From contig NZ_AUAR01000008.1 in assembly GCF_000428825.1 (NCBI RefSeq), forward strand, positions 120,430-184,429: a DNA stretch of 64,000 nt, written 5' to 3'. Below, piece by piece: positions 1 through 64,000 of the stretch (the stretch's first letter is position 1; every line of letters begins with the position of its first letter). The position numbers and the translations under genes are program-made. The notes beneath the pieces were generated by a model, which ran no database searches, was not told the DNA's origin, and saw nothing but the letters and a program-made list of their open reading frames with translations. Source of the stretch: Desulfomicrobium escambiense DSM 10707. Its GTDB lineage: Bacteria; Desulfobacterota; Desulfovibrionia; Desulfovibrionales; Desulfomicrobiaceae.

Positions 1-9
1 AAAGCACTG

Positions 10-570
10 TCATTCCCTTCTGTCGTCAAGTGTTTCAAGGATGAGGTCGGCCAGGGCCCGGCCGCGCTCCGCCAGCGGGCCGGAGTTGTCGAAGCGCACG
101 AGTCCCGGGACTTCCGGGACGATCATCCGGGCCCGGTCGAGGCGGCGCTCCATCTCCGTCCCATCCTCGCGCCCCCTGCCTCCGAGGCGCCGGCGCAACT
201 CGTCCTCGGGCACGCTGACGAGCACGGGCAGCAGGTCCGGGTACGCCCGCAACGCCGCAGGCAGCGCTTCGCGAGAACCGTTGAGCACAACCGTCAGCCC
301 CCTCCCCAGCCAGAGATCGATTTCCCGTCCGACACCGTAGGCGAAGCCGTGGCTTTCCCAGGAAAGGGCGAAGAGCCCCCTGGCCAGCCGCAGCCCGAAC
401 TCCGCCCGCGACAGGGCCACATGGTTCTCACCGCCCGCGTCGGCGGGCCGGGAGATGTAGCGGTGGGCGAAGCCCACTGGCGCACCGGCCGGCAACAACA
501 TGCGCGCCGCGGACATGAGGCTGTCCTTGCCGGCCCCCGAGGGGCCCATGATGTAGATCAGACGAGCCAT
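10..570 (-). CDS. phnN: Ribose 1,5-bisphosphate phosphokinase PhnN
   Basis: Encodes 186 residues, the usual size of PhnN, which phosphorylates ribose 1,5-bisphosphate to PRPP at the end of the C-P lyase pathway in the cytoplasm. A P-loop GPSGAGKDS lies at residues 9-17, followed by the HRYISRP segment typical of PhnN and guanylate-kinase-like folds. The start at 570 is chosen because a GGAGG lies 6 nt upstream; a longer open frame to 612 adds 14 unlikely residues. It is the last gene of the phn cluster seen here and looks intact, unlike its upstream partners. With phnG, phnH, phnI and phnM broken, its job in phosphonate breakdown is doubtful, although PhnN can also act as an alternative PRPP source. 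Family assignment is firm; retained activity is inference. Confidence 0.88.
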   Translation of the reverse strand: MARLIYIMGPSGAGKDSLMSAARMLLPAGAPVGFAHRYISRPADAGGENHVALSRAEFGLRLARGLFALSWESHGFAYGVGREIDLWLGRGLTVVLNGSREALPAALRAYPDLLPVLVSVPEDELRRRLGGRGREDGTEMERRLDRARMIVPEVPGLVRFDNSGPLAERGRALADLILETLDDRRE

Positions 571-638
571 GGATAACCTCCGTGACACAGGAAACGCTTC
601 GCCCCCCTGCACCCCGGAGGCCTCTCTTCTCTCCCCCT

Positions 639-1658
639 CTAATACACCCTCACCCCATCCCGCCAGACCCGGCGCACGACCGGCAGGTCGCGGTCGACGT
701 GGACGCGGACGAGGTCGGCCTTGAGTCCGGGCTCGATGCGTCCGCGGTCGGACAGGCCCAGGGCGCGGACGGGGTTGGCGGTGACGAGGGCCACGGCGTC
801 CCAGAGGGGCAGGGAGACGTCGGCGTGCAGGATCCAGGCGGCGTGCAGGAGGCTCGCGGGCACGTAGTCCGAGGACAGACCGCCCAGGAACCCGGCGGCG
901 GCGACCTCGCGCACGGAGACGTTGCCTGAGTGGGAGCCGCCACGCACGACGTTGGGCGAGCCCATGAGGGTCAGCAGGCCGAGTTCGCAGGCGCGGCGGG
1001 CGGCGTCCATGGTGGTCGGGAACTCGCTGATGGCCATTCCCTGGGAATGGGCCCAGACCACGTGGTCGGAGGTGGCGTCGTCGTGGCTGGCGGCGGGCAC
1101 GCCGCGTTCACGGCACCTGGCCAGGATGTCCGCGGCGTGGGGTCCGGCGAAACGGGCCTGGGCATCACGCATGCGGACCATTTCGGTTTCGAACTCCTCG
1201 TCGGTCCACTGCCGGTCCTTGCTGTAGTAGGTGCGGTAGGCGCCGAGATCTGCGAACTGCCGCTGCCCGGGGGTGTGGTCCATGAGGGAGACGAGGTGGA
1301 CTTCGTCCATGTCGAGGAAGGGCTCGAAGAGCCGCGGCAGATCGGGGTCGGAGATTTCGCAGCGCACGTGCCGGAGGTGGTCGGCGCGCAGGTGCCCGGC
1401 GGGCCGCAGGTCGCGCAGGGCGTCGAGGGCCAGGGTCAGCATGGTCCGGCGGTCGCTCTTTTCGTAGTACTGGCCGCAGGACAGGGCGTCGTGGACGGTG
1501 GTGATGCCGGCGGCCACGAGCTGTGCGTCGTGGGCCAGCAGGGCCGCGCGGGCCGAGGGCCAGAGGGCGCCGGGGCGCGGCAGGAGCTGCTTTTCGAGGT
1601 TGTCGGTGTGCAGTTCGACGAGGCCGGGGACGATGAAGTCCCCTTCCATGTCCAGGGT
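639..1658 (-). pseudogene. phnM: 5'-truncated phnM (RPnTP hydrolase) left by a deletion
   Basis: About 338 codons match PhnM (alpha-D-ribose 1-methylphosphonate 5-triphosphate diphosphatase, an amidohydrolase) from just before PGLVELHTDNLEK to the C terminus. Family motifs SLMDHTPGQRQF, SHDDAT, EFPTT, RGGSHSGN and SSDY are all present. About 45 residues of the family N terminus, the first part of the beta-sandwich, are missing: upstream of about 1658 the DNA is phnI sequence in another frame. An ATG at 1649 could start a 336-residue product, but without that N terminus correct folding is doubtful. The metal-site half is intact, so the deletion may be fairly recent. phnN follows after about 70 nt. 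Confidence 0.85.
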
Positions 1659-1984
1659 GCCTGGGCGGAGATGCGCCGGCGCATGTGCATGCCGGAGGTG
1701 TCCACGGGTTGGCTGTGGCCGAAGCGCGGCAAGGTCGTGCGGTAGGCGCGCAGGAGGAAGGCGGCCTCCACGAGGTCGCCGCGGGCCTGCTTGACGGCCA
1801 GGGCGACGCAGTCCTCGTCGTAGAGGGACCCTTCGCTCATGGCCCTGTCCACGGACAGGGAGAGCTGTTCGCGGATCTGGTCCAGGTACAGTTCTGGCAC
1901 GGCCGGGTCGCCCCGCCGCTCTCGGGCCAGCAGCGAGTGGGCTTCGGCGATGGCCTTTTCTCCGCCTTTGACGGCAACGTACAT
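1656..1984 (-). pseudogene. phnI: 3'-truncated phnI (C-P lyase core subunit) fragment
   Basis: Starts at ATG 1984, overlapping the phnH stop region, with the PhnI N terminus MYVAVKGGEKAI. PhnI sequence continues for about 107 residues through LLRAYRTTLPRFG and MHMRRRISA, then stops matching. PhnI is normally about 355 residues and is the nucleosidase subunit of the C-P lyase core. After the junction at about 1655-1665 the frame runs into phnM DNA in the wrong frame, giving a nonsense tail to 1436. The missing two thirds of phnI together with all of phnJ, phnK and phnL must have been lost in one deletion, since these normally lie between phnI and phnM. Confidence 0.87.
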
Positions 1985-1986
1985 GA

Positions 1987-2589
1987 TCAACCCTCCATGG
2001 TGACGGTGCGAGGCAGGCCGACGACGGCTTCGGGTCCGACGAGGATCACGTCCACGCCGCAGGGGAAAAGTCCGGCGTTGGCCCGCCATTGCTCGGCGAA
2101 ACCCTCGGGCAGCCAGTGCAGGGGCAGTTCGCCGCGGCCGTCGATGCCGGGACCCTTAATGTTAGGCTCCCGTGGGACGGAGCCGGCATGGCCGAGGTTT
2201 GCAGACCAGAGCAGCACCGTGGACGAGCGTTCCGGGAATTCGGACGTCCCGGGCGCGAAGGCGCGGAGCGCGGGCATGTCCTTCGGTTCCAGGACCACGG
2301 CGAAAGCGGCCTCATGCGGTGCGGACGCCTGCGGGCTGCCGCAATGGAAACGCACGAAGCGAAGCGCCTCGGGTCTGGCGGCCGTAGGGTCGAGTCAGAT
2401 AGGCGTATCCATGTCTCACAGGGTCAGGACCAGTGTGGCCATGGTCCCGGACCATCCCTGCGGCCCTTGGGCCGCGACCGGCATGGAGACTGTCCGGCCG
2501 GGGTTGGCCATGGCCTGCAGCACAGCGCGGAAGGTGCTCTGGCTTTCGAAGACGGGCCGGGAGAAACCGGCGGGGATAGGCTGCAGCAT
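1987..2589 (-). pseudogene. phnH: phnH with two in-frame TGA codons
   Basis: The full reading frame from ATG 2589 to the stop at 1987 is 200 codons, the normal PhnH length. It aligns with PhnH (C-P lyase core subunit) from SRPVFESQSTFRAVLQAM to the C-terminal PCGVDVILVGPE. Two in-frame TGA codons interrupt it, at 2416-2418 after LVLTL and at 2395-2397 after DMDTPI. In E. coli PhnH the matching stretch reads LLTLADNDTPVWL, so the second TGA replaces the conserved Trp and the first replaces a small or Cys-like position. The ATG overlaps the phnG stop (ATGA) and has GGGAGGA upstream, so translation signals survive. Point nonsense mutations are the simplest reading. Confidence 0.88.
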
Positions 2590-3037
2590 CAGTCCTCCCC
2601 TCGCACGAGCGTGAAGAAATCGACCTTGCTGGGCCACACCTCGCCGGTCCGGCGGGCCAGATGCTCGCTGCGGTCGCGCAGCAGCGGTTCGATCAGGGTG
2701 ACGCCGATCTCTTCCGAACGGTGAGGAATCTGCATGAGCGCGTCGAACAGCGCCGCCAGCTTGGCGTGTTCAGGCCTGATCCCAGCGATCCAGGCATGGC
2801 CCATGATGCCGCCGGTCAGGCCGACGGTGCACCGCGTGACCGTCATCTCTCCGAGATTGAAGCGCCGACCTGTGTTGCCCGCCCTGGCCCGGACCATGAC
2901 CAGACCCGTCTCGGGCCCACGGATGACGCGGTATTCGGGCGCTGAGGCCAGCCCTTCCCAGGCTTCCCGCAGCCTGGTTCCGTCGGACAGGGCAGGGCGC
3001 CCATCCACTGCCTGCGTCGCGATTCGGTTGTTGACAT
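2589..3037 (-). pseudogene. phnG: phnG frameshifted by a 5-bp tandem duplication
   Basis: PhnG is a C-P lyase core subunit of about 150 residues. The family N terminus (MSTTESRRRQWMGAL) is read from ATG 3037, which has GGAG 8 nt upstream. The rest, from LSDGTRLREAWEGL through YRVIRGPETGLVMVRARAG to SKVDFFTLVRGED, is in another frame. At 2988-2997 the plus strand reads caggg twice in tandem. Removing one 5-bp copy joins the two frames exactly into RRQWMGALSDGTRLREAW. The lesion is therefore a simple 5-bp duplication, and the rest of the gene is uninterrupted. It is the first gene of the phn operon. Confidence 0.88.
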
Positions 3038-3139
3038 GAAAGAAACTCCACAATAGGAAAATTTGTCTAGATGTCTATGTATTTTTGACAAGCACTTTAT
3101 GGCATCGGATTGTGACAGCTTACATTCGGGGAGGCGGCG
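3038..3139 (+). promoter_or_regulatory. Divergent phnG-phnF control region
   Basis: The 102-bp gap between divergent phnG and phnF holds two tandem TGTCTA units (TGTCTAGA at 3064-3071, TGTCTATG at 3072-3079), a plausible binding site for the GntR/UTRA regulator PhnF. On the minus strand TAGACA, a 16-nt spacer and TATTGT could form the phnG promoter and would overlap the repeats. On the plus strand TTGACA lies at 3085-3090 with a poor -10. A GGGGAGG ribosome site precedes phnF. Assignments are by eye. Confidence 0.45.
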
Positions 3140-3862
3140 ATGGAGTTACAGCGCAGAAGCGGCGTAGCCTTGTGGAGGCAGATTCAGGACTGGCTGGAAT
3201 ACCGGATCAAGGAAGGAGAACTGAAGCCCGGAAGCAGGCTTCCCACTGAGCAGGAGCTGGCCGCGCAGTTCGGGGTCAACCGCCACACGGTGCGCAGGGC
3301 CCTGTCCCTGCTCACCGAAAAGGACCTCGTGCGCACGGAACAGGGTAGCGGGAGCTTCGTGCGCGAACAGCTCATCGACTACGCCGTGGGGACGCGCACG
3401 CGCTTCCACGAGAACCTCTTGCGGCAGGAGCGCAAGCCGCGCGGCGAGCTCATCTCGTCCAGCGTCATCCCGGCCACGACCGTGGTGGCGCGGGCCCTGG
3501 AGCTGGAAAAGGGTGATCCGGTCCTGGTTCTCGAAACCCTCGGCGAAGCCGACGGAGTGCGCATCTGCCTGGCCAGCGCGCACTTTCCGCAGTCCCGCTT
3601 CCCCGGCCTCGACGACCTGTACCGCCAGACGGGCTCGGTCACGCAGGCCCTGCGCCACTTCGGCGTCAAGGACTACCGCCGCAGGCGGACGCAGATCTCC
3701 GGGCGGCTGCCCACGGCCCGAGAGGCCCGCATTCTGGCCCAGCCCCGGACCCGCCCCATCCTGGTCACGGAGAGCGTCAACGTCGACACCCGCGACTGGC
3801 CCATCGAATACTGCGAATCCCGCTTCTGCGCCGACCGGGTGCAGTTCGTCATCGAGACCTGA
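3140..3862 (+). CDS. phnF: PhnF-type GntR/UTRA transcriptional regulator
   Basis: 240 residues. The N-terminal winged helix (about residues 8-72) has the GntR signature with PGSRLPTEQELAAQFGVNRH and LVRTEQGSGSFV. The C-terminal UTRA (HutC-like) ligand domain (about 90-238) includes GDPVLVLETL and the ending CADRVQFVIET. PhnF proteins repress phosphonate genes and respond to phosphonate or phosphate metabolites. Its divergent position next to phnG supports this role. The start at 3140 has GGGGAGG about 8 nt upstream. The gene is intact although the operon it should control is broken, so it is either a leftover or serves other targets. Family call is secure; the ligand is unknown. Confidence 0.85.
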   Translation: MELQRRSGVALWRQIQDWLEYRIKEGELKPGSRLPTEQELAAQFGVNRHTVRRALSLLTEKDLVRTEQGSGSFVREQLIDYAVGTRTRFHENLLRQERKPRGELISSSVIPATTVVARALELEKGDPVLVLETLGEADGVRICLASAHFPQSRFPGLDDLYRQTGSVTQALRHFGVKDYRRRRTQISGRLPTAREARILAQPRTRPILVTESVNVDTRDWPIEYCESRFCADRVQFVIET

Positions 3863-4110
3863 TAGCACTGGCACGGGTCATGTCATAACCGACAGAATGC
3901 AGTGCGGTCGCTCCGTGAAGCATGGAGCGTCGCAACCCCAGCCTTACGGCCGCTTCGATACTTGAGGCTCGCCAACACCAATCCAAGATACTCAATGAAC
4001 ACTGTCACCAGCTGAATACACATCAAGACTGACTACAAAATGGTACACACCGATGAGCGCATTGAGACTCATTATTTATGTTGTATGACAACATAAATAA
4101 TGCATTACCC
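3863..4110. other. Non-coding gap after phnF
   Basis: No convincing gene. It holds a 6-bp hairpin (CGCTCC/GGAGCG) near 3912-3933 and the strong AT-rich hairpin listed separately at 4071-4101. There is no T-rich run that would mark a classical terminator directly after phnF. Confidence 0.5.
4071..4101. repeat. Perfect 14-bp inverted repeat
   Basis: The arms attatttatgttgt (4071-4084) and acaacataaataat (4088-4101) are perfectly complementary around a 3-nt loop. No T-run follows on either strand, so this is not a standard terminator. It lies 10 bp upstream of the -35 of the next gene's promoter and could be an operator. Confidence 0.8.
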
Positions 4111-4139
4111 TTGCACGCAGCCATTTCATATCGTATAAG
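4111..4139 (+). promoter_or_regulatory. Predicted sigma-70-type promoter
   Basis: TTGCAC at 4111-4116 and TATAAG at 4134-4139 are separated by exactly 17 nt, a good match to the housekeeping consensus. It would drive the lipoprotein gene starting at 4220 with a leader of about 75 nt. Confidence 0.55.
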
Positions 4140-4219
4140 CATTTGAAAAGCGTTCGGATCGCGTTACGGAATTACAACGCAATCAAATTGCATCCAACCG
4201 GAATAACGAGAGAAATGGC

Positions 4220-5089
4220 ATGAAACGCCTCTTATTCGTCGGCCTCTGCATCCTGGCCGCGGGGTGCGCCACAACGGCTCCGCAGCGTGACGCGACCGAG
4301 GCCTTCGGTCTGGCGACGGAACGCATCGGCCGCTTGGGCGAAGACGAGTTCACCGCGGTCCGCTCCGGCATCATCCGGCTGAACACGCACCAGGCCATTC
4401 TCGACGGCAGGGTGAAATCCACGGATCTGCAGTATGACGGCCCCGCAACGGCCGCGGCCACGGCCGAGCGCATCTCGGCCTGCAAGACCCTGCGCATGTA
4501 TGGCGACCTGCTCATGAGGCTGGCTTCCGACGATCGGTCCCAATTCGTCCGCAGATCCGCCATCACCTTCGCCGACAGCGCCGCCGAAACCATGGGGGCG
4601 AGCCTGAACCCACGCCAACAGGCGGCCATCGACGGCATCATCGACGGGCTTACCCGCATCTGGACCGAAAGGCGCAAGGAAAATTCCATTCGCGAGGTCG
4701 TCCTGGCCTTCGAGAACGTGGTCAACACCCTGGCCGACCGCATCCTGGCCGACTTCATCCTCGACGGCCGGCCCACGAGCTTTTTGGCTGTCTACGAAGC
4801 CGAGGCGCGCCAGCTCCAGAGCATGGCCGATTCCATGCTCGACACGGGCAGATTTGCGGACATGGGGGAGCGCAGGCGGATCGTCCTCGCTGCCTACATG
4901 GCAAGAAACATCAGAATCAGGGCTGTGGAGATCGGCCTGCGCATGCAGACCGCCATCGAGACCCTGAAGAAAGCCAACGCCGAGATCGTCTCCGGCGTGC
5001 GGAACAACACCTGCAATGCCGAGCGGATCAACGAGTACGGGCGGCTCATCCAACAACTCGGCAACCTGAAGCAGGTCCTGCCGCGATAG
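4220..5089 (+). CDS. Lipoprotein of unknown function
   Basis: 289 residues. A short signal peptide (MKRLLFVGLCILAAGCATT) ends in the lipobox LAAGC, so Cys16 should be lipidated and the protein anchored to a membrane facing the periplasm. The rest is a long, mostly helical region without recognisable catalytic motifs. No family was recognised. Upstream is a predicted promoter and a perfect inverted repeat, downstream a strong terminator, so it looks monocistronic. The GAGAGA ribosome site is weak but correctly placed. Confidence 0.8.
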   Translation: MKRLLFVGLCILAAGCATTAPQRDATEAFGLATERIGRLGEDEFTAVRSGIIRLNTHQAILDGRVKSTDLQYDGPATAAATAERISACKTLRMYGDLLMRLASDDRSQFVRRSAITFADSAAETMGASLNPRQQAAIDGIIDGLTRIWTERRKENSIREVVLAFENVVNTLADRILADFILDGRPTSFLAVYEAEARQLQSMADSMLDTGRFADMGERRRIVLAAYMARNIRIRAVEIGLRMQTAIETLKKANAEIVSGVRNNTCNAERINEYGRLIQQLGNLKQVLPR

Positions 5090-5103
5090 CCGAAGGACGC
5101 CCC

Positions 5104-5147
5104 CATCAACGCAAAAACGCCCTTTTACGGGCGTTTTTGCATTGATG
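5104..5147. terminator. Bidirectional terminator
   Basis: A perfect 12-bp stem (5111-5122 with 5129-5140) around loop ttttac, with A and T tracts built into the stem and six further outer pairs after one mismatch. It sits between convergent genes (lipoprotein and methyltransferase) and can serve both. Confidence 0.85.
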
Positions 5148-5169
5148 GGCAGAAAGGTCGAAATCCGGA

Positions 5170-5622
5170 TCAGGCACCGCCGCCAAAGGGAACGGGCACC
5201 AACAGGCTGACCCGTTCGCGGTAGACCTGGTACGCCTCGCCGAACTCGTCCTCCAGGGCCGTCTCCTCGGCGCCGACGGTGCTGAAGAAGGAATACGCCG
5301 CCAGGGCGATGCCCAGGATGCCGATGTTGGTGTTCAGGATCAGGCACAGCCCGGGCATGACGCCCAGCAGGTTGGCGGCCATGATGGGATTGCGGCTCAC
5401 GGCGTAGAGGCCGGTCTCGACCAGCATGTAGCCCTCGCCCTTGCGCAGTTCGCGCAGGGCGAAAAAGAGCGCGGCCAGCCCAACCGCCATCCACAGCAGA
5501 CCAATGACCGAACCGAGCTTGAACCACTGCGTGCGGATAATGAAGTTCTCCACCACGCAGCCGGCCACGATGACGCCATATCCGGGACCAAGAATCTTGG
5601 AAGAAACGCTTTTGGAACTCAT
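5170..5622 (-). CDS. Isoprenylcysteine methyltransferase-like membrane protein
   Basis: 150 residues with about four hydrophobic segments. The C-terminal part carries the pattern shared by the ICMT/PEMT membrane methyltransferase families: TGLYAVSRNPIMAANLLG near residues 71-88, then LEDEFGEAYQVYRERV near 123-138. Such proteins bind S-adenosylmethionine at the membrane and methylate isoprenoid-type or lipid substrates; the bacterial substrates are mostly unknown. It stands alone, convergent with the lipoprotein gene. The assignment rests on the C-terminal signature. Confidence 0.7.
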   Translation of the reverse strand: MSSKSVSSKILGPGYGVIVAGCVVENFIIRTQWFKLGSVIGLLWMAVGLAALFFALRELRKGEGYMLVETGLYAVSRNPIMAANLLGVMPGLCLILNTNIGILGIALAAYSFFSTVGAEETALEDEFGEAYQVYRERVSLLVPVPFGGGA

Positions 5623-5738
5623 CGCTCTCTCCTCGTCGGAAAATGGGAATTCACAGGAAAGAAGAAACTAGCACCGCAGGGCGGGATTGAAAAGAACCCG
5701 GCGGGAAAAAAATCCGGCCGGGTTCCATTTCGTCGTCC

Positions 5739-7421
<1,683 letters not shown>

Positions 7422-7511
7422 GGCATAACCTCGTGTTCTTTGGGATGATGGCCCGGCCGGACGGCCGGGGATGCGGGCGGACTGGCGAACAGGCCGGCGC
7501 GCCGCTGAAAT

Positions 7512-8183
7512 CTAATGGCCGAAGCCCGGAATTTCCAGCCTCTTTTCCAGCCGGCGCAGACCCCAGGAGGCCACGGTGACCAGGGCCAGGTAGTACACGC
7601 CCACGACCATGAAGACCTCGCTGAAGCGGAAGGTCTCGCTGGCCACGATCTTGGCCTGGCCCGTCAGCTCGAAGCAGGTCACGACATAGGCCAGGGACGA
7701 GTACTTGATCAGGTAGACGATCTCGTTGCCGCACCCGGGCAGGGCACGCCGGAAGGCCTGGGGAATGATGATCCAGACCAGGGTCCTGAAGGTCGAGAAA
7801 CCCAGGGCCTGGGCCGCCAGGACCTGGCCGCGACGAATGGAAAGCAGCCCCCCGCGGATGTACTCCGAGTGGTAGGCCGCGCTGCACATGATGAAGCCGA
7901 GCACCGCCGCCGTGTAGGGCTTGAAGTAGATGCCCACGTTCGGCAGCCCGAAATAGAGGATGAAGAGCTGGATGACCAGCGGCGTGCCCCGGAAGAGCGC
8001 GGCGTAGCCGTTGGCCAGGGGCGAGAAAAAGCGCCCGCCGTAGGCCCGCAGGCTCCCGACGACCACGCCCAAGGCCAGGCCCAGCACGGCCGAGGGGATG
8101 ATGAGCTTTATGCTCATCAGCACGCCCTCGTTCAGGGCCGGGATGAGCTTCTGCAGCAGGAAGGCCAGTTCCCCGCTGATCAC
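7512..8183 (-). CDS. Polar amino acid ABC transporter permease
   Basis: 223 residues from a GTG start at 8183 that shares bases with the TGA of the upstream ATPase gene (GTGA), so the two are translationally coupled. Several membrane helices and the HisM/GlnP-type loop around FRALPGCGNEIVYLIKYSSLAY identify the inner-membrane permease of a polar amino acid uptake transporter. A longer open frame into the ATPase gene is an artefact. With the second permease at 8954-9622 it probably forms a heterodimeric channel. Substrate is unknown; the family includes glutamine, arginine, histidine and cystine importers. Confidence 0.87.
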   Translation of the reverse strand: MISGELAFLLQKLIPALNEGVLMSIKLIIPSAVLGLALGVVVGSLRAYGGRFFSPLANGYAALFRGTPLVIQLFILYFGLPNVGIYFKPYTAAVLGFIMCSAAYHSEYIRGGLLSIRRGQVLAAQALGFSTFRTLVWIIIPQAFRRALPGCGNEIVYLIKYSSLAYVVTCFELTGQAKIVASETFRFSEVFMVVGVYYLALVTVASWGLRRLEKRLEIPGFGH

Positions 8184-8950
8184 GGCGTGCAGCCCTCGAC
8201 TTCGAGGATCTGGGAGCAGAAATCGAGCGTCCGCGTGCCCGAGCCCTCGGCCAGCAGTTCCCTGGGACTGCCCTGCTCGATGATGCACCCGTCCTGCATG
8301 AACAGAACCTCGTCGGCCAGGGCGCGGGTGAAGCCCATCTGGTGGGTGGCCATGACCATGGTCATGCCATTCTGGGCCAGGCTGCGGATGACGGTCAGGA
8401 CCTCGCTGACCAGCTCCGGGTCCAGGGCCGAGGTGGGCTCGTCCAGGAGCATGACCTTGGGGTCCATGGCCAGGGCGCGGGCGATGGACACGCGCTGCTT
8501 CTGGCCGCCCGACAGCTCCGCCGGATAGAGGCGGGCCTTGTCGGACAGCCCCACTCGCGAAAGCTCGGCCATGGCCCGGTCCCGGGCCTCGGCCTTGCCC
8601 ATGCCGCGCACCTTGCGCAGGGCGATGCTGACGTTGTCGATGGCGGTCAGGTGATCAAACAGGTTGAAATCCTGGAAGATCATGCCCACCTGCTGACGAA
8701 AGCCGCACAGGGCGCCGGCGTTGTGCGGGTCCACGTGGCGGCCTTCCAGCTCGATCTCGCCGCGGTCGGGCAGGATGAGGTAGTTCATGCACTGCAACAG
8801 CGTGCTCTTGCCTCCGCCCGAAGGGCCGATGAGCACCTTCATCTCCCCCTCGTACAGGTCGAGGCTCACGGACTTGAGAATCTCGCGGCCGCCCAGCCTG
8901 ACGGAAAGGCCCTGCACCCGCATCAGCGGCGTCTTGTCGTTGGTCTTCAT
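8180..8950 (-). CDS. Polar amino acid ABC transporter ATP-binding protein
   Basis: 256 residues, a GlnQ/HisP-type ATPase. Walker A GPSGGGKST, the Q-loop region around MIFQDFNLFDHLT, signature LSGGQKQRVSIARAL and Walker B VMLLDEPTSALDPE are all present, with the final H-loop in MATHQMGF. It energises the two permeases on either side in the same operon (8954-9622 upstream, 7512-8183 downstream). It starts 3 nt after the upstream permease stop, so all three genes are tightly packed. Confidence 0.92.
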   Translation of the reverse strand: MKTNDKTPLMRVQGLSVRLGGREILKSVSLDLYEGEMKVLIGPSGGGKSTLLQCMNYLILPDRGEIELEGRHVDPHNAGALCGFRQQVGMIFQDFNLFDHLTAIDNVSIALRKVRGMGKAEARDRAMAELSRVGLSDKARLYPAELSGGQKQRVSIARALAMDPKVMLLDEPTSALDPELVSEVLTVIRSLAQNGMTMVMATHQMGFTRALADEVLFMQDGCIIEQGSPRELLAEGSGTRTLDFCSQILEVEGCTP

Positions 8951-8953
8951 GGT

Positions 8954-9622
8954 CTAGTGCACATACCCTTTTATTCTGACACGTTTCTCCAGGACCCGCA
9001 GGGCGGCCACGCCGGCCCAGGTCAGGAGGAAATAGAGCACCGCCGCGCTAATGTAGAGGGGCAGGTGCTGGTAGGTCCGGGAGGCCACGAAATGCGTGCG
9101 GGCCATGATCTCGCTGGCCCCGAGCACGAAGGCCAGGGCCGAGTCCTTGAGGATGATGGAGTACTCGTTGGACCAGCCGGGGATGGACAGGCGCAGGGCC
9201 TGGGGCAGGATGATGGCCCGGATGGCCAGGGCGTCGGACATGCCCAGGGCGCGGGCGGCCTTGAGCTGCCCCTTGGGCAGGGACAGGATGGACCCGCGGA
9301 AAATTTGCGATTGGTAGGCCCCGCTGGTCATGCCGAGTACGATGGTCGCGGCGGCCACGGCGTTCAGGTTCAGGCCGATGAAGTTGAACAGGCCGAAATA
9401 GAAGAGAAAAAGGAGCACCAGAATGGGCACGCCGCGGAAAAACCAGACGTAGGTGTCGCAGACGAAGCGCACGAACCTGCCGCCGTACACCTGCCCCACG
9501 GCCAGGGGCACGCCGATGAAAAGACCCAGGAACATGGCGCCGACCACCGCGGTGACGGTGACGGCGGCGCCCTGCAGCACAAAGGGCAGGGCGTCGAGGA
9601 GGACGGTCAGGGTTTCGTTCAT
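8954..9622 (-). CDS. Polar amino acid ABC transporter permease
   Basis: 222 residues counted from ATG 9622 (MNETLTVLLDAL); a longer frame to 9658 adds 12 unlikely residues. It has several transmembrane helices and the permease loop near LRLSIPGWSNEYSIILKDSALAF. It is the first membrane gene after the binding-protein gene, separated from it by a terminator-like hairpin, the usual arrangement that lets the binding protein be made in excess. It pairs with the permease at 7512-8183. Confidence 0.87.
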   Translation of the reverse strand: MNETLTVLLDALPFVLQGAAVTVTAVVGAMFLGLFIGVPLAVGQVYGGRFVRFVCDTYVWFFRGVPILVLLFLFYFGLFNFIGLNLNAVAAATIVLGMTSGAYQSQIFRGSILSLPKGQLKAARALGMSDALAIRAIILPQALRLSIPGWSNEYSIILKDSALAFVLGASEIMARTHFVASRTYQHLPLYISAAVLYFLLTWAGVAALRVLEKRVRIKGYVH

Positions 9623-9655
9623 GTCCGGGATGGTTCCTTCAGGGTCTGGAGGCGG

Positions 9656-9694
9656 CAAAAAAACGGGAAGGCCGGGACGATTCCGGGCCTTCCC
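9656..9694 (-). terminator. Intercistronic terminator after the binding-protein gene
   Basis: On the minus strand gggaaggcccgga pairs with its complement around a short loop (9665-9694) and is followed by a run of seven T (9657-9663). Partial termination here would give more binding protein than permease. Confidence 0.75.
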
Positions 9695-9716
9695 ATGGAT
9701 TCACGCGGCGAGGGGC

Positions 9717-10460
9717 CTACTTGTTGAGGTGCTTGGCGATGAGCTCTTCCCAGTAGGGGTCGGCCTTGAGCAGTTCGAAGCCCTTGTTCAGCTTGTCGAG
9801 CAGTTCCTTGTCTTCCTTGCGCACGGCGGCGCCGAATTCCTCGACTTCGCCGAAGATGCCGATGATCTGCACGGGCTTCTTCTTCTCGGCGTCGCGGGCC
9901 GGCGGATAGTTCATGGCAGCGGCTTCGATGCGGCCGTTGACCAGGTCTTCGATGGCCATGGGGGCGGAATCATAGTACTTGATGGTGAACTTCCAGCCCT
10001 GCTTCTCCTTTTCCTCGGCCATCCACTTGGCCTCGGAGGTGCCGGCCTGCATGCCCACGGTCACGTCCTTGCCGTAGATCTCCTCAGCTGTGAGCTTGGA
10101 ATCCTTCTTGGTCACGAAGACGTTCTTCACTTCCCAGTAGGGAGTGGTGAAGTTGACCTTTTCGGCGCGTTCCGGGGTGATGGTCATGCCGGAGCAGATG
10201 AAGTCGATCTTCTTGGCCAGCAGGTTGGGGATGATGCCGTCCCAGTCCACGGGCACGTGTTTTACCTTGAAGCCCATCTTGGCCGCGATCCAGTCCACGG
10301 CGTCAACGTCGAAGCCGCTGGGCTTGCCGCTCTGGTCCACGAAGGCGAACGGCGGATAGTTGGCGTCGATGCCGTTGATGAAGACCTTTTCCTCGGCCAC
10401 GGCCGGGCCGGCAACCATGCACAGCAGACAGGCGATCACGAAAGCAGCACGTTTCAGCAT
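9717..10460 (-). CDS. Polar amino acid ABC transporter substrate-binding protein
   Basis: 247 residues from MLKRAAFVIACLL, chosen because a clean signal peptide ending AVAEE starts there with GGAG just upstream; in-frame starts at 10469 and 10475 are possible. The mature part is a family 3 solute-binding protein: YPPFAFVD, GFDVDAVDWIA, the SGMTITPERAEKVNFT motif and the lysine-rich C-terminal lobe. It is a periplasmic (Type II fold) amino acid receptor feeding the downstream permeases. Substrate cannot be read from sequence alone. Confidence 0.9.
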   Translation of the reverse strand: MLKRAAFVIACLLCMVAGPAVAEEKVFINGIDANYPPFAFVDQSGKPSGFDVDAVDWIAAKMGFKVKHVPVDWDGIIPNLLAKKIDFICSGMTITPERAEKVNFTTPYWEVKNVFVTKKDSKLTAEEIYGKDVTVGMQAGTSEAKWMAEEKEKQGWKFTIKYYDSAPMAIEDLVNGRIEAAAMNYPPARDAEKKKPVQIIGIFGEVEEFGAAVRKEDKELLDKLNKGFELLKADPYWEELIAKHLNK

Positions 10461-10665
10461 GTTCTCCATCCTCATGAAAAGGTTTGACAAAAAATGGGCT
10501 TCCCCCACAAGTACGTCGAAACCGGACCGGCGGCCTTAAAACCTTTCTGGTCGTCGGCACAGTTCAATCTGCGGTGCCGTGCGGGCAAAACCGAATGATT
10601 TGCAGCCTCACTCCGCAACAGAGTCGGTAACTTCATTTTTCGAAAACCGCAACTCGGACACGGCC

Positions 10666-11565
10666 ATGGAAAAGCGGACCAACCAGAAGAAAGCCTACGC
10701 CCTCGGCCTCGCGGCGGTCTGCCTGTGGTCCACGGCAGCCACGGCTTTCAAGCTGTCCCTGCGCCACCTGGGGCCCGAGCCCATGGTCTTCTGGGCCAGC
10801 CTGACCTCCGTCGTCGTCCTGGCCATGGTGCTGGCCGTCCAGGGCCGCCTCGGTGAACTCAGGACCCTGTCCTGGACCCGGGCGCGTTTCTCCCTGGTTC
10901 TCGGCGCCCTGAACCCATTCCTCTACTACCTCGTCCTCATCCGCGCCTACGACCTGCTGCGCGCCCAGGAGGCCCAGGCCATCAACTACACCTGGGCCAT
11001 CACCATGAGCCTCTTGTCCATCCCGCTCCTCGGGCAGCGCATCCGCGGCCTGCAGTTCCTGGCCATCGGCCTGAGCTACCTCGGGGCACTCGTCATTTCC
11101 ACCCACGGCGACCTGCTGGGATTCCGCATGGAGAGCCCCACGGGCTTCGCCCTGGCCATGGGCAGTACCGTCATCTGGGCCCTGTTCTGGATCTTCGGCG
11201 TCCGCGACAACCTGGACCCGACCCTGCGCCTCTTCCTCAACTTCTGCTGCGGAACGATCTACACCGGCGCCTGGGCCCTGCTGGCCGGCTTCCCCCTGAC
11301 GCCGAACCTCCCGGGCCTGCTGGGCGCGGCCTACATCGGCACCTTCGAAATGGGCGTGACCTTCGTGCTCTGGATCTCCGCCCTGCGCCTCTCGCGCACA
11401 ACGGCCCAGGTCAGCAACCTCATCTACCTGGCCCCCTTTCTGTCCCTCTTCATCATCCACTTCCTGGTCGGCGAAGCCATCCTGCCCTCGACCCTCGTCG
11501 GTCTGGCCTTCATCCTGGCCGGCACCACCGTCCAGAAACTGGCCGACCGCCAGACCGGCCCATGA
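10666..11565 (+). CDS. EamA/DMT-family transporter
   Basis: 299 residues from ATG 10666 (MEKRTNQKKAYALG); the open frame extends upstream but that part is not hydrophobic and looks non-coding. Ten transmembrane helices in two EamA repeats are visible, with LAAVCLWSTAATAFKLSL near the N terminus and IGTFEMGVTFVLW in the second half. Such proteins export or import metabolites and amino acids. It is divergent from the amino acid ABC importer, which is suggestive but not proof of a link. Its stop overlaps the start of a tiny lipoprotein gene (ATGA). Confidence 0.82.
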   Translation: MEKRTNQKKAYALGLAAVCLWSTAATAFKLSLRHLGPEPMVFWASLTSVVVLAMVLAVQGRLGELRTLSWTRARFSLVLGALNPFLYYLVLIRAYDLLRAQEAQAINYTWAITMSLLSIPLLGQRIRGLQFLAIGLSYLGALVISTHGDLLGFRMESPTGFALAMGSTVIWALFWIFGVRDNLDPTLRLFLNFCCGTIYTGAWALLAGFPLTPNLPGLLGAAYIGTFEMGVTFVLWISALRLSRTTAQVSNLIYLAPFLSLFIIHFLVGEAILPSTLVGLAFILAGTTVQKLADRQTGP

Positions 11566-11675
11566 CCCGCCGCCGCTTCCTGCTCCTCGCCGCCCTGACC
11601 CTGCTGCACAGCGCCCTGCTCGCCTGCACCCCACCCCCCAAACGCCGCCAGATCGTCTGCCCCCACCCTCTCTAG
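11562..11675 (+). CDS. 37-residue lipoprotein coupled to the EamA gene
   Basis: A 38-codon frame starts at ATG 11562, overlapping the EamA stop as ATGA, and ends at TAG 11673-11675. The product has a textbook lipoprotein signal: MTRRR, a hydrophobic run FLLLAALTLL, and the lipobox ALLAC (Cys22), leaving a mature peptide of only 16 residues rich in Pro, Arg and Lys with a further Cys33. No family is recognised. Translational coupling and the near-ideal signal argue for a real gene; the tiny mature part recalls lysis or entericidin-like small lipoproteins, which is only an analogy. Confidence 0.6.
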   Translation: MTRRRFLLLAALTLLHSALLACTPPPKRRQIVCPHPL

Positions 11676-11685
11676 AAGCTGCGAA

Positions 11686-11850
11686 GAATGCCTCCGGCGG
11701 GCAGGGGACACGTCCCCTGCACCCCATTCATGTCTTTCTCTCTTCATACCTCCGCAACGCGACTCCCATTAAGAATGCCTCCGGCGGGCAGGGGGCTCGC
11801 CCCCTGCACCCCATTTACGTCTTTCTATCCTCACACCCCTCCGCACCGCC
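11686..11850. repeat. Two tandem copies of a REP-like palindromic repeat
   Basis: Two units start at 11686 and 11773 (period 87). Each begins gaatgcctccggcgggcagg, continues into a palindrome of the form caggggNNNcgNcccctg, then accccattNNNgtctttct and a C/T-rich tail. A third copy of the core lies at 27351-27390 inside an ABC transporter operon. The layout (GC-rich, imperfectly palindromic, extragenic) matches REP-type elements. Confidence 0.75.
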
Positions 11851-11854
11851 TCAA

Positions 11855-12030
11855 GCGTTGCGTCGTGGGCCGGGCAAGGGCTGTCGGCTGTCCGACCGAG
11901 CCAGGCATCGTTTGCTTCCCGGCCGTCAAACAGTCAACACGCCGCCCCCTGCCCGAAGCTCAAGGCCGGGAAGCATTACGAGGCCCGCGAGGAAGTTCCG
12001 GCAGCCCTTGCCCGGCCCGCGACGCAACGC
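11855..12030. repeat. Long two-stem palindromic element, possible structured RNA
   Basis: The arm at 11855-11887 pairs with 11998-12030 over 33 bp, broken only by two G-U wobbles. Inside, 11913-11924 pairs perfectly with 11964-11975 (12 bp) and the pairing extends with small bulges to about 11904 and 11985. The whole 176-nt element would fold as one long branched rod. It contains no convincing gene and ends with an A-rich tract (gaaaaaat). It could be a structured RNA, a MITE-like element or a decayed palindromic repeat. Confidence 0.7.
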
Positions 12031-12181
12031 GACTCCCGGAAAAAATACCCCCACCCTGTACATGGTCTTCGCCTTCCTCTTCTTCTCCATCTCGACACCA
12101 CCGTCCCGCACGATTGACGCCGCCCGCCTCAGGACACTACAGGGCCCCGACAATCACCACCGCACCCTCAAGGAGAATCGG

Positions 12182-12898
12182 ATGCGCCGCCGGACCAACG
12201 CAACACTCATATTGCTGACCCTGACCTTCCTGGCCCTGACCGCCTGTTCCAAAACCGCGCCCGGACCGGCGCAACCCGCGGCCCCCGCCCCGACGGCCGC
12301 CGCACAGGAAGCTCCTGTTCTTCCGCAGAACGCTACAAACCCCTCTGAACCGCAAACGGACAGCCAACCCGGCCTGCAACAGCCAGCAACGGACGGGACA
12401 TGCCTGGAGTGCGAGTCCGTGACGCCGGACAAGGACCGCGCAGGTTGCTTCAAGCTGCGGCCTGGGAAGGCCGTCAAGAACAAGAAGGGCAAGACCGTCA
12501 CGGGCCGCTGCGAACCCCAATGCATCCCCTACGCCCGCTGCCGCAGCGGGATCATGACCTGCCGCCTGGGCGACACGGGACCCATCGAGTGGTTCGAATG
12601 CGCACGCAAGAACAAGAACACCACGTCCATACCCAAGGCGGGCTCCATCATGGTCATCGGCTCCGAAAAAGGGCACAGCATGACCACGGGCCACCTCGGC
12701 TACGTCGAGGAGGCCTGCCCCAACCCCGACGGCACGTGGGCCCTGCGCTTCAGCCACACTAACTTCGACCGCAAATGCCACCTGGACCTGGACGCCAAGG
12801 TCCTCTTCAACCCCAAGACCATGCGCGCCGCGTTCCAGAGCGGCCCCTGGAAGCCCTGGGCCAAGGACTTGAAGATCCTGGGCTTCATCCTGAGATGA
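12182..12898 (+). CDS. Lipoprotein with CHAP-like amidase domain
   Basis: 238 residues. ATG 12182 is preceded by AAGGAGA at good spacing; the upstream extension of the frame is repeat DNA. Residues 1-22 are a lipoprotein signal (LALTAC, Cys22), followed by a Pro/Ala/Gln-rich linker to about 70. The C-terminal half resembles the CHAP cysteine amidase/endopeptidase fold: Cys114 in CIPYARCRSGI and His171 in GHLGYVEE, placed like the catalytic pair, with AGSIMVI before it. Eleven cysteines beyond the lipobox suggest disulfides in the periplasm. It overlaps the next gene by 4 nt. Peptidoglycan cleavage is a reasonable inference, not shown. Confidence 0.65.
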   Translation: MRRRTNATLILLTLTFLALTACSKTAPGPAQPAAPAPTAAAQEAPVLPQNATNPSEPQTDSQPGLQQPATDGTCLECESVTPDKDRAGCFKLRPGKAVKNKKGKTVTGRCEPQCIPYARCRSGIMTCRLGDTGPIEWFECARKNKNTTSIPKAGSIMVIGSEKGHSMTTGHLGYVEEACPNPDGTWALRFSHTNFDRKCHLDLDAKVLFNPKTMRAAFQSGPWKPWAKDLKILGFILR

Positions 12899-13269
12899 GC
12901 ATGCGGCCCCTTGTCCTGCACCACCACCCCGCGCGCGAGTACTTCTTCCACGAGGGCTGCTTCATCACGGAACTGTCCAACGGCGAACACGACCCCGCCG
13001 TGTCCATGGCCCGGGCCCGCGTGGAGCCGGGCCGCACCACGGCCTGGCACGCTCTGCGAGACACGGTGGAACGCTATCTCGTCCTCGAAGGACACGGGTT
13101 GGTCGAAGTGGGCGACTTGCCGCCGCGCCCAGTGGGACCGGGCGATGTGGTTCTCATCCCGTCAGGGTGCAGGCAGCGCATCGCCAACACAGGACACGCC
13201 GACCTGATCTTCGTGGCCGTCTGCACGCCGCGCTTCACCCCCGAGGCCTACATTCCCCTGGAAGGCTGA
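12895..13269 (+). CDS. Small cupin-domain protein
   Basis: 124 residues from ATG 12895, which overlaps the preceding stop (ATGA); ATG 12901 is an alternative. It is a single cupin barrel: ARVEPGRTTAWHALRDTVERYLVLEG gives the first cupin motif (the usual metal His pair appears here as WHALRDTVE) and GPGDVVLIPSGCRQRIAN gives the second. Cupins of this size are sugar isomerases, dioxygenases or sensors. Coupling with the lipoprotein may be incidental. No specific substrate can be assigned. Confidence 0.75.
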   Translation: MSMRPLVLHHHPAREYFFHEGCFITELSNGEHDPAVSMARARVEPGRTTAWHALRDTVERYLVLEGHGLVEVGDLPPRPVGPGDVVLIPSGCRQRIANTGHADLIFVAVCTPRFTPEAYIPLEG

Positions 13270-13379
13270 CCTCGGAGAAGGAACGCGGGACATGCCGCCT
13301 TCGCCTTGCCGCGGGCGGCGCAAGGCTGTATCGTCGCGGCATCAGCATTCCCTCAAACCCGCTCATCCGGGGGCCCGCA

Positions 13380-14783
13380 ATGTACGATAACGACATCGCC
13401 GTCGTCGGTCTGGCCGTCATGGGCCAGAACCTGGCCCTGAACATGGCCCGGCACGGCCTGGGCGTGACAGTCTACAACCGCACCTGGGAGAAGACCGAAG
13501 CCTTCATGGCCGGCCCGGCGCAGGGCGCGTCCATCATCGCCGCCATGGACCTCAAGGCCCTGGCGGCCTCCCTGAAGAAACCGCGGGCCGTCTTCCTCAT
13601 GGTCAAGGCCGGCAGCGCCGTCGACGATCTGCTGGACGAACTGCTGCCCTGGCTCGAACCCGGCGACATCGTCATGGACGGCGGCAATTCCCACTTCGAG
13701 GACACGACGGCACGCGTACTGCGAATGCGCGACAAGGGCGTGTCCTTCCTGGGGGTCGGCGTGTCCGGCGGGGAGAAAGGGGCACTGCTCGGCCCGAGCA
13801 TCATGCCCGGCGGGCCGCGCCAGGCCTGGGAGCGCGTCGCGCCCATGCTCGCGGCCATCGCGGCAAAGACCGGCGACGGCCGGCCCTGCACCGGCTACAT
13901 GGGGCGCGACGGGGCCGGACATTTCGTCAAGATGGTCCACAACGGCATCGAGTACGGCGTCATGCAGCTTCTGGCCGAAGCCCACGATCTGCTCCTGCGC
14001 GGGCACGGTATGGAGGCCCGAGCCCAGTCGGAGGTCTTCGACGAGTGGAACGCGGGCAGTCAGGCGTCCTTTCTGCTGGAGATCACGGCGGACATTCTCG
14101 CCCGCCGCGACGCGCTGACCGACGCCCCCATCCTCGACGTCATCACCGACACCGCCGGCAGCAAGGGCACGGGTTTGTGGACAAGCCGCAGCGCCCTGAC
14201 TCTGGGCGTGCCCGTTCCGACCATCACCGCCGCCGTGGAGGCGCGCATGCTCTCAAACCTGCGGGACCTGCGCCGCATGTCAGCGCCCCTGCTGCCCGGA
14301 CCGCGCGAAACCCCGCCCCCGGCCGACCGCGAATGCCTGGGCCGGGCCCTCTTTCTGGCCACCCTGGCCGCCTACGCCCAGGGCTTCGCCCTGATCCGGG
14401 CCGCCGAGGAGGCCTGGGGCTTCGGCCTCGACACCTCGGAAATCGCCCGCGTCTGGCGGGAGGGGTGCATCATCCGCGCGGCCTTCCTGGACGATCTCGT
14501 CCACGATTCCCCCGCCCGTTCCGATGCGCACAACATCCTGCTGTCAAGCGCTTTCGACGCCCACGTGGCCTCCGGACAGGCGGCCCTGCGCCGGACCGTG
14601 TCACAGGCCGCGAACTTCGGCGTCCCGGTGCCGGGCCTGGCCTCGTCCCTGGCCTATTACGACAGCCTGCGCAGCGCCCGCCTGCCGGCCAACCTGATCC
14701 AGGCCCAGCGCGACTACTTCGGGGCCCACGGCTTCGAGCGCACGGACATGCCGGGCGTCTTCCACGGCCCCTGGGAGGAATGA
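13380..14783 (+). CDS. gnd: 6-phosphogluconate dehydrogenase, decarboxylating
   Basis: 467 residues from ATG 13380, matching the usual length of the long-form enzyme. It oxidises 6-phosphogluconate to ribulose 5-phosphate with release of CO2 in the pentose phosphate pathway. The N-terminal Rossmann motif GLAVMGQNLALNMARHG, DGGNSHFEDT, GVSGGEKGALLGPSIMPGG, the catalytic HFVKMVHNGIEYG, GSKGTGLWTS and the C-terminal SALIYYD-like LASSLAYYDSLR and LIQAQRDYFGAHGFER are present. The open frame extends upstream but without similarity. It is monocistronic and ends at a terminator. Confidence 0.93.
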   Translation: MYDNDIAVVGLAVMGQNLALNMARHGLGVTVYNRTWEKTEAFMAGPAQGASIIAAMDLKALAASLKKPRAVFLMVKAGSAVDDLLDELLPWLEPGDIVMDGGNSHFEDTTARVLRMRDKGVSFLGVGVSGGEKGALLGPSIMPGGPRQAWERVAPMLAAIAAKTGDGRPCTGYMGRDGAGHFVKMVHNGIEYGVMQLLAEAHDLLLRGHGMEARAQSEVFDEWNAGSQASFLLEITADILARRDALTDAPILDVITDTAGSKGTGLWTSRSALTLGVPVPTITAAVEARMLSNLRDLRRMSAPLLPGPRETPPPADRECLGRALFLATLAAYAQGFALIRAAEEAWGFGLDTSEIARVWREGCIIRAAFLDDLVHDSPARSDAHNILLSSAFDAHVASGQAALRRTVSQAANFGVPVPGLASSLAYYDSLRSARLPANLIQAQRDYFGAHGFERTDMPGVFHGPWEE

Positions 14784-14810
14784 AAAAACGCCGGACAAGC
14801 CGGCGTTTTT
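14784..14810 (+). terminator. Terminator after gnd
   Basis: aaaaacgccgg and ccggcgttttt form a perfect stem around acaag, overlapping the gnd stop codon. The symmetrical A/T tails allow use by the convergent gpmI gene too. Confidence 0.85.
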
Positions 14811-14849
14811 CATTGATGTCGGAGTGGTGCGGCCCCGGCCGCAGAGGCG

Positions 14850-16382
14850 TCAGGCAGGGACGAGCAGGCTCTCGCCTGTCATCTGGGCGGGCTTGGGGAT
14901 GCCCATGATGTGCAGGATGGTCGGGGCCACGTCGGCCAGCCTCCCGTCCCGAACACGGAAGCTTCCCGGCCCCACGTAGACGAAGGGCACGGGGTTGAGG
15001 CTGTGGGAAGTCTTGACGTTGCCCTGCTCGTCCAGCATGTCCTCGGCGTTGCCGTGGTCCGCCGTGACCAGGAGGGTCCCTCCGGCCTTGGCCACGGTCT
15101 CAATGACCCGGCCCAAACACGTGTCCACGGCCTCCACGGCCTTGACCGCCGCCGGAATGACCCCGGTGTGGCCGACCATGTCCAGGTTGGCGAAGTTGCA
15201 GACCACCAGGTCGTACTTCGCGGCCTCCAGGGCGGCCACCAGGGTGTCCGTAACCTTGTATACGCTCATCTCGGGCTTGAAGTCGTAGGTCGGCACGTCC
15301 TTGGGCGAAGGCAGCAGTTCGCGGTCCTCGCCGGGGAAGGGCGTTTCCTGACCGCCGTTGAAGAAGTACGTCACATGGGCGTATTTTTCGGTCTCGGCCG
15401 TGCGCAGCTGGGTCAGCCCCCGCTCGGACACCACCTCGCCCAGGATGCGGTCAAGGGTCATGGGCGGAAAGAGCGCGGGCAGATCGAAATTCTTGTCGTA
15501 GCGGGTCATGGTCGCGAAGCCCGACAGGGCCGGCTTGCGCGGCCGGTCGAACCCGGTGAAGGCCTCCTCGGTCAGGGCCCGGGTCAGCTCGCGGGCGCGA
15601 TCGGCCCGGAAGTTGAAGAACAGCACCGCGTCGCCGTCCTGCACCAGGCCCGAGGGACGTCCGTCCCGCAGCACCACGCGCGGCTTGACGAACTCGTCGT
15701 TCTCGCCGCTTTCATAGGCGTCGCGCACGGCCTGGGCCGCGCTTTCCGCCGTCAGCTCACGCCCTTCGGTCAGGGCCGCGTAGGCCTGCTCGACCCGGTC
15801 CCAGCGCTGGTCGCGGTCCATGGCGTAGTAGCGGCCCGAGACGGAGACGATGCGGCCCGCACCCAGGCGCGCCAGATCGCGCTCCAGTTCCTCGACGTAG
15901 CCCAGCCCGCTGCGCGGGGGCGTGTCGCGGCCGTCCAGGAAGGCGTGCACGCAGAGGTCCGCCACGCCGTGCCCCTTCAGGGCCGAGACGAGGGCCACCA
16001 GATGGCTCTGCATGCTGTGCACGCCGCCGTCGGAGACCAGGCCCATGAGGTGCACGCGCCCCGAACCGGCCGCCGCGGCCCGGGCCAGGTTCACGAGCAC
16101 GGGGTTGACGGCCAGGGAGCCGTCCTCAATGGCCAGGTTGATGCGCATGATGTCCTGATAGACGATGCGCCCGGCCCCTAGGTTCAGGTGCCCGACCTCG
16201 GAGTTGCCCATCTGGCCGTCGGGCAGGCCCACGTCGCGCCCCATGCACTTCAGTTGCCCGCCGGGGTGTCCGGCCAGGAGGCGGTCCATGTTCGGGGTCC
16301 GCGCCAGGCTCACGGCGTTGCCCGGTCCGGGCGCGGCCTTGCCCCAGCCGTCGAGGATCAGGAGCACGCAGGGCTTCTTCAT
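14850..16382 (-). CDS. gpmI: 2,3-bisphosphoglycerate-independent phosphoglycerate mutase
   Basis: 510 residues, standard for the Mn-dependent enzyme that interconverts 3- and 2-phosphoglycerate in glycolysis and gluconeogenesis. Motifs: LILDGWGKA at the N terminus (metal ligand Asp), the phospho-serine loop QMGNSEVGHLNLGAGR, FLDGRDTPPRSG, FNFRADRARELT, NFANLDMVGHTG and TADHGNAEDM. Two ATG codons are adjacent (16385 and 16382); 16382 overlaps the rsfS stop as ATGA and has a GGAG 7 nt upstream. It is co-transcribed with rsfS. Confidence 0.94.
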   Translation of the reverse strand: MKKPCVLLILDGWGKAAPGPGNAVSLARTPNMDRLLAGHPGGQLKCMGRDVGLPDGQMGNSEVGHLNLGAGRIVYQDIMRINLAIEDGSLAVNPVLVNLARAAAAGSGRVHLMGLVSDGGVHSMQSHLVALVSALKGHGVADLCVHAFLDGRDTPPRSGLGYVEELERDLARLGAGRIVSVSGRYYAMDRDQRWDRVEQAYAALTEGRELTAESAAQAVRDAYESGENDEFVKPRVVLRDGRPSGLVQDGDAVLFFNFRADRARELTRALTEEAFTGFDRPRKPALSGFATMTRYDKNFDLPALFPPMTLDRILGEVVSERGLTQLRTAETEKYAHVTYFFNGGQETPFPGEDRELLPSPKDVPTYDFKPEMSVYKVTDTLVAALEAAKYDLVVCNFANLDMVGHTGVIPAAVKAVEAVDTCLGRVIETVAKAGGTLLVTADHGNAEDMLDEQGNVKTSHSLNPVPFVYVGPGSFRVRDGRLADVAPTILHIMGIPKPAQMTGESLLVPA

Positions 16383-16741
16383 CATTTTTCTCCGGCCAGG
16401 ACAGCCTCGGGCAGTTCGAAGTCCGCGGCCTTGGAGTAGAGTCCTTCGACGTTATAGAGAGAGCGCGTCTCGTCCTGGAAAATATGCACGATGACGTCGT
16501 TGCAGTCGACCAGGACCCATTGTCCGGCCTGAAGGCCCTCGACGCCGAAAAATTCCCACTTCTTCTCCCCGAGGCGCTGCATGATTTCGTCAGCAAGGGC
16601 CTGGGCGTGTCTGGCCGAGCGGGCCGTGACGAAAACCATGGCCTCGGTCAGGGGTGAGATGCCGCGCACGTCCAGGGCCCTGATGGCCGTGCCCTTCTTG
16701 TCCGCGAGCCAGGTCGCGATCTGACCTATCTTATCTTCCAT
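16382..16741 (-). CDS. rsfS: Ribosomal silencing factor RsfS (Iojap family)
   Basis: 119 residues from ATG 16741 (MEDKIGQIATWL); an in-frame ATG at 16753 is also possible. The protein shows the Oligomerisation/Iojap domain: ALDVRGISPLTEAMVFVTARS, then GLQAGQWVLVDCNDVIVHIF and the ending after LYNVEGLYSKA. RsfS binds L14 on the 50S subunit and blocks subunit joining during starvation. It is directly upstream of gpmI with overlapping stop and start codons, an arrangement also seen in other bacteria. Confidence 0.9.
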   Translation of the reverse strand: MEDKIGQIATWLADKKGTAIRALDVRGISPLTEAMVFVTARSARHAQALADEIMQRLGEKKWEFFGVEGLQAGQWVLVDCNDVIVHIFQDETRSLYNVEGLYSKAADFELPEAVLAGEK

Positions 16742-16864
16742 ATTGCGTATCATTCTCCGTTCGTTGTGATGTAAGGCTCAAAGGCGCATTGTCTACGCCA
16801 AAACCCGCCACAGGGCAATGAGTCAAACCTTGACGAACATTGCCGGCCAAGGCATAGGACAGCC

Positions 16865-16936
16865 ATGCAATCTATTGTCGATTCACCGCGTTTCCCGATA
16901 TTTACCGGCCCCTTCTGGAAAGGGGCCACGGTGTAG
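16865..16936 (+). CDS. Putative regulatory leader peptide of paaK
   Basis: A 24-codon frame with ATG at 16865 and TAG at 16934-16936, preceded by AGGA about 6 nt upstream. Its second half reads [12 protein letters not shown], with three Phe and one Trp codon; the last Phe and the Trp (16913-16918) fall inside the first hairpin of the downstream attenuator. The size, aromatic codons and position match ribosome-stalling leader peptides such as those of the phe and trp operons. No protein function is expected. Confidence 0.6.
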
Positions 16937-17002
16937 CGCGCAGCGCGCAGACGATTTCAGCCGCCGTGAACAGCCCCATGTTCGCGGCTTTTTCATTTTT
17001 TT
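16907..17002 (+). promoter_or_regulatory. Putative transcription attenuator upstream of paaK
   Basis: Three mutually exclusive pairings are visible. The 1:2 stem is ggcccctt (16907-16914) with aaggggcc (16920-16927). The terminator (3:4) is 16959-16964 with 16984-16989 and 16968-16972 with 16979-16983, a 3-nt bulge, 6-nt loop, and a long T-rich run after it. An antiterminator (2:3) is CACGGTG (16927-16933) with CGCCGTG (16962-16968), which uses the left arm of the terminator. The leader stop codon at 16934 lies right after segment 2, as in the classic mechanism. Confidence 0.62.
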
Positions 17003-17019
17003 CACCCGGAGGTTCAGCC

Positions 17020-18321
17020 ATGCTGTTCGACGTGTCCAACGAAACAATGCCGCGGGAAGACCTGGAAGCCCTGCAGCTGCGCCGGCTCAAGTCCCTGGTC
17101 GAGAAGGTCTACTACAACGTGCCCTTCTACCAGAACAGGTTCAACGAGATGAACCTGCGTCCCGAGCAGATCCGTTCCCTGAGCGATCTCAAGTATCTGC
17201 CCTTCACCGAGAAGCAGGACCTCCGCAACAACTACCCCTTCGGCCTCTTCGCCGTGCCCCGCGACAACGTCGTGCGCGTGCACGCCTCCTCGGGCACCAC
17301 GGGCAAGGCCACGGTGGTGGGCTACACCCAGCGCGACGTGAACACCTGGGCCGAGCTCATGGCCCGCTCGCTCATGTGCGCCGGGGCCAGCCGCCGCGAT
17401 ATCGTGCACAACGCCTACGGCTACGGCCTCTTCACCGGCGGGCTTGGCATGCACTACGGCGTGGAGCGCCTGGGCGCGACCATCCTGCCCATCTCCGGCG
17501 GCGGCACGCGGCGCCAGGTCATGCTCATGCGCGACTTCGGCTCGACCATCCTCTGCAGCACGCCGTCCTACGCCCTCTTCCTGTACGAATCCATCATCGC
17601 CGCGGGCATGAGCATCGACGACCTGAAACTTCACACGGGCATCTTCGGGGCCGAGCCCTGGAGCGAGAATATGCGCTCGGAGATCGAATCCAAGCTGCGC
17701 ATCAAGGCCCTGGACATCTACGGCCTGTCGGAGATCATGGGACCCGGCGTGGGCATGGAGTGCTGCGACGCCCAGGACGGCCTGCACATCTGGGAGGACC
17801 ATTTCCTCATCGAGATCATCGACCCCGAGACGGGCGAGCAGCTGCCCCTGGGCGAGACGGGCGAACTGGTCATCACCACCCTGACCAAGGAGGCCCAGCC
17901 GCTGATCCGCTACCGCACACGCGACATCACGCGCATCGACGCCATCCCCTGCCGCTGCGGCCGCACCCACCGGCGCATCACCCGCATCCAGGGCCGCAGC
18001 GACGACATGCTCATCATCCGCGGCGTGAACGTGTTCCCGCAACAGATCGAGACCATCCTGCTCGAAACGCAGGGCGTGGCCCCGCACTACCAGCTCATCC
18101 TGACCCGCGAGGGCAGCCTCGACATGCTCGAGGTCAAGGTCGAGGTGGACGAAAAGATGTTCTCGGACGAGATCAAGCATTTACAGCGTATCGAAGCCAA
18201 GATACAAAAGAATATCAAGGAATTTCTCGGCGTCACCGCCAAGGTGACCCTCTCGGAACCGCGGAGCATCGAGCGTTCCGAGGGCAAGGCCAAGCGCATC
18301 ATCGACCTGCGCAACGCGTAA
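17020..18321 (+). CDS. paaK: Phenylacetate-CoA ligase family protein
   Basis: 433 residues from ATG 17020 with GGAGG 9 nt upstream; the frame extends 18 codons further but into the terminator. It is an AMP-forming acyl-CoA ligase of the PaaK type: P-loop-like [51 protein letters not shown] and the YRTRDIT hinge region. The family activates phenylacetate and other aryl acids; in anaerobes such genes sit with indolepyruvate ferredoxin oxidoreductase and work on aryl-pyruvate-derived acids. The following ACT-domain gene and the aromatic leader peptide upstream both point to aromatic amino acid metabolism. Exact substrate unknown. Confidence 0.88.
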
Positions 18322-18375
18322 TCAACCGGCCGGCGCGGCCCGCCCCGCGCCCGCAGTCCCCTTTCGGGAGGTACC

Positions 18376-18807
18376 ATGAAAGTTGAACAGATTTCCGTGT
18401 TTCTGGAAAACAGGGCCGGCCGGCTGGCCGAAGTGACCAAGACCCTGGCCGAGAACCAGATCAATATCCGCGCCCTGTCCCTGGCCGACACGTCCGACTT
18501 CGGCATCCTGCGCCTCATCGTCACGGACAACGAGAAGGCCAAGGAGGCCCTGAAGGCCAAAGGCTTCACCGTGGGCCGCACCAACGTCGTGGCCGCGGAG
18601 GTCGGCGACAAGCCCGGCGGGCTGCACGCCATCCTGGAGATGCTCAACGCCGGCGGCGTCAACGTCGAGTACATGTACGCCTTCGTCACCCAGAGCGGCC
18701 GCAACGCCATCCTCATCTTCCGCTTCGACCGCACGGACCAGGCCATCGAGGTGCTGCAGAAGAACAACGTGCGCGTCCTTTCGGGCGAGGAACTCTACTC
18801 GCTCTAG
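18376..18807 (+). CDS. Tandem ACT-domain regulatory protein
   Basis: 143 residues made of two ACT folds (about 3-65 and 70-140): [22 protein letters not shown] opens the first, and [26 protein letters not shown] the second. ACT domains bind amino acids and regulate enzymes. Stand-alone tandem ACT proteins are typically found beside paaK-like and ior genes, and this one lies 54 nt behind paaK, in the same operon, with GGGAGG before its ATG. An aromatic amino acid ligand is a reasonable inference from context. Confidence 0.85.
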
Positions 18808-18817
18808 GCGCAGACGA

Positions 18818-18849
18818 CAGAAAGCCCTCGCCGCAGCGGGGGCTTTCTG
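18818..18849 (+). terminator. Terminator-like hairpin after the ACT gene
   Basis: cagaaagccc pairs with gggctttctg around a GC-rich inner loop. The T-run is short (it is in the stem), so efficiency is uncertain. Confidence 0.6.
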
Positions 18850-18996
18850 CATTTCCGGGCCGTCACGCGGCGGTACGACGCAACCCGACCGGAAGTTTCC
18901 CATTATATGGCGTCCGACATTGCCTTGGAAGCGCAGGACGGGTATGACCGAATATCACCGTTTCGACATCTCACATCCGGATACGACGCCCATGCC

Positions 18997-21177
18997 ATGA
19001 AAGACGCACGATACCGCTCACTTTTCCTACGGTCCTTCCTGCTGCTCGCCGTCTATATCGCCGTCATCGCGGCCATGACGATGGCCTGGACCCGCTTCGA
19101 AAACGACAAGACCCTGCAGGCGACGGACCTGCGCCTGAACGCCGCCGCACGTAGCCTCAAGCTCCTCCTGGCCCCGGACTTTCACGACCGGGCGGTGGAC
19201 AACAGCTCCATCGGCTTCGACGAGGAGATGGTCAACCGCGAAAGGTTCAACGCCTTCGCCAAGGCCAACGAGCTGATCTACGTCTACACCCTTGTCATGA
19301 AGGATGACGCCCTCTTCTTCTCCGCCCCGACCGTGACCGAGGAAGAGGCCAAGGAGCGCAAGGTCTGGTACTTCTGCCCGTACGAGGAGGCGCCGCCCGA
19401 GTTCTTCGCGGCCCTGCGCGACGGCACGGACGCATCAGTGTCCTACAAGGACGAGTGGGGCGCTTTCCGGACCACCTGCCTTTACGAAACCAGCCCGACA
19501 GGGAAACCGTACCTGAGCTGCGCCGACATGGAGATCCGCGACCTCTCGCGCATCAACGCCACCCACGCGCTGATCGGCTCCGTTGCCGCCCTGCTCTTTC
19601 TGAGCTTTCTGATTCCGGCCTCGGGAATCATCCGCCGTTTCTACCGCATGCACATCGACGACCTGAACGTCTCGCACAAGGAAACGCGCGTCCATCTGGA
19701 CATGCTCGACACCCTGATCCAGCGGCTGCCCATGGGCCTGATGGTTATCCAGCCCGACAACAGGGTCAGCCTGGTCAACCCTGCCTTCACCGCCCTGACG
19801 GGGTACGAACTGCACGACGTCGGTACCCGCAACGGCTGGTTCCGCAGGGCCTTCCCCGAAATCCCGCTCAGGACGGAGATGCTCAGAATCTATGCCCATC
19901 GCCTCAAAGGCATCGAAGGCCCTGGAACCCTGGGGCCCGTGACGTGCAAGGACGGGTCGATGCGGCTTTTCGAAATGCAGGCCAGACGCCTCGAGGACGG
20001 CCGCGCCCTGGCCATCATGGAGGACGTGACCGAGCGCGTGCAGGCCCAGGAAAAGCTGCGGAGCGACGAAGAGCGCCTACGCCTCATCCTCGACAACCTG
20101 CAGGTCGGCATCGCCGTGGTGGACACCGAAGAACGGCGGGTGAGCTACATCAACCCCAAGCTCATGGACATGACGGGCCGCACGGCCGAGGAACTGGTCG
20201 GCTCAAGCTGCCAGAATCACATCTGTAGCGCCTGCAACGGCACGTGTCCCGTGCTGGACAAGGGCATCCGCCTCATCGGCAGCGAGGTGCATCTCAAGGA
20301 CGCCTCGGGCAGGCCCTTCCACATCCTCAAATCGGCCATCCGGACCGAGATCGGCGGCAGGCCGGTGCTCATCGAGTCCTTCGTGGACATCACCAGGCAG
20401 AAGCTCGTCGAGGAGGAATTGCTCAAGGCCAAGGAGGCCGCCGAGGCGGCGAGCACGGCCAAGTCCGAGTTCCTGGCCGTCATGAGCCACGAAATCCGCA
20501 CGCCGCTGAACGGCATCCTCGGCTCCCTGCAGGTCATCCGCGACGTCAAGCTCGAGGACGCAAGCGACTTCATCACCATGGCCATCGACTCCAGCCGGGG
20601 TCTGCTGACCATCCTGCAGGACGTGCTCGATCTTTCGGCCATGGATACCGGGACGCTCTGCCTCGTTTCGCATCCCTTCGTGACCGCAGAACTCATCCAG
20701 CCCATCCGCAACTCCCTCCAGGAGGAGGCGCAGCGCAAGGGCCTCACGCTGACCGTAACCACGGACCCCGACGTACCGGAGAAACTGACCGGCGACGTCC
20801 GCCGCATCCGGCAGGTCCTCTTCAACCTCGTCGGCAACTCCCTGAAGTTCACGCAGCACGGATCCGTTCGCGTGGAAATCTCCATGCTGCCCCTGCGCAA
20901 CGGCGCGAGGCGCGGCATGGTGCATTTCGCGATCAGCGACACCGGCGTGGGCATCGCCGACGACAAGCTGGCCGCCATTTTCGAACCCTTCACCCAGGCC
21001 GACATGGCCGCAAACCGGGAGTTCGGCGGGACGGGCATGGGACTGGCCATCGTCAAGCGTCTGCTGCGCCTGATGGGTTCGAGCGTGTGCCTGATTTCCG
21101 AACCGGGCCAGGGCAGTGAATTCCACTTCACCCTGCCGCTCGTCCCGGCTCCGGGCGAAGAGGAGGGGCAGGGTTGA
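18997..21177 (+). CDS. Membrane sensor histidine kinase with two PAS domains
   Basis: 726 residues from ATG 18997 (MKDARYRSLFLRSF); an upstream in-frame ATG at 18907 is possible but adds hydrophilic sequence before the first helix. Order: TM1 (about 8-30), a periplasmic sensor of about 160 residues, TM2 (about 190-213), PAS1 (240-345), PAS2 (355-465), HisKA with the phospho-acceptor His498 in VMSHEIRTPLNG, then an HATPase with NLVGNSLKF, DTGVGIAD and GGTGMGLAIV. PAS2 carries a Cys cluster (CQNHICSACNGTC, 405-417) that could bind a metal or sense redox. There is no receiver domain and no adjacent response regulator. Its stop overlaps the TTG start of a radical SAM gene. Confidence 0.88.
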   Translation: MKDARYRSLFLRSFLLLAVYIAVIAAMTMAWTRFENDKTLQATDLRLNAAARSLKLLLAPDFHDRAVDNSSIGFDEEMVNRERFNAFAKANELIYVYTLVMKDDALFFSAPTVTEEEAKERKVWYFCPYEEAPPEFFAALRDGTDASVSYKDEWGAFRTTCLYETSPTGKPYLSCADMEIRDLSRINATHALIGSVAALLFLSFLIPASGIIRRFYRMHIDDLNVSHKETRVHLDMLDTLIQRLPMGLMVIQPDNRVSLVNPAFTALTGYELHDVGTRNGWFRRAFPEIPLRTEMLRIYAHRLKGIEGPGTLGPVTCKDGSMRLFEMQARRLEDGRALAIMEDVTERVQAQEKLRSDEERLRLILDNLQVGIAVVDTEERRVSYINPKLMDMTGRTAEELVGSSCQNHICSACNGTCPVLDKGIRLIGSEVHLKDASGRPFHILKSAIRTEIGGRPVLIESFVDITRQKLVEEELLKAKEAAEAASTAKSEFLAVMSHEIRTPLNGILGSLQVIRDVKLEDASDFITMAIDSSRGLLTILQDVLDLSAMDTGTLCLVSHPFVTAELIQPIRNSLQEEAQRKGLTLTVTTDPDVPEKLTGDVRRIRQVLFNLVGNSLKFTQHGSVRVEISMLPLRNGARRGMVHFAISDTGVGIADDKLAAIFEPFTQADMAANREFGGTGMGLAIVKRLLRLMGSSVCLISEPGQGSEFHFTLPLVPAPGEEEGQG

Positions 21178-22151
21178 CGGCACCCGGACGCCTGCAGCGC
21201 GTCTATGTGGAAATCACCAACGTCTGCAACCTGCGCTGCAGTTTCTGCCCGGGCACAAAACGCGCCGCCGCGTTCATTGCGCCAGCCTTCTTCGGGCGCG
21301 TCATGGAGCAGGTCGCCCCGCTGACCGGCCAGATCTGCCTGCACGTCCTGGGCGAACCCCTCCTGCACCCCCAGTTCCCCGAGATCATGGAACGAAGCGC
21401 CGCGGCCGGCATCGAGGTCAACCTGACCACCAACGGCCTTCTGCTGGACCGACGGGGCGAACTCCTGCTGGCGGCCCCGGCCCTGCGTCAGGTCAACTTC
21501 TCCCTGCAGGCCCTGCGGACCTCTGACGATTTCGACCGGGACGCCCTGGAGCGCATCCTTTCCTTCTGCCTGCAGGCGATGCGGCAGCGGCCCGAACTCT
21601 ACATCAATCTCAGACTCTGGACCCTGGACGACCGGCATGACCCCATGCTGGGCGACTTCAACGCGCCCGTCCTGGACCGCGTCGCGCAGCGCCTGGGCAT
21701 CGCCCTCCCCGCGCCTACTGCCGGACGCAAGAGCCTGCGCCTGACGGGGCGCGTCTACCTCCACGCCGACACGGTCTTCGACTGGCCGGGCGACCTGACC
21801 GGCGAGGCGCAGGCGCAGGGCTTCTGCCACGCCCTGTCAACGCATTGCGCCATCCTGGCCGACGGCACGGTCTGCCCCTGCTGCCTGGACGCCGAAGGCC
21901 GCCTGGCCCTGGGCAACCTGCACGAAGCCCCCCTGGTCGACATCCTGGCCGCGCCGCGGGCCCGCGCCATGCGCCAGGGCTTTGCGCGGGGCGAACTGAC
22001 GGAGGAGGTCTGCCGCCACTGCACCTATTGCCGCAGGTTCCAAAGCAAGGCACAACGGCTGCACGCAACGCACCGCGCCCAACGCAAACACAGTGAAGAA
22101 GCCTCATGGACCATTACAGCCGCTCAGCCCGCAACGCCTTCTCGGGGCTGA
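21174..22151 (+). CDS. Radical SAM protein with SPASM-like C terminus
   Basis: 325 residues from a TTG start at 21174 that overlaps the kinase stop (TTGA). The N-terminal CNLRCSFC (CxxxCxxC) binds the radical SAM [4Fe-4S] cluster, followed by HVLGEPLLHPQF and VNLTTNGLLL typical of this fold. The C-terminal third has a second cysteine set (CHALSTHCAILADGTVCPCC, then CRHCTYC) like SPASM/twitch domains that carry auxiliary clusters. Such proteins modify peptides or act as anaerobic maturases. No precursor peptide was recognised nearby. It overlaps nudC by 46 nt. Function unknown. Confidence 0.82.
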   Translation: MTAPGRLQRVYVEITNVCNLRCSFCPGTKRAAAFIAPAFFGRVMEQVAPLTGQICLHVLGEPLLHPQFPEIMERSAAAGIEVNLTTNGLLLDRRGELLLAAPALRQVNFSLQALRTSDDFDRDALERILSFCLQAMRQRPELYINLRLWTLDDRHDPMLGDFNAPVLDRVAQRLGIALPAPTAGRKSLRLTGRVYLHADTVFDWPGDLTGEAQAQGFCHALSTHCAILADGTVCPCCLDAEGRLALGNLHEAPLVDILAAPRARAMRQGFARGELTEEVCRHCTYCRRFQSKAQRLHATHRAQRKHSEEASWTITAAQPATPSRG

Positions 22152-23038
22152 TCCTGAACCGCAAGCCCGCCCGCCCCGCCGCAGACACCGCCCCAAGCGG
22201 GCGCGAAGCCTTCATCATCGTCAGGGGTGACGAGATCCTCTTCGACGACCGTCTCGGTGAGCCGTTGCTCCTGTCCGCGCGCATGCTTGAAGGATGCGAC
22301 GGCATCCGCCTGGAAACCATGCTCCTGGGCGACGACGGCGAGACAAGCTATTTCGCCGTGAGCATCGACCGCCTGCCCGAACGCACCGCCCGCTGCATCT
22401 CGGGCCTCGGCGTCTTCCAGCCGCTGCGACCCCGGGCGGCGACCCTTGAGCCGCATATGACGGCCCTGCTGGGCTATGCCCGCTCCGTGGCGTCCTGGCA
22501 CAACCAGGCCCGCTTCTGCAGCCTGTGCGGCCACCCCACGACACCCCGCCCATTCTCCCTGGCCCAGGCCTGCACCAACCCGGCCTGCGGCATGGAGCAC
22601 TACCCGCGCGTCAACCCGGCCATGATCGTGCTGGTCCACCACGAGGACGAAAACGGGGACCGATGCCTGCTCGGGCGGCAGGCCGGGTGGAAGCCGCGGG
22701 TCTATTCGGCCGTGTCCGGCTACGTGGAACCCGGCGAAAGCGCCGAAGACACCGTCGTGCGCGAGGTCCTGGAGGAAACGGGCATCCACGTCACGGACAT
22801 CCGCTATTTCTGCTCCCAGCCCTGGCCGTTCTCGAACTCCCTGATGCTCGGGTTCCACGCCAGGGCGACCTCCACCCGCATCCGCCTGAACGACGAGGAA
22901 CTCGAAGACGCGCGCTGGTTCGCCCGCGCCGAGATCCCAGCCCTGCTCGAATCCGGTGTGCTGGCCCTGCCCGCGTCCGAGACCATCTCCCGCCATCTCT
23001 TCGACGCCTGGTACGAGGGCCGCATCCCGGCGCCCTGA
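22106..23038 (+). CDS. nudC: NAD(H) pyrophosphatase NudC
   Basis: 310 residues. The NudC-specific zinc ribbon is present (CSLCGHPT and CTNPACGMEHYPR, about 137-165), then the Nudix box (GYVEPGESAEDT followed by REVLEETGI) and the NudC signature SQPWPFSNSLM. NudC hydrolyses NADH to NMNH and AMP and removes NAD caps from RNA. The start at 22106 lies inside the radical SAM gene, so the two are translationally coupled. The N-terminal domain is divergent, as usual. Confidence 0.92.
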   Translation: MDHYSRSARNAFSGLILNRKPARPAADTAPSGREAFIIVRGDEILFDDRLGEPLLLSARMLEGCDGIRLETMLLGDDGETSYFAVSIDRLPERTARCISGLGVFQPLRPRAATLEPHMTALLGYARSVASWHNQARFCSLCGHPTTPRPFSLAQACTNPACGMEHYPRVNPAMIVLVHHEDENGDRCLLGRQAGWKPRVYSAVSGYVEPGESAEDTVVREVLEETGIHVTDIRYFCSQPWPFSNSLMLGFHARATSTRIRLNDEELEDARWFARAEIPALLESGVLALPASETISRHLFDAWYEGRIPAP

Positions 23039-23148
23039 GGCGGACGGGGACCATTGCGGCCAAGTCGTTGCATCGCCCCCGAGAGTATGATTAAACATGA
23101 TCAGGCGGCCTTGCCGCCTCGTCTCCAACTTCATCACGGAGCATAGAC

Positions 23149-24261
23149 ATGGGCAGACTCGTCCTGGCCGGAGGCGGCCATGCGCACATGACCATCCTGG
23201 CCCACATCCGGGACCTGGTCAGGGACGGCCATGAGGTCGTCGTCATCCAACCTTCCGATTTCCACTACTATTCCGGCATGGGACCGGGCATGCTCGGCCT
23301 GAGCTACTCGCCCGACGACATCCGCTTCGCCACCCGCTACGTGGTCGAACGCCAGGGCGGCTCCTTCGTACGCGCCAAGGTCACGAGCATCGACGCCCAG
23401 GAACGCACCGTGACGACCAACTCGGGCCAGGTCATCGCCTACGACGTGCTGTCCTGCAACGCGGGCAGCTTCATCCCCTTCGACAACATCCACGGCGACA
23501 CGGCGAACGTCTTCACGGTCAAGCCCATCGAACGCCTGCAGGAGGCCCAACGCGCCGTCGTGTCCCTGTGCGCCGCCAGGACCAGGGGGCACGTGGCCGT
23601 GGTCGGTGGCGGGCCGGCCGCCCTGGAGATCGCGGGCAACGTCCGCAGGCTGGCCAGGCACCGCGGGCGTCACGCCCCGCGCATCACCCTCTTCGCCGGC
23701 CGCGGCCTGCTGGGGCGCCTGCCGGACAAGATCCGCGACATGGCCCGACAGTCCCTGAGCGCCCAGGACATCGACATCCGTGAGGACGGCTACGTGCAGG
23801 AGATCCGCGACGGCGCCGTGCTTCAGGGTGGGATGACGCACCGTCCCGACCTCGTCTTCGTGGCCACGGGCGTACGCCCTTCACGCATCTTCGCCGAATC
23901 GGGCCTGCCCACGGGACCCACGGGCGGGCTGCTGGTCAACGAACGTCTGCAGTGCGTCGAGCACCCGGAAATCTTCGGCGGCGGCGACTGCATCGACTTC
24001 GCGCCCCAACCCCTGGACAAGGTCGGCGTATACGCCGTGCGCGAAAACCCCGTCCTGTACCGCAACGTCAGGGCCAGCCTGAACGGCAAGCGGCTCATGG
24101 CCTTCGACCCGGGTGGCAGCTACCTGCTGCTCTTCAACATGGGCGACGATACGGCCATCTTCAGCAAGGGGCCCTTCGCGTTCCGCAACTCCCTGGCCTT
24201 CACGCTCAAGGACTTCATCGATCGGCGCTTCATGCGCCATTTCCAGGCCCTGGAGAAATAG
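23149..24261 (+). CDS. FAD-dependent NAD(P)H oxidoreductase (NDH-2/SelD-associated type)
   Basis: 370 residues. The N-terminal dinucleotide motif is LVLAGGGHAHMTIL, the GGGHAH variant known from the NDH-like domain fused to SelD in some bacteria. A second motif VAVVGGGPAALEIAGNVRR binds NAD(P)H, and the FAD-phosphate segment IFGGGDCIDF is near the C terminus. It resembles type II NADH dehydrogenases and sulfide:quinone oxidoreductases, but conserved redox cysteines of SQR are not obvious. It starts a cluster: 7 nt downstream begins a complete YnjBCD-like ABC importer, so it may act on the imported compound. Confidence 0.8.
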   Translation: MGRLVLAGGGHAHMTILAHIRDLVRDGHEVVVIQPSDFHYYSGMGPGMLGLSYSPDDIRFATRYVVERQGGSFVRAKVTSIDAQERTVTTNSGQVIAYDVLSCNAGSFIPFDNIHGDTANVFTVKPIERLQEAQRAVVSLCAARTRGHVAVVGGGPAALEIAGNVRRLARHRGRHAPRITLFAGRGLLGRLPDKIRDMARQSLSAQDIDIREDGYVQEIRDGAVLQGGMTHRPDLVFVATGVRPSRIFAESGLPTGPTGGLLVNERLQCVEHPEIFGGGDCIDFAPQPLDKVGVYAVRENPVLYRNVRASLNGKRLMAFDPGGSYLLLFNMGDDTAIFSKGPFAFRNSLAFTLKDFIDRRFMRHFQALEK

Positions 24262-24268
24262 CGCTCCC

Positions 24269-25258
24269 ATGCGCCTGGCCATCTCCAACCTGGGCAAGTC
24301 CTTCCAGGGCGTCCCCGTGCTCCGCGACGTCAGCTTCGAGGCGGGGCACGGGGAACTGGTTTCCATCATCGGCCCCTCGGGCGTGGGCAAGACCACCCTG
24401 CTGCACATCATCGCCGGCCTGGAACGGGCGGACCGCGGCCACGTGGCCACGGACCCGCCCGTCACCCGCGAAAGGCCGGCCATCCTCGTCTTCCAGGACT
24501 ACGTCCTGTTCCCGAACATGACCGTGTTCGAGAACGTGGCCTTCGGCCTGCGCGCCCGGCGCCTGCCCCGCGACGAAATCCGCCGGCGCGTCACGGACAT
24601 GCTCGGCTACTTCCGCCTGCAGGCCCGCGCCCGGGCCTACCCGGCCCAGCTCTCGGGCGGCCAGCGGCAGCGCGTGGCCCTGGCCCGGGCCATGGTCGTG
24701 GAACCGGCGCTTCTGCTCCTGGACGAGCCCTTCGCCAACCTCGACCGCAACCTGAAGATGGAGACGGCCCTTTTCATCCGCGCCACCCAGCGGGAATTCT
24801 CGACCACGACCATCAGCGTGACCCACGACCTGGAAGAAGCCCTGGCCATGTCCGACCGCATCGGCATCATGCTGGACGGCCGCCTGCGCCAGTACGCCAG
24901 CCCCCGGGAGGTCTACCTGCGCCCAGCCGACGAGGAGACAGCGCGGTTCCTTGGGCCCGTGAACCGCCTGGAACCGGCCCAGGCCGCCCTTCTGGGCCTG
25001 CCCGCCGAAGCCGCCCTCCTGCGCCCGGAATCCCTGTGCCTGACCGTCGACGACGACGGGCCGGGACGCATCGAGGGCCTCCACTTCGCCGGACATTACA
25101 TCAGCTACCAAGTCAGCCTGCGCGGCGCCGCGTTGACCGTCTACAGCCTCGCCCCGGTGGGCGAGACCGGCCAGCGCGTGCGCGTCGGCCTCTGCGCGCC
25201 GGGCGCCGACCTGCGCACATCCATCGACGACACCACATATCCGACACACGGGAGTTGA
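24269..25258 (+). CDS. YnjD-like ABC transporter ATP-binding protein
   Basis: 329 residues from ATG 24269 just after the oxidoreductase stop; the longer open frame runs back into that gene and is not used. Walker A GPSGVGKTT, VFQDYVLFPNMTVFENV, signature LSGGQRQRVALARAM, Walker B LLLLDEPFANLD and H-loop SVTHDLEEAL are present. The extra 90 C-terminal residues look like a TOBE-type domain, as in spermidine, iron, sulfate or molybdate importers. Partner genes follow immediately. Confidence 0.9.
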   Translation: MRLAISNLGKSFQGVPVLRDVSFEAGHGELVSIIGPSGVGKTTLLHIIAGLERADRGHVATDPPVTRERPAILVFQDYVLFPNMTVFENVAFGLRARRLPRDEIRRRVTDMLGYFRLQARARAYPAQLSGGQRQRVALARAMVVEPALLLLDEPFANLDRNLKMETALFIRATQREFSTTTISVTHDLEEALAMSDRIGIMLDGRLRQYASPREVYLRPADEETARFLGPVNRLEPAQAALLGLPAEAALLRPESLCLTVDDDGPGRIEGLHFAGHYISYQVSLRGAALTVYSLAPVGETGQRVRVGLCAPGADLRTSIDDTTYPTHGS

Positions 25259-25259
25259 C

Positions 25260-26465
25260 ATGCCGCGACATCTGATCCTTGCCCTGCTCTGCCTTCTGTC
25301 CCTGGCCGGGGTTGCCCGCGCCGCCGAGATCGATTCCATGACCCACACCGACATGCTGGCCGCGGCCCGGGGCACCGAGGTGCGCTGGCACATGTGGGGC
25401 GGCGGCGACCAGATCAACGCCTGGGTCGACACCTACGTCGCGGCCGAGGTCGGGAAGCGCTTCGGCATCAAGCTGGTGCGCGTGCCCATGGACGCGTCGG
25501 TCTTCGTCAACAAGCTGCTGACCGAGAAGGCCGCGGGCAAAGGCACGGGAACCATGGACCTGCTCTGGATCAACGGCGAGAATTTCAAGAACGCCCGCCA
25601 GGCCGGCCTGCTTTTCGGCCCGTTCCTGGACCGCATGCCGAATTTCAAGGCATACTACGACCCCGAAGCGTCCCGCTTCGACTTCGGCTTCCCCGTGGAC
25701 GGCTTCGAGGCCCCCTACGGTCGGGCCCAGTTCGTTTTCGAGTACGACAGCGCCAAGATCAAAAACCCGCCGCGCAGCTTCGCCGAACTGAAGGCCTGGA
25801 TTCTGGCCAACCCAGGGCGCTTCACCTACCCCCAGCCGCCTGACTTCACGGGCTCGGCCTTTGTCCGCCAGGTCTTCTACGCGACCACGGGTGGCCACAG
25901 TCAGTACATGCAGGGCCTCGACCCGGCCGTCTACGCCGCAAACGCCCCCAAGACATGGGCCTGGCTGAACGAGGCGGCGCCGGCCCTGTGGCGCCAGGGG
26001 AAGACCTACCCCAAGGACGCCGCCGCCCTGGACACCCTTTTCGCCCGCGGCGAGATCGACATGAGCATGTCCTACCACCCGGCCCACGCCCAGATGAAGA
26101 TTCTGGAGAAGACCTACCCCGACACCGTGCGCACCTTCGTCATGCAGGAGGGAACCATCTCCAACACGCACTTCACGGCCGTGCCCTTCAACGCGCCCAA
26201 CAAGGCCGGGGCCATGGTCGTGGCCGATTTCCTGATGAGCCCCGAAGCCCAGCTGTCCAAATACCTGCCCGCCAACTGGGGCGACCTGCCGGCCCTGGAC
26301 ATGAAGCGCCTCCCGGCCGACATGGCGGCCGCGTTCGCCGCCGTGGACCTCGGCGCGGCCACCCTGCCGGCCGACGCGCTGGCGGCGGCCGCAGTGCCCG
26401 AAATCCCTTCGGAGTATCTGGAGTTGCTGGAAAAAGACTGGGAATCAAACGTCCTGGACCGGTGA
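25260..26465 (+). CDS. YnjB-like ABC transporter substrate-binding protein
   Basis: 401 residues with a Sec signal peptide (LILALLCLLSLAGVARA). The mature protein resembles E. coli YnjB: an early WHMWGGGDQINAWVDTYVA, LLWINGENFKNARQ, and a long C-terminal lobe. It should be a periplasmic receptor with a Type II fold. It begins 1 nt after the ATPase stop and ends 1 nt before the first permease. The YnjB ligand is not established; thiamine-related or anion substrates have been suggested for relatives, but nothing here decides. Confidence 0.85.
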   Translation: MPRHLILALLCLLSLAGVARAAEIDSMTHTDMLAAARGTEVRWHMWGGGDQINAWVDTYVAAEVGKRFGIKLVRVPMDASVFVNKLLTEKAAGKGTGTMDLLWINGENFKNARQAGLLFGPFLDRMPNFKAYYDPEASRFDFGFPVDGFEAPYGRAQFVFEYDSAKIKNPPRSFAELKAWILANPGRFTYPQPPDFTGSAFVRQVFYATTGGHSQYMQGLDPAVYAANAPKTWAWLNEAAPALWRQGKTYPKDAAALDTLFARGEIDMSMSYHPAHAQMKILEKTYPDTVRTFVMQEGTISNTHFTAVPFNAPNKAGAMVVADFLMSPEAQLSKYLPANWGDLPALDMKRLPADMAAAFAAVDLGAATLPADALAAAAVPEIPSEYLELLEKDWESNVLDR

Positions 26466-26466
26466 C

Positions 26467-27336
26467 ATGACCCGTAGCCCGCTGACGTCGCGCTCGCTGC
26501 TGCCGCTGCTCGCGCCCTTCGCCGGCATCTTCGCCGCCGGGCTGTGCTTGACCGCGCTGCAGAGCCTCGGGCTCTTCCTGCCGACCGCGTCCGGCGGCCC
26601 CACCTTGGAGCATTACGGGACGGTCCTGGGCAGCGCGGCCATGCGGCGCTCCCTGGCCTTCACCCTCTACGTGTCCCTGGTCTCGGCCCTGGGCTCCGTC
26701 TCCCTGGGCACGACCCTGGGGTACATGGTCTGGAAGCTCCCGGCGCGCCTGCGCCAGGCGGCCGTGGTCTACAAGGTGGGACTGATCCTGCCCCACGTGG
26801 CCGCGGCCTTCCTGGTGCTCCTGTGCTTCGGGCAGACGGGCCTGGTGGCCTCCCTCGCGCACACGCTGGGCCTGGCCCCCACCCCGCAGGACTTCCCGCA
26901 GCTCCTCTACGCCGGCGACGGGCTGGGCATGATCCTGGCCTACATGTTCAAGGGCACGCCGTTCGCCATGCTCATGGTCCTGGCCGTGCTCTTCGGCTTC
27001 GACACCCGCCTGCTGCAGACCGCGGCCATGCTCGGCTCCGGGCCTCTCGAAACCTTCCGCCGCGTGACCCTGCCGCGGCTGCTGCCGGCCATGCACAGCG
27101 CCTTCATCATCCTCTTCCTCTACGCCTTCGGGGCCTTCGACATCCCCTTCCTGCTGGGCGAGTCGCGGCCGGGCATGCTGTCCATGCGCGTCTACGACAT
27201 CTATTTCCAGAAGGACCTGGCCGACCGACCGCAGGCCATGGCCATCCTGGCCCTGATGTTCGCCTTCACGGCCCTCTTCACCATGCTCTACAACGCCCTG
27301 GCCCGCCGCGTGGACGACCGGGGGAGGAAGCTGTGA
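26467..27336 (+). CDS. ABC transporter permease (YnjC-like, first half)
   Basis: 289 residues with six predicted membrane helices. The cytoplasmic EAA-type loop is visible as AAMLGSGPLETFRRVTLPRLLPAM. In E. coli YnjC the two permease halves are fused in one protein; here they are separate genes, with the partner at 27413-28198. A REP-like palindrome lies between them. Confidence 0.87.
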   Translation: MTRSPLTSRSLLPLLAPFAGIFAAGLCLTALQSLGLFLPTASGGPTLEHYGTVLGSAAMRRSLAFTLYVSLVSALGSVSLGTTLGYMVWKLPARLRQAAVVYKVGLILPHVAAAFLVLLCFGQTGLVASLAHTLGLAPTPQDFPQLLYAGDGLGMILAYMFKGTPFAMLMVLAVLFGFDTRLLQTAAMLGSGPLETFRRVTLPRLLPAMHSAFIILFLYAFGAFDIPFLLGESRPGMLSMRVYDIYFQKDLADRPQAMAILALMFAFTALFTMLYNALARRVDDRGRKL

Positions 27337-27350
27337 CGGGGGGAGGAAGG

Positions 27351-27390
27351 CATGCCTCCGGCGGGCAGGGGACGCGTCCCCTGCACCCCT
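27351..27390. repeat. Third copy of the REP-like palindrome, inside an operon
   Basis: catgcctccggcgggcagg followed by the palindromic ggacgcgtcc and cctgcacccc repeats the core of the units at 11686 and 11773. It sits in the 76-bp gap between two permease genes of one transporter and could affect mRNA stability or the ratio of the two subunits. Confidence 0.7.
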
Positions 27391-27412
27391 TGCGGGTGGG
27401 GTGGGACACGGC

Positions 27413-28198
27413 ATGAGAAACGCTGCGACGTTGGTGCTGTTGGGGGTGCTTTTCGTTTTGCCCGTGGGCGTGCTCCTGCTCCAGGCCGGCGCGCCGGGGT
27501 GGCGCTATCCGGATGTGATTCCGCCGGAGCTGTCATGGGACGGGTTTGCCCAGGCGCTGCGGAACCCGGGGGCCATGCTGGCGGCCCTCGGATCGTCGGT
27601 GGCGTATTCCCTGGCCACCGTGGCCCTGACCGTGGCCATGACCCTGGGGCCGGCGCGGTTCCTGGCCCGGGCCTCCTTCCGCGGCAAGAACCTGCTGGAA
27701 GGGCTCCTGCTCACGCCGGCCCTGGTCCCGGCCATGACCTACAGCATGGGCCTGCACTTCGCGTTCATCCGCCTGGGCCTGGCCGACAGCGCGGTCGGCG
27801 TGGTCCTGGTGCTGTCCATCGCCTCCTACCCCTACATGCTGCGCTCCCTGACCACGGCCTGCACGCATCTGGGACCGGACTACCGCACCTGCGCCCTGAA
27901 CCTCGGCGCCTCGCCCTGGCAGGCCTTCCGCCAAGTCGAACTGCCCCTGCTGCTCCCGGCCCTGGCCGCCGGCGGTAGCGTGGTCTTCCTGGTGGCCTTC
28001 TCGGAGTACTTCCTGGTCTTCCTCATCGGCGGCGGCACGGTACCGTCCTTCACGGGCTACCTCTTCCCGGTCATCACCTCGTCAAACCGCGGCCTCGGCG
28101 CCATGGTCACGCTCATCTTCCTGGCCGTGCCGATTGCGTTTTTCGTGATGCTGGAACTGCTGCTGGGGGGGTATTTCAGAAGGCGGGGCATGAAGTAG
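27413..28198 (+). CDS. ABC transporter permease (YnjC-like, second half)
   Basis: 261 residues from ATG 27413 (MRNAATLVLLGVLF). Six membrane helices and the EAA loop ALNLGASPWQAFRQVELPLLLP are visible. It completes the transporter with the permease at 26467-27336. The N-terminal helix pattern matches binding-protein-dependent permeases of the iron/thiamine/spermidine group. Confidence 0.87.
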   Translation: MRNAATLVLLGVLFVLPVGVLLLQAGAPGWRYPDVIPPELSWDGFAQALRNPGAMLAALGSSVAYSLATVALTVAMTLGPARFLARASFRGKNLLEGLLLTPALVPAMTYSMGLHFAFIRLGLADSAVGVVLVLSIASYPYMLRSLTTACTHLGPDYRTCALNLGASPWQAFRQVELPLLLPALAAGGSVVFLVAFSEYFLVFLIGGGTVPSFTGYLFPVITSSNRGLGAMVTLIFLAVPIAFFVMLELLLGGYFRRRGMK

Positions 28199-28204
28199 AA
28201 TGGA

Positions 28205-28300
28205 TTTTATGGACTGACACGGACTTTCACGGACCTGCACGGACAATGGGCATCCCCGCGCCCGGTCCGTGTTCGTCCATAACGTCCATATCGTCCATCC
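28205..28300. repeat. Inverted repeat with CACGGAC tandem units
   Basis: atggactgacacggac (28209-28224) pairs with gtccgtgttcgtccat (28265-28280) at 14 of 16 positions. The left side contains three spaced CACGGAC units and the right side three GTCCAT units. It fills the gap between convergent genes; there is no clean terminator, so it may do that job or be a decayed repeat. Confidence 0.55.
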
Positions 28301-28317
28301 TTTCCTCTCCCCCCTCC

Positions 28318-29121
28318 TCACCCCTCCCGGCTCAAGACGCAAAACCTCTTGTCCTCCGGCGAAAACACCTCGCCCAGCACGTCCTCCACGTGGTCGCGGC
28401 GTGTGGCGAAGATGGTGTTGCAGCATGACCTGATCTTGTCCTGGGCGCGGCTGTCCACGGGGAGGTCGGGGAAGGCGGGGAGGTCGTAGGTGTCGAAGTC
28501 CAGGGGCGTGAAGGCCATATCCCTGTCCAGGGTCCAGGTCTGGCCGCCTCCGCCCGTGATGGACTCCTTCTGCACCTGCATCTGGTCCATCTTCTTGGCG
28601 AAGCCCAGGGATTCGGAGGGGCGGTTGGACTCGTTGACACCCCTTATGCGCGCGTTGATCTCCGCGCAGCGCTTGCGCAGATGGTCGTGGTTGACGGTGA
28701 TCAGGACGCGGCCGGGCTGCAGGGGGTCGGCGAAGGGGGCGCCGTGCATGTAGGCCTCGATGAACCGGGCCAGGGGCTCGTAGACTTCCCAGACGGTCTT
28801 GGCGAAAAGGCCCTTGCGGGTGAAGCTGCGCGGCCTGCGGAACTGCAGACTGCAGACCTGGTGGGCATAGAGGGACGGGTCGCCCAGGGTCACGCCCAGG
28901 GCGTCGAACAGCATGCGGGAGGCGGCCTCGGAGCCGAGCAGGCAGTTCAGTCCGGCGAACCATGAACGGATCTCCACGGCGCTGGCCCGGAGCTTGGCCG
29001 TCTGCTCCTCGAACCAGGCGATCTCGTCGTCGAGGGCCTTGCGGGCCCCGAAAAAGGTGTCGGCGGCCTCCTTGAGTCCCTCCTCCACCAGGGCGTCGCC
29101 CCATTCGTCCAACAGCCCCAT
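28318..29121 (-). CDS. Conserved-looking hypothetical protein
   Basis: 267 residues from ATG 29121 (MGLLDEWGDALVEE), chosen because GGAGGG lies 3-8 nt upstream; the frame extends 27 codons further without a ribosome site. There is no signal peptide and no membrane helix. The N terminus is predicted helical with a possible short coiled coil (about 15-50). I do not recognise a family. Codon use matches neighbours. It is divergent from adk and convergent with the ABC operon. Confidence 0.65.
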   Translation of the reverse strand: MGLLDEWGDALVEEGLKEAADTFFGARKALDDEIAWFEEQTAKLRASAVEIRSWFAGLNCLLGSEAASRMLFDALGVTLGDPSLYAHQVCSLQFRRPRSFTRKGLFAKTVWEVYEPLARFIEAYMHGAPFADPLQPGRVLITVNHDHLRKRCAEINARIRGVNESNRPSESLGFAKKMDQMQVQKESITGGGGQTWTLDRDMAFTPLDFDTYDLPAFPDLPVDSRAQDKIRSCCNTIFATRRDHVEDVLGEVFSPEDKRFCVLSREG

Positions 29122-29201
29122 GGTCCCTCCCGTCTGCTCATGGTTGTAGGGCGACCCTAACCGCGCGTCCCTCTCCTGACAAGAGCGCCTCCGATCTTTC
29201 A

Positions 29202-29228
29202 TTGACAGGCCAAAAGCCTGCCTATAGT
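29202..29228 (+). promoter_or_regulatory. Predicted promoter of adk
   Basis: A perfect TTGACA (29202-29207) and TATAGT (29223-29228) are separated by 15 nt, slightly short of ideal. AGGAGG precedes the adk start 20 nt further on, giving a short leader. Confidence 0.5.
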
Positions 29229-29261
29229 ACTTTGTGAAATTTTTTACAGGAGGTTTTCGCC

Positions 29262-29933
29262 TTGAATATTCTCATTTTCGGACCCAATGGCAGCGGCAAG
29301 GGCACCCAGGGCTCTCTGGCCAAGAAGAAGTACGACCTCGACCACATCGAATCCGGCGCCATCTTCCGCAAGCACATCGGCGGCGGCACCGAACTCGGCA
29401 AGAAGGCCAAGGAGTACATCGACAGGGGCGAACTCGTGCCTGACGACATCACCATCCCCATGGTCCTCGACGTGCTGAAGAACTCCAGCCCCAACGGCTG
29501 GCTGCTGGACGGCTTCCCCCGCTCCATCGTCCAGGCCCAGAAGCTGTGGGAAGCCCTGCAGGCCGACGGCGTGAAGCTGAACTTCGTCATTGAGATCCTC
29601 CTGCCCCGCGAAGTGGCCAAGAACCGCATCATGGGCCGCCGCCTCTGCAAGAACGACAACAACCACCCCAACAACATCTTCATTGACGCCATCAAGCCCA
29701 ACGGCGACAAGTGCCGCGTCTGCGGCGGCGAGCTCTCCGCCCGCGCCGACGACCAGGACGAAGGCGCCATCGACAAGCGCCACGACATTTACTACGACTC
29801 CAAGACCGGCACCCTGGCCGCTTCCTACTATTACAAGAACCTGGCCAAAGAGGCCGGCTTCAAGTACATCGAACTGGACGGCGAAGGCTCCATCGACGAC
29901 ATCCGCGCCACCCTGATGGCCCAGCTGGATTAA
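29262..29933 (+). CDS. adk: Adenylate kinase with metal-binding LID
   Basis: 223 residues from a TTG start with AGGAGG upstream. It interconverts ATP plus AMP and two ADP. P-loop GPNGSGKGTQ at 7-16; DGFPRS at 83-88 in the core. The LID contains Cys129, His135, Cys151 and Cys154 in the spacing C-x5-H-x15-C-x2-C, the same numbering reported for the zinc/cobalt adenylate kinase of Desulfovibrio gigas. This supports a Desulfovibrionales host. The residue after the P-loop Lys is followed by GTQ as in the family. Monocistronic, ending in a strong terminator. Confidence 0.93.
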   Translation: MNILIFGPNGSGKGTQGSLAKKKYDLDHIESGAIFRKHIGGGTELGKKAKEYIDRGELVPDDITIPMVLDVLKNSSPNGWLLDGFPRSIVQAQKLWEALQADGVKLNFVIEILLPREVAKNRIMGRRLCKNDNNHPNNIFIDAIKPNGDKCRVCGGELSARADDQDEGAIDKRHDIYYDSKTGTLAASYYYKNLAKEAGFKYIELDGEGSIDDIRATLMAQLD

Positions 29934-29958
29934 TCCGGCCTGAAATAGGACGAACCGG

Positions 29959-29985
29959 AGGCGGGGGCGACCCCGCCTTTTTTTT
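29959..29985 (+). terminator. Terminator after adk
   Basis: aggcgggg and ccccgcct pair around gcga and are followed by eight T. Confidence 0.9.
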
Positions 29986-29991
29986 ACGCAC

Positions 29992-30834
29992 ATGACACTT
30001 CGCATCGGCAGAATCGACTATCTGAACATCTGGCACGTCTTCCATCTGCTGGAAGGCGTCTGCCCCGAGGGCCCGGAATTCGGCTACGTCCCCGGCCACC
30101 CCAGCCGCCTGAACGCGGCCCTGGCCGCAGGCGAGCTGGACATCTCCCCGTCCTCGTCCTTCGAATATCTGCTCCACGCCGAAAAGTACGAACTCCTGCC
30201 CGGGGCGTCCATCTGCGCCCACGCCGAAGTTCAGAGCGTGCTCTTCCTCTCTCCCGTTCCCCTGGCGGAACTGCCCGCATGGCTCGAACGCAATCCCGGC
30301 CCCGTCTGCCTGACCGGCGCGTCGGCCACGTCCGTGGCGCTCTTGAAGGTTCTCTGGAGCCAGAAGTGGGGACTGCCCGCACCTCAGTGGCAGGAGGTCG
30401 AGCCCGGCGCCGGCCTGTCCACCGGACGGCCCTTCCTGGAGATCGGCAACATCGCCCTGCGTCATTTCGTGCACCCGCCCCAAGGCTGGCACATCGTCGA
30501 TCTGGCCACGGAATGGGCGGCCTGGACAGGGCTGCCCTTCGTCTTCGCCGTATGGATCGTGCGCCGCGGGCTGACCGGGACCGCGCGGGAACAGCTCGGA
30601 CGGCTGCAGGCGCATATCGCCGCCATCACCGCCGATCTGGAGGGCCATTTCGAGGCCCTTTCCCGCCTGCCCGACCTGCCCGACTGGCTGACCAGCCCCG
30701 CCCTGCTCCGCTATTGGCGCGCCATGAACTACGACCTCGGCCCCAGGGAGCAGGCCAGCCTGGCCCTCTTCGGCGAGTGCTGCACGCGGCAGGGGCTTCT
30801 GTCCGGCATGCCGGGCCTGCGCTGGTTTTCCTGA
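29992..30834 (+). CDS. mqnA: Chorismate dehydratase MqnA (futalosine menaquinone pathway)
   Basis: 280 residues. MqnA removes water from chorismate to give 3-enolpyruvylbenzoate, the first step of the futalosine route to menaquinone. The protein has the periplasmic-binding-protein-like fold of the family: IGRIDYLNIWHVFHLLE at the N terminus, LNAALAAGELDISPSSSFEY, TGASATSVALLKVLW and LEIGNIALR. It starts just behind the adk terminator without an obvious strong ribosome site. No other mqn genes are in the window. Menaquinone is the respiratory quinone of sulfate reducers. Confidence 0.85.
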   Translation: MTLRIGRIDYLNIWHVFHLLEGVCPEGPEFGYVPGHPSRLNAALAAGELDISPSSSFEYLLHAEKYELLPGASICAHAEVQSVLFLSPVPLAELPAWLERNPGPVCLTGASATSVALLKVLWSQKWGLPAPQWQEVEPGAGLSTGRPFLEIGNIALRHFVHPPQGWHIVDLATEWAAWTGLPFVFAVWIVRRGLTGTAREQLGRLQAHIAAITADLEGHFEALSRLPDLPDWLTSPALLRYWRAMNYDLGPREQASLALFGECCTRQGLLSGMPGLRWFS

Positions 30835-30917
30835 CGCGCCGTCCCGGCCTCAAGTTTTCCGCCCGTCCGGCCGATTGTTCCAATCAGGCGTCATGTTCCC
30901 GAAACCAGGGAGGAGTC

Positions 30918-31202
30918 ATGGACATTCAAGGCATGTCGGGGGGATACGCCCCCGTCTACGACAAGACGACCTTCGGCGCCGCCGTGGTCGGGAAGACACT
31001 CGACTACATGCACGGCGGCGGGTCCCCGAAAGCCGCGCCCTTCGACAGGGAGACCTTCGGGGCGGCCGTGGTCAGCACGACCATCGACTACATGAACAGA
31101 AACACCAACCGGCATCAGAACCAGAACTCGTACACCTTCCAGACGGATGTGCTCATGCCCGTGTACACGGGCCGGGGCACGCTCCTGGACAGCTCGGTCT
31201 GA
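30918..31202 (+). CDS. Small protein with an internal repeat
   Basis: 94 residues from ATG 30918, with AGGGAGGAG just upstream. Two similar units are visible: YDKTTFGAAVVGKTLDYM (14-31) and FDRETFGAAVVSTTIDYMN (42-60). The C terminus is rich in Asn, Gln and Thr. No signal peptide, no recognised family. Good ribosome site, normal codon use and a following terminator argue for a real gene. The duplicated TFGAAVV-TxDYM unit suggests a binding or assembly motif; function unknown. Confidence 0.65.
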   Translation: MDIQGMSGGYAPVYDKTTFGAAVVGKTLDYMHGGGSPKAAPFDRETFGAAVVSTTIDYMNRNTNRHQNQNSYTFQTDVLMPVYTGRGTLLDSSV

Positions 31203-31243
31203 GGGAACAGGCATGACGCTCATTGCGGGCGACGCTCCGCAAG

Positions 31244-31276
31244 AAGGCTCCCGGTGGGTTCACCGGGGGCCTTTTT
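31244..31276 (+). terminator. Terminator after the repeat protein
   Basis: aaggctcccggtg pairs with caccgggggcctt (one mismatch region) around ggtt and is followed by five T. Confidence 0.8.
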
Positions 31277-31398
31277 CGTGTCGGGGGGACGGAAAAACAC
31301 GGATTCAAGTTTTCCGGCGGGCGTCCGATAGAACGTACATGGGCAGGGAAGCCCTTTTCAGGCAACGACAGCGGCCACGGACGGCCAAGGAGGCGGGC

Positions 31399-31605
31399 AT
31401 GGGCCTGCGTGTTCTCGAATCCGAATCGCAGCGGCGATGGAGGGACGGACAGCCCTCCTGGGATCTGACCCACCAGCGCAAGAAACACCGGAAGCAGTAT
31501 TCCGGACAGGACCAGGGCGCCCCGGCAGGGCAGCCCGATGCTGGGCTCTACAATTCCAAGGGGGACCTGATCGCGCCGCTCTCGTCCCTGGACATCGACA
31601 TCTGA
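31399..31605 (+). CDS. Small hypothetical protein
   Basis: 68 residues from ATG 31399, preceded by AAGGAGG with 5-nt spacing; upstream parts of the frame lack similarity and cross the terminator. The product is hydrophilic and basic in the middle (HQRKKHRKQY) with an acidic end (LSSLDIDI). No family recognised. The strong ribosome site is the main support. It ends 10 nt from the convergent inositol phosphatase gene. Confidence 0.5.
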   Translation: MGLRVLESESQRRWRDGQPSWDLTHQRKKHRKQYSGQDQGAPAGQPDAGLYNSKGDLIAPLSSLDIDI

Positions 31606-31615
31606 ACAGGGAGCC

Positions 31616-32398
31616 TCAGACCTCGTCCCCAAGCCGCAGCAGTTCCTGCAACTCGTCATGCACGGCGCCGTTCGTGGCCACGATCATGTGGCTGCCCAGG
31701 GCGTACTCTCCGTCCAGGGCGCTGACGCGGCCTCCAGCCTCCTCCACCAGAAGCCAACCCGCGGCCGTGTCCCAGGGCTTGAGGCCCGTTTCGTAATAGC
31801 CGTCGAGCCTGCCGCAGGCCGTATAGGCCAGGTCCACGGCCGCCGCGCCCATCCTGCGGATGCCCTGGGATGCCAGCAGCACGCGGCGCAGTCGCGCGCA
31901 AACCTCGTCGATCTCCGCGTAAAACGAATACGGGAAACCGGTTGCGATCAGGGCCGACTGCATGACCGCCTCGGCGCTGACGCGGATGCGTTCGCCGTTC
32001 AGGAACGCGCCCTCTCCCCTGACGGCCCAGAAAAGCTCGTCCATGACGGGCAGGAACACCGCGCCGAGTTCCACCCGCCCCCCGCGCCACAGGGCCACGG
32101 AAACGGCGACCATCGGAATCCGGTGCGCGTAGTTCGTGGTTCCGTCGACCGGGTCCACGATCCAGGTCAGATCGCCGGGGACCAGGGTCGTATGCGACTC
32201 CTCGGCCAGCACGGACGAGCCCGGCAGCAGTCCGGGCAGGCGTTCGGAAAGCAGGCGCTCCACGGCCAGATCGGTCTGGGTGACCAGATCGATGCGCCCC
32301 TTGAAGACAATCTCCCTGGGATCGTTCCACTGCTCGCGCACCACTCTCCCGGCCTCACGTACGCAGTCCAGAAAACCGTCCACCAGCTGTTTATCCAT
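31616..32398 (-). CDS. suhB: Inositol monophosphatase family protein
   Basis: 260 residues from ATG 32398 (an adjacent ATG at 32401 is equivalent); CGGAGGG lies upstream. Family motifs are complete: Glu in LAEESHTT, the metal motif WIVDPVDGTTNYAH, and the C-terminal KPWDTAAGWLLVEEAGG. It hydrolyses inositol-1-phosphate or related sugar phosphates with Mg2+; bacterial SuhB also has a role in antitermination, so the symbol is by homology only. It is divergent from the hydantoinase-like gene. Confidence 0.87.
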   Translation of the reverse strand: MDKQLVDGFLDCVREAGRVVREQWNDPREIVFKGRIDLVTQTDLAVERLLSERLPGLLPGSSVLAEESHTTLVPGDLTWIVDPVDGTTNYAHRIPMVAVSVALWRGGRVELGAVFLPVMDELFWAVRGEGAFLNGERIRVSAEAVMQSALIATGFPYSFYAEIDEVCARLRRVLLASQGIRRMGAAAVDLAYTACGRLDGYYETGLKPWDTAAGWLLVEEAGGRVSALDGEYALGSHMIVATNGAVHDELQELLRLGDEV

Positions 32399-32651
32399 CA
32401 TATCCCTCCGTTTACGGAATTCTGCTTGCGCTTCGCCTGCAGTCCGGTAAATATGCAACCTGAAAAAGCAACTTGCGTTTCTCCCACCCGGCGTCGCCAG
32501 ACTCCGGCGCATGCGGCCAGAGGTGCTGCATGCCTGGAAAAAACTCAAGTCCGACTTCGACCCGCCCGAGCACACCGCGCCGGGCCTGCCGAAGCCGCCC
32601 GGAAGCCGCGGCGTCCGCCCCGGCCAACCGTCAGCCCCAAGGATCGGATAT

Positions 32652-34313
32652 ATGCTTATCGGAATCGATGTCGGCGGAACCCACACGGACGGCGTCTGCA
32701 TCCGGGACGGCCGGGTGGAAGCCATGGCCAAGGTGCCCACGGATCACGACAACCTGCTCGCGACCATCTCCGAAGTGCTCCGTCTCATCCTCAAGGACTG
32801 CAAGGGCGCGGAAATCCGCACCCTCAACCTGAGCACGACCCTGTCCACCAATTCCATAGTCACCGGCCATACCGAAAAGGTCGGCATGTTCGTCATCCCC
32901 GGTCCCGGCATCAACCCCCAGGCCTACGCCCTGGGCGCGCAGTACCATGTGCTCTCGGGCTGCGTGGACCATCGCGGAGCCGTCTCGGCCAAGGTCCGCC
33001 CCGACCACATCAAGCCCATGACCGCGCGCTGCCGCGAAGAAGGCATCCGCGTCTACGGCGTGGTCGGCAAGTTCTGCACGCGCAACCCCGAGCAGGAGAT
33101 GGCCATCGCCGAGGCCCTGGCCCCGCAGGCCGACTTCGTGACCCAGGGGCACCGCGTGTCCGAGTCCCTGAACTTCGGCCGTCGCGTCAGCACCGTCTAC
33201 TACAACTCGGCAGTCTGGCGCACCTTCAACTCCTTCGCCGACGCCCTGGAACAGAGCCTTCTGGACCTGAACATCCAGGCCGACATCAACATCGTCAAGG
33301 CCGACGGCGGCACCATGCCGCTCAAGCTCGCCCGTGAGATCCCGGTGCAGTCCATCTTCTCCGGCCCGGCCGCATCGGTCATGGGCATACTCAGCACCGC
33401 CCCGCAGACCGAGGACGCCCTCATCCTCGACATCGGCGGCACCACCACGGACATGGCCGTGCTCTTGGACGGCATCCCTCTGCTGGAGCGCGACGGCATT
33501 TCCATCGGCGAGCACCCGACCCTGGTCCGGGCCCTGAAGGTCGAGTCCATCGGCATCGGCGGCGACTCGTTCATCAGTTCCCGCGGCGGGCAATTGAGCG
33601 TCGGCCCCGACCGCCACGGCCCGTGCATGGCCGCCGGCGGCCCGGCCCCGGCCCTCATGGACGCCATGAACGTCCTGGGCCACGCCGCCTTCGGGGACCG
33701 CGAACGCTCGGCCAAGGGCATCAAGGAAGTTGCCATGGCCCAGGGCCTCTCGGCCCGCGAATGCGCAGAGCAGGCCGTGCACATGGCCATGTCCATCCTC
33801 AAGCGCAAGGTCGACGCCTTCCTGAACGCCATCAACTCCCGTCCCGTCTACACCATCCAGGAAATCCTCGAGGACCGCACGGTCAAGCCGAAGCGCATCA
33901 TGGTCATCGGCGGCCCGGCCGAGGCCATGGTCCCCCTGCTGGAGGAGACCTTCGGCCTGCCCGTCATCGCCCCCCGTCATGCCCAGGTGGCCAACGCCAT
34001 CGGCGCCTGCCTGACCCGTCCGACCCAGTCCCTGGTCCTGACCGTGGACACCTCGCGCGGCAGCTTCACGGTGCCGGGCCTGGGCATCCACAAGCCCATC
34101 AAACGCACATACACCCTGGACGAGGCCGTGCACGACGCCACCACCATGCTGCGCGCGGAACTCGATCGACAGGGCATCCCGGCCGAGGAGGGCGACATCC
34201 AGGTCATCCAGGCCGACGCCTTCAACATGGTCGAAGGCCACTACACCATCGGCCGCAACATCCGCGTCCGCTGCCAGATGCGGCCCGGCGTCATCACCAC
34301 CCTGGAGCCTTGA
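32652..34313 (+). CDS. Hydantoinase/oxoprolinase family protein (HyuA-like)
   Basis: 553 residues from ATG 32652, with AAGGA upstream. It is an ASKHA-type ATPase of the hydantoinase A/oxoprolinase/acetone carboxylase group: GIDVGGTHTDGV at the N terminus, NLSTTLSTNSIV, a central IFSGPAASVMG and a second phosphate motif LILDIGGTTTDMAVL. The family hydrolyses cyclic amides using ATP. No HyuB-type partner subunit follows; instead a deacetylase-like gene starts 11 nt later, clearly in the same operon. The shared substrate is unknown. Confidence 0.85.
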   Translation: MLIGIDVGGTHTDGVCIRDGRVEAMAKVPTDHDNLLATISEVLRLILKDCKGAEIRTLNLSTTLSTNSIVTGHTEKVGMFVIPGPGINPQAYALGAQYHVLSGCVDHRGAVSAKVRPDHIKPMTARCREEGIRVYGVVGKFCTRNPEQEMAIAEALAPQADFVTQGHRVSESLNFGRRVSTVYYNSAVWRTFNSFADALEQSLLDLNIQADINIVKADGGTMPLKLAREIPVQSIFSGPAASVMGILSTAPQTEDALILDIGGTTTDMAVLLDGIPLLERDGISIGEHPTLVRALKVESIGIGGDSFISSRGGQLSVGPDRHGPCMAAGGPAPALMDAMNVLGHAAFGDRERSAKGIKEVAMAQGLSARECAEQAVHMAMSILKRKVDAFLNAINSRPVYTIQEILEDRTVKPKRIMVIGGPAEAMVPLLEETFGLPVIAPRHAQVANAIGACLTRPTQSLVLTVDTSRGSFTVPGLGIHKPIKRTYTLDEAVHDATTMLRAELDRQGIPAEEGDIQVIQADAFNMVEGHYTIGRNIRVRCQMRPGVITTLEP

Positions 34314-34324
34314 ACGGAGAAACC

Positions 34325-35632
34325 ATGCTCACCGCACGAAACAGCCTCGGCATCATATTCTTCCCGGCCTTCGACTGGGCCATCTCGCCGACCCACCCCG
34401 AACGCGAGGAGCGCCTCCTCTACACCCAGGACCAGTTCCGGGAGGAAGGCATCTTCGACATCGAGGGCATCCGCGAATACCGTCCTCTGGTGGCCACGCA
34501 AAAGGACATCCTGCGCCCCCACTTCTGCTTCCCCAACGTGCAGGCCGTGTGCACCGACTCCCATCTCATCTCCGCCGGCGGCGTCATCCGCGCCGCCCAG
34601 CTTGTCATGGAGAAGGAGAGGCAGCGCGCCTTCGCCGTGGTGCGCCCCCCCGGACACCACGCCATGCGCACGGTCCACGGCAGCCGCGGCTTTTGCAACA
34701 TCAACATCGAAGCCGTGATGATCGAGTGGATCCGCGAGCACTACGGCAACCTGCGCGTGGCCGTTGTGGACACGGACTGCCATCACGGCGACGGGACCCA
34801 GGACATCTACTGGCACGACCCCGACGTGCTCTTCATCTCCCTGCACCAGGACGGGCGCACCCTCTACCCGGGCACGGGCTTCCCGTCGGAGTGCGGTGGC
34901 CCCAAGGCCATGGGGCGGACCATCAACGTGCCCATGCCGCCGCGCACCTCCGACGAAGGCTACCTGATGACCGTGGCGCGCATCGTCATGCCCATCCTGG
35001 AGCACTTCAAGCCCGACCTGATCATCAACTCCGCGGGCCAGGACAACCACTTCTCGGACCCCATCACGAACATGAACTTCACGGCCCAGGGCTACGCGCG
35101 GCTGACCGAAATGCTCAAGCCCGACATCGCCGTGCTCGAAGGCGGCTACGCCATCAAGGGGGCGCTGCCCTACGTCAACCTGGGCATCAGCCTGGCCCTG
35201 GCCGGCGTGGACTTCTCGGCCGTGCAGGAGCCGGAACTGGACCGCGAGAAGATTCGCGAGCAGAAGTCGACCATGGACTACCTCTCGGCCCTGTGCGACC
35301 AGCTGCCCGAGGTCTACTTCAACCCCAGACCGACGGACGCCGTGCGCGAGGGCGGGTATTTCGTGCGCCGCCGCTCCATCTACTACGACACCGACGACAT
35401 CACCGAGAACCAGGTCGAGCGCCTCAAGGACTGCCCCCACTGCCCGGGCCTGCTGATCGTCGAGAGCGAGACGGCCGACACGCCACGCTGCCTCGGGCTG
35501 CACGTTCCCGTCCAGGGCTGCGACATGTGCAGCCAGGAGGCCGAGGAGCGCTTCGCCAAGGCCCGCCAGGCAGGGTTCGCCTACGCCCAGCTCTCGGACC
35601 GGGTGACCAAGCGCTACGAGTACGCCAAATAG
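34325..35632 (+). CDS. Histone-deacetylase-family hydrolase with C-terminal Cys-rich tail
   Basis: 435 residues. The arginase/deacetylase fold motifs are RPPGHHA, VDTDCHHGDGTQDIYW, the metal Asp in NSAGQDNH and LEGGYA, so the Zn site appears complete. Bacterial members deacetylate polyamines or other small amides. About 90 residues extend beyond the usual domain and contain CPHC and CDMC pairs that could form a zinc ribbon. Tight coupling (11 nt) with the hydantoinase-like gene suggests both act on one amide compound. Ends near a strong palindrome. Confidence 0.87.
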   Translation: MLTARNSLGIIFFPAFDWAISPTHPEREERLLYTQDQFREEGIFDIEGIREYRPLVATQKDILRPHFCFPNVQAVCTDSHLISAGGVIRAAQLVMEKERQRAFAVVRPPGHHAMRTVHGSRGFCNINIEAVMIEWIREHYGNLRVAVVDTDCHHGDGTQDIYWHDPDVLFISLHQDGRTLYPGTGFPSECGGPKAMGRTINVPMPPRTSDEGYLMTVARIVMPILEHFKPDLIINSAGQDNHFSDPITNMNFTAQGYARLTEMLKPDIAVLEGGYAIKGALPYVNLGISLALAGVDFSAVQEPELDREKIREQKSTMDYLSALCDQLPEVYFNPRPTDAVREGGYFVRRRSIYYDTDDITENQVERLKDCPHCPGLLIVESETADTPRCLGLHVPVQGCDMCSQEAEERFAKARQAGFAYAQLSDRVTKRYEYAK

Positions 35633-35639
35633 CCATTGC

Positions 35640-35672
35640 GGGGCATGGGGTTTCGCACCCCATGCCCCTTCC
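35640..35672 (+). terminator. GC-rich hairpin after the deacetylase gene
   Basis: A perfect 11-bp stem ggggcatgggg/ccccatgcccc around tttcgca. Only a weak T-run follows, so termination strength is uncertain. Confidence 0.6.
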
Positions 35673-35704
35673 TGCATCCCCCTGATTTACCGACACTTTC
35701 TCCT

Positions 35705-35722
35705 CCGTCACCAGCTTGTCAC
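35705..35722 (+). promoter_or_regulatory. Possible Pho box
   Basis: CCGTCAC, a 4-nt spacer and TTGTCAC give two direct 7-mers with the 11-nt period of PhoB sites (consensus CTGTCAT repeats). It lies about 165 nt upstream of the PhoU-like/PiT phosphate uptake genes, a fitting target. Confidence 0.45.
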
Positions 35723-35742
35723 ATTTTTTCACAAAATGTGAC
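35718..35742. repeat. Perfect 10-bp inverted repeat upstream of the phosphate genes
   Basis: gtcacatttt and aaaatgtgac pair perfectly around ttcac and are followed by tttt. It could be an operator overlapping the Pho-box-like repeat or a second terminator for the upstream operon. Confidence 0.65.
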
Positions 35743-35888
35743 TTTTGTATGACGAGAAGCATTGCGCCAATCCGAGCGCGGCATTAAAGTCTTCGCGTTC
35801 GCGGCTGGCCCCGCCCGCCGGAACCGCCCGGAGCGCTCCATTCTCCGGGTCTCCCGAGGCTGCAATCACAACGCCGGAGTCCCTGTCC

Positions 35889-36518
35889 ATGGCATTTTCC
35901 ATTTTCCCCAGGAACATACACTTTTTCGAACTCCTCAACAGGCAGAACCGGATTCTGAACGAATCCGCCGGGCAGCTGGCCAGGATCGTCGAGGACCTCA
36001 ACTGCGTGGATGCGGCCTGCAAGACCGTGACCCTCATCGAGGCGGACGCCGACGCACTCTGCCGCGAAATCGCAAAGCAGCTTTCCCAGACCTTCATCAC
36101 CCCCATCGACCGCGAAGACATCTACCGCCTGAACATGACCCAGGAGGATTCGATCAACCGCATCACGGCCATCGCCTCGCGAATGCGCCTGTGCGCTTTC
36201 GACTACATCCGCTTCCCCGCCCGCAAGATGGCGCGAAACATCCTGGGCATGACCGCCCTGACCGGGGAAATGATCTGCTGCCTGGAAGGCAAGCGCGACG
36301 TGTCCGACACCATACGCAAGATCAAGGAGCTCAAGACCGAGTGCGAGATGCTCTTCTCCACTGGGCTGGCCGAGCTGCATGACGTAGAGACGGGCGACAC
36401 GAAGGAGGTCATCGACATCATGCGCTGGACCCAGGTCTACGACCGCTTCGAGATGGCCATCGAGCGCATCGACGACCTGGCCGACGCCATCGAGGAAGTG
36501 GTGCTGAAAAATGCCTGA
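35889..36518 (+). CDS. DUF47 PhoU-like phosphate transport regulator
   Basis: 209 residues from ATG 35889 (MAFSIFPRNIHFFELLNRQN) with GGAG upstream; the open frame begins earlier without similarity. The all-helical DUF47/PhoU-like fold is suggested by heptad-like segments, e.g. DREDIYRLNMTQEDSINRI and the ending FEMAIERIDDLADAIEEVV. These proteins act with PiT transporters and are thought to control them. The last codons overlap the pit start (36511), so the two are translationally coupled. Confidence 0.88.
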   Translation: MAFSIFPRNIHFFELLNRQNRILNESAGQLARIVEDLNCVDAACKTVTLIEADADALCREIAKQLSQTFITPIDREDIYRLNMTQEDSINRITAIASRMRLCAFDYIRFPARKMARNILGMTALTGEMICCLEGKRDVSDTIRKIKELKTECEMLFSTGLAELHDVETGDTKEVIDIMRWTQVYDRFEMAIERIDDLADAIEEVVLKNA

Positions 36519-37521
36519 GCTGCCGATCCTGCTCGTCGTCATCGTCCTCGTGGCCCTGGTCTTCGACTTCACCAACGGGGCCCACGACTGCGCCAACGCC
36601 ATCGCCACGGTGGTCTCGACCAAGGTCATGTCGCCCCGCTCGGCGGTCATGATGGCGGCCAGCCTGAACCTCTTCGGCGCCCTCCTGGGCGAGGAGGTGG
36701 CCCACACCCTGGGCTCCGGCATCGTCAACACGGACATGGTCATGGGCAGCCAGATCCTGGTCCTGGCAGCCCTCATCGGGGCCATCGTCTGGAACATCAT
36801 CACCTGGTACTTCGGCATCCCGTCGTCGTCCTCCCACGCCCTCATCGGCGGGCTCATGGGCGCGGCCATCTGCCACGCCGGGTTCTCCTCCCTGAACGGC
36901 CTGTCCATTTTCAAGAAGGTCCTGCTGCCGCTGGTACTGTCGCCCCTGGCCGGCTTCGGGGTGAGCTACGCGGTCATGACGCTCATAATGCTCATCTTCT
37001 GGCGGGCCAACAGGCACAGCGTGTCGCGCTGGTTCGAAAAGCTGCAGATCCTCTCGTCGGCCTTCATGGCCACCAGTCACGGGCTCAACGACGCCCAGAA
37101 GACCATGGGCGTCATCACCCTGGCCCTCTTCCTCTTCCACAAGATCGACACCATCCACGTGCCCCTGTGGGTGAAGCTGGCCTGCGCCATGGCCATGGCC
37201 ACGGGCACGGCCCTGGGCGGCTGGAAGATCGTCAAGACCATGGGGCACCGCATCTTCAAGCTGGAGCCGGTCCACGGCTTCGCGGCCGAGACGTCGGCGG
37301 CCATGGTCATCACCGGCGCGTCCCTGGTCGGCGCGCCCATCTCCACCACCCACACCATCAGCGCCTGCGTCTTCGGCGTGGGGGCCACCAAGCGCCTCTC
37401 GGCCGTTCGCTGGGGCATCGCCGGCAACCTCGTCGTGGCCTGGATCCTGACCATCCCGGCCTCGGCCCTCATCGCCGGGGCGACCTTCTACCTGTTCACG
37501 CTGATGGGTATCGCCGACTAG
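36511..37521 (+). CDS. pit: PiT-family inorganic phosphate transporter
   Basis: 336 residues with about ten membrane helices. The two inverted PiT signatures are present: DFTNGAHDCANAIATVVSTK near residues 15-34 and ATSHGLNDAQKTMGVI near 188-203. It imports phosphate (or metal phosphate) at the inner membrane driven by ion gradients. It is coupled to the PhoU-like gene upstream, and the thi riboswitch follows about 45 nt downstream. The symbol is by family. Confidence 0.91.
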   Translation: MPELPILLVVIVLVALVFDFTNGAHDCANAIATVVSTKVMSPRSAVMMAASLNLFGALLGEEVAHTLGSGIVNTDMVMGSQILVLAALIGAIVWNIITWYFGIPSSSSHALIGGLMGAAICHAGFSSLNGLSIFKKVLLPLVLSPLAGFGVSYAVMTLIMLIFWRANRHSVSRWFEKLQILSSAFMATSHGLNDAQKTMGVITLALFLFHKIDTIHVPLWVKLACAMAMATGTALGGWKIVKTMGHRIFKLEPVHGFAAETSAAMVITGASLVGAPISTTHTISACVFGVGATKRLSAVRWGIAGNLVVAWILTIPASALIAGATFYLFTLMGIAD

Positions 37522-37569
37522 TTCGAAACTTTACAACGGCGGCCATACTCCGTACACGTCTTCGCACAC

Positions 37570-37656
37570 AAGCTGGGGGAGCCTTCGGGCTGAGAGGGGA
37601 TACGATCCCGACCCTTTGAACCTGACGCAGTTCATGCTGCCGGAGGGAAGCTGGTT
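37570..37656 (+). promoter_or_regulatory. TPP riboswitch (THI element)
   Basis: The conserved THI-box sequences occur in order: gggggagcc, gggctgagagggga, accctttgaacctgac, ttcatgctgccggagggaag. This is the thiamine pyrophosphate aptamer. It lies about 90 nt upstream of thiS and is followed by an intrinsic terminator, so it should turn off thiS-thiG-thiH-thiF-thiE when TPP is plentiful. Confidence 0.95.
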
Positions 37657-37676
37657 CAGGAATCGTCCACCCATCG

Positions 37677-37706
37677 AACCGCGCCTCCCCGGCGCGGTTT
37701 TTCTTT
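37677..37706 (+). terminator. Riboswitch-controlled terminator before thiS
   Basis: aaccgcgcc (37677-37685) and ggcgcggtt (37691-37699) pair perfectly around tcccc, followed by ttttcttt. Placed between the TPP aptamer and thiS, it is the expected expression platform for transcriptional attenuation. Confidence 0.85.
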
Positions 37707-37744
37707 CGCCTCCCCCGCTTGCGACACAGAACGCGGAGGCAGAC

Positions 37745-37945
37745 ATGCACATCACCCTCAACGGCGAAAGCCGCCACATCGCGCCGGGCCAGACTCTGCG
37801 CGACCTGATCCTGTCCATGAACCTCGACCCGGCCGTGGTCGTGGCGGAGCTCAACCGCGACATCGTACCTGGGGCGCAGTTCGCCGCAGCCGTCCTGCGC
37901 GACGGCGACCGCCTCGAACTGCTGAGCTTCGTCGGCGGCGGCTGA
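37745..37945 (+). CDS. thiS: Thiamine biosynthesis sulfur carrier ThiS
   Basis: 66 residues, ubiquitin-like fold, ending in the required Gly-Gly (FVGGG). The start MHITLNGESRH at 37745 follows the riboswitch terminator. ThiF adenylates the C-terminal glycine, which then carries sulfur as thiocarboxylate to ThiG for thiazole synthesis. The ending LELLSFVGGG is typical. First gene of the thi operon. Confidence 0.93.
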   Translation: MHITLNGESRHIAPGQTLRDLILSMNLDPAVVVAELNRDIVPGAQFAAAVLRDGDRLELLSFVGGG

Positions 37946-37990
37946 GCGCGAGCCGTCAACCTTCCCCCACCACTAACAGCGAGAACCGTC

Positions 37991-38782
37991 ATGGAACATA
38001 CCGATATTTTCGAACTGGGCGGCAAGCGCCTGACCAGCCGCCTCTTCACGGGCACGGGCAAGTACGGCGACGACTGCCTCATCCCGGCTGTGTGCGAGGC
38101 CTCGGGCTCCCAGGTCATCACCGTGGCCCTGCGCCGCGTGGAACTGGACGGCCGCGCGGACAACGTCATGCGCCACATCCCCGGCCACATGACCCTGCTC
38201 CCCAACACCTCGGGGGCGCGCACCGCCGACGAGGCCGTGCGCATCGCCCGCCTGGCCCGGGCCATGGGCTGCGGGGACTGGATCAAGATCGAGGTCATCT
38301 CCGACAACCGCCACCTCCTGCCCGACGGCTACGAGACGGCCAGAGCCACGGAAACTCTGGCCAAGGAGGGCTTCGTCGTCCTGCCGTACATGAACCCGGA
38401 CCTCTACGTGGCCCGCTCCCTGGCCGACGCAGGGGCCGCAGCCATCATGCCCCTGGGCGCGCCCATCGGCACCAACCGCGGCCTGCGGACCGAGGAGATG
38501 ATCCGCATCCTCATCGAGGAGATGGACCTGCCCATCATCGTCGACGCCGGCATCGGCACGCCCAGCCAGGCCTGCCAGGCCATGGAGATGGGCGCGGCGG
38601 CCTGCCTGGTCAACACGGCCATCGCCACGGCCTCGGACCCGGTGCTCATGGGCCGGGCCTTCGGCCGCGCCGTGGCCGCCGGCCGCGAGGCCTTCCTGGC
38701 CGGACCCGGGGCCGTTTCCTCACTGGCCCGGGCCTCGTCCCCGCTGACGGGCTTCCTGGGCGAAACGGGGGGCGCGGCATGA
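37991..38782 (+). CDS. thiG: Thiazole synthase ThiG
   Basis: 263 residues, a TIM-barrel enzyme that joins deoxyxylulose 5-phosphate, dehydroglycine and ThiS thiocarboxylate into the thiazole. Motifs: [10 protein letters not shown], the active-site lysine segment [42 protein letters not shown] and [12 protein letters not shown]. Preceded by thiS with 45 nt between; stop overlaps the thiH start (ATGA). Confidence 0.95.
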
Positions 38783-39891
38783 GCTTCCTGCCCGAGGCCC
38801 TGCGCCTGCACCGCGAACCGCTGGAGGAGCGGATGGCCGCCGCGACCGGCCACGACGCCCTGCGCGCCCTGGAGCGGGAGCGCGTCGGCGAGGACGGTTT
38901 CCTGGCCCTGCTCTCCCCGGCCGCGGGCCAACATCTGGAGGCCATGGCCGGGCGCGCCCGCGACCTGACCCTGCGCCGCTTCGGCCGCACCGTCAGCCTC
39001 TTCACGCCCCTCTACGTCTCCAACCACTGCGCCAACCACTGCCGCTACTGCGGCTTCGCGGCCCCAAACTCCATCCCCCGCTCCCGACTGACCATGGACG
39101 AGGTGCGAGCCGAGGGCGAGGCCATCGCCGCCACGGGCCTGCGGCAGCTGCTGCTCCTGACGGGCGAGTCGCCGGCCAGGGCCGGGGTGGAGTATCTGGA
39201 GGACTGCGTGCGCGTCCTGCGCCCCCTGTTCCCGTCCATCGCCGTGGAGGTCTTCCCCATGGCCACGGACGACTACAGGCGCCTGGCCGCGGCGGGCGTG
39301 GACGGGCTGACCGTTTTCCAGGAGACCTACGACCCTGACCTCTACGCCGACCTGCACCCGGCCGGCCCCAAGCGCGACTACACCTGGCGCCTGGACACCC
39401 CCATGCGCGGGGCCGAGGCGGGCCTGCGCGTGGTCAACATCGGAGCCCTGCTCGGACTGACCGGCTGGCGGCGGGAGATTTTCGTCACGGGCCTGCACGC
39501 TGCCTGGCTCATGAAACGCTACCCCGGCGTCGACGTGGCCGTGTCCCTGCCGCGCATGAGGCCCCACGCCGGGGCGTTCCAACCGGCCAGCCCCGTGTCC
39601 GACCGCGAGCTGGTCCAGGCCATGACGGCCCTGCGCATCTTCCTGCCGCGCCTGTCCATCACCATCTCCACCCGCGAGACGCCGTCCTTCCGCGACAACA
39701 TCCTGCCCCTGGGCGTGACGCGCATGTCGGCGGGCGTCAGCACGGCCGTGGGCGGACACGCCAAGGCGGGCGAAACCGGCCAGTTCGAGATTTCGGACCC
39801 GCGCAGCGTGGCCGAGGTCTGCGCCATGCTGAAGAGCCGCGGCTACCAGCCGGTCTTCAAGGACTGGGAACCCCTGGAGGCGAGCGCGTGA
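38779..39891 (+). CDS. thiH: 2-iminoacetate synthase ThiH (radical SAM)
   Basis: 370 residues. The cluster motif [10 protein letters not shown] (CxxxCxxC) is at about 85-94, within [14 protein letters not shown]. ThiH cleaves tyrosine to p-cresol and dehydroglycine, the anaerobic route, fitting an anaerobe. Further matches are [19 protein letters not shown] and the C-terminal [12 protein letters not shown]. Start overlaps the thiG stop, and its stop overlaps the GTG of thiF. Confidence 0.94.
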
Positions 39892-40514
39892 ACGCCTTCG
39901 AGCGCGGCCTGGCCCGGTATCTGGGCGAAGGCGTCCTGGCCTTTCTGCGGACCGTCAGGATCGGGGTCATCGGGGCCGGAGGGCTGGGTTCCAACTGCGC
40001 CATGCATCTGGTCCGCTCCGGCTTCGCCGACCTGGTCCTGGCCGACCCGGACACGGTGGAGCCGTCCAACCTCAACCGCCAGCAATTCACCCTGGCCCAG
40101 GTCGGGCGGCCCAAGGTCTTGGCCCTGCGCGACAACCTGCTGGCCGTGAACCCGGACGCTGCGATAGAGGCCCACATCCGTGCCGTGGACGCCGATGGCA
40201 TGGCGGAGCTTTTCGGTGCCTGCCGGGCCGTGGTCGAAGCCGTGGACGACGCCCGGACCAAGAAGCTCGTCGTCGAGACGCTCGTGCCCGCGGGACGGCT
40301 GGTGGTCGGCGCGTCGGGCCTGGGCGGGGCAGGCGTCGCGGAGCGCATTCGCGTGTCGCGGCCGCTGCCGAACCTCGTCCTAGTCGGCGACCTGACCACG
40401 CCCTGCGACGCGGCCACCCCCCCCCTCTCCCCCGGCGTGGGCATGGCCGCGGCCATGCAGGCCGACGCCGTCCTCCACCATTTTCTGACCGTATATAATG
40501 AGAAGAAACCATGA
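39888..40514 (+). CDS. thiF: ThiS adenylyltransferase ThiF (short form)
   Basis: 208 residues from a GTG at 39888 overlapping the thiH stop (GTGA). The nucleotide motif IGVIGAGGLGSNCAMHLVRSG and the LNRQQF segment identify an E1-like enzyme. The zinc-binding CxxC pairs of E. coli ThiF are absent, as in other short thiazole-operon ThiF proteins. It activates the C terminus of ThiS with ATP. Its stop overlaps the thiE start. Confidence 0.9.
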   Translation: MNAFERGLARYLGEGVLAFLRTVRIGVIGAGGLGSNCAMHLVRSGFADLVLADPDTVEPSNLNRQQFTLAQVGRPKVLALRDNLLAVNPDAAIEAHIRAVDADGMAELFGACRAVVEAVDDARTKKLVVETLVPAGRLVVGASGLGGAGVAERIRVSRPLPNLVLVGDLTTPCDAATPPLSPGVGMAAAMQADAVLHHFLTVYNEKKP

Positions 40515-41170
40515 ATGGACGCCTGCTCGTCACGCAACTCATCCGCCAAGGCGGCATCTACGGGCTGACTGCCGAGAAATTCTCCCTCGGGCGCAGCAAC
40601 ACGGACGTGGTCCGGGCCATGCTCGACGCGGGCGTGCGCATCATCCAGTACCGCGAAAAGACGAAGAAGATGGGCGCCAAATACGTGGAATGCCTGGCCC
40701 TGCGCGCCATGACGCGCCAGGCCGGCGCGGCCTTCATCGTCAACGACGACATCGACCTGGCCCTGCTGGTCGACGCCGACGGCGTGCACGTCGGCCAGGA
40801 GGACCTGCCCGTGGCGGCCGTGCGCTCCCTGGTGGGCGAAGGGCGCGCCATCGGCCTCTCGACCCACTCGCCGGAGCAGGCCCGGGCGGCCGTGGCCGCA
40901 GGCGCGGACTACATCGGCGTGGGGCCGATCTACGCCACGCAGACCAAGGACGACGTCTGCGCGCCCGTGGGCCTGTCCTACCTGGACTTCGTGGTCCGGG
41001 AAATCGACCTGCCCTTCGTGGCCATCGGCGGCATCAAGGAGCGCAACCTGGCCGAGGTGGCCGGTCGCGGGGCGCGCTGTCCGGCTCTGGTGACCGAAAT
41101 CGTCGGGGTTCCGGACATGCGGACGAAGGTCGCAGCGTTGCAGCGCATACTCGGCGCAGCCCGGAAATAA
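40511..41170 (+). CDS. thiE: Thiamine phosphate synthase ThiE
   Basis: 219 residues, TIM barrel joining HMP-pyrophosphate with thiazole phosphate. Motifs: IIQYREKTKKMGAK (diphosphate-binding), AFIVNDDIDLALLVDADGVHVGQ, GLSTHSPEQA, DYIGVGPIYATQTKDD and VAIGGIKERN. The N terminus is about 10 residues longer than usual. Last gene of the riboswitch-controlled operon; thiC and thiD are not in the window, so HMP synthesis is encoded elsewhere. Confidence 0.94.
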   Translation: MNGRLLVTQLIRQGGIYGLTAEKFSLGRSNTDVVRAMLDAGVRIIQYREKTKKMGAKYVECLALRAMTRQAGAAFIVNDDIDLALLVDADGVHVGQEDLPVAAVRSLVGEGRAIGLSTHSPEQARAAVAAGADYIGVGPIYATQTKDDVCAPVGLSYLDFVVREIDLPFVAIGGIKERNLAEVAGRGARCPALVTEIVGVPDMRTKVAALQRILGAARK

Positions 41171-41281
41171 GGCATCCCTTGTCAGACTGCATTCCTCCTT
41201 GATCTGACATGCGTATTGGGCGTACCTAATTCCATCGTCTCACTTTCCCTTATCAATAATACGCATACGCGAGGAACACGC

Positions 41282-43558
41282 ATGGATACCGGAGCCGTTT
41301 CCACACACCGCTGGCGTTTTTTCCGTCTGGGAGGTTTCGACCAGGTCCGCCTCGATTCCGCCGAGGATCTTCTCCATTTGAGCGAACTCGACCAGAAGCT
41401 CTGGGCGGCCCTGAGCTGCCCGGTCACGGGGCTGGAGTTCGACCGCCGCACCCTGGCCCTGCTCGACACCGACGGCGACGGCCGCGTGCGCGTCCCGGAG
41501 ATCCTGGCCGCCGTGCGCTGGGTCTGCACCGTGCTGCGCGACCTCAAGCCCGTCATGGAAGGCCGGGAGGCCCTGCCCCTGGCGGCCATCAACGAGGCCG
41601 ACCCCGAAGGACGCCGCCTGCTGGCCGCCGCCAGGCAGATCCTCAACTTCCTGAACAAGCCGGGGGTGGAGGAGATTTCCGTCGAGGACGTGGCCGGCAC
41701 CGAAACGCTGCTCCACGACTCGCCCTTCAACGGCGACGGCGTGATCACCCCGGCCTCGGCCCGCGACGAGGACACGCACGCGCTCATCGAGGAGATCATG
41801 TCCTGCGTCGGCAGCGTCCCGGACCGGGGCGGCGCGGACGGGATCGGGGCCGAGCAGATCGAAGCGTTCTTTCAGGCCGCGGCCCTGCATGCCGCCTGGT
41901 GGGAGGAAGGCCAGGCCCCAGCGGTCATGCCCTTGGGCGACGGCACGGCGGATGCGGCGGAATGCGTGCGCACGCTGAGGACCAAGATCGACGACTATTT
42001 CACGCGCTGCGCTCTGGCGGCCTACGACCCCAAGGCCGGCGAGGCCCTGAGCCCGGCCCTGGCCACCTACGAAGGTCTTTCGCTGCGGGACCTGGCCGCC
42101 GACCCCGAACTCGAACGGCTGCCCCTGGCCCGCATCGAAGCCGGACGGCCGCTGCCGCTGGGCAGCGGGGTCAACCCGGCCTGGGCTTCCGCCCTGACGA
42201 CATTCCGGACCCAGGTCGTCGCGCCTCTTCTCGGGGAAGCCGACAGCCTCGATGCCGAAGGGTGGGAGCGTCTCAAGTCCCTCATGGCCCCCTACGAGGC
42301 GTGGCAGGCGGCCAAGGCCGGCATCGAGGTCGAAGCCCTGGGGCCCGAACGGGTCCGGGCGCTCCTGGCCGGCGACGCCCGGGACCGGCTGAGCAAGGTC
42401 CTGGAGGAGGACCTGAGCCTGGCCGAGCAGGTCGAGAGCTTCGAGGGCGTCATCCGACTCGTGCACTGCACCCGCGACCTCCTGGTCCTGCTGAACAACT
42501 TCGTGTCCTTCCGCGACTTCTACGTCCAGGACCGCAAGGCCGTCTTCCAGGCCGGCACCCTGTACCTGGACGGACGGGCCTGCGAGTTGTGCATCCGCGT
42601 CGCGTCCCCCGACGCCCACGCGACCCTGGCCGCCCTGAGCCAGACCTACCTGGCCTACTGCCGCTGCACCCGGCGGGGCAGCACCGAACAGATGTTCATC
42701 GCCGCGGCCTTCACGGGGGGCGACGCGGACAACCTCATGGTCGGCCGCAACGGCATCTTCTACGACCGCGAGGGCCAGGATTGGGACGCGGCCATCGTCA
42801 AGATCGTCGAGCACCCCATTAGCGTGCGCCAGGCTTTCTGGCTGCCCTACAAACGAATGGGACGGATGGTCGGGGAGCAGATCGCCAAGTTCGCCGCGGC
42901 CAAGGACAGCGCGGTGAGCACGACCGCCGGAGCCAAGCTGGCCGACGTGGGCGCCAAGCCCGACGCGGCGGTCAAGCCCCCCTTCGACGTGGGCAAGTTC
43001 GCCGGCATCTTCGCCGCTATCGGCCTGGCCCTGGGCGCCATCGGCACGGCCATCGCAACCGTGCTGGGCGGCTTCCTGTCCCTGGCCGTCTGGCAGATGC
43101 CCCTGGTGGTGGGCGGAGTGCTACTCATGATCTCCGGTCCCTCCATGCTCATCGCCTACCTGAAACTGCGGCAGCGCAACCTCGGCCCGATCCTCGACGC
43201 GTGCGGCTGGGCCGTGAACACCCGGGCCAGCATCAACATCCCCTTTGGCGCGACCCTGACCAAGGTGGCGGAACTGCCCAAGGGCGCCCAGCGCTCCCTG
43301 CGCGACCCCTTTGCCGAGAAAAAGACCCCGTGGAAACGCTGGGCCGTCATCCTGGCCCTCTTCGTCGCCCTTGGCATGGCCTGGGACAAGGGGTACATCG
43401 GGCAACTGGCGGACGCGCTGAAGCCGCTTTTCGGTAGCAGGCAGACCAACGCCACGGAGCAGGCCGCGCCCGCGTCCAACGTCACCGGCCAGGCCCCGGC
43501 GGCGAAGGCGCCCAACGCCACGGCGGGTCCGGCCGCACCCGCCCAACCATCAAAATGA
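41282..43558 (+). CDS. Large EF-hand membrane protein of unknown function
   Basis: 758 residues from ATG 41282, which has GAGGA upstream. A canonical 12-residue EF-hand loop DTDGDGRVRVPE lies at 62-73, and FNGDGVITP further on may be a second, degenerate loop. The N-terminal 550 residues are soluble and mostly helical. A long hydrophobic block at about 572-626 could form two membrane helices, with a third near 685-705, and an Ala/Pro/Asn-rich tail. Similar EF-hand proteins occur in many proteobacteria without a known role. Calcium binding is inferred from the loop only. It stands alone, ending in a terminator. Confidence 0.75.
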   Translation: MDTGAVSTHRWRFFRLGGFDQVRLDSAEDLLHLSELDQKLWAALSCPVTGLEFDRRTLALLDTDGDGRVRVPEILAAVRWVCTVLRDLKPVMEGREALPLAAINEADPEGRRLLAAARQILNFLNKPGVEEISVEDVAGTETLLHDSPFNGDGVITPASARDEDTHALIEEIMSCVGSVPDRGGADGIGAEQIEAFFQAAALHAAWWEEGQAPAVMPLGDGTADAAECVRTLRTKIDDYFTRCALAAYDPKAGEALSPALATYEGLSLRDLAADPELERLPLARIEAGRPLPLGSGVNPAWASALTTFRTQVVAPLLGEADSLDAEGWERLKSLMAPYEAWQAAKAGIEVEALGPERVRALLAGDARDRLSKVLEEDLSLAEQVESFEGVIRLVHCTRDLLVLLNNFVSFRDFYVQDRKAVFQAGTLYLDGRACELCIRVASPDAHATLAALSQTYLAYCRCTRRGSTEQMFIAAAFTGGDADNLMVGRNGIFYDREGQDWDAAIVKIVEHPISVRQAFWLPYKRMGRMVGEQIAKFAAAKDSAVSTTAGAKLADVGAKPDAAVKPPFDVGKFAGIFAAIGLALGAIGTAIATVLGGFLSLAVWQMPLVVGGVLLMISGPSMLIAYLKLRQRNLGPILDACGWAVNTRASINIPFGATLTKVAELPKGAQRSLRDPFAEKKTPWKRWAVILALFVALGMAWDKGYIGQLADALKPLFGSRQTNATEQAAPASNVTGQAPAAKAPNATAGPAAPAQPSK

Positions 43559-43561
43559 TCG

Positions 43562-43588
43562 GCGCCGGCCCAAAGGCCGGCGCTCTTT
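43562..43588 (+). terminator. Terminator-like hairpin after the EF-hand gene
   Basis: gcgccggcc and ggccggcgc pair perfectly around caaa, followed by tcttt. Confidence 0.7.
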
Positions 43589-43602
43589 CCTGAGGATCGC
43601 CG

Positions 43603-44052
43603 ATGTTCAGACTCGTCACGACGGCGGACGAACTCGTCAAGGTGGCCATGATCCGGGCCATCGTGTTCATGGAGGAGCAGGGAATTTCCTGCGCCGAGGA
43701 GATGGACGGGCACGACCACGCAGCCCTGCACGTCCTGGGCGTGATCGACGGGGAGCCCGTGGCCTGCGGCCGCATCCGCTTCCTGGCCGGCGAGGCCAAG
43801 CTGCAGCGTCTGGCCGTGCGCCGGGCCTGGCGCGGCCGGGGCGTCGGCGGGAAGCTCCTGGCCTTCATGCTCGACCAGTGTCGGGAGCACGGCTTCCACC
43901 GCTTCGTCCTGAACGCCCAGACCAGGGCCCTCGGATTCTACGCCCGGCACGGCTTCTGCGTCTGCGGGGAAGAATTCATGGAAGCCGGCATCCCCCACGT
44001 CCTGATGCGCTGCGTCGAAGAGCCCCCGCCCGAAGGAGCAGTCCCCCTCTGA
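43603..44052 (+). CDS. GNAT-family N-acetyltransferase
   Basis: 149 residues with a complete GNAT fold: VFMEEQGI in the N-terminal part, GRIRFLAGEAKLQRLAV (motif D), the acetyl-CoA loop RRAWRGRGVGGKLL (motif A, RxxGxG) and AQTRALGFYARHGF (motif B). It resembles the ElaA/YjcF-like group. Substrate unknown. The MFS gene starts 83 nt downstream and may be co-transcribed. Confidence 0.88.
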   Translation: MFRLVTTADELVKVAMIRAIVFMEEQGISCAEEMDGHDHAALHVLGVIDGEPVACGRIRFLAGEAKLQRLAVRRAWRGRGVGGKLLAFMLDQCREHGFHRFVLNAQTRALGFYARHGFCVCGEEFMEAGIPHVLMRCVEEPPPEGAVPL

Positions 44053-44135
44053 GCCGCACCCGCGGCGCACGACTCCGGACGGCCCCGCCTCAGGTCTGGG
44101 GCCTCTCCCATCCGCACTCCCAAGGACCTCGCTGC

Positions 44136-45290
44136 ATGAAGCAACTCTCGCCCCTGGCCCTGCAGGCCCTGGTCTTCGCCCTGGTCTCGGCCAGCTTCAC
44201 CACCATCTATCTGGTCCAGCCCGTGCTGCCCGTGCTGCAGGCTGAGTTCGGCGTCTCCATCTCCAGAGCCGCCCAGACCGTGTCCATGGTCATCCTCGGG
44301 GTGGCCCTCTCGACCCTCGTCTTCGGGCGGCTGGCGGACATGTACCCCGTCAAGCCCTTCATCGCCGTCGGGGGGACCGTGGTTGCCGCGGCGGGAATGG
44401 CCTGCGCCCTGACCGGGAGCCTCGACGCCATCATCGCCCTGCGCCTGGTGCAGGGGCTGGGCATCCCGGCCCTGACCACCTGCCTGGCGGCCTACCTGGC
44501 CCGCAACCTGCCCGTGGAGCGCCTGAACGTGGTCATGGGCTCCTACGTCTCGGCCACGGTCGTTGGCGGGCTGGGTGGGCGGCTCCTGGGCGGATGGATC
44601 CATCCGCCCCTGCACTGGCGCTACGCCTTCGTCACGGCCTCGGTCCTGGTCCTGGTCACGGCCGCGGCCGCCGTTGTTCTCCTACCCGCCGAGGAGCGGC
44701 CGGCCGGAAAAACCGACACGGGCCCGGGCTACCTTGAACTCATGCGCCGTCCCGACCTGCTGCAAAACTTCGCCGTGGGCTTCGGCTCCCTCTTCGTCTT
44801 CGGCGCGACCTTCAACTACCTGCCCTTCTACCTGAGCGCCCCGCCCTTCTCGGCGGACACAAACCGCATCACGCTCCTCTACCTGACCTACATCGTCGGC
44901 GTGATCATCGCCCCCCTCTCGGGCAGGTTCAGCAACCGCTTCGGCAACGGCCTGACCATGATCCTGGGCTCCCTGACCTTCGCCGCGGCGCTGCTCCTGA
45001 GCCACGTCCCGCATCTGGGCGTGGTCTGCCTGAGCCTGGGCCTGGCCTGCGCCGGGTTCTTCGCCATCCACGCAGCCGCCGTGGGCAGCATGAACCGCAG
45101 GCTCTCCTCCAGCCGGGGCAGGGCCAATTCGCTCTATATCCTGTGGTATTATCTGGGCGGGTCGGCGGGAATCACGGTCATGGGGTACGGCTTCAAGCAC
45201 TTCGGCTGGACCGGGGTGACGGGGTCGGGGCTTGCCATGCTCGCGCTGCTTCTGGCCGCAGGCGTGCGCGAGCTGCGCGGCGGCCGGTAA
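44136..45290 (+). CDS. MFS transporter
   Basis: 384 residues with twelve predicted membrane helices. The loop 2-3 motif is degenerate but recognisable (VFGRLADMYPVKP), and AAYLARNLPVERLNVVMGSYVSA resembles motif-B/C regions of the arabinose/multidrug efflux group (YnfM-like). ATG 44136 is used. It ends exactly where the convergent TPR gene ends, without any spacer between the two stop codons. Likely an exporter; substrate not assignable. Confidence 0.85.
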   Translation: MKQLSPLALQALVFALVSASFTTIYLVQPVLPVLQAEFGVSISRAAQTVSMVILGVALSTLVFGRLADMYPVKPFIAVGGTVVAAAGMACALTGSLDAIIALRLVQGLGIPALTTCLAAYLARNLPVERLNVVMGSYVSATVVGGLGGRLLGGWIHPPLHWRYAFVTASVLVLVTAAAAVVLLPAEERPAGKTDTGPGYLELMRRPDLLQNFAVGFGSLFVFGATFNYLPFYLSAPPFSADTNRITLLYLTYIVGVIIAPLSGRFSNRFGNGLTMILGSLTFAAALLLSHVPHLGVVCLSLGLACAGFFAIHAAAVGSMNRRLSSSRGRANSLYILWYYLGGSAGITVMGYGFKHFGWTGVTGSGLAMLALLLAAGVRELRGGR

Positions 45291-46100
45291 TCAGCTCAGG
45301 CTAACCGCGGAAAGGTATCTTCTGAACTTGAGGGCCTCTTCATGGCCCGGATTGATGCCTAGGCACGTCTCAAGCGTCCTGTCGGCGTCGCCGATGCGTC
45401 CGTCCTCAAAAAACGCCCGGGCCAGGTTGAAGTAGAGGTTCTCGTCCGTCGTGCACAGTTCGATGGCGCGGGCGTAGTATCTGCGCGCCTGTTCGAGCAT
45501 CTTCTGCTTGCGCAGCTCGATGCCGAACTGGTTGAAAAGATGCTTGTGTTCGGGCGCCGCGAACCCGTCCAGGCCGATGAGCTCCTCGAAGAGCACCTTG
45601 GCCTTTTCGTGCTGATCGTACTGCAGGTAGGTCAGGCCCAGGCCGAACATGGCCCGCACGTTCTTCTCGTCCAGCCCCAGGGCGTTGGTGTACTCCATGG
45701 CCGCCGAATACGGCTCGCCCTTGGCGCGGTGCCGGTCGCCCTTGGCCACGTGCTTGGCGATCCGCTTCATGACCGGCTTGACCTTCTTCAGGAACATGTC
45801 CACTTCCGGCTGATACTGCGTGATCAGCTCGGCCAGGGTGACCTCCACGGCCGGTCCCGAGGGGGCCCAGTTGGCGTTCAGCGACTGCACAGCCAAGAGG
45901 TCGTCATCGATCTGCTTAGCGTAGTAGTAGAGGGTGCTGTCCTCCCTCTTGGCCGTGGTGCCAGTGCCGATGATGACCGAGGACCGTTTGGAGCAGACGC
46001 ATTCCAGCCCCAGGTCCGTGGCCATGCAGTATTTGGACACTTCCGCGATGGAGCATCCGTCCTCAGAGATCATTCCCGAATCCATGTCGATTTTCGTCAC
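45291..46100 (-). CDS. TPR-repeat protein
   Basis: 269 residues from a GTG at 46100, two nt after the nitroreductase stop; an internal ATG (46082) is an alternative. The open frame further upstream overlaps the nitroreductase and is not used. The N-terminal 100 residues have a Cys-containing segment (GCSIAEVSKYC, CVCSKRS) without known fold. The C-terminal half contains TPR units such as SAAMEYTNALGLDEKNVRAMFGL, ARRYYARAIELCTTDENLYF and ADRTLETCLGINPGHEEA. It is probably a scaffold. Related Desulfovibrio proteins exist, function unknown. Confidence 0.7.
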   Translation of the reverse strand: MTKIDMDSGMISEDGCSIAEVSKYCMATDLGLECVCSKRSSVIIGTGTTAKREDSTLYYYAKQIDDDLLAVQSLNANWAPSGPAVEVTLAELITQYQPEVDMFLKKVKPVMKRIAKHVAKGDRHRAKGEPYSAAMEYTNALGLDEKNVRAMFGLGLTYLQYDQHEKAKVLFEELIGLDGFAAPEHKHLFNQFGIELRKQKMLEQARRYYARAIELCTTDENLYFNLARAFFEDGRIGDADRTLETCLGINPGHEEALKFRRYLSAVSLS

Positions 46101-46102
46101 GC

Positions 46103-46762
46103 TCAAAACCAGCGCACCATCTGCTCTAGGGGCCGGCGCTTCTTGCGCCTGGCGGGTTTGACCCGGTAGCCGAAGGCCAGCATGTATGCCACCCCGTATT
46201 CGTCCAGATCCACGCCGAAATCCTCGGCCAGCACCTCGTCCACCTTGTCCTGGGCGTACCCTTCGATGGGGCAGGAGTCGATGCCGATGAGGGCCGCGGC
46301 GGTCATCATGTTGGCCTGGGCGATGTAGCACTGCTTGCAGGCCCAGTCGAACATGGCCCGATCGCTATCCAGAAGGCGGAAGTCCGACTGCTGAAAGGTG
46401 GCGTAGTACTCCGTACGGGCCGTGATGCGTTCCTCGGGCAGTTCCTGGATGGTGCGCATGAACTCGGCGATGCCGACGCTGTCGAACTTGAGCAGCGGGG
46501 TCTTCATGGCCAGGCAGACCAGAAAATGGCTGGCCGTGGGAATCTGGGTCTTTCCGCCCCAGGTGTGGGGCAGGAGCTTGCGGCGGAAGTCCATGTCCTG
46601 GACCACCAGGAAGAGCCAGGGTTCGAAGCCGAAGGAACTCGGCGAGAGCCGCGCCGTCTCCAGGATGAAGAGAAAGTCCTCCTCGGAAATCTTGGCTTCG
46701 GGATCGAACTCCTTGCAGGCATGGCGGAACATGAAGGCATCGAGAATGATCTGCTTATCCAT
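46103..46762 (-). CDS. Nitroreductase-family NAD(P)H oxidoreductase
   Basis: 219 residues. FMN-binding features of the NfsB/YdgI group: RHACKEFDPEAKISEEDF at the N terminus, ARLSPSSFGFEPWLFLVV and IDSCPIEGYAQDKVDEVLAEDFGVD, then the ending with GYRVKPARRKKRR. Flavin enzymes of this family reduce nitro compounds, quinones or act in dehydrogenation. It is the first gene of a two-gene unit with the TPR protein. Confidence 0.88.
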   Translation of the reverse strand: MDKQIILDAFMFRHACKEFDPEAKISEEDFLFILETARLSPSSFGFEPWLFLVVQDMDFRRKLLPHTWGGKTQIPTASHFLVCLAMKTPLLKFDSVGIAEFMRTIQELPEERITARTEYYATFQQSDFRLLDSDRAMFDWACKQCYIAQANMMTAAALIGIDSCPIEGYAQDKVDEVLAEDFGVDLDEYGVAYMLAFGYRVKPARRKKRRPLEQMVRWF

Positions 46763-47170
46763 AAAGTAGTCTCCGGGGAAAGGGTCGTACGAAGGACCGG
46801 GTCATGTCCGGCCATCTCTGCAGTACGCATGGTCGCCCATGAGTTCAAGGCCGGAGGGCCCCTCAAGTCTGAATGCCTTCTTCCACGACGCCAACCAAGA
46901 TAACAAAAAATACGAAATGAGCCGAGAAGTGTTATAAATTTAAATTTCGTACTACCGATGCCACGAAATCGGCCCCGCCTATATGTACGCAATATCTATA
47001 TACAGATGGCCGATAGTATTCTGTTTTTCTCCTTATCCCCATTGACCTGCATCATTTCCCTATGCTATGGGAAAGAAAGGCCAAACTTCTACGCTACAGA
47101 ACTGTTGCGGTTACGACTGTGCGCCTTCTCGGCGCCTGTCTTTTTATTCATACACTGATGGAGGTGTGTT
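46763..47170. other. 408-bp regulatory gap before the hydrogenase operon
   Basis: No gene. An inverted repeat TACGAAAT (46911-46918) and ATTTCGTA (46944-46951) flanks an AT-rich core, a possible operator. TTGACC at 47042-47047 with CTATGG or TATGGG about 17-18 nt downstream may be the hydrogenase promoter. A small GC hairpin (47121-47125 with 47131-47135) followed by ctgtcttttt could attenuate. No clear -24/-12 sigma-54 site was found. The stretch is more AT-rich than its neighbours. Confidence 0.5.
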
Positions 47171-48130
47171 ATGAAGTTTGCGGTAGGTTTAGGCAAACCC
47201 GGGGCCGAGGAACGGCTGGAAAAAAGTGGGATCTCACGCCGAGATTTCATGAAGTTCTGTTCCACCATCGCCGCGGTCATGGGTATGGAGGCGTCATTTG
47301 CCAACAAAATCGCCCTGGCGATGACCTCTCCCAAGCGTCCTTCCGTGGTCTGGCTGCATAACGCAGAATGCACAGGCTGCTCCGAATCCATTCTGCGCGC
47401 GGTTCGTCCCTTTATCGACGACCTGATCCTGGACACAATCAGCCTTGACTACCACGAGACCATCATGGCCGCCGCTGGTCACAAGGCAGAAGAAGCCCTC
47501 CATCAGGCCATCAGTTCGCCCAACGGCTTCCTCTGCGTTGTCGAAGGCGGCATCCCGACCAAGGACAACGGCATCTACGGCAAGGTCGCCGGACGGACCA
47601 TGCTGGAGATCTGCTCCGAAGTTGTGCCCAAAGCCATCGCGACCATCTCCTACGGCACCTGCGCCACCTACGGCGGCGTACAGGCAGCCAAGCCCAACCC
47701 GACAGGCGCCTTGGGCGTCAACGACGCCCTGAAGCACCTGGGCGTCAACGCCGTGAACATCCCCGGCTGTCCGCCCAACCCCTACAATCTGGTCGGCACC
47801 ATCGTTCACCTGCTGACCCACAACCTGGCCATCCCCGAGATGGACGACATCAACCGTCCAATCATGTTCTACGGCGAGACCGTGCACGAACAGTGCGAAC
47901 GCCTGCCCCATTACGAGGCCGGCGAGTTCGCCCCCTCCTTTGATTCAGAAGAAGCCCGCAAGGGATGGTGCCTGGCGAAGCTCGGCTGCAAAGGCCCCAC
48001 CACCTACAACAACTGCCCCAAGGTCCTGTTCAACCAGACGAACTGGCCGGTCAAGGCCGGACACCCGTGTATCGGTTGCAGTGAACCCGATTTCTGGGAT
48101 TCTTCTTCGCCCTTCTACGAAGAAGCGTAA
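47171..48130 (+). CDS. hynB: Periplasmic [NiFe] hydrogenase small subunit
   Basis: 319 residues. A Tat signal SRRDFMKFC at 23-31 is preceded by a 22-residue n-region. The mature protein coordinates three Fe-S clusters: proximal via [18 protein letters not shown] and IPGCPPNP; the distal and medial clusters via [10 protein letters not shown] and the C-terminal run [33 protein letters not shown]. The Pro in [10 protein letters not shown] suggests a medial [3Fe-4S], as in D. gigas. No C-terminal membrane anchor, so it is soluble periplasmic (group 1 uptake). GGAGG precedes ATG. First gene of the operon. Confidence 0.95.
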
Positions 48131-48180
48131 TCGGCTGTTGCGTCAGGCACAAACATCACTGAATTCAGAGGAGAGAACAT

Positions 48181-49890
48181 ATGTCCGGTTGCAAACCCAA
48201 CCAAGCTCCGGGTGTCGTCGCCACCCCAATGGATAAGAACTTCAAGGGGCCCATCATCGTTGACCCCGTGACCCGCATCGAAGGTCATCTCAAGATCGAA
48301 GTCGAAGTGGACAAGGGCAAGGTCACCAACGTCTGGTCGAGCTCGCAGCTGTTCCGCGGCCTGGAACTGATCCTCAAGGGCCGCGACCCGCGCGACGCCC
48401 AGCACTTCACCCAGCGCTCCTGCGGCGTGTGCACCTACACCCACGCCCTGGCCTCGACCCGCTGCGTGGACAACGCCGTCGGCGTGGACAAAAACCTGCC
48501 CGACAACGCGCGCCTCATCCGCAACCTCGTCCTGGCCGCGCAGTTCCTGCATGACCACATCGTGCACTTCTATCATCTGCACGCCCTGGACTGGGTCGAC
48601 GTGACCGCAGCCCTGACCGCGGACCCGAAGAAGGCCGCATCCATCGCCAACTCCATCTCCACCCGCCAGACCAAGGCCGAAGACCTCAAGGCCGTGCAGG
48701 ACAAGGTCAAGAGCCTGGTTGACTCCGGCCAGCTCGGCATCTTCACCAACGCCTACTTCCTCGGCGGCCACGACGCCTACTACCTGCCGCCCGAAGTCAA
48801 CCTCATCGCCACCGCGCACTACCTGGAAGCCCTGCACCTGCAGGTCAAGGCAGCCCGCGCCATGGCCGTGTTTGGCGCCAAGAACCCGCACACCCAGTTC
48901 ACCGTGGTCGGCGGCGTGACCTGCTACGAGAGCCTGACCAACGAGCGCATGGCCGAGTTCGTGGGCCTCTTCCAGGAAACCAAGAAGTTCATCGACGAAT
49001 GCTACATCCCGGACCTCCTGGCCGTGGCTTCCTACTACAAGGACTGGGCCGCCATCGGCGGAACCACCCACTTCATGAGCTTCGGCGAGTTCCCGGCCGT
49101 GGAAAACGACCTGAACAGCCGCTGGCTGCCCCCGGGCGTCATCCTCAACCGCAACATCGGCAAGGTCGATGCTTTCAACCCCAAACTGATCGAAGAGCAC
49201 GTCCGCCACAGCTGGTATCAGGGCGACAAGGCCCACCACCCCTTCCAAGGCGTGACCGAGCCCAAGTACACCTCCTATGAGGACCGGGACCGCTACTCCT
49301 GGATGAAGGCCCCGCGCTACGACAAGCTGTCCGTGGAAACCGGCCCCCTGGCCACCGTCCTGGTCGCCTACGGCAAGGGCCACCCCGAAGTGAAGAAGAC
49401 CGTGGACTACGTCCTCAACCATCTGGGCGTCGGCCCGGCGGCCCTCTTCTCCACCCTGGGCCGCACGGCAGCCCGCGGCATCGAGACCAAGGTCATCGCC
49501 GACAAGCTCATGGACTGGGTCAACGAGCTGGCCGAGAACGTGAAAAAGGGCGACACCAAGATCTACCAGGACTGGAAGATGCCCGACGAAGCCGAGGGCG
49601 TCGGATTCGTCAACGCCCCCCGCGGTGCCCTGAGCCACTGGATCAAGATCAAGGGCGGCAAGATCGAGAACTTCCAGCTGGTCGTCCCGTCCACCTGGAA
49701 CCTCGGCCCGCGCTGCTCCGAGGGTAAACTCTCGGCCGTGGAAGAGGCCCTCATGGGCACCCCCATCGCCGACGCGGAACGCCCGGTGGAAATCCTCAGA
49801 ACCGTGCACTCCTACGACCCCTGCATCGCCTGCGGCGTGCATGTCATCGACGCCAAGACCAACCAGGTCCGCAAGTTCAAGATCCTGTAA
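48181..49890 (+). CDS. hynA: Periplasmic [NiFe] hydrogenase large subunit
   Basis: 569 residues carrying the Ni-Fe site: L1 motif RSCGVCTYTHALAS and L2 motif DPCIACGVH. Both L2 ligands are encoded by TGC, so this is a [NiFe], not a [NiFeSe], enzyme. The 15 residues after the L2 His (VIDAKTNQVRKFKIL) form the C-terminal extension cut off after nickel insertion. It has no signal peptide and travels with the Tat-exported small subunit. GAGGAGAG precedes ATG. The maturation protease is encoded next. Confidence 0.96.
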   Translation: MSGCKPNQAPGVVATPMDKNFKGPIIVDPVTRIEGHLKIEVEVDKGKVTNVWSSSQLFRGLELILKGRDPRDAQHFTQRSCGVCTYTHALASTRCVDNAVGVDKNLPDNARLIRNLVLAAQFLHDHIVHFYHLHALDWVDVTAALTADPKKAASIANSISTRQTKAEDLKAVQDKVKSLVDSGQLGIFTNAYFLGGHDAYYLPPEVNLIATAHYLEALHLQVKAARAMAVFGAKNPHTQFTVVGGVTCYESLTNERMAEFVGLFQETKKFIDECYIPDLLAVASYYKDWAAIGGTTHFMSFGEFPAVENDLNSRWLPPGVILNRNIGKVDAFNPKLIEEHVRHSWYQGDKAHHPFQGVTEPKYTSYEDRDRYSWMKAPRYDKLSVETGPLATVLVAYGKGHPEVKKTVDYVLNHLGVGPAALFSTLGRTAARGIETKVIADKLMDWVNELAENVKKGDTKIYQDWKMPDEAEGVGFVNAPRGALSHWIKIKGGKIENFQLVVPSTWNLGPRCSEGKLSAVEEALMGTPIADAERPVEILRTVHSYDPCIACGVHVIDAKTNQVRKFKIL

Positions 49891-49900
49891 TCATGTACAC

Positions 49901-49935
49901 AAAGGGGGCCCCGCTTTCCGGGGCCCCTTTCTTTC
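49901..49935 (+). terminator. Hairpin between hydrogenase and protease genes
   Basis: aaaggggg-cccc pairs with ggggccccttt around gctttcc with one bulged G, followed by ctttcctt. It probably reduces readthrough so that structural subunits outnumber maturation factors. Confidence 0.75.
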
Positions 49936-50013
49936 CTTGAACCGGAACCCGTTTTTGCGTAGCACAAGCGGCGAAGCGGACATCGTCACCCATTTTCCAA
50001 CACGGAACAGTTC

Positions 50014-50499
50014 ATGGCAGACAAGCGCATTCTCGTTCTCGGCGTGGGCAACATCCTGTTCACCGACGAAGGCATCGGCGTGCGCTGCATCGAACGGATG
50101 CAGCAGGATTTCACCTTTTCTGACAACGTCAGCCTCCTGGACGGCGGCACCCTGGGCACGAAGCTCATGGGATCCATCCTCGAGTCGGATTACCTCATCG
50201 TCTGCGACGCGGTCCTGTGCGGCGACGAACCCGGCTCCGTATACCGCCTCATGGGCGAGGATTTGCGCAAGAGCCTCGCCTTCCGCGACTCCATGCACCA
50301 GACGGACCTGGTGGACACCCTGGGCATGTGCGAACTGGTCGGCAACCGGCCCGAGGCGATCGTCATCGGCATGGAGCCCTTCGACTACCACACCATGGCT
50401 TTGGAGCTCTCTGAAACCGCCGACCGCGCCATGCCCGTCATGATCGAGTCCGTGGTCAGGGAGATCCTCTCGGCCGGCGGAACCTGCACACCCAACTGA
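50014..50499 (+). CDS. hynC: Hydrogenase maturation endopeptidase (HyaD/HynC family)
   Basis: 161 residues. Peptidase M52 motif ILVLGVGNILFTDEGIGV at the N terminus; the nickel-sensing Glu/Asp (DEG), Asp in VCDAVLCGDEPG and the His in EPFDYHTMAL (metal ligand) are present. It removes the C-terminal extension of the large subunit encoded just upstream. It is specific to its own hydrogenase as a rule. hypC follows 11 nt later, within one operon. Confidence 0.93.
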   Translation: MADKRILVLGVGNILFTDEGIGVRCIERMQQDFTFSDNVSLLDGGTLGTKLMGSILESDYLIVCDAVLCGDEPGSVYRLMGEDLRKSLAFRDSMHQTDLVDTLGMCELVGNRPEAIVIGMEPFDYHTMALELSETADRAMPVMIESVVREILSAGGTCTPN

Positions 50500-50510
50500 A
50501 GGAGGTAACC

Positions 50511-50786
50511 ATGTGTCTGGCCATTCCCGCAAAAATTGAATCCATCGAGAACGGCGTTGCCCAGTGCCGCGTCGGCGAAGGCGAGACCTTCGTGACCGCC
50601 TCCCTCATGCTTCTGGACCAGGAAGCGACCTTGGGAGACTACGTCATCATCCATGCCGGCTTCGCCATCCGCAAGCTGGACCTCAAGGAAGCCCAGGAAA
50701 CCCTGACCATCCTTCGTGACCTGGCCAACGCCTACGACGAAGTGCAACGCAAGTACAACACGGAGGTCGGCGGTGTCGAAGCCTGA
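50511..50786 (+). CDS. hypC: Hydrogenase assembly chaperone HypC
   Basis: 91 residues, beginning MCLAIPAKIESIE with the essential Cys2, then GDYVIIHAGFAIRKLD as in the OB-fold family. HypC works with HypD in making the Fe(CN)2CO unit and chaperones the large subunit. GGAGG at 5-9 nt upstream. The final codons overlap the GTG start of the following ADP-ribosylglycohydrolase-like gene. hypD, hypE and hypF are not in the window. Confidence 0.94.
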   Translation: MCLAIPAKIESIENGVAQCRVGEGETFVTASLMLLDQEATLGDYVIIHAGFAIRKLDLKEAQETLTILRDLANAYDEVQRKYNTEVGGVEA

Positions 50787-51597
50787 TGCCGACAAGGCCC
50801 TCGGCTGCCTGACGGGGCTGGCCGTGTGCGAGGCCCTGGCCGAACTTTCCGGAACGACCCCGCCCGTCACGGTGCCCCTGGAGAGCGGACTGTGGGGTGA
50901 CGGCACCTCCATGACCCTGGCCATTGCCGAGAGCCTGGCCGAATGCGGCGGCGTGGACGAGCGCGACCAGATGGTCCGCCTGACCAGCTGGTTCCGCTAC
51001 GGCTACCAGAGCTCCGGGGAGACCTGCGACCGCATCGACGATACCGTCAAGGCCGCCATCATGCGCTTCGAGCGCACCTGGAACCCCATCGACGAAGACC
51101 TGACCCAGGGCGATGCGTGCCTGGCCCGCGTCGCGCCGACGGCAATATTTTTCGCGGGTGCGACCGAAGCGGCCCTGGACGCCTGCGCACGCGCCACCCG
51201 CATCACCCATTCTGGCCGCCAGAGCGTGGACGCCTGCAGACTGTTGGCGGCCATGCTGGACGAAGCCCTGACGGGAGCGGACAAGCAGCGCGTCCTGCGC
51301 CCGCAGCCTCCCGCGGACCTCTGCCCCGAAGCCGAGAGCCTGTGTGGGACCGCTCCGGCCCCTGGCGAACACCCGGCCTGCCGGGCGCTGGCCGCGGCCG
51401 TGAACGCCTTTGCCGGAAGCGAATCCTTCGCTTACGGCTGCGCCCTGTGCCTGCCGCACGGACCGCGCGCCATGGCCGCCTATGGGCAGTTGGCCGGCGC
51501 CTGGTACGGTTTCGAGGCCATACCCGCGGCCTGGCGGCAGAGTCTGGCCCGCGTCGAGCTGCTGCAGAAAGCGGCGGAGTCCTTGCAGAAAAGCTGA
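50773..51597 (+). CDS. Degenerate ADP-ribosylglycohydrolase (DraG)-fold protein
   Basis: 274 residues from GTG 50773, overlapping hypC by 14 nt, with GGAGG 6 nt upstream. The fold matches ADP-ribosylglycohydrolases along its length: ESGLWGDGTSMTLAIAESL, DQMVRLTSWFRYGYQSSG, SVDACRLLAAMLDEAL and AAYGQLAGAWYGFEAIPAAW. The di-metal ligands are largely lost: the usual WTDDT is WGDGT (41-45), and the C-terminal D-D/A-D-T loop is PHGPRAMA (228-235). The N-terminal GDxxG is GLAVCE. It is therefore unlikely to be a Mg-dependent hydrolase. Tight coupling to hypC suggests a role in hydrogenase assembly or regulation, which is inference. Confidence 0.8.
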   Translation: MSKPDADKALGCLTGLAVCEALAELSGTTPPVTVPLESGLWGDGTSMTLAIAESLAECGGVDERDQMVRLTSWFRYGYQSSGETCDRIDDTVKAAIMRFERTWNPIDEDLTQGDACLARVAPTAIFFAGATEAALDACARATRITHSGRQSVDACRLLAAMLDEALTGADKQRVLRPQPPADLCPEAESLCGTAPAPGEHPACRALAAAVNAFAGSESFAYGCALCLPHGPRAMAAYGQLAGAWYGFEAIPAAWRQSLARVELLQKAAESLQKS

Positions 51598-51638
51598 AGT
51601 CCGACAAAACTTGCCAAAAGCCCCCCCCGTCCGTAGCA

Positions 51639-51672
51639 TGGGAACGCCTTTGCGGCGCTCCCATTTTTTTTG
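51639..51672 (+). terminator. Terminator of the hydrogenase operon
   Basis: atgggaacgcc pairs with ggcgctcccat (one mismatch) around tttgc and is followed by seven more T. Confidence 0.85.
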
Positions 51673-51737
51673 CGCCCAAGGCCCTGCGGATGTTGCCCCT
51701 TTGCCGAAAGAACACAGAACATAAGCGAGTTTGCAAT

Positions 51738-53042
51738 ATGAGCAGCCGAATATCCTACGCCTTTTTCTTCGTCTTCCTCCTGCTGGCCGGTGCCCTGGGA
51801 GCCCTCTACTACGTCAAGGGCGAGTGGAACCCGCCGACCCTGTCCGTGACGCCCGACCAGTCCACGGCGGGCGCATCGACCGTGTTTACCGTGACGGCTT
51901 CGGATGCCGACTCGGGCCTCAGGCTCCTGCACGTCACGGCCACGCAGAACGGCAACACCATCGACATCGTCAAGAGGGACCTCCCCGAGGGAACCCGCGA
52001 CCTGACCGAGACCTTCTCCCTGCCCAAGAACATCTCCAACGGCGCCGTGACCCTCGCCGTCACGGTCAAGGATAACTCCTGGCATCGTCTTGGCCACGGC
52101 AACAGGGCCGACTTCAAACGCGACATGACCGTGGACTCCAAGCCCCCCGTCGTTTCCGTCCTCTCGGGGCAGCACAACGTGAACCAGGGCGGGACGGGCC
52201 TTCTGGTCTACAGCACCGACGAAGAACTGGGCAGAAGCGGCGTGCGCATGGGCGAGCACTTCTTCCCGGGCTTTCCCTTCCAGCCGGGCAAGTACCTGTG
52301 CTTCTTCGCCATCCCCTACGACGCCGACGTCAAGACCCTGACCCCGGCCCTGGTGGCCAGCGACCTGGCCGGCAACGAGGTGTCCATCGGGTTCTTCTTC
52401 AACCCCAAGACCAAGGCGTTCAAGCACGACAGCATCAACATCTCCGACAATTTCCTGCAGTCGAAGATGGGTCAGTTCACGCAGTATTTCCCTGACCAGA
52501 CCCAGCCCATCGACATCTTCCTCAAGGTCAACAGCGAACTCAGGGCCAAGAATGTTGCCTATCTGCTGCAACTCGGCAAGGACACGGTGCCCCAGAAGCT
52601 CTGGGACGGCCCCTTCATCCGCCTGCCCAACAGCGCGCCCATGGCCGGGTTCGCCGACAACCGCACGTACATGCATGGCGGACAGGCCGTGGACAACCAG
52701 ACCCACCTCGGGGTGGACCTGGCATCTCTGGCCACCTCGCCCGTGCCCGCCGGCAACACCGGCCGCGTCGTCCTGGCCGAGTTCATGGGCATCTACGGCA
52801 ACGTGGTCGTCCTGGACCACGGCTTCGGCATCCAGTCCCTGTACTCGCACCTGAGCGAGATTCACGTGCACAAGGGCGAAACCGTCCAGCGCGGCCAGAT
52901 CATCGGCAAGACCGGCGCCACTGGCATGGCCGGAGGCGACCATCTGCACTTCGGCATGCTCGTCTCGGGCCTCGAAGTGCAGCCCATCGAATGGTGGGAC
53001 CCGCACTGGATCAAGGACAACATCACCTCCAAGCTGCAGTGA
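51738..53042 (+). CDS. Membrane-anchored M23 metallopeptidase
   Basis: 434 residues from ATG 51738. An N-terminal helix (ISYAFFFVFLLLAGALGALYY) acts as anchor. After it comes a Big/Ig-like region (about 33-140), then a C-terminal LytM domain with zinc ligands in NQTHLGVDLAS and the GDHLHFGM motif (HxH), plus HGFGIQSLYSHLSEI. It probably cuts peptidoglycan cross-links in the periplasm. The Ig-like region may bind partners. Flanked by terminators on both sides, so transcribed alone. Confidence 0.88.
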   Translation: MSSRISYAFFFVFLLLAGALGALYYVKGEWNPPTLSVTPDQSTAGASTVFTVTASDADSGLRLLHVTATQNGNTIDIVKRDLPEGTRDLTETFSLPKNISNGAVTLAVTVKDNSWHRLGHGNRADFKRDMTVDSKPPVVSVLSGQHNVNQGGTGLLVYSTDEELGRSGVRMGEHFFPGFPFQPGKYLCFFAIPYDADVKTLTPALVASDLAGNEVSIGFFFNPKTKAFKHDSINISDNFLQSKMGQFTQYFPDQTQPIDIFLKVNSELRAKNVAYLLQLGKDTVPQKLWDGPFIRLPNSAPMAGFADNRTYMHGGQAVDNQTHLGVDLASLATSPVPAGNTGRVVLAEFMGIYGNVVVLDHGFGIQSLYSHLSEIHVHKGETVQRGQIIGKTGATGMAGGDHLHFGMLVSGLEVQPIEWWDPHWIKDNITSKLQ

Positions 53043-53044
53043 CC

Positions 53045-53068
53045 AAAGGCCCTCCGGGGCCTTTTTTC
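53045..53068 (+). terminator. Terminator after the M23 peptidase
   Basis: aaaggccc and gggccttt pair around tccg, followed by more T. Confidence 0.85.
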
Positions 53069-53165
53069 GTGCCGTCGCAACACGGGTGACAAGCCGGGCC
53101 GGGCTTTGCTAGAAGGCTGCATCGCCCCGGCCCCGGCCGCAACCCCAGCACTCCACGAGGATCCC

Positions 53166-53480
53166 ATGTCCGAATTCGCCAACGTCACCGTGATCAGGAA
53201 GGCCAACGTCTACTTCGACGGCAAGGTCACCAGCCGCACCATCGTCTTTCCCGACGGGTCCAGAAAGACCCTTGGCGTCATGCTCCCCGGCGATTACGAA
53301 TTCGGCACGGCAGACAGGGAGATCATGGAGATCCTGGCCGGAGAGCTGGATGTGCTGCTGCCCGGCGCCAACGCCTGGCAGGCCTTCGCCGCCGGCACGT
53401 CCTTCGAGGTGCCCGCCAACTCGAAGTTCTCCCTCAAGGTCCGGACCCTGACGGACTACTGCTGCTCCTTCATCAAGTGA
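53166..53480 (+). CDS. ppnP: Pyrimidine/purine nucleoside phosphorylase PpnP
   Basis: 104 residues, the size of PpnP (YaiE), a small cupin-fold enzyme that phosphorolyses many nucleosides. Motifs: [49 protein letters not shown] and [18 protein letters not shown]. Start at ATG 53166 after AGGAT; upstream frame has no similarity. The stop is 35 nt before the next start. Confidence 0.93.
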
Positions 53481-53515
53481 CCCGCGGGCCGGACATCCGG
53501 CCCGGACACCACGCC

Positions 53516-54349
53516 ATGAAAATCACCGTCCTGGTGGACAACGCCACCCTCATCGACCGTTATTTCCGGGCCGAGCCCGGCCTCTGCCTGTTCATCGAGG
53601 ACGAAGGCCTGAAGATCCTCTTCGACTGCGGCTACTCCGGGCTCTTCCTGGACAACGCCCGCAAGATGGGGGTCACGCTCTCGGACCTCGACGCCGTCGT
53701 CCTGTCCCACGGGCATCTGGACCACACTTGGGGCCTCGAAGCCCTGACCCGCCACCTGTGCGAGGAGCGCCTGGAAGGCCGCCCCTGCTCCCGTCCGACC
53801 CTGGTGGCTCACCCGGCGGCCTTCCGCAGCATCCGCGAAGGCGGCAACCCGGAACTCGGCCCGCTGCTGGAGCCGGGCAAGCTCTCCCGGCACTTCGCCC
53901 TCAATCTCTCCGCGGCACCCCTGCCCATGGGCGAGCGTCTTCTCTTCCTCGGGGAAATCCCGCGCCGCCACGCCTTCGAGGTGTCCCCGGGCATCGGCAC
54001 CAAGGAAGGGGACGACGGTCCCGACCTGCTCCCCGACGACTCGGCCCTGGTCTGGCGCGGGGACGACGGGCTGGTCGTGGTCACGGGGTGCTCCCACGCG
54101 GGCATCTGCAACATCGTCGACCACGCCGTGGCCCTGACCGGCGAGACCCGCATCCAGGACGTCATCGGCGGCCTGCACCTCCTGTCCCCCTCGGCGGAAC
54201 GCCTGAACGGCACCGTAGCGCACCTGCGCGCCCTCACCCCGAAACACCTGAGCCCCTGCCACTGCACGGACCTGCACTCGAAGGTCGCCCTGACCGGAGC
54301 GGCCCCGCTGCGCGAGGTCGGCGTGGGCCTCACGGTCAGCTACGCCTAG
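53516..54349 (+). CDS. Metallo-beta-lactamase-fold hydrolase
   Basis: 277 residues from ATG 53516 (MKITVLVDNATLID). The metal motif SHGHLDHTWGL (HxHxDH) is at about 65-75, followed by VTGCSHAGICNIV and CHCTDL. It resembles proteins annotated as ribofuranosyl-aminobenzene phosphate synthase-like MBL enzymes of anaerobes. Substrate unknown. It ends before a terminator shared with the convergent CBS-ACT gene. Confidence 0.85.
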   Translation: MKITVLVDNATLIDRYFRAEPGLCLFIEDEGLKILFDCGYSGLFLDNARKMGVTLSDLDAVVLSHGHLDHTWGLEALTRHLCEERLEGRPCSRPTLVAHPAAFRSIREGGNPELGPLLEPGKLSRHFALNLSAAPLPMGERLLFLGEIPRRHAFEVSPGIGTKEGDDGPDLLPDDSALVWRGDDGLVVVTGCSHAGICNIVDHAVALTGETRIQDVIGGLHLLSPSAERLNGTVAHLRALTPKHLSPCHCTDLHSKVALTGAAPLREVGVGLTVSYA

Positions 54350-54367
54350 ACCGCCGGGCCAACGGCG

Positions 54368-54400
54368 CAAAAAAAGGGACGCTCCGTGAGGAAGCGTCCC
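54368..54400 (-). terminator. Terminator between convergent genes
   Basis: gggacgct (54376-54383) and agcgtccc (54393-54400) pair; the A-run at 54369-54375 gives a T-run on the minus strand, so it ends the CBS-ACT transcript. Confidence 0.8.
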
Positions 54401-54423
54401 TGCGGTCGGCGCGGCGGTCCGGC

Positions 54424-55077
54424 CTAGGCCCATTCGTGGGCGAAGTATTCCGGCCCGGCGATCTTGTAGCCTTTCTCCTCGACGACCTTGACGATGGCGG
54501 CCATGTCGTCTGCCAGGATGCGGAAGACCAGCAGACGCCTGTTGTCGCGGTAGAAGGTCGAGGTGGACAGGATATTCACGCCCAGGTCGAAGAAGAGCCG
54601 GCTCAGATCGGCCATGACGCCCTTGCGGTCCTCGACCTCGATGGCGATGCGGTTGCCGCCCAGTTCCAAGCCCATCTCCTCGACCAAGACGGCCAGCATG
54701 GAGCTGCGGCTGATGTAGCCCTTGAGGTGGCTGTCCTTGTCGATGACGGCCAGACCGGCCAGGTCGCGGTCGTGCATGATCTTGGCGGCCACCTCGATCT
54801 CCGTTTCCGGATGCACGGTGGGCATCTCCTTGCGCACCAGATCCTTCACCGTCAGCTTGGAAAAGAGGTAATTGAGCTCGTGCTTGCTGAAGGTGGTCGC
54901 GCCCGAAGGAAGGGCGGCCCGGATGTCCTCCTTGGCCACATAGCCCTTGAGCTTCCCGCCTTCGACGACAAGCAGAATCCAGAGTTTGTTCTCCTCCATC
55001 ATCCGGTCCGCCTTGATGATCAGGGTGTCGGAGGTGATGGTGGGGACATGCTTCTGCATGGCAAGGCCTACATACAT
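54424..55077 (-). CDS. CBS-domain and ACT-domain protein
   Basis: 217 residues from ATG 55077 (MYVGLAMQKHVPTI), preceded by AAGGAGAG. Two CBS motifs (about 5-58 and 78-135; the second contains VAAKIMHDRDLAGLAVIDKDSHLKG in part) form a Bateman module that binds adenyl nucleotides. The C-terminal ACT domain (about 143-210) begins NRIAIEVEDRKGVMADLSRL. Such fusions are cytoplasmic ligand sensors; in some bacteria they are named AcuB. No enzyme domain is attached. Divergent from the LysM gene. Confidence 0.85.
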   Translation of the reverse strand: MYVGLAMQKHVPTITSDTLIIKADRMMEENKLWILLVVEGGKLKGYVAKEDIRAALPSGATTFSKHELNYLFSKLTVKDLVRKEMPTVHPETEIEVAAKIMHDRDLAGLAVIDKDSHLKGYISRSSMLAVLVEEMGLELGGNRIAIEVEDRKGVMADLSRLFFDLGVNILSTSTFYRDNRRLLVFRILADDMAAIVKVVEEKGYKIAGPEYFAHEWA

Positions 55078-55209
55078 GGTTCTCTCCTTGGAAAATTGGG
55101 TGAATCCCTCATGCAAAGTGCAGTGACAGCCTCGAACCTTTTTGCTATATCCTTGTTTCCATTGCCGGAAATAACCACGATGTGAAACAAGGTCCCGCTC
55201 GAAACATCC

Positions 55210-56970
55210 ATGAGACGTGCAGTTCTTCTTATTATCGGCCTGTGCTTCCTGACAAGCATAACCAGGCCCGCTTTTTCAGAAAAACCGCTACGTCTTTTTT
55301 TCGAGAAGAACATCAGCGTCGAAGCCAAGCCCGGTCAGGAGCACACCGTCCGGCAAGGCGAGTGGCTCTTCAAGATCCTGCAGGACAAGGGATATTCGGG
55401 CGCACAGATCCAGCAGCTCATGCCCGGCATACAGGCCCTGAACCCCCACATACCGAACCTGAGCCATCTCAAGCCCGGCCAGATCATCCGCCTCCCCGAG
55501 GGTGTCGCGCCCGCGCCGCCGGCCCCGGCTCGGCCTGCCTCGGACATTCCGTCAGACACATACGAAAAGCGGGCCTACGTGGTCCAGGCCGGGGACACCC
55601 TGGTGGACATCCTTCAAAACCAGGGCGTGTCCGCGAGCCTGATTTTCGGCAAGTACATGGACCTCTTTCTGGAACTCAACCCATCGATTCCCGACGCCAA
55701 CACCCTGCGCGCCGGCCAGGAAATCATCCTGCCTGTAATCAAGGGCGGTGCGCGGCCCGCCGTGGCGCCTGCCGAAGCGACGCGGCCGCAGGAGCCCGAG
55801 CAGACCGGTCAGGCACCGCAACCCGCGCCGGTCCCAGCCAAGCCCGTGACGATCGTCGCCGTGCCGGTTTCGCCGGACACGAGGGTCGAAGCCGTCACGA
55901 ACCAGACAGGAACGCCCAGGCAAGGTCCGCCCGGCGCGTCGTCCTCCGCGGCGGCCGGACCGGCCGTGTCCCAGGCTGCCCCCGCTCCCGAACCGGAACC
56001 TTCCCCACTCCCCGAATCCCGGCCGGAGAAGCACGCACAACCCGAAGCCGCCGACAACGACTCTGCGGCCAATGCAACCGGGTCCGCCGAAACCCGTACT
56101 CCGCAGACGGGCCTGCCGTTCATCAAGACCGTGCTCAAGGAGATGCGCTTCGGGTTCATGCCCGGCGACGAAAGCATGTTCCCCCTCCCCGGCTCTGGCT
56201 GGCTGCATGTCAAACTCTTCGAAACGCCGCTGGTGGAAGCCCCCTGGGGGGACAAGATCCTTTTCTGCCCCGTGCCCAAAAGCGCCGACTGGGTCGCAAA
56301 CGCCAACAAGCTGGGCATGAAGGTCTGCACCGTCTCCCCCCGCTGGTCCCTGCCGGAGGTGTTGGAAAAGCTGGCCCAGACATTCCCCGGCAATTTCCGG
56401 CTGTGGTCCGCGGACCGCGACCTGGTCCTGACCAGGTCCGGAGTCGGTTTGACCCTGCAGTCCCCGCAGATGGCCATCGTCAACATGGGAGGCAGGAAGA
56501 CCGTCAACATGGTCTGGGCCAGGCAGACGCCGGGCGAATCGCCCCTGCCCCAGGGGCTGCACGAGGTGCTGGACGAGGCCCAGGTCAACGTCATCGAACT
56601 GGACGCCTACAACGAACTCTCCCGGCTGCCCGCCAGGCCCCGGGAGTCCATCTACGTGCCCGCGGCCACGCACATGGACCTCATCCGGGCCATCAACCCG
56701 GCCAATCCCGAGGCCTATTTCGGCCAGGGCCTGCCCGCCGACCTGAGCGCCCTCCTGCAACTGCTGCGCAGCAAGGACGATTTGCACCAGGGCATGGCGA
56801 GCGCCTCCTGGGCCAGCGGCCCGGGCACCCGCATCGGCATCCAGGTACCGGCCTGGAACGTATCCGGAGGAGCCTCCCGCATCATCCTGCTGGACAGGCG
56901 CTTCGCCGACCCGTATCTCGTTTCCGTCCTTTCCCGCGAGGGCTACACGTGCTTCGTCCTGCCGGACTGA
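55210..56970 (+). CDS. Periplasmic LysM-domain protein
   Basis: 586 residues. Signal peptide 1-23 (ending PAFS). Two LysM-like units: HTVRQGEWLFKILQDKGYSG (about 45-95) and YVVQAGDTLVDILQNQGVS (about 122-175). Next a long Pro/Ala/Glu-rich linker (about 178-300), then a C-terminal globular region of about 280 residues with VPLIRAINPAN-like segment MDLIRAINPANPEAYF. It likely binds peptidoglycan. The C-terminal part is not recognised. Begins a run of genes leading to hypA. Confidence 0.72.
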   Translation: MRRAVLLIIGLCFLTSITRPAFSEKPLRLFFEKNISVEAKPGQEHTVRQGEWLFKILQDKGYSGAQIQQLMPGIQALNPHIPNLSHLKPGQIIRLPEGVAPAPPAPARPASDIPSDTYEKRAYVVQAGDTLVDILQNQGVSASLIFGKYMDLFLELNPSIPDANTLRAGQEIILPVIKGGARPAVAPAEATRPQEPEQTGQAPQPAPVPAKPVTIVAVPVSPDTRVEAVTNQTGTPRQGPPGASSSAAAGPAVSQAAPAPEPEPSPLPESRPEKHAQPEAADNDSAANATGSAETRTPQTGLPFIKTVLKEMRFGFMPGDESMFPLPGSGWLHVKLFETPLVEAPWGDKILFCPVPKSADWVANANKLGMKVCTVSPRWSLPEVLEKLAQTFPGNFRLWSADRDLVLTRSGVGLTLQSPQMAIVNMGGRKTVNMVWARQTPGESPLPQGLHEVLDEAQVNVIELDAYNELSRLPARPRESIYVPAATHMDLIRAINPANPEAYFGQGLPADLSALLQLLRSKDDLHQGMASASWASGPGTRIGIQVPAWNVSGGASRIILLDRRFADPYLVSVLSREGYTCFVLPD

Positions 56971-56987
56971 ACCCCAAGGATTCACCC

Positions 56988-57317
56988 ATGCCTCACGACT
57001 TCCGTGTCTACGGCCATCTGGTCGGGCTCGACCATGACCGCATGCAGGCCTGCACCGTACATCTGGCGACCTACGAATGCGAGGCCGCCGGCAACGTCCT
57101 CGACTTCCTGCACGAAGGCGGCTTCGTCGACGTGGACAGCGACCTCGAAGGCCTCCTGCCCCTGCTCGGGCCCGACGCCCGCGGCGTCGTCGACATCATC
57201 AACCACCAGGACTGGGAGATGTTCCGCGTGACCATCGCCGGCGGCGCCATGACGCGGACGCGCATCGCTCTGGACAACGCCCTGGACACGGCTTACGCAT
57301 CGGAGCGCCGCTCGTAG
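56988..57317 (+). CDS. Small hypothetical protein upstream of hypA
   Basis: 109 residues from ATG 56988, after CAAGGA. It is acidic and compact with no signal or membrane segment, beginning MPHDFRVYGHLVGLDHDRM and containing VVDIINHQDWEMFRV. No family recognised. It lies 17 nt after the LysM gene and 16 nt before hypA, so it is in one transcript and might have to do with hydrogenase maturation or merely hitch-hike. Confidence 0.65.
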   Translation: MPHDFRVYGHLVGLDHDRMQACTVHLATYECEAAGNVLDFLHEGGFVDVDSDLEGLLPLLGPDARGVVDIINHQDWEMFRVTIAGGAMTRTRIALDNALDTAYASERRS

Positions 57318-57333
57318 CACACAAGGAGAAAAC

Positions 57334-57687
57334 ATGCACGAACTGTCCATCGCCGAGAGCCTCATCAAGATCATCCGCGAGGAAATGGCCAAGCACGGCC
57401 TGACGAAGCTCTTGAACGTCAAGATCGTCTACGGTCAGATCTCGGCCATCGTGCCCGAAGCCTTGGAGACGGCCTTCGAGGTCCTGACCGTGAACACCCC
57501 GTTCGAAGGCGCCAAGGTCGAGTGCGAGGTCAAGCCCATGACCGTCCGCTGCCGGCAGTGCGGCGAGGAGTTCAGCCCCTCCTACGAGGAGCGCCTGATC
57601 ATGCCCTGCCCCAAATGCGCCACGGAGTTCGGGCACGAGATCATCTCGGGGCGGGAACTGTACATCGAGAACATCGAAGCCGAATAA
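57334..57687 (+). CDS. hypA: Hydrogenase nickel incorporation protein HypA
   Basis: 117 residues. N-terminal MHELSIAESL supplies the nickel ligand His2. The zinc site is CRQCGEEF and CPKCATEF (CxxC pairs at about 73-76 and 92-95). HypA passes nickel to the large subunit with HypB. AAGGAG precedes its start. hypB follows after 13 nt. Confidence 0.95.
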   Translation: MHELSIAESLIKIIREEMAKHGLTKLLNVKIVYGQISAIVPEALETAFEVLTVNTPFEGAKVECEVKPMTVRCRQCGEEFSPSYEERLIMPCPKCATEFGHEIISGRELYIENIEAE

Positions 57688-57700
57688 CCTGGAGGATTGC

Positions 57701-58357
57701 ATGAAAGTCGACGTGGTACGCAACATCCTGGAGGCCAACGACGCCGTGGCCGCCGAACTGAACGCCGATCTCACGGCGCGGGGCATCCTGAGCCTCAACC
57801 TGATGAGTTCGCCGGGTTCCGGCAAGACCACCCTCCTGGAACGCACCCTGACGGACCTCAAGAACGAATTTTCCATGGCCGTCATCGAAGGCGACTGCCA
57901 GACCGAGAACGACGCCCGCCGCGTGGCCGCCACCGGCGCCCGCGCCGTGCAGATCAACACGGCCGGCGGCTGCCACCTCGACAGCTCCATGGTCCGCGAC
58001 GCGGCCGCGTCCATGGGCATGGACGGCATCGACATCCTCGTGGTCGAGAACGTCGGCAACCTGGTCTGCCCGGCCGAGTTCAGCGTCGGCGAGGACTACA
58101 AGGTCACCATCCTGAGCGTGACCGAGGGCGATGACAAGCCCGAGAAGTACCCCTTCATCTTCGCCGAATCCAAGGTCATGATCCTGAACAAGGTTGACCT
58201 GCTGCCCTACGTCAACTTCAGCGTCGAACGCGCCAGCGCCTTCGCCCGCTCCGTGAACAAGGACATCGAGATCTTCACCCTCTCGGCCACCACCGGCCAG
58301 GGCATGGACGCCTGGTACGACTGGCTGCGCCGCGAGCGGGCCAAGAAGAAGAAATAG
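57701..58357 (+). CDS. hypB: Hydrogenase nickel incorporation GTPase HypB
   Basis: 218 residues. GTPase motifs: Walker A SSPGSGKTT, the metal-site region ENDARRVAATGARAVQINTAGGCHLD, ENVGNLVCPAEF and NKVDLLPY (NKxD). The His-rich N terminus and the CxxCGC high-affinity nickel motif found in some HypB are missing, so nickel storage is not expected. It directs GTP-dependent nickel delivery. GGAGG precedes ATG. Ends in a strong terminator. Confidence 0.95.
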   Translation: MKVDVVRNILEANDAVAAELNADLTARGILSLNLMSSPGSGKTTLLERTLTDLKNEFSMAVIEGDCQTENDARRVAATGARAVQINTAGGCHLDSSMVRDAAASMGMDGIDILVVENVGNLVCPAEFSVGEDYKVTILSVTEGDDKPEKYPFIFAESKVMILNKVDLLPYVNFSVERASAFARSVNKDIEIFTLSATTGQGMDAWYDWLRRERAKKKK

Positions 58358-58378
58358 CCCCGCGCCCCGCGAAAAACG

Positions 58379-58413
58379 AAGCCCACCCTCCGCATCGGAA
58401 GGTGGGCTTTTTT
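58379..58413 (+). terminator. Terminator after hypB
   Basis: aagcccacc (58379-58387) and ggtgggctt (58401-58409) pair, followed by six T. Confidence 0.88.
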
Positions 58414-58464
58414 GCGTCGACTGAAAAATTCAAAATCCGCAGATCGCCGTTTTGGGACGGCCTG

Positions 58465-60108
58465 CTACGCGTTTTTCAGCACCCCGTCGACCATCTCCTG
58501 AGCCTCGGTCTTGATGCGCTCCAGGTGCTCGCGGCCCAGGAAGCTCTCGACGTAGATCTTGTACATGTCCTCGGTGCCCGAGGGCCGCGCCGCGAACCAG
58601 CCGTTTTCCGTCACGACCTTGAGGCCGCCGATGGCCGCGCCGTTGCCCGGGGCGTGGGTGATCCTGGCCAGGATGGGCTCGCCCGCCAGCTCGGCCGAGG
58701 TCACCCGGTCGGGCGTGAGCGACGAGAGAACCTTCTTCTGGGCCATGTTCGCCGGGGCCTGCAGGCGCTCGTAGATGGGACTGCCGTGGCGGGCTTCCAG
58801 CTCCCGGTAGAGGTCGCCGGGGTCCCTGCCCGTCACGGCCGTGATCTCGGCCGCCAGCAGGTTCAGCAGAAGCCCGTCCTTGTCCGTGGTCCACACGCCG
58901 CCGTCGCGGCGCAGGAAGGACGCGCCCGCGCTCTCCTCGCCGCCGAAGCAGCAGGTCCCGGCCAGAAGGTCGTCCACGAACCACTTGAAGCCCACGGGCA
59001 CCTCCCGGACTTGGCGCCCGTGGGAAGCCACGACGCGGTCGACCATGGAGCTGGTGACCAGGGTCTTGCCCACCTGCGCCGCCGCGGGCCAGCCCGGCCG
59101 GTGCGTCAGCAGGTAGTCGATGGCCACGGACAGGTAGTGGTTGGGGTTCATGAGGCCGTGCCCGGCCGTGACGATGCCGTGTCGGTCGGCGTCGGGGTCG
59201 TTGGCGAAGGCGATGGAGAAGGAGTCCTTCAGGGCGATGAGCTTGGCCATGGCCGCGGCCGAGGAGCAGTCCATGCGGATCTTGCCGTCCTTGTCCAGGC
59301 TCATGAACATGAAGGCCGGGTCCACGACGGTGCTGACCACGCGGATGTTCAGGCCGTAGCGCTCGGCGATGGGCTCCCAGTAGGCCTGCCCGGCCCCGCC
59401 CAGGGGGTCGACGCCGATGCTTATCCCTGAGTTCCTGATGGCCTCCATGTCGATGGCGTTGGCCAGATCCTCGACGTACGGCCCCACGAAATCGTGCTCC
59501 CGGCACAGCCCCTGCGTCACGGCCTTCCTGAACGGGACGCGGCGCACGCCGGAGGTGTCGGCCAGCAGCGCGTTTGCCCGCTTCTCGATCCAGCCCGTGA
59601 CGTCGGTGCCGGCCGGGCCGCCGTGGGGCGGGTTGTACTTGATGCCGCCGTCCTCGGGCGGGTTGTGGGACGGGGTGATGACCAACCCGTCGGCCAGGCC
59701 CGAAGTCCGGCCGAGGTTGTAGGTCAGGATGGCGTGGGAGATGACGGGCGTGGGCGTGTAGCCCAGGCCTCGCTGGAAGCGGCAGTCCACGCCGGCCGCG
59801 GCCAGGACCTCCAGGGCCGTGCGCTGGGCCGGCTCGGACAGGGCGTGGGAATCCATGCCCACGAAGAGCGGCCCGTCGATGCCCCGCATGGCGCGGTACT
59901 CGCACACGGCCTGCGTGATGGCCAGGATGTGCGTCTCGTTGAAGGACGCCTTGAAGGCGCAGCCGCGGTGCCCGGACGTGCCGAAGGCAACCGCCTGGTC
60001 GGGCGCGGACGGGTCGGGTTCGAGGGTATAGTAGTCGGACACGAGCCTGGGCACGTTGATGCGCAGGCTTTCCGGCACGGGCGTGCCGGCGAGGGGATGT
60101 GCTGCCAT
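58465..60108 (-). CDS. pgm: Phosphoglucomutase (alpha-D-glucose phosphate-specific)
   Basis: 547 residues, almost the size of E. coli Pgm (546). It interconverts glucose 1- and 6-phosphate for glycogen and sugar-nucleotide synthesis. Motifs: [12 protein letters not shown], phosphoserine loop [18 protein letters not shown], metal loop [14 protein letters not shown], and the C-terminal [20 protein letters not shown] 60108 has AAGGAG upstream; the longer frame adds 16 residues. Monocistronic. Confidence 0.94.
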
Positions 60109-60187
60109 GGATGCTCCTTGTTGGTGGATCGGGGTGCGCCGTCGGCCGTCCGCCATGGGCGGGGTGACGGGTCCCGAAGAAATTCGC

Positions 60188-61522
60188 TCAGGCCAGGGCC
60201 TGGGAGCGCTTGAGGGCCTCCCACATGAGCTTGTCGTTGGGGTCCTGCTCGTAGGCCTTCTTGAAGAACTGCTCGCCCGAGAGGCCGGCCTTCTCGAAGA
60301 TGGTGCCGATGTTGTAGGCCACGTTCTTGCCCGAGTCGGGCAGGCCTGGGTCGACCTCCAGGGCCTTGCGGACCATGGCCAGAGCCTTGGGGATGTCCCG
60401 TCCCTCGTTGTAGGCCAGGGCCATGTTGTAGAGCAGGCCAGGGTTGTCGGGGATGACGGCCAGCACGCGCCGGTACTCGGCGATGGCCTCGCGCCATTTG
60501 CCCTGCTTGCGCAGCGAGATGCCCAGGATGTTGACCGTGGCGATGTCCGAGGCCGTCAGCTCGCCGCCGCGCAGGTCCAGGGCGCGCTTGGAGTAGCGGA
60601 TGGCCATGTCGGGGTCGCGGTTGGCGCAGATGGTGGCGATGCGGCTCGACAGGTTGGAGAGCATGTCGGCGGCCTCCTTCTTGGCCAGCTTCATGACCTG
60701 CTCGAACATCTCCTCGGCCTGGGAGTTGTTGCCCCTCGAAATCTCCAGCTCGCCGATGTTCAGGATGCGCTGCGTGTCGAGGGGGCTGATCTCGTTCAGG
60801 CGGCGCAGGTACTGCAGCTGCTTCTCCGGGTCCCCGGACTGCTCGTAGAGCATGGCCAGGCGCTTCAAGGGCGCCAGATAGAGTTCGGAGCTCTTGGCCG
60901 CGTGCTGGTACATCTCCTCGGCCCGGGCCATCATGTCCATGCCGCGGTAGGCGTCGCCCTTGATCATGAAGGCCGCCGCACTCTCGGGCTTCTGCTTCAG
61001 GATGTCCTCGGCCACGAGCATGGCCTCGCCCCAGTTGCCGGAGTCCAGATGGCGCTTACCCTTGTCGATGAGCTTGCTCAGACGGCCCTGCGGGGCGATG
61101 GTGAAAGCCAGCTTCTCGGCGAAGGAGGCTACGGAGATGGGCTTTGTGATGATGTTGTGGGCGCCCTGTTCGATGAGCAGGGCCGTGGTGTACTGGTCCA
61201 CTTCCTTGGTCAGGACGATGATGCGCACGGCCGGGCACAGCCGCTGGATGGTGTCCATGATCTGCGCCAGGGTCGATTCGGCGGAGTAGCGGTCCAGGCA
61301 GACGACGAACTTGGCCTGCATGTCCTGGCGCAAGAGGGCGAAAAGGTCGTCGAGGCGGGTGTACTGGATGAAGCTGGTCCTCGGCAGGCCGAGGCTGCGG
61401 AACAGCACGTTCTTGATCAGCTCCACGAACCCGGCGTCCTCGGTCAGGGACACGAACCTGCCGCCGGCCATGGCGTAGTCGAAGATGGCGTTTCCTATGG
61501 CATCCCGCGTATCCTTTTCCAT
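60188..61522 (-). CDS. Receiver-domain protein with TPR repeats
   Basis: 444 residues from ATG 61522 (a GTG two codons upstream is possible). The N-terminal ~135 residues form a divergent receiver: the likely phosphorylated Asp lies in [10 protein letters not shown], the conserved Thr in IIVLTKE and the Lys in IITKPIS. The C-terminal 300 residues are TPR-like helices, e.g. [22 protein letters not shown] and [21 protein letters not shown] in part. It resembles E. coli-type and pseudomonad receiver-TPR proteins that act through protein contacts. No kinase adjacent. Output unknown. Confidence 0.8.
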
Positions 61523-61716
61523 TCGCACCGCCCCTGCATTGACCGCGTTTCAGAACCCGAACCAGGACAACACGGGGAAAATACACCATGCCGCACTGAT
61601 GTTCAACGCGTTCCTGCCCCGCCGCCTGTGGCGGGTCGGCGCAGCCCCGCGGCGTCCAGCCCACTTTCTCCTTGATTTTGCCCCCCGCCTCGCCTAAGAA
61701 ATTTCCTCCACAACGT

Positions 61717-61794
61717 GCCCCCATAGCTCAGGTGGATAGAGCACAGGATTCCTAATCCTGGTTTGCCCATGTTCGAGTCATGGTGGGGGCACCA
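61717..61794 (+). tRNA. tRNA-Arg (anticodon CCT)
   Basis: A full cloverleaf: acceptor gccccca/tgggggc, D-arm gctc...gagc, anticodon stem cagga/tcctg with loop ttcctaa (anticodon CCT at 61751-61753), T-arm ccatg-ttcgagt-catgg, and encoded CCA. It reads AGG codons. The 3' 46 nt are duplicated at 63255-63300, marking the gene as an integration target. Confidence 0.96.
61749..61794 (+). repeat. tRNA 3' end, one side of a 46-bp direct repeat (att-like)
   Basis: Identical at 44 of 46 positions to 63255-63300; differences at 61754 (A, copy G) and 61775 (G, copy A). The intact gene lies on the left, the fragment on the right, the usual outcome of site-specific integration into a tRNA 3' end. Confidence 0.85.
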
Positions 61795-61802
61795 GATCAT
61801 CT

Positions 61803-61846
61803 AAAGATCCGGCTAGTTATACACTAGTCGGATCTTTTTTATTTTT
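61803..61846 (+). terminator. Terminator after tRNA-Arg
   Basis: aaagatccggctagt pairs with actagtcggatcttt (one G-U) around tatac, then a long T-run. It is AT-richer than the terminator behind the duplicated copy. Confidence 0.85.
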
Positions 61847-62165
61847 GAACATCAGGGTCATCCAGGATTATATCTTTTAAAATTTGACAAACACAAATCA
61901 TGGCAAACAGACCCATGAAAGACCGTTGATTTAATAGAGATTAAATATCTTTGCGCAAATTTCAGATGAATCGTCACAGATAACAAATATTGTATATTTA
62001 TTATTTTGCAAAACAATATAAATATTACTTTAGTGTTAAAATCACTCACATTATCGATAAAAATGATTTTCGTTAAATGCAAATGAGATTTTAATGAAAT
62101 TATATTTGACATATGAAAAATTATGAATATTGTCTTTGAGTTCGCGGATAAAAAAAAATTTATCC
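61847..62165. other. AT-rich non-coding stretch
   Basis: About 320 bp of very AT-rich DNA, in sharp contrast with the high-GC chromosome. A minus-strand open frame of 106 codons (61858-62178) has low-complexity composition rich in Ile, Phe, Asn and Lys and no ribosome site, so it is probably chance. It may hold the promoter and long leader of the RRM gene. Foreign origin is likely. Confidence 0.55.
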
Positions 62166-62195
62166 GATTCAGATGCAACTGTTTTCATCTGAATC
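62166..62195 (+). promoter_or_regulatory. Hairpin in the leader of the RRM gene
   Basis: gattcagatg (62166-62175) and catctgaatc (62186-62195) pair perfectly around a 10-nt loop, about 38 nt upstream of the RRM start. It is not followed by a clean T-run and may be a temperature- or self-responsive leader structure. Confidence 0.5.
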
Positions 62196-62232
62196 TCGAA
62201 TTTTCTTCTCTTTTTATTTCGGAGTTATTGCT

Positions 62233-62508
62233 TTGTCTAAGAACATCTATGTTGGTAATTTGTCCTGGTCTACTTCTGACGCTGATCTGAAGAACATGTT
62301 TGCCCCATATGGCACGGTGACATCCGCACATGTTATCGAAGATCGCGAAACCGGTCGCTCCCGTGGCTTTGGGTTTGTTGAAATGGACGCCGCAGGCGCC
62401 GCTAAAGCCATCAGCGAACTGAACGGTGCTGAGATCGAGGGACGCAACTTGAAGGTCAATGAGGCCCAGCCTCGTGAGAACCGTCCTTCCAGCCGCTCCC
62501 GTTATTAG
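62233..62508 (+). CDS. RRM-type RNA-binding protein
   Basis: 91 residues from a TTG at 62233 (LSKNIYVGNLSWS), with GGAG 8 nt upstream; an in-frame ATG at 62173 adds an unlikely Phe/Ser-rich stretch that overlaps the leader hairpin. One RRM fills the protein: RNP2 IYVGNL at 5-10 and RNP1 RGFGFVEM near 45-52, then a short Arg/Ser-rich tail RENRPSSRSRY. Small RRM proteins of this kind are common in cyanobacteria and proteobacteria and often cold-induced. The gene has lower GC than the chromosome. A terminator follows. Confidence 0.88.
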   Translation: MSKNIYVGNLSWSTSDADLKNMFAPYGTVTSAHVIEDRETGRSRGFGFVEMDAAGAAKAISELNGAEIEGRNLKVNEAQPRENRPSSRSRY

Positions 62509-62530
62509 TTGATTTCGCCTGATAGCACTG

Positions 62531-62559
62531 AAAGCCCGTTACTGACGGGCTTTTTTTTT
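62531..62559 (+). terminator. Terminator after the RRM gene
   Basis: aaagcccgt and acgggcttt pair around tactg, followed by nine T. Confidence 0.9.
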
Positions 62560-62689
62560 GGACTCTACCGGTCGAAGCTGGCTTGGATGCAATTACCAGA
62601 ATCCTGGATTGAAAGTATGTCTGTAGCAACCTTCTGACTGACACAACTCAAATTTTTAACATAGAACGAAAATATAAAGGAGATTGCTC

Positions 62690-62854
62690 GTGGCAAAACA
62701 AAATTACGCTTTTGAAAAGCGTCAGAGAGAAAACGCAAAAAAGAGAAAAAAAGAAGAGAAGCGGATGCAAAAAGAAGGGGCGTCAACAGAAAAAAGTGAA
62801 CAGGTTGACAGCCAAGACACAAGAGATACAGAAATAACCCCTATTCAAAATTGA
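62690..62854 (+). CDS. 54-residue basic coiled protein
   Basis: A 55-codon frame from GTG 62690 with AAAGGAG 7 nt upstream. The product starts (M)AKQNYAFEKRQRENAKKR and is highly charged: Lys/Arg/Glu-rich for about 30 residues (helical), then acidic. NYxxEKRQRE-KK-KEEK small proteins are widespread in proteobacteria, often near RNA-binding genes, without known function. Low GC like the RRM gene. Strong ribosome site supports expression. Confidence 0.72.
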   Translation: MAKQNYAFEKRQRENAKKRKKEEKRMQKEGASTEKSEQVDSQDTRDTEITPIQN

Positions 62855-63254
<400 letters not shown>

Positions 63255-63300
63255 TTCCTGATCCTGGTTTGCCCATGTTCAAGTCATGGTGGGGGCACCA
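63255..63300 (+). repeat. Duplicated 3' end of tRNA-Arg (second att-like site)
   Basis: 46 bp from the anticodon loop to CCA, 44 identical to 61749-61794. It lacks the 5' half of the tRNA, so it is not a gene. It closes a 1.5-kb segment 61795-63254 that has low GC and IS remains but no integrase. Confidence 0.85.
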
Positions 63301-63308
63301 GCCGACTT

Positions 63309-63350
63309 AACGGCTCCGGTTACTTGCGATAGTCACCGGAGCCGTTTTTC
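63309..63350 (+). terminator. Terminator behind the duplicated tRNA end
   Basis: aacggctccggt and accggagccgtt pair perfectly over 12 bp, followed by tttttctttt. Its GC-rich stem suits the host, so it may be the original tRNA-Arg terminator displaced by the insertion. Confidence 0.85.
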
Positions 63351-63454
63351 TTTTACGCTCAGCCCTGCCCCACCTTCCCCACGGCAAACTCCTGTGCGTT
63401 CCTGATGGATTGAGCAGTATCGACATAAGAGTTTCCATTTTGGAAAGCTATATA

Positions 63455-63491
63455 TTGACAACAATATGTCCAAAAATTAGACATCATTCAT
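63455..63491 (+). promoter_or_regulatory. Promoter/operator of the HigB-like gene
   Basis: TTGACA (63455-63460), 17-nt spacer, TAGACA (63478-63483) overlaps a small palindrome ATGTC (63466-63470) with GACAT (63480-63484), as expected for an autoregulated toxin-antitoxin operon. Confidence 0.5.
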
Positions 63492-63664
63492 ATGCACGTC
63501 ATTTCCATCAAATTATTGAGTGATTATTGGGAAAGGACACCAGAAAACGCCTATGCCCGGGACCCTTTGTCCGCCTGGCACAGGATCGCCAAAGGGCAGC
63601 GATGGAAAACCCTGATGGATGTCAAAGCGACCTTTGGAAACGCCAGCATCCGGCCAGGGGGGCG
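63492..63664 (+). pseudogene. higB: HigB-type toxin gene cut by an IS element
   Basis: From ATG 63492 about 57 codons match the N terminus of HigB mRNA-interferase toxins (RelE superfamily): MHVISIKLLSDYWER, LSAWHRIAKGQRWKTLMDVK and ATFGNASI. Family members are about 95-110 residues and continue with a VFNIxGN segment, missing here because an IS3-family end begins at about 63665. The rest of the gene and any higA antitoxin would lie beyond the IS, outside the window. Confidence 0.75.
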
Positions 63665-64000
63665 TGACCTGCCGGGAAACTTCGGACCACTCAATTCTTG
63701 AGGGTTTCCCCACGGTTCATGTTTTTTCCATACTGCCGACAGAAATGTTCTGGCGTCATGTTGTTCAGGCTTGAATGCGGGCGAACGGAGTTGTAGTGCC
63801 GCCTCCATTCCTCGATCACAACCCGCGCCTCGGCCCGACACCGGAACCATTCCATCGACAGACATTCGTCGCGAAATTTGCCGTTAAAACTCTCGTTCAA
63901 ACCGTTCTGCCATGGCTTCCCAGGCTCAATCAGCGCCAAATCCAGAGACTCCCGAGCCGCCCATTTGAGCAGCGCCTTCGACACGAACTCAGGTCCGTTG
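63665..64000 (-). mobile_element. IS3-family insertion sequence, left end (partial)
   Basis: The boundary at 63665 is inferred from the terminal sequence tgacctgccgggaa, which begins TG as in IS3-family ends (IS407-like), and from the abrupt end of HigB similarity. The orfB 3' end lies 26 bp inside. The other end, target duplication and orfA are outside the window. Confidence 0.75.
63691..64000 (-). CDS. IS3-family transposase OrfB, C-terminal part
   Basis: The frame enters from the right edge and ends at a TGA at 63691-63693. At least 102 codons match the C-terminal end of the rve integrase core: NGPEFVSKALLKWA, LIEPGKPWQNGLNESFNG, with the catalytic Glu in NESFNG-KFRDE, and HYNSVRPHSSLNNMTP. 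It is the DDE transposase of an IS3-type (IS407 or IS2-like) element. The first catalytic Asp residues are beyond the window, so activity cannot be judged. Confidence 0.92.
   Translation of the reverse strand, partial: NGPEFVSKALLKWAARESLDLALIEPGKPWQNGLNESFNGKFRDECLSMEWFRCRAEARVVIEEWRRHYNSVRPHSSLNNMTPEHFCRQYGKNMNRGETLKN

Follow-up and report, generated by a model that had tools for sequence, protein, structure and literature searches.

Why should a gene for an aryl-CoA ligase of the phenylacetate-CoA ligase group be preceded by a short reading frame with phenylalanine codons and a terminator? The question is raised by a 64-kb stretch of DNA (hereafter the window) within contig C8 of the Desulfomicrobium escambiense genome (G000), where such a frame lies directly upstream of paaK and a gene for a protein with a pair of ACT domains. 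We read the element as a Phe-sensing leader-peptide transcription attenuator in front of paaK-ACT, with a ligase that most likely serves Phe synthesis, and assign this reading a probability of roughly 0.78.

The leader frame occupies 16865–16936 on the plus strand (ATG16865–TAG16936). The initial annotation had described a Phe-Phe-Phe-Trp leader; the 23 codons with three Phe and one Trp are present, but the codons are not contiguous, with Phe at positions 10, 13 and 17 and Trp at 18 spread across nine codons without a run. On the same strand, the fold contains a 1:2 hairpin (16907–16927; arms 16907–16914 and 16920–16927) with F17 and W18 at its apex, an alternative pairing of segment 2 (16927–16933, CACGGTG) with segment 3 (16962–16968, CGCCGTG) over 7 bp including one U.G, and a strong 3:4 terminator (16963–17002; arms 16963–16972 and 16979–16988, 10 bp, dG −17.8) with a T-rich tail at 16989–17002, all three as first annotated. 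The terminator was also recovered by an independent terminator scan, and since the gene upstream of the leader, rsfS (16382–16753, minus strand), is divergent, it does not belong to an upstream plus-strand gene. The frame thus stands before the first gene, behind a predicted promoter (16830–16858, plus strand; TTGACG, 17 nt, CATAGG) that has a poor −10 match and was not called in a sigma-70 scan of the window.

A search of the whole window with Rfam 15 returned only TPP and tRNA matches away from the leader. The best scores in the leader region, 11.1 and 9.8 bits, were at chance level with none at the gathering score, and the leader regions of eight relatives gave no match, so a known Rfam riboswitch, T-box or leader was ruled out. 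The TPP match is a riboswitch at 37565–37665 (67.7 bits). Elsewhere in the window, two near-identical 11-codon Trp-Trp frames (61769–61804 and 63275–63310) precede terminators; the first overlaps the end of a tRNA gene (61717–61791), and the pair may represent a duplicated tRNA end of the kind seen at integration sites.

The consequences of ribosome stalling were modeled with the leading edge of the ribosome footprint at +11 nt. In this model, stalls at codons 12–17 cover segment 1 and free the 2:3 pairing while segment 4 has yet to be made. No 2:3 results from stalls at codons 1–4 and 6–11; one at codon 5 does allow it in the fold. Beyond codon 17 the ribosome covers segment 2, which is therefore not released by stalling at W18. 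Phe13 (16901–16903, plus strand) and Phe17 (16913–16915, plus strand) fall within this stall window and are therefore the predicted control codons. The frame is conserved across 14 aligned Desulfomicrobium rows, two of which (L021 and L022) end at an earlier stop, and F10 is found in 11 rows, F13 in 13 and F17 in 8. When Phe-tRNA is plentiful, the ribosome would reach the stop codon and cover segment 2, allowing 3:4 to form and transcription to end; when it is scarce, a stall at Phe13 or Phe17 would cover segment 1, 2:3 would form, and RNA polymerase would read through into paaK and the ACT gene.

The enteric pheA (pheL) and trp (trpL) attenuators comprise a short control-codon frame, 1:2, 2:3 and 3:4 pairings, and a terminator before the first gene. 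The window shares the control-codon frame, the three pairings and the terminator, but differs in its target, an aryl-CoA ligase and an ACT pair rather than a biosynthetic enzyme, in its fewer control codons, in a leader sequence to which Rfam gives no relationship, and in a start codon predicted to lie at the transcript start. This last prediction, a transcript beginning at or near the leader ATG, draws on the spacing of TTGAC, which lies 35 nt ahead of the ATG in the window, 33–40 nt ahead in 27 of the 28 listed Desulfovibrionales leaders, and at this distance in one of six leaders of other classes. Outside the leader list, TTGAC-N15-20-GGCA occurs in 65/134 upstreams and in 0/134 on the reverse strand. 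The conserved position of TTGAC, some 35 nt ahead of this ATG (window 16830–16865; upstreams L007–L203), suggests leaderless leader mRNAs in Desulfovibrionales. According to PMC7298713, the trpL RNA of Sinorhizobium meliloti begins at its leader ATG; both systems would place the frame at the transcript start, as a prediction in the window, whereas the S. meliloti leader, as described there, senses Trp before trpE(G) and the window leader precedes paaK-ACT.

Taken alone, the window sequence is not significant: a rule of at least three aromatic codons in a frame followed by a terminator is matched 15 times on the two strands of the 64 kb, the paaK leader included, and the 2:3 duplex reaches a z of only −1.3 against shuffles. 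It is also far weaker (−10.8) than 3:4 (−17.8). The case is accordingly carried by comparison. Orthologues of the window paaK were taken at 66% identity or above, the next matches listed being at 56% or below; Desulfomicrobium metagenome-assembled genomes L086–L088 carry PaaK proteins 98 to 100% identical. One upstream set comprised 184 orthologue loci, 168 of them distinct, from a search that matched 158/297 genomes, part of which were read; another came from a phylum-wide search in which 95/395 genomes matched at E ≤ 1e-200 and 70 of the 95 were read. With chance matches included, the loose rule of three aromatics was passed by 54/168 upstreams and a stricter rule of four by 22/70.

An unbiased count was made over 234 distinct upstreams against dinucleotide shuffles, scoring ATG frames that held four or more Phe within twelve codons and were followed by a terminator. 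Such frames occurred in 29/234 upstreams versus 0.7 in shuffles, whereas the same count gave 8 for Gly, 6 for Arg and at most 3 for the remaining residues; the window leader, with three Phe in twelve codons, falls below this cut. A terminator was present in 111/234 upstreams versus 50 in shuffles. Strong leaders were found in Desulfovibrionales, namely f1 (L028, L033), f2 (L027, L032), f6 (L030) and f5 or Desulfovibrionaceae (L195, L196, L109), and beyond them in Desulfacinum (L111, L112) and Desulfobacterales (L123, L126, L134, L138), with further examples across the phylum such as L236, L240, L246 and L257. The leader-bearing lineages span the NCBI classes Desulfovibrionia, Syntrophobacteria and Desulfobacteria, and by these comparisons the window contains a modest representative of an element found across all three. 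Leader lists were compiled by eye (34 rows for the TTGAC count, 36 rows in another, 48 tree labels, and 28 + 18 peptides without near-copies).

On a quick PaaK tree, 48/136 rows carry a leader and 88/136 do not, proportions that are not frequencies because only no-leader rows more than 90% identical to another were removed and all leader rows were retained (198 proteins reduced to 136 rows). The leader label requires 16 changes on this tree versus 39.8 in shuffles, eight of them forced by well-supported branches, a pattern that would fit either a single origin plus losses or repeated gain. An ACT gene was recognized near paaK by a sequence pattern, which may miss divergent copies, at 93/168 loci; 13 loci were too short and 62 had no match, many of these in Desulfovibrio.

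Pairing was then assessed by covariation. In an alignment (A2) of 22 leaders outside Desulfovibrionales (for example L111:2744–2948), with the structure taken from the single row L111, the 2:3 helix comprises 12 bp with 98.5% of cells paired and both-side changes at five pairs (14 cells), against 30 to 47% paired in slid controls. Its covariation score was reached by 0/500 shuffles, which do not keep relatedness; by the same shuffles 3:4 (98.9% paired), 4:5 (95.4%) and 5:6 (92.1%) each gave 0/500. The mutually exclusive antiterminator and terminator thus both covary in these leaders of other classes. Their six segments would form a chain in which 2:3 with 4:5 permits read-through and 3:4 with 5:6 terminates. 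The his operon attenuator likewise has six segments with a chain of alternative pairings; these leaders share its chain, with Phe in place of His codons, whereas the window has a four-segment layout. The six-segment leaders end in the motif FFFRKSxHG or PACGG and are a candidate new RNA family.

Within Desulfomicrobium the terminator is paired in 97.9% of cells over 14 rows, with a covariation that 70/500 shuffles equalled and that is therefore not significant. The first six pairs of 2:3 are 100% paired and nearly invariant, the seventh is G-C or G.U in 14/14, and 1:2 is paired in 88.2% of cells. Because 2:3 is nearly invariant, covariation cannot test it in this genus, and in the window's own lineage support for the structure comes entirely from conservation. 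The covarying 2:3 and 3:4 stems to be looked for in relatives are seen in the 22 leaders outside Desulfovibrionales. Together, recurrence before orthologues and covariation in other classes bear out the trp/phe-type attenuator proposed before paaK-ACT, which by this comparison is real, with an unusual target.

Could the attenuator be real in the family yet decaying in Desulfomicrobium, leaving mostly a constitutive partial terminator, a vestigial leader and little regulation? We regard this as unlikely, although several measurements lean towards it. Leaders of the genus hold 1 to 4 Phe codons versus 10 in Desulfacinum. The 2:3 duplex falls short of z −2 in 12/14 congeners, in shuffles with an arm trimmed by 2 nt relative to the observed duplex, a slight bias towards the observed, and that of the window ranks near the bottom of those measured, above only the doubtful L202. 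Elsewhere 2:3 is stronger than 3:4 in L027, L032 and L018 and somewhat weaker in L028, L030, L033 and L109; this measurement missed L065 and, in L123, L126, L129, L134 and L138, took 4:5 and the second terminator instead of 2:3. Inside the genus, L017 keeps the terminator with no Phe and one Tyr, the very loss of aromatic codons named in the initial annotation as counting against it, and L203, with a single Phe, nearly does so; these cases leave standing the many lineages that keep both. No leader was found in the upstreams of the sister genus g4 (L020, L023, L024). Against decay, F13 persists in 13/14 congeners although flanking codons vary, 2:3 is fully paired in 14/14, and the terminator and its tail are retained. 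A functioning Phe-sensing attenuator remains our preferred reading for the window.

A second aromatic leader in the same genome bears on its purpose. The aro-phe-tyr-trp operon of G000 has its own leader, MTNFSLNHSLYFFWYFYFSRACGLRGLL, followed by a terminator (L208:2504–2590, corresponding to contig C12:16503–16589). The operon comprises genes for 2-amino-3,7-dideoxy-D-threo-hept-6-ulosonate synthase, 3-dehydroquinate synthase II and prephenate dehydratase, together with TyrA-like, TrpE-like (below its cut-off) and TrpG-like genes. A frame rich in Phe, Tyr and Trp with a terminator lies upstream of prephenate dehydratase in 20/20 relatives (L216–L235), this being the one downstream gene by which their operons were identified. 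The two leader types share an aromatic-rich frame, a terminator, mostly TTGAC, and the same order of bacteria; the operon leaders differ in serving the classical pathway and in having both Trp and Tyr in 18/18 peptides counted. Judged by residue content, the paaK leader is the Phe-leaning counterpart of the aromatic-operon leader.

The ligase gene itself (17020–18321, plus strand) was assigned from profiles and its nearest structure. Its product scores 616.8 bits against TIGR02155 (PaaK equivalog), under the curated cut-off of 646.3, and is thus paaK-like with an unproven substrate; PF14535 and PF00501 are above cut-off, the nearest solved chain is the phenylacetate-CoA ligase 2y27, and the PF14535 cut-off is exceeded at five places in the genome. 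The downstream gene (18376–18807, plus strand) encodes an ACT-domain-pair protein (ACT_8) that matches PF19571 at 99.3 bits (gathering cut-off 23.5) over positions 1–139 of 141, covering both domains, with 2f06 as its nearest solved chain. In the Desulfobacterales metagenome-assembled genome L134 (4934–7098), transport genes come after paaK-ACT: one encodes a periplasmic binding protein, another a LivH-like permease. Their products may bring in a substrate.

PaaK would convert phenylacetate to phenylacetyl-CoA, which an indolepyruvate-type ferredoxin oxidoreductase (IOR) would carry to phenylpyruvate and hence to Phe; the ACT pair would probably serve in feedback sensing. A ligase switched on at Phe starvation, together with a sister leader on the aromatic operon, makes PaaK most likely an enzyme of synthesis. 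PMC13285125 states that methanogen IOR is proposed to run backwards when amino acids are made, and that in Bacteroides the presence of an AMP-forming arylacetate-CoA ligase next to IOR suggests the same synthetic role. That ligase, as presented there, would like the window enzyme feed a ferredoxin oxidoreductase, whereas the window gene does not adjoin ior genes and lies under a Phe leader. PMC4162585 cites a second route in Methanococcus maripaludis that has aryl acids as its substrates, and PMC7356843 notes that rumen cultures can make Phe from phenylacetate. The reductive route from phenylacetate through phenylacetyl-CoA and phenylpyruvate to Phe, a direction first suggested in the initial annotation, is thus supported indirectly, short of proof, for these bacteria, and with regulatory logic, sister leader, ACT pair and literature as its basis, a biosynthetic role of paaK-ACT is most likely the best reading.

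Phe could also be sensed while PaaK serves another purpose, such as phenylacetate recapture or breakdown, or provision of phenylacetyl-CoA for something else, a possibility we hold to be about as improbable as decay. The ligase is named for catabolism, and no ior gene lies beside the window paaK. The partner oxidoreductase is divergent in this genus: among eight Desulfomicrobium genomes searched, IorA exceeded the curated cut-off in none; matches of 524 to 532 bits were found in three and of 328 to 339 bits in all eight, the latter being a fused IorA-IorB-like protein in G010. IorA-like proteins far under the IOR cut-off are encoded at L211:3368–5866 (minus strand), where the copy is fused to an IorB-like part (831 aa), and at G000:C2:192782–194527. 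Prephenate dehydratase is present in 26/28 genomes, so the phenylacetate route is not needed for Phe. What speaks against another purpose is that induction by Phe shortage has the wrong sign for the breakdown of Phe or phenylacetate, and that the gene has an ACT partner and a Phe-leaning sister of the aromatic-operon leader. A positional link between the leader and ior genes was rejected: two of four iorA or fused-IorAB loci had no match, and the matches at L206 (one) and L211 (three), with 3–4 aromatics and no Phe run, were judged chance. A leader search at two paaK paralogues found none.

The initial annotation had further named Phe and Trp starvation as the signal. Sensing of aromatic amino acids in general, or of Phe with Trp, is in our judgment very unlikely, even though the 28 paaK leader peptides counted include 17 with Tyr and 8 with Trp, and L030 has several Trp and Tyr codons. 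Phe is present in 28/28 of these peptides, makes up 155/196 of their aromatic residues versus 80/160 in the aromatic-operon leaders, and alone passes the unbiased count. Since TGG at codon 18 is found in the window alone among 14 congeners and a stall there would be ineffective, the predicted signal is Phe, not Trp; Phe-Trp sensing was rejected on that 1/14, leaving the Phe half of the proposed signal standing. A chance frame next to an ordinary terminator, which the 15 loose-rule matches and weak 2:3 z-score of the window might suggest, is scarcely credible and was rejected, given that Phe-dense frames, unlike frames dense in other residues, recur ahead of orthologues (29/234 versus 0.7) and that the mutually exclusive helices show covariation in other classes (0/500 shuffles for 2:3).

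A broader interpretation, to which we give even odds, is that a Phe-tRNA attenuator of ancient origin occurs in three Desulfobacterota classes, having four segments in Desulfovibrionales, where it is read from the first mRNA base, and six in both Desulfobacterales and Syntrophobacteraceae. Its presence would identify paaK-ACT as a second route dedicated to Phe in sulfate reducers: phenylacetate would be scavenged, activated and carboxylated reductively, and once Phe returns the ACT pair would shut the ligase. As for the novelty claimed for leader control of paaK, searches of PMC papers showed no report of such control or of Phe leaders in Desulfovibrionales among the results listed; subscription papers lie mostly outside that scope.

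The codons of a leader peptide reveal which amino acid its gene answers to. Phe codons before an enzyme usually annotated as belonging to phenylacetate catabolism indicate that the ligase is likely for Phe synthesis in these anaerobes, and its annotation in many genomes could be corrected. The comparison also indicates an undescribed leader RNA family with two layouts and no Rfam 15 match. Whether sulfate reducers use arylacetates as building material for aromatic amino acids thereby becomes a directly testable question.
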